A stretch of DNA of 10,588 nucleotides, from the NCBI GenBank assembly GCA_030590525.1, contig JAUUYI010000043.1, positions 1 through 10,588 of the forward strand. Direction: 5' to 3'. Of this stretch, positions 1 to 10,588 are shown piece by piece. Made by a program: the position numbers and the translations under genes. The stretch is from Sedimenticola sp. Its GTDB lineage: Bacteria > Pseudomonadota > Gammaproteobacteria > Chromatiales > Chromatiaceae. The notes below the pieces were generated by a model. It did no database searches, had not been told where the DNA came from, and was given only the letters and a program-made list of their open reading frames with translations. Numbering within the stretch: position 1 is the stretch's first letter; each line of letters opens with the position of its first letter.

Positions 1-428
1 CCCCGTATCAGCAGATTCTCGATAACGATGTGATGGGCCCAACGGGAATGCCCTTCTGCCTTCACGCCATCGACCGTCAGTCCCCGCCCATCCAGTTCGA
101 GATTTTTCAGCTGAACATAGGCGGAATCGACGATGCTGACCGTGTTGTGGCCGGTACGTGCAATAAAGACCGGTCGTGGCTCTCCCGCCACACCGGAGAT
201 CACGATAGGCCTCCCCTGCTCTCCAACCAGCCGATGAATCGGCAGGCCGGCACGATAGACACCCGGCTGTAGCGCCAGGGTGTCGCCGGCACTCAGGCTG
301 TTCAGCAAACGGCGATAGTTGTCTGGTGTACCCTCGAGGATGACCGCATTGGCCTCGGTCAATAAAAACAGTCCAAGGAAAATGGCCTTAGAGGGCATCC
401 AATAACTACTTCCCGATACTGCTTGCAC
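1..428 (-). CDS. Exported parallel beta-helix protein, N-terminal part (runs off the left edge)
   Basis: About 140 residues of the N-terminus are present. A hydrophobic stretch AIFLGLFLL followed by TEANA looks like a Sec signal peptide with cleavage after EANA. The mature part has YRRLLNSLSAGDTLALQPGVY, then RPIVISG and VQLKNLELDG and IVIENLLI, the regular short strands of a right-handed parallel beta-helix as in polysaccharide lyase family 6/NosD-type proteins. A periplasmic or secreted protein acting on, or binding, a polysaccharide is therefore likely, but the catalytic part is outside the window and the substrate is unknown. I place the start at a GTG at 428 because AGGAG (436-440) lies 7 nt upstream of it. 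An in-frame ATG at 398 is the alternative and has only a weak, distant GGGA. The gene is divergent from the large gene at 1008. Confidence 0.8.
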   Translation of the reverse strand, partial: MQAVSGSSYWMPSKAIFLGLFLLTEANAVILEGTPDNYRRLLNSLSAGDTLALQPGVYRAGLPIHRLVGEQGRPIVISGVAGEPRPVFIARTGHNTVSIVDSAYVQLKNLELDGRGLTVDGVKAEGHSRWAHHIVIENLLIR

Positions 429-440
429 GATCCTTCTCCT

Positions 441-471
441 GTAGGATGCGGTGAGCTTCGCGAACCGCATC
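441..471. repeat. REP-like palindrome upstream of the beta-helix gene
   Basis: GATGCGGT (445-452) and ACCGCATC (464-471) are perfect inverted arms around a loop containing the palindrome TTCGCGAA, preceded by GTAG. This matches the general look of the GTAGGATGCGG...CCGCATC extragenic palindromes common in gammaproteobacteria (known type, from memory). It begins one base beyond the AGGAG of the beta-helix gene, so it would sit in that gene's 5' untranslated leader. Confidence 0.6.
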
Positions 472-492
472 ATTCTCGATTGATGCGCCGAT

Positions 493-515
493 CAGAAACC
501 AGGGAGTTGTTTCTG
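493..515. repeat. Short intergenic inverted repeat
   Basis: CAGAAAC (493-499) and GTTTCTG (509-515) form a perfect 7-bp stem around a 9-nt loop. There is no T-run on either side, so a terminator is not indicated. It could be an operator or a leader hairpin for the minus-strand gene; nothing more can be said from the sequence. Confidence 0.4.
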
Positions 516-547
516 GACGATTCGTTACAGCTTGTTGCCTGCGTTAA

Positions 548-863
548 GGGCTCGCGAAATAATAAGTCCCTGAATTTGGGGCATTGAGACGCCCATCTGG
601 CAAGGGTCGCTACCGGCGTTCTGCCTACCGCGACACTTGTGCATTATCCCCTGCAGGTCGCGCGAAAACGCAGGAATATTCATTATCTTTCAAGTTTTCG
701 CAACGTGACCCACAGGGATGTGGGAAATGCCGGTTCCGTCAGGAACATGAACCGGTCGGCCAGGCGGGGCCGTTCTCGCACATCCATGTGCTACACGGCA
801 TTTGAACATCCTGTTCGGCATGGATCGGCGTCCCAAAACAGGGAGTTATTGTTTCGCGAGCCC
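548..863. mobile_element. MITE-A copy 1 (316 bp, TAA target duplication)
   Basis: The element starts GGGCTCGCGAAATAATAA and ends with the inverted counterpart TTATTGTTTCGCGAGCCC; the terminal repeats continue imperfectly for about 40-50 bp. It is flanked by TAA at 545-547 and TAA at 864-866, a 3-bp target duplication. Inside are stems at 662-669/694-701 (GCGAAAAC/GTTTTCGC), 709-714/719-724 (CCCACA/TGTGGG), 730-736/749-755 (CCGGTTC/GAACCGG), 778-783/786-791 (GCACAT/ATGTGC) and 804-808/812-816 (GAACA/TGTTC). No plausible transposase is encoded. A 3-bp T-N-A duplication is known for IS1031-type members of the IS5 family, which is a possible mobiliser, but this is inference. Copies 2 and 3 lie at 5172 and 7551 in the same orientation. 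Confidence 0.85.
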
Positions 864-927
864 TAAGCCCAGCTTCTGCGTTGCAGATTCAGTTACATAA
901 TCAAGGATATGCGCCCTCATCTGCGCC

Positions 928-957
928 TTGAATCTGGACTGATATCCTGCGCATTAT
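928..957 (+). promoter_or_regulatory. Possible sigma70 promoter for the large gene
   Basis: TTGAAT (928-933) and CATTAT (952-957) are separated by 18 bp, each matching four of six consensus positions. It lies about 50 bp before the start at 1008. The match is weak and only suggestive. Confidence 0.2.
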
Positions 958-1007
958 GGGACAATTTATTCTTACCGCGGCCCTAACCCGAACAGGACAA
1001 ACAAAAA

Positions 1008-4000
1008 ATGGTTCGATTACCCCCCGGAATGAATAGCTTGATGCATAGAGCAATCTCTCGATGCCGTGTTCCATCTGGAGAACTGCGCAGGCTGATTGCC
1101 ATAGCCTGCCTCGTGTTCTGCGGCATCCCCTCAACCAGCGCCGCTCCTCTGCAGGAAGAGGAGGTACCTGCAGCACTCGTACCCTGGACGGACTGGGTCA
1201 TGTGGGCCCACCCGTCGCTGGAGTGCCCCGTTGCTTTCGATGGGCAACAACGGCGCTGTATATGGCCGAGCCGTCTGAATCTGACGCTGCAGGAACAGGG
1301 CGGCGTTTTCGATCAAGAGGTCCATGTCTACCGGGAGGTGGAGATAACGCTGCCGGGGAGTCTCGATCACTGGCCACAGGAGATCACCGTCGATGGTGAG
1401 CCAGCCGTTGTTCTGAACAAAAACGGCATCCCTGGGATACATCTGGCGACCGGGCGCCACCAGATAACGGGGCGCTTCACCTGGGACCAGTTGCCGGAGT
1501 CACTGCACCTTCCCAAGGGAACCGGCATCGTGAAGCTGACGGTCAATGGAAACCAGCAGCTGCAGCCATCGTTCAAGCAGGGATCATTGTGGTTACGCGG
1601 CCAGGCAACGGCTACCGGCGGGCAGCCGCAGGATACACTTGCAGTGGCACTGTTTCGCAAACTGGATGACGGTCACCCTTTCCGGATGACGACCCACCTG
1701 GAACTGCAGGTATCAGGTAAACGACGTGAAGCGATACTGGGAACACCGCTGCTCGATGGATTCCTGCCACTCGCCATTCGCAGCCGTCTGCCAGCGCGTC
1801 TGGAGGCCGATGGTGGACTGCGGGTGCAGCTGCGGCCGGGACGCTGGGAAGTGGAGGTGGATACGGTACATCCCGGCTACCTGGAGCAGTTCAGCCTGGG
1901 CCAGCAACCGCGTCCCTGGCCAGCCGAGGAGATATTCGCTTTCCGATCCCACCCCGAGATCCGGCTGGTGGAGGTAGTGGACGGTATACAGATCGACCCC
2001 CGTCAGACACGGATACCGGAAGCCTGGCGCAATCTGCCTGCTTACCGGGTAGATGCTGGCCAGGCTTTCCGGTTGAAGGTGATTCGCCGGGGTAATCCGC
2101 AACCAGTGCCGGACGACCTCAGCCTGCAGCGAACACTGTGGCTCGATTTTTCAGGGGAAGGCCTGACCGTACAGGACAGGATTCAAGGCACCATCTCCTC
2201 GGGCTGGCGCCTTTCCGTCGACCCGGTTATCGAACTGGGACGGGCGAACCTCGACGGCCAGCCCCAGTTCATCACCCGCATGGGTGATCGCAACGGGGTG
2301 GAAGTCCGGCGTGGCAAGATTAACCTGGTGGCCGAGAGTCGCATCGAAAAAAACCTGTCGACCCTGCCCGTCACCGGCTGGGGACATGATATGCAAAAGG
2401 TATCCACCAGCCTCAGATTGCCCCCGGGTTGGCGCCTGATAGCCACCTCTGGTGTCGATGTGGAGAACCGATCCTGGTTACGGCAATGGACACTGTATGA
2501 TTTTTTCATCGTGTTCGTCCTTGCCATGGGTGCCGGAAAGCTGTGGGGATGGCGTTGGGCGCTGCCCGTATTGCTGGTGCTGGGAATGACCTGGCATGAG
2601 TCGGGGGCGCCCCAGGGCATCTGGCTCTACCTGATGGTCGTCACGGCATTGAGACGGGTAGTGACCGAAGGGAGAATGGCCCGGGTGATGAAAGGGGCCT
2701 GGCTGGGTGGCCTGATTGGTCTGGTGCTGATCACCGTTCCCTTTGCGGTCGAGCAGGCCAGGGAGGGACTGTATCCGCAGTTGGCGCCACACAGTGCCGC
2801 CTTTGTGGCAACAGACGAGCTCTCTATGAGCGCACCGCAGGACAAGGCCGTTCTCGAGGAAGAGTCTACCTATGGGCGAAAAAAAGAACGCCTGAAATCG
2901 ATGGTGCAGCGTCGGGCCGGTAACTACAGCCATCCCTCTGCTCCCGCTTCCCGAAGAGCGTGGAGTGTCGATCCAGGCGCCCGGATACAGACGGGCCCGG
3001 GGCTGCCTGACTGGGAATGGAACAGGATTCCACTGGGCTGGAGTGGCCCCGTCGACAGAGATCAGGAGATGCACCTGTTTCTGCTCGGCCCCAAGTGGAA
3101 TATGCTGCTCAATTTCCTGCATATCCTGCTGATTGGTCTACTCTTGTGGCGCTTCTTCGACTGGAAGCTGCCCGGGCGACTCTCTCGCACAGCCAATCCG
3201 GCGATCCTGTCGATGGGGCTTATGCTGGCCGGGCTGACGGGTGGGATACCGGAACCGGCCATGGCATCCGACTATCCCCCGAAGGAACTGCTCGAGGAGT
3301 TGGAGCGACGGCTGACCCTCCCACCGGAGTGCCTGCCCCAATGTGCGGACATGGAGCAGATGCAGCTCAATCTGAGAGGCGACGGCTACCGGGCAACGAT
3401 GCAGATCAGTGCCTCAGAGGATGTATCCGTACCGCTGCTGGGGGATATCCGGCAGATCACCCCGCTCCAGGTGCACGTCGACGGCGAGAAGAGCGACCTG
3501 GCCCGGGACGATGCAGGCCGACTATGGGTCAGAATCCCAAAGGGAAGACACACCGTGACTGTCGACGGCCGGTTACCAGGGCAGCGGGAGGTTGCGTTGG
3601 TGTTGCCGCTGACACCACACCGCCTGAAGGTGGTTGGCAAGGAGTGGCGAGTCGAGGGGATCCGTGAAAACGGGGTACCGGATAATCAGCTGCTGCTGAT
3701 CCGGAAACAGACTGCTGACCAATCAGGCCAGAAGTCGGCAGACGCGCTCCAGCCAGGCCTGTTGCCCCCGTTTCTCAGCGTGGAGCGCACATTGCATCTG
3801 GGGCTCGACTGGACCGTGGATACCCGGGTGATTCGGCTGTCGCCCCTGGGCAGCCCGGTAACCCTGCGGGTGCCACTGCTGACCGGCGAATCGGTAGTAA
3901 CCGATGGCGTATCGGTGCTGGAGGGTCGAGCACTGGTCAATCTCGCGCCGGCTGCCCGGGAGTTCATCTGGTCTTCCCGACTGGAACCGGTCGAGCTGAT

Positions 4001-5171
4001 CCGGTTGACGGCCCCCGCAACCAGCCAGTGGGTGGAGAGCTGGCGTATCGATGCAAGCCCGATATGGCATCTGCAGCTTTCCGGACTGGCACCGGTGCAC
4101 AACAGCTCACAGGGGAGATGGATGCCGGCATGGATGCCATGGGCGGGGGAGCAAGTCTCAATCCAGGTGACACGCCCCGAAGGGGTGGACGGCCCGGTGC
4201 TGACGATTACCGACACTGCACTGGAGATCACCCCCGGAACCCGGACCACGGATGGAAAGCTGGATATCCGGTTGCGCGCCAGCCAGGGGGGGCGCTTCAC
4301 AGTTCATATACCGGCAGGAGCCAAACTGCTGCAGGCTCAAATGGATGGAAAGCCACTGCCGGTGCGGTCGAAAGGGGCACAGGTGTCGCTGCCGGTCCAT
4401 CCGGGTAAACAACGCTATAGTTTGAACTGGCGGGTGGGAGAGGGCATCACCGCCCTCTGGAAAACCCCGCAAGTCGATCTGAGCATGGCCAGCGTGAATG
4501 CAAAAACCCGGGTGAACATGGGCCAGGACCGCTGGATCCTTTTTACCACGGGCCCAAGACTGGGCCCCGCCGTGCTGTTCTGGGGGGACCTGCTGATCGT
4601 GCTCGGGGTGGCCATCGTACTGGGTCGTCTGAAAGAGTGGACACCGTTGGGTGTCGGCAGCTGGTTTCTGCTCGGGATCGGGCTGTCCCAGGTGGACCTG
4701 GCCGCCACACTGTTGGTCGTGGTGACACTGCTGGCATTTGGTTACCGGAGGCGACGCTACCCAGATGCTATTCAGGGATTCAACTGGGTGCAGGGTGGGC
4801 TGGTGCTGCTGGTGCTGACGTCCGGATCGGTGCTGCTCTGGTCGATTCAGCAGGGCCTGCTGGGAGAGCCCAGGATGCAGGTGGTGGGGAACGGGTCATG
4901 GGCCTATCAGTTGAACTGGTACCAGGACCGGGCCAAAGAGGTGCTGCCGCAAAGCCAGGTCTACTCGATTCCGATCGCGGTTTATCGCTGGTTGATGCTG
5001 GCCTGGGCCCTGTGGCTCTCCTTCTCCGTGCTGAAGTGGAGCAAGTGGATATGGGCTGCGTTCAGCCACGGGGGGCGCTGGCAGAAAATCGATTTTCAAC
5101 TGCCAAAGGGGGGATTAGGGCCCCGGAAAAGGGTTGCAGCAAACAGGAAAGGCGGTAACCACCCATCCTAA
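1008..5171 (+). CDS. Large exported/membrane-anchored protein of unknown function with two homologous halves
   Basis: 1387 residues; I do not recognise a named family. A hydrophobic segment at about residues 29-42 followed by STSAAP looks like a signal peptide. The first half has a beta-rich region (about 60-480) and then membrane segments near 498-528, 537-550, 565-580 and 699-717. A second signal-like hydrophobic stretch ending PAMAS (732-754) begins the second half, which again is beta-rich (about 765-1180) and ends in membrane segments near 1190-1226, 1232-1245, 1260-1279 and 1324-1345. Motifs recur with an offset near 700: LECP (71) and PECLPQC (773), VDGE (128 and 824), GRHQITGR (149) and GRHTVTVDGR (846), WRLIATSG (475) and WILFTTG (1176). 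Mixed periplasmic sandwich and inner-membrane domains suggest an envelope role. Start at 1008 has AGGA 10 nt upstream; ATGs at 1029 and 1041 are alternatives. The tail is basic. Confidence 0.85.
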   Translation: MVRLPPGMNSLMHRAISRCRVPSGELRRLIAIACLVFCGIPSTSAAPLQEEEVPAALVPWTDWVMWAHPSLECPVAFDGQQRRCIWPSRLNLTLQEQGGVFDQEVHVYREVEITLPGSLDHWPQEITVDGEPAVVLNKNGIPGIHLATGRHQITGRFTWDQLPESLHLPKGTGIVKLTVNGNQQLQPSFKQGSLWLRGQATATGGQPQDTLAVALFRKLDDGHPFRMTTHLELQVSGKRREAILGTPLLDGFLPLAIRSRLPARLEADGGLRVQLRPGRWEVEVDTVHPGYLEQFSLGQQPRPWPAEEIFAFRSHPEIRLVEVVDGIQIDPRQTRIPEAWRNLPAYRVDAGQAFRLKVIRRGNPQPVPDDLSLQRTLWLDFSGEGLTVQDRIQGTISSGWRLSVDPVIELGRANLDGQPQFITRMGDRNGVEVRRGKINLVAESRIEKNLSTLPVTGWGHDMQKVSTSLRLPPGWRLIATSGVDVENRSWLRQWTLYDFFIVFVLAMGAGKLWGWRWALPVLLVLGMTWHESGAPQGIWLYLMVVTALRRVVTEGRMARVMKGAWLGGLIGLVLITVPFAVEQAREGLYPQLAPHSAAFVATDELSMSAPQDKAVLEEESTYGRKKERLKSMVQRRAGNYSHPSAPASRRAWSVDPGARIQTGPGLPDWEWNRIPLGWSGPVDRDQEMHLFLLGPKWNMLLNFLHILLIGLLLWRFFDWKLPGRLSRTANPAILSMGLMLAGLTGGIPEPAMASDYPPKELLEELERRLTLPPECLPQCADMEQMQLNLRGDGYRATMQISASEDVSVPLLGDIRQITPLQVHVDGEKSDLARDDAGRLWVRIPKGRHTVTVDGRLPGQREVALVLPLTPHRLKVVGKEWRVEGIRENGVPDNQLLLIRKQTADQSGQKSADALQPGLLPPFLSVERTLHLGLDWTVDTRVIRLSPLGSPVTLRVPLLTGESVVTDGVSVLEGRALVNLAPAAREFIWSSRLEPVELIRLTAPATSQWVESWRIDASPIWHLQLSGLAPVHNSSQGRWMPAWMPWAGEQVSIQVTRPEGVDGPVLTITDTALEITPGTRTTDGKLDIRLRASQGGRFTVHIPAGAKLLQAQMDGKPLPVRSKGAQVSLPVHPGKQRYSLNWRVGEGITALWKTPQVDLSMASVNAKTRVNMGQDRWILFTTGPRLGPAVLFWGDLLIVLGVAIVLGRLKEWTPLGVGSWFLLGIGLSQVDLAATLLVVVTLLAFGYRRRRYPDAIQGFNWVQGGLVLLVLTSGSVLLWSIQQGLLGEPRMQVVGNGSWAYQLNWYQDRAKEVLPQSQVYSIPIAVYRWLMLAWALWLSFSVLKWSKWIWAAFSHGGRWQKIDFQLPKGGLGPRKRVAANRKGGNHPS

Positions 5172-5436
5172 GGGCTCGCGCCAAAATAAGTTTACATTTA
5201 CGGGCGTCGAGGCGCCCGGCTGACAAGGCGTAACAACGCAGGAATATTCTTTATATTTCCAGTTGTTACAACGTGACCCACAGGGATGTGGGAAATGCCG
5301 GTTCCGTCAGGAACATGAACCGGCCCGTCAGGCGGGGGCCGTTCTCGCACATCCCTGTGCTACACGGCATTTGAACATCCTGCTGTTCTGCATGAATCGG
5401 CGTTTGTAAATGTGAAATTATTTTTGAAGCGAGCCC
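5172..5436. mobile_element. MITE-A copy 2 (265 bp, TAA target duplication at a stop codon)
   Basis: Starts GGGCTCGCGCCAAAATAA and ends TTATTTTTGAAGCGAGCCC, with imperfect inverted ends of about 36 bp that differ from copies 1 and 3 and so mark a sub-family. Flanks are TAA at 5169-5171 and TAA at 5437-5439. The central part is nearly identical to copy 1 (CCCACAGGGATGTGGG and the CCGGTTC/GAACCGG hairpin). The upstream stem is GTAACAAC (5230-5237) with GTTGTTAC (5262-5269), different in sequence from copy 1 but still fully paired. It lacks the CGCGAC/GTCGCG stem of the other copies. It fills the gap between two convergent genes. Confidence 0.85.
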
Positions 5437-5502
5437 TAAGTGTGGAGTAACCGTTCAGCATATCGCTGGATTGGCTCTGAGTGGCGGCGATGATGATAGC
5501 GT

Positions 5503-6249
5503 TCAGTGCCCGAGCCTTGCCTCGAGGTCGGCAAAGAAAGTCCGGATCCGCCGGGCGTTGGCCCCGCCATCTCCACCACCACCATGGCGGGAAGCGGAGC
5601 GCATATCGACTCGCGTCCCTGCTTCCGTGGGACTCAGACGAATGGCGACATCATCCTTGAAACCGAACCAAAAGGTAGTGACGGTAGCCTCGATCCGCCC
5701 TTCATCCGACTCGGCAGCCACCACCTTCCAACCCCTATCCTCTATCAGGGCCAGGGTGTTGTCGAATACCTGATGCACCGGGACAGGGACATTCAGGGGC
5801 ACGATATCCGGAAAGGCTGAGCGTTGCTGCTCCGCTACCTTCGCCCCCGGGTAGAGCCTCGAGGTGGGCGCATCCCAGAACTCCGGTGGAGTTTCCAGGT
5901 CTGTGGTTATATCCTGGATTGGGGGCAGCACCGATTTCGAGTAGCTCCAGTAGAGCGGTGTCGCCAGGGCAGGCAGGACAATCAGCAGCGCGACGACACA
6001 CAGAATAAACCCACGCCGGCCACGCCCAGGCCAGGTCTGGAACATCCCGAACAGCGCAAATATCACGGAGATGCCGCCACCGGCCACCGCCACCTTCAGG
6101 ATGACCAGTGAGCGGCCATAACCCCACCACTCCATGCGGAATCCCATGGCCGCGGCCACGACGATACCGAGAAACAAGATGGCCAGCGCCAATGCCAGCA
6201 ACGCAACCCGTGATAACGGGCGCCACCCCTCTTTTTCAACGCGCTTCAT
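5503..6249 (-). CDS. DUF1499 family membrane protein
   Basis: 248 residues. Three membrane segments (about 14-35, 47-70 and 80-99) are followed by a soluble domain starting LPPIQDITTDLETPPEF, which is the typical opening of DUF1499 proteins. That domain also has FPDIVPL (146-152), LALIEDRGWKVV (166-177) and GRIEATVTTFWFGFKDD (184-200), and ends with NARRIRTFF. The biochemical role of the family is not established; here the domain would face the periplasm or the cytoplasm depending on the orientation of the three helices. The start is supported by GAGG 8 nt upstream of the ATG. It is convergent with the large gene and separated from it by MITE-A copy 2. No partner gene follows, so it looks like a single-gene unit. 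Confidence 0.9.
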   Translation of the reverse strand: MKRVEKEGWRPLSRVALLALALAILFLGIVVAAAMGFRMEWWGYGRSLVILKVAVAGGGISVIFALFGMFQTWPGRGRRGFILCVVALLIVLPALATPLYWSYSKSVLPPIQDITTDLETPPEFWDAPTSRLYPGAKVAEQQRSAFPDIVPLNVPVPVHQVFDNTLALIEDRGWKVVAAESDEGRIEATVTTFWFGFKDDVAIRLSPTEAGTRVDMRSASRHGGGGDGGANARRIRTFFADLEARLGH

Positions 6250-6298
6250 TTGTCTACCCTCATAATTTTAAGATATCTGCCCGACGCGACCCCCAAGA

Positions 6299-6661
6299 GG
6301 GTAACTTCTCAATAACCCGGGGCAAACGGGTAGGGTGGATCAAGGAGCGTAGCGACGGATCCACCAACGCGACCTAGGAGCCTGTCCGAGAATAGAGAAC
6401 CTACTGCGGGAAAACCATTTTGGCCAGATTTCCCGATTAAATTCGTTAAATATGCCCAATATTCGCCTCATTTAATCGAAAAATCTGACTCAAAATGGCT
6501 TCCCCTCGCTACGACCGCCATGGATGGCGGAAGTGCCGGTTTTGCAGGAGCAACAAACCGGTCGGCTTCTATTCTCGGACAGGCTCCTAGCCTGGTGTAT
6601 CCGCTCCGCTTGATACACCCTACATTTCAGATTGTTGCCTGAACTTATTGAGAAGTTACCC
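6299..6661. mobile_element. MITE C, interrupted by MITE B
   Basis: GGGTAACTTCTCAATAA (6299-6315) and TTATTGAGAAGTTACCC (6645-6661) are perfect 17-bp inverted ends. Next inside lie GTAGGGTGGATCAAG... (6331 on) and its diverged inverted partner ending TTGATACACCCTAC (6609-6622), a palindromic core like the GTAGGGTGGAT repeats of gammaproteobacteria. Removing element B and one CTAG leaves a compact palindrome of about 150 bp. No clear target duplication is visible outside the ends. No ORF of substance is inside, so it must be mobilised in trans if it moves at all. Confidence 0.7.
6378..6586. mobile_element. MITE B (209 bp, CTAG target duplication) nested in MITE C
   Basis: The ends GAGCCTGTCCGAGAATAGA (6378-6396) and TCTATTCTCGGACAGGCTC (6568-6586) are perfect inverted repeats, flanked by CTAG at 6374-6377 and 6587-6590. 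A CTAG duplication and GAG-type ends are known features of IS5-family elements, so a related transposase elsewhere in the genome is the likely mobiliser (inference). Inside is a long imperfect hairpin (about 6415-6510; arms around CCCGATTAAAT and ATTTAATCGAA), then CCGCCAT/ATGGCGG (6515-6530) and CCGGTTT/AAACCGG (6536-6561). The last two resemble the central hairpins of MITE-A although the ends are unrelated. Confidence 0.85.
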
Positions 6662-6740
6662 ATAGAGGCCTGTAACCGTTTGTTTTTTGGTAGAATGTAG
6701 TACCGCATAGCCTATGAACGGGTAGGACGTGATCGAACAG

Positions 6741-6760
6741 GAACCATCTGCGCATGGTTC
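6741..6760. repeat. Inverted repeat in the spacer after the XRE gene
   Basis: GAACCAT (6741-6747) and ATGGTTC (6754-6760) form a perfect 7-bp stem with a 6-nt loop, about 80 bp past the stop of the regulator gene. No T-run follows on either strand, so a factor-independent terminator is not supported. It may be an operator-like palindrome. The rest of 6662-6841 shows no convincing gene. Confidence 0.4.
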
Positions 6761-6841
6761 GCAGCGCAACAGTGCGCGGCCGATGCTCCTGCTCCGGAAG
6801 CCTCTGCAAAGCCCACTGAAAAGCAGATAGCGAATCCGGAT

Positions 6842-7282
6842 TTAGTCGTTACAGTGCTTGAGATAACACTTGAGCAGCACTTGAAAGGCCTGGTCCGCAT
6901 TTTTTGAGGCCTGGATTATGGCGCGCCCGATCTTTTCTGCACCCTCTTCATTGACGCCGCTGCTCCTGCCCAGCAGGAGCCCGCCCATCCCGGAGAGTAC
7001 CGCAATCGCATCGGAAAAATCACTGGCCGGGTCACCGGGTTCAGCAATTACCAGAGAACGCCCCTTTAAACGCTTACCATGCACCAACCACTCATAACGC
7101 ACATTCAGCAGGCTGATCAGGTTTGCGATATTCCTTTCATTGGGCCGCGTCTTACCCTGATACCACTGTTTGACAGATTGCTCCTGTACCCCCATTAACC
7201 GAGCCATCTCCCGTGGAGAGTAGATCCCGGCCATACCTGCCGCCTCTTTGAGGCGTATCGAAAATTCTTCCAGACCTGGCAT
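6842..7282 (-). CDS. XRE-type helix-turn-helix DNA-binding protein
   Basis: 146 residues. The N-terminal domain (about 6-69) has the layout of a Cro/CI-type HTH: FSIRLKEAAGMAGI, then SPREMARLMGVQEQSVKQWYQG as the helix-turn-helix, then TRPNERNIANLISLLNVRYEWLVHG, the usual end of the fold. The C-terminal part (about 75-146) is not a recognised peptidase or dimerisation domain. It has a hydrophobic stretch GMGGLLLGRSSG (98-109) and a helical tail with two cysteines. It is therefore probably a small transcriptional regulator of unknown target. The start is fixed by an in-frame TAA two codons upstream. Only a weak AGG lies 10 nt before the ATG; the later Met17 would cut off the first helix and is unlikely. 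Confidence 0.85.
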   Translation of the reverse strand: MPGLEEFSIRLKEAAGMAGIYSPREMARLMGVQEQSVKQWYQGKTRPNERNIANLISLLNVRYEWLVHGKRLKGRSLVIAEPGDPASDFSDAIAVLSGMGGLLLGRSSGVNEEGAEKIGRAIIQASKNADQAFQVLLKCYLKHCND

Positions 7283-7365
7283 ACATTATCTACCTGCGCC
7301 GCGTACGCATTACCGGGGCTCCCCCACCACAACCCGTTCTACCGGCCGTGCCATGACCCTTCCTG

Positions 7366-7440
7366 TCAAATGATATCGGGGTTCACAAACTCCAACAAGT
7401 CAATAAGAGGATCCGGATCGAGTTCATCGACATTGGCCAT
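7366..7440 (-). CDS. Possible 24-residue acidic small ORF upstream of the XRE gene
   Basis: Encodes MANVDELDPDPLIDLLEF followed by six more residues (VNPDII), strongly acidic and ending in TGA. It is followed on the same strand by a 14-codon ORF (7310-7354, starting MARPVERV) that has a good AGGA six nt before its ATG, and then by the XRE gene 27 nt further on. The pair could be a leader or a small protein gene, but the 24-mer's own ribosome binding site is poor (GGGG 11 nt before the ATG). It could equally be chance. No similarity is recognised. Confidence 0.25.
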   Translation of the reverse strand: MANVDELDPDPLIDLLEFVNPDII

Positions 7441-7550
7441 GATTTGTAAACACCCCGTTAATCCCGTACCTCAATGGCGGGAGAGGCCCCAGGATTCCAC
7501 TTTCTCATAACAGGCGCGACGGGCACACAAACCGCACCCATCCTGCTTTA

Positions 7551-7917
7551 GGGCTCGCGAAATAATTAAGTCCCTGAATTCAGGGCGCCGAGGCGCCCGT
7601 CCGGCAAGGGGTCGCTCCCGGCATCTGCCGTACATGAATGTACCAATGCCGCGCGTACAGGATTGTACAGGAGCGGACTGCCTCCCGCGACACCTGTACA
7701 TCCCTGCACGTCGCGCGGAAACGCAGAAATATTCATTATCTTCCCGCTTTCCGCAACGTGACCCACAGGGATGTAGGAAATGCCCGTTCCGTCAGGAACA
7801 TGAACCGGCCAGCCAGACGGGGGCCATTCTCGCACATCCATGTGCTACACGGCATTTGAACATCCTGTTCGGCATGGACCGGCGTCCCAAAATAGGGAGT
7901 TATTGTTTCGCGAACCC
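7551..7917. mobile_element. MITE-A copy 3 (367 bp, TTA target duplication)
   Basis: Starts GGGCTCGCGAAATAATTAA and ends TTATTGTTTCGCGAACCC, flanked by TTA at 7548-7550 and 7918-7920. It is the longest copy. Next to the left end GGGCGCC/GGCGCCC forms a perfect hairpin. About 50 bp of extra sequence near 7620-7680 holds GTACAT/ATGTAC and GTACAGGATTGTAC, a 5-bp stem with a GGAT loop. The conserved upstream stem is GCGGAAA (7715-7721) with TTTCCGC (7748-7754). Two internal ORFs of about 75-100 codons overlap one another and recur in copy 1 only as by-products of repeat conservation. It ends 21 bp from the stop codon of the rhodanese gene. Confidence 0.85.
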
Positions 7918-7938
7918 TTACCAGAGAGCAACATTGGA

Positions 7939-8451
7939 TTAATAAGCATTTTTCGGGGTGAGATAATTAGCCAAACCCACGATCCCGCCTTTAAGAACAA
8001 ATACATTTTTGAATCCAATATGGCGTAACCCTGTTGCAATTGCCATTGCTCTATGACCCGCCTTACACACAATCACAACCCTCCCTCCTGTGGGAATTTT
8101 TTCCAGATTACCCGGTTTGAATACCTCGTTCATAGGGATAACCGTACTGCTGGTTAAATTAAAACCGAATGCTCCAGTTTCCCCCCTGGGAACAATCGTA
8201 TTGCTGTCCAGATTGAAACCATACACCCCGGTCTCTCCCGGTGCCCGAACATCCACGATAAACAGCTTTTCACCCTTCTTCAGGGATTCCACGAAGACTT
8301 TGACCGGAATCATTTGCAACGCCTTTGCGGTGCGCTTGCCAGAGAATGAGCTGAAATACTGCTCATAACTCCTTGCCAATCCTTCGTCATAGGAGAAGGC
8401 TGGAGCAACAAAAAATACCGATAGAACGACTAACAGGAATAACTTCTTCAT
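7939..8451 (-). CDS. Exported single-domain rhodanese (sulfurtransferase-like)
   Basis: 170 residues. MKKLFLLVVLSVFFVAPAFS is a clear signal peptide, so the protein should act in the periplasm. The rhodanese domain spans about 45-168. LFIVDVRAPGE (63-73) is the usual strand with the conserved DVR; Cys129 in VCKAGHRA is the active-site loop (C-x-x-G-x-R) that would carry a persulfide; FKNVFVLKGGIVGLANY is the usual C-terminal GG-containing end. Sulfane-sulfur transfer or carriage is thus plausible; the donor and acceptor are unknown. Between DVR and the active site is a tandem repeat of 18 residues, GETGVYGFNL... (72-89) and GETGAFGFNL... (90-107), unusual for this fold. AGGAGG six nt before the ATG gives a strong start. 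Its 3' end adjoins MITE-A copy 3. Confidence 0.92.
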   Translation of the reverse strand: MKKLFLLVVLSVFFVAPAFSYDEGLARSYEQYFSSFSGKRTAKALQMIPVKVFVESLKKGEKLFIVDVRAPGETGVYGFNLDSNTIVPRGETGAFGFNLTSSTVIPMNEVFKPGNLEKIPTGGRVVIVCKAGHRAMAIATGLRHIGFKNVFVLKGGIVGLANYLTPKNAY

Positions 8452-8855
8452 AACAAGCCTCCTCTACTCCGCACACTACCCACCCCAGCGACCATGCACT
8501 AGGAAGCCTCCTCATCCCGAACTCCCCACTGCGCCTCCGGGCGCTCACTCCCCTCACTAGTAATTATAGTTCAGATGGCCGGTTCGGGCCGATCTCAAGT
8601 CCTGAGACCCGGGCCTGTCGGATGGGAGATTTTTGAGCAATATCAGTCTGCCGCACTAGCCGTCAGGGCCAGGTCTAGATACGCAGCTTTTCCTTAGTAG
8701 TTATGCCCATATCCATGGGTGCTGGCGCTTTTCCAATACCTGACTCATCCCTATGCTACAATCGTAAGCCTCTTTTCGAATATCTCTTTTGGTCGACTCC
8801 GGCCAATTAAAACCTGATAACGTCTACCAGATTAAAATCTCGACTGATACAGCAA
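8452..8855. other. Non-coding spacer between divergent rhodanese and membrane-protein genes
   Basis: No convincing gene is seen in these 404 bp. On the minus strand TATAAT (8573-8578) is a perfect -10 hexamer about 120 bp before the rhodanese start, but no good -35 precedes it. On the plus strand TACAAT (8757-8762) is a -10-like hexamer 94 bp before the start at 8856, also without a clear -35. A hairpin with TCTCA/TGAGA arms lies near 8595-8610. The purine-rich block GAGGAGGCTT occurs twice on the minus strand, once as the rhodanese ribosome binding site and once about 50 bp upstream. Confidence 0.5.
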
Positions 8856-9242
8856 ATGAATCTACATAAAGCTGAACAAGCGATTGTCAACGCCATTTAC
8901 GCCGCTATGACCTGGTTAATTCTCGATTTTGGGCTTCTGCTGCAGGAGCACGGGAAACAAATGTTTTCCATCCTCGCCGCCCGACCAGAAATGGCGGCCG
9001 GAGCGATCATCGCTGTTACCTGCATTGGGGGACTGTTTTATAAATCCCGCCTGGCGGCCATAGTGCTGTTCATGCTTTTCTTATTACCCCTGGTATTACG
9101 TATGGCACAGGGAGCGTTCCCCTCCATTATGCTCTTGTTGTTCTCTCTCATTTTGCTCTACTTTTTTCTCACTGGCGTTTTAGGCACCTTCAGGTACCAT
9201 TATCTGAAGCGGTTGGATCAGGATATGAAAAAACCGGATTGA
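8856..9242 (+). CDS. Small integral membrane protein of unknown function
   Basis: 128 residues, not recognised. The N-terminal 40 residues may form an amphipathic or membrane-associated helix (IVNAIYAAMTWLILDFGLLL). Three clear hydrophobic segments follow at about 47-62, 65-82 and 89-110. The C-terminus RYHYLKRLDQDMKKPD is charged and basic, consistent with a cytoplasmic tail. There are no catalytic-looking motifs. The ribosome binding site before the ATG is poor, so the exact start is uncertain, but there is no better in-frame one nearby. It stands alone: 400 bp of spacer precede it and 140 bp follow. Composition is ordinary for an inner-membrane protein. Confidence 0.7.
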   Translation: MNLHKAEQAIVNAIYAAMTWLILDFGLLLQEHGKQMFSILAARPEMAAGAIIAVTCIGGLFYKSRLAAIVLFMLFLLPLVLRMAQGAFPSIMLLLFSLILLYFFLTGVLGTFRYHYLKRLDQDMKKPD

Positions 9243-9384
9243 CTGAAGGTCAGCAATCAGGGAAACATAACTCCGCTATCCAGAATTCAAAGCAACTACC
9301 GAAAGGCCATCTTCTTTATAGTGCGCAACAAGTCCATTCGATAGCAATCACCTCACCCAATTGAACTCGCTGACTGGTGTAAAT

Positions 9385-9636
9385 ATGAAAATCATGGTGC
9401 GTAATTTGTCCCGGGAAACGACGGAAGCAGCACTGCTGGCCTTGTTCAGAGAGTATGGGGATGTGCAGTACTGCAAGTTAGTGATGGATAGAGCAACAGG
9501 GAAATCCAAAGGCTTTGGTTTCGTCGAAATGCCCCGTGCGGGTGAGGCCAAAGCAGCCATCAAGAGGCTTAATGCCCGGACGATCGACGGCATTAAAATT
9601 CGGGTGAAAAAGGCGGTACAACCCGAGACAGATTGA
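9385..9636 (+). CDS. Single-RRM RNA-binding protein
   Basis: 83 residues forming one RNA recognition motif almost end to end. IMVRNL (3-8) is RNP2 and KGFGFVEM (42-49) is RNP1, with the two aromatic residues of RNP1 that stack on RNA bases; TTEAALLALFREYGDV and AGEAKAAIKRLNARTIDG are the two helices. Bacterial proteins of this size and design bind single-stranded RNA; some are cold- or stress-induced, but the role here is unknown. I start at the ATG at 9385 because the domain begins directly after it; a TTG at 9361 would add eight residues that do not belong to the fold. The ribosome binding site is weak (GGTG). The next gene begins 7 bp after the stop. Confidence 0.92.
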   Translation: MKIMVRNLSRETTEAALLALFREYGDVQYCKLVMDRATGKSKGFGFVEMPRAGEAKAAIKRLNARTIDGIKIRVKKAVQPETD

Positions 9637-9643
9637 GGCTTTC

Positions 9644-10321
9644 ATGATCCCTTGGATTTTGCTCGACAGCGCACAAGTACCCGGCAAAGGCGGGGAGCTG
9701 CGCCTCTACCAGCGGGACAAAGAATTCTCTATTAAAATCGTGGGCCATGGCGAACTGATGACCAGCCGTGTCCATGACTCCGAAGATGCGCTGGCGGAGC
9801 GTACCTGCGCCAGGCTGAGGGACCGTGTCAAGGCACGACTACTCATAGGTGGGTTGGGTCTGGGGTTTACCTTGGCTGCGGCACTCCGGAAAATCGGCGG
9901 CCAGGCACAGGTGGTGGTGGCTGAATTAGTACCGGCAGTGGTGGCGTGGAACAGAGGGCCACTTGGGGAGCGTGCCGGCCATCCGCTCCAGGACCCGCGC
10001 GTGATAGTGCACGAGGTAGATGTCGCGCGCATTCTAAGGGCCGAGCAGCAGGCGTACGATGCTATCCTGCTGGACGTGGATAACGGCCCTGAGGGGCTTA
10101 CGCGCAAACAGAACGATTGGCTCTATAGCTTAAACGGGTTGAATGCAGCATACGCGGCGCTGCGCCCTCAGGGTGTGTTGGCTGTGTGGTCGGCCAGTCC
10201 AGATCGAAGGTTTCTGCAACGACTGCGAAAGGTGGGGTTCGAGGTCGATGAGGTACGTGTGCATGCGCATGGAAAAAAAGGGACACGGCACATCATCTGG
10301 TTCGCCAGGCGCAACGCTTAG
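9644..10321 (+). CDS. Spermidine-synthase-like (Rossmann-fold, SAM-type) protein
   Basis: 225 residues. GGLGLGFT (69-76) is the glycine-rich nucleotide/SAM loop, VVVAELVPAVVAWNR (90-104) carries the acidic residue that binds the ribose, and YDAILLDVDNGPEGL (138-152) is the post-strand-4 active-site region. LMTSRVHDSEDALAERTC (38-55) matches the substrate-proximal segment of the spermidine synthase family. Genuine SpeE enzymes have an Asp-x-x-Asp in the active-site strand; here it reads DVDNGPEG. The protein is also shorter than SpeE (about 280 residues). The substrate may thus not be putrescine, and a methyltransferase or orphan family member is possible. GAGG 7 nt before the ATG overlaps the TGA of the RRM gene, suggesting translational coupling. 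A GTCAG/CTGAC hairpin overlaps the end (10321-10336) without a T-run. Confidence 0.85.
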   Translation: MIPWILLDSAQVPGKGGELRLYQRDKEFSIKIVGHGELMTSRVHDSEDALAERTCARLRDRVKARLLIGGLGLGFTLAAALRKIGGQAQVVVAELVPAVVAWNRGPLGERAGHPLQDPRVIVHEVDVARILRAEQQAYDAILLDVDNGPEGLTRKQNDWLYSLNGLNAAYAALRPQGVLAVWSASPDRRFLQRLRKVGFEVDEVRVHAHGKKGTRHIIWFARRNA

Positions 10322-10466
10322 TCAGGGAAAACTGACATGATCTGATTGAATTACACACCACAGTCAGGGATATTCATCTTGAATTTTTCACAAAATGGAT
10401 GAGTTATGCTTCCCTTGGTGCGAAGTTATTCACTCAAGGTTCGGAGTTCATTGCTGTCAGCATAAA

Positions 10467-10520
10467 TGTAGGGTCGAATTTATTCGACCACCGAATCGGC
10501 CGAATGAATTCGGCCCTACA
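10467..10520. repeat. Strong REP-like stem-loop
   Basis: TGTAGGGTCGAATTTATTCG... (10467 on) pairs with CGAATGAATTCGGCCCTACA (ending 10520) over about 23 bp. The three mismatches are all of a kind that give G-U pairs when transcribed from the plus strand. The loop is about 8 nt. It resembles the GTAGGG-TCGAAT extragenic palindromes of gammaproteobacteria (from memory). No T-run follows. The remainder of 10322-10588 shows no supportable gene. Confidence 0.7.
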
Positions 10521-10588
10521 GCGGTAATCCGCCCACTTGATCAAGGGAACAAGCGATTTATCAAATCCCCTTCATCCTATCCTTCTCC

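Follow-up and report, generated by a model that had tools for sequence, protein, structure and literature searches.

A double hairpin of about 51 nt with GGA loops as a probable independent mobile unit in MITEs, genes, and itself

The window, a 10,588-nt stretch of Sedimenticola sp. DNA, contains copies of two elements, MITE-A and MITE B, which share a similar pair of hairpins. How did two otherwise different elements come to carry the same structured module? The elements are located as follows.

548..863, plus strand: MITE-A copy 1, with inverted repeat I1 and TAA duplications at 545-547 and 864-866
5172..5436, plus strand: MITE-A copy 2, with inverted repeat I3 and TAA duplications
7551..7917, plus strand: MITE-A copy 3, with direct repeats D1, D2, and D6 and TTA duplications
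6374..6590, plus strand: MITE B including its CTAG duplications, with the 23-bp perfect inverted repeat I4 and 66 matching pieces in its own genome

In agreement with the original prediction of a structured module common to unrelated elements, MITE-A and MITE B are different elements with different ends and target duplications (TAA, TAA, and TTA vs CTAG, read by eye from the sequence). Beside the loci L047 and L053, the uninterrupted MITE B target was found with a single CTAG, which supports the 4-bp duplication of this element. At positions 6299-6661 of the window, MITE B interrupts a third repeat, which has a 17-bp perfect inverted repeat (GGGTAACTTCTCAATAA). An open frame of 1387 residues (1008-5171) lies between two of the MITE-A copies.

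Positions 707-760 and 6513-6566 indeed aligned without gaps at the claimed identity of about 69% (37 of 54 positions), whereas, when the first copy was compared without gaps to 100 dinucleotide-shuffled windows, the best 54-nt identity averaged 27.7 and never exceeded 31. The sharing of the module was thus upheld, but its proposed length of 54 bp was not, the natural unit being 51 nt long (707-757 and 6513-6563). Folding of the plus strand revealed two GGA-loop hairpins in both copies (z of -1.78 and -2.55), and the alignment showed the compensatory stem differences that had been described (C5-G16 vs G5-C16 and A6-U15 vs C6-G15). The unit comprises GACC, a 6-bp hairpin whose loop is NGGA, GGAARTGC, and hairpin 2, which has an AGGA-type loop. 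The sequence of hairpin 2 varies freely, yet it stays complementary. The units listed below were scored with the covariance model R1, which was built from 7 sequences; a second model, R2, comprised 56 matches in 45 distinct rows.

6513..6563, plus strand: 51-nt double-hairpin unit in MITE B; 74.4 bits with R1, a model built partly from this same copy; absent from otherwise like MITE B copies
6515..6530, plus strand: hairpin 1 of the MITE B unit, CCGCCA[TGGA]TGGCGG, from the fold
6535..6562, plus strand: hairpin 2 of the MITE B unit, with an AGGA loop and a 2-nt bulge on the 3' side, from fold and covariation
707..757, plus strand: 51-nt unit in MITE-A copy 1; 71 bits with R1; missing from empty MITE-A copies
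5275..5325, plus strand: 51-nt unit in MITE-A copy 2; 73.3 bits with R1
7760..7810, plus strand: 51-nt unit in MITE-A copy 3; 67.3 bits with R1
769..819, minus strand: another 51-nt insert in MITE-A copy 1, in reversed orientation (length counted by eye), with minus-strand GGA-loop hairpins at 804-816 and 778-791; below the reach of the models

Covariation was analyzed in 98 distinct rows from named loci. In this alignment, which was fitted to the model and thereby favors the structure, the score was 0.402, compared to 0.139 for shuffled and at most 0.112 for slid rows. Furthermore, 92.9% of the cells paired, and double-sided changes were present at 12 of the 17 pairs; the pattern used for the named loci had prescribed most of hairpin 1 and left hairpin 2 free. 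An earlier row set gave a score of 0.416 vs 0.158 for shuffled rows, and four of five measures were above the shuffles; further pair types in this set were no higher than in the shuffles (185/500). GGA was present in loop 2 in 93/98 rows from named loci and in 42/44 rows of another set. Loop 1 contained it in 41/45 rows, and in 98/98 rows of the set whose search pattern had fixed this loop. Most matches were 49 to 53 nt long. Among the 87 insertions described below, nearly all units started with GACC, and the last bases were mostly GCC. Terminal inverted repeats of the MITE type are absent from the unit, the ends of which match over at most 4 bp (GACC/GGYC) that are the feet of the hairpins. 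The inverted hairpin order typical of REPINs is also absent: both GGA loops are on one strand.

The genome of the window (G000; 70% complete, 389 contigs) yielded 48 pieces matching MITE-A and 66 matching MITE B. At one site, 14 MITE-A contexts were filled with the unit and 4 were empty; for MITE B, 4 contexts were filled and 6 were empty, again at one site. These counts are approximate, because contexts at contig or locus ends may count twice and some variant sites were missed. The second, reversed 51-nt insert with its two GGA hairpins was present in 7 and absent from 11 MITE-A contexts. Empty MITE B reads CTCGCTACGGCTTC, while the filled form has 51 extra nt between CTCGCTAC and GGCTTC, with an ambiguity of 1-2 nt. 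The presence or absence of the unit at one site in MITE-A and in MITE B indicates that it entered each MITE separately. The empty forms of both elements rule out a single common ancestor, and MITE B and MITE-A are not diverged versions of one element. The occurrence of both MITEs with similar units in the same genome would also be in line with common descent or MITE-MITE recombination of a module that moves only with them. This is highly improbable, since both MITEs have empty forms, the unit is inserted in genes, and stand-alone copies outside MITEs in many genera contradict it.

Two of the genes with an inserted unit are conserved. In Methylomonas sp. LW13 (L271), R2 matched a unit in mfd (3536-3586). 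TAMDGGSA... is present at this place in six Mfd proteins, which are 1164-1165 residues long, and the five nearest proteins without the insert have 1147-1150 residues. By its peptide pattern, the insert was detected in 11 of the 120 proteins listed, two of them with a tandem double of 17-residue period; in P0147 and P0177, the insert site holds fewer extra residues, of a different sequence. In Endozoicomonas (L296), the unit is located in the gene for phosphomannomutase (2440-2490). The comparison covered 118 of 121 phosphomannomutases, those of at least 454 residues: 17 extra residues were present in three (the query and two others) and absent from 115, one of which (P0067) has an unrelated insertion nearby. 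The in-frame 17-residue insertions are limited to clades, the one in Mfd to a Methylomonas clade and the one in phosphomannomutase to an Endozoicomonas clade. By eye, units were also seen in an apparent integrase gene of the window's genome (L089) and in an apparent IS66-type transposase gene of another genome (G053, L104).

A covariance-model search of bacterial genomes, as suggested in the original prediction, yielded matches far above chance, and the question whether the module also occurs outside MITEs was answered by stand-alone copies in many genera and by copies in genes. R1 gave 41 matches up to E 1 in the window's genome and matches in 25 of 92 neighborhood genomes, this genome included. 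With R2, for which at most 15-16 candidates per genome were scored, units were detected in 62/369 genomes of the class and 26/398 genomes of the phylum, counts that include the genome of the window; the five carriers of the phylum set outside the class all belong to one family. The genome G304 has at least 150 copies. An exact pattern was found in at least 120 stretches of named genomes, and 80 of them (L250-L329) were used. Among these 80 matches listed were Shewanella, Vreelandella/Halomonas, Microbulbifer, Marinobacter, Thalassolituus, Methylomonas, Bowmanella, Endozoicomonas, and Sedimenticola, and we take those with titles naming more than Proteobacteria to be gammaproteobacterial. Seen by eye, units adjoin an apparent tRNA gene end in L101 and L103, in tandem in the latter.

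Target preference was analyzed in 87 non-redundant insertions. To obtain this set, units with similar flanks were removed from 128, leaving 91, and tandem neighbors were then dropped, leaving 87; units outside 47-53 nt, units less than 60 nt from a locus end, and the loci of alignment A4 before L085 were left out. The base preceding the unit was a pyrimidine in 84/87 insertions (background, 51%). TCY directly preceded the unit in 33 (38%; background, 3.2%) and did not in the other 54, and GGA just downstream on the unit's strand was found in 0/87. When the flanks were joined, a perfect stem of at least 6 bp spanned the junction in 16/87 cases, whereas 200 re-pairings gave 1.3 such cases on average and never more than 4; units thus lie in hairpin loops more often than expected by chance. 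Among 24 junction stems of at least 5 bp, the loop showed TCC or TCT on the unit strand in 15 (with GGA/AGA as well in one of them) and neither in 9; with 4 bp allowed, GGA was on the unit's own strand in 2 of 38 loops (L301 and L275). These counts suggest that GGA hairpins, read on their other strand, are a favored target, as are other palindromes. Other palindromic targets are exemplified by ATCCCCGC/GCGGGGAT (L094) and ATTCCCGC/GCGGGAAT (L112). The insertion site in MITE B is not obviously a loop.

Units were also found inside units. A second 51-nt unit, in reversed orientation, interrupts a unit in L006, and a like nesting is present in another genome (L102). Tandem copies with a 51-bp period occur in L023/L030. 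Comparison by eye of the empty and filled sites in MITE-A, MITE B, L006, and L102 revealed no target duplication; the forms differ by 51 nt and at most one base change before the unit. In the nested cases of L006 and L102, T was observed by eye just before the inserted unit and C in the intact copy. The filled MITE-A copies shown have T before the unit, and C is present in three of four empty contexts; for this count, the script sought filled copies with T only.

The G304 units (L170-L249) are part of larger arrays (CGACAGGACGCCGTGAATACGTCCATGTAGGC...), which are conserved and contain many hairpins with GGA/TCC loops. NGGA/TCCN loops were present in 7/23 other hairpins near units vs 10/194 farther away in the named loci, in 10/16 vs 2/45 in G304, and in 1/6 vs 2/19 in a third set. 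A second class of GGA double hairpins, 47-48 nt in length, was observed in more than one genome (L236:1093-1172, L189:3385-3425, and two rows of alignment A6). Its members occupy hairpin-2 loops directly ahead of AGGA, and their polarity is opposite to that of the 51-nt unit.

In its behavior, the unit is a mobile sequence independent of the MITEs, with copies placed in MITEs, in genes, in other palindromes, and within further units. At given sites in MITE-A, MITE B, two conserved genes, and its own copies, the whole unit is either there or missing, and these filled/empty differences probably represent insertions rather than losses. We consider it likely that the module is a selfish double hairpin, a non-autonomous mobile element about 51 nt in length. 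Points against this reading are that none of the enzyme families searched marks the carriers, that 16 and 33 of the 87 insertions, respectively, have a junction stem of at least 6 bp and a preceding TCY, that unit length varies, and that the 47-48-nt class has the other polarity. The earlier ideas of a captured RNA or a signal owned by the MITEs were not supported.

Regarding the mechanism, one strand of the unit would fold into both GGA hairpins, and an enzyme acting in trans would recognize the looped single strand and join the unit 3' of a short target. The GGA loops themselves would be good targets (TCY on the other strand), which would lead to nested units and arrays. Among described mechanisms, movement of the IS200/IS605 type, in which the enzyme acts on a looped single strand, comes closest. 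With regard to a passenger of this type, a pyrimidine precedes the unit in 84/87 insertions, but TCY in 33/87, and Y1 was missing in 8/40 carriers, in which the units could be relics and which include draft assemblies. A single-strand type of transposition is our tentative proposal.

Alternatively, the unit could belong to the REPIN/REP type and depend on a RAYT (Y1) transposase for its movement, since it is tiny, palindromic, mostly located outside genes, and clustered, and shows compensatory stem changes. However, its hairpins are in direct and not in inverted order, and Y1 was missing in 8/40 carriers. One of the eight, G007, is 99% complete in about 10 contigs and has 10 unit matches. No Y1 was found in the window's own genome, which is 70% complete. 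Moreover, of 10 Y1 genes examined across seven carrier genomes, one had a unit about 2 kb away and none had one closer. Taking these data together, a RAYT-driven element is quite unlikely.

As carrier markers, Y1/RAYT, reverse transcriptase, IS110, and CsrA were rejected, because none separates 40 carriers from 40 non-carriers. Y1 transposase was found in 32 carriers vs 31 non-carriers, reverse transcriptase in 24 vs 22, IS110 in 22 vs 19, and CsrA in 38 vs 39; completeness was at least 90% in both sets, 25/40 non-carriers were from the window's own family, and the counts ignore kinship. In the carriers G100, G175, G290, and G344, no Y1, reverse transcriptase, or IS110 was found.

The GGA loops relate the unit to the RNA-binding protein CsrA. 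Paired GGA-loop hairpins are the CsrA motif, and on this basis TwoAYGGAY RNA was proposed to bind CsrA (PMC4333381). The unit has this feature of paired hairpins with GGA loops, which makes CsrA binding plausible as judged from its sequence. Rfam gave no match in the window up to E 5, and the 51-nt unit had no match to TwoAYGGAY (RF01731). The suggested lead to TwoAYGGAY and CsrB was nevertheless apt: TwoAYGGAY scored above the gathering score in 2/37 unit-bearing loci scanned. In L252, it covers positions 541-671 and adjoins a unit at 688-738; in L269, it covers 6263-6401, about 2.5 kb from the unit. From these two loci, the TwoAYGGAY family may partly consist of such repeats.

Could the unit then be a functional RNA module, a paired CsrA/RsmA site of the kind found in CsrB/RsmZ or TwoAYGGAY, which mobile elements carry because it regulates transcripts or titrates CsrA? 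In line with this, it has the binding motif, GGA was kept in 93 of 98 second loops, TwoAYGGAY matched in two loci, and nearly all carriers (38/40) have CsrA. However, CsrA was equally common in non-carriers (39/40), and the CsrA search gave no match in the carriers G149 and G179, both drafts. Orientation to same-direction genes was even, with 34 units along and 40 against them (11/16, 19/17, and 4/7 in three sets; simple ORF caller, at least 150 aa). On the GGA strand, G.T and A.C cells were nearly balanced (46 and 33 in one pair of figures, 21 and 19 in the other), and thus there was no clear RNA-strand signature. Furthermore, GGA (TCY on the other strand) is the favored target, which can account for the spread of the unit without regulation. 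We therefore regard the RNA-module explanation as unlikely; an effect on the host via CsrA binding is possible, but it is not needed to explain the unit. In gaps between convergent vs divergent genes, 18 vs 6 units were counted in the named set (background, 44 and 41), 25 vs 20 in G304 (background, 22 and 23), and 3 vs 1 in the third set (background, 5 and 5); the excess in convergent gaps is thus seen in the named set and is slight in G304.

Beyond the selfish double hairpin, we suggest, with reserve, that the unit may represent an undescribed minimal class of mobile DNA. The GGA loop would be both the mark for the enzyme and the preferred landing site, so that units seed units; the enzyme would be outside the Y1, IS110, and reverse-transcriptase families; and the unit would in addition offer CsrA a paired site and supply proteins with 17-residue peptides. 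Searches of open-licence PMC papers by sequence strings and topic terms, judged on titles and listings, gave no description of the unit. If our reading is right, many gammaproteobacterial hairpin repeats for which we found no name would be one mobile DNA family, among the smallest known, with a testable target preference, clade-dated insertions, and in-frame peptides added to conserved proteins. Some predicted CsrA-binding RNAs may then be selfish repeats, or selfish repeats may supply CsrA sites, and the mobilizing enzyme would become a direct, searchable question.

Several known systems resemble the unit in part. Rickettsia palindromic elements are described in PMC10969869 as small palindromic mobile sequences in-frame in unrelated protein genes. 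The unit is likewise in-frame in coding genes (Mfd and phosphomannomutase). By description, the Rickettsia elements are set apart by their length of about 150 bp and their host, whereas the unit has 51 nt, two separate GGA hairpins, gammaproteobacterial hosts, and a target preference. Mitochondrial hairpin elements of Allomyces and sponges are small and scattered, also in coding sequences, and those of Allomyces lack flanking duplications according to PMC2800124. Compared by description, these double-hairpin elements are like the unit in being small scattered hairpins and differ in being mitochondrial. To our knowledge, neither a GGA loop nor a TCY target is known for them. REPINs, according to PMC3116915, are short palindromic mobile units with clusters and compensatory changes. 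They are inverted REP pairs tied to RAYT, whereas the unit consists of hairpins in direct order without a tie to Y1. BOX elements of pneumococcus and the small dispersed repeats of cyanobacteria are modular or very small hairpin repeats; they have other hosts, and their likeness to the unit is one of description. Finally, TwoAYGGAY RNA (RF01731) and other CsrA-binding RNAs share with the unit, which itself has no Rfam match, the arrangement of two GGA-loop hairpins.
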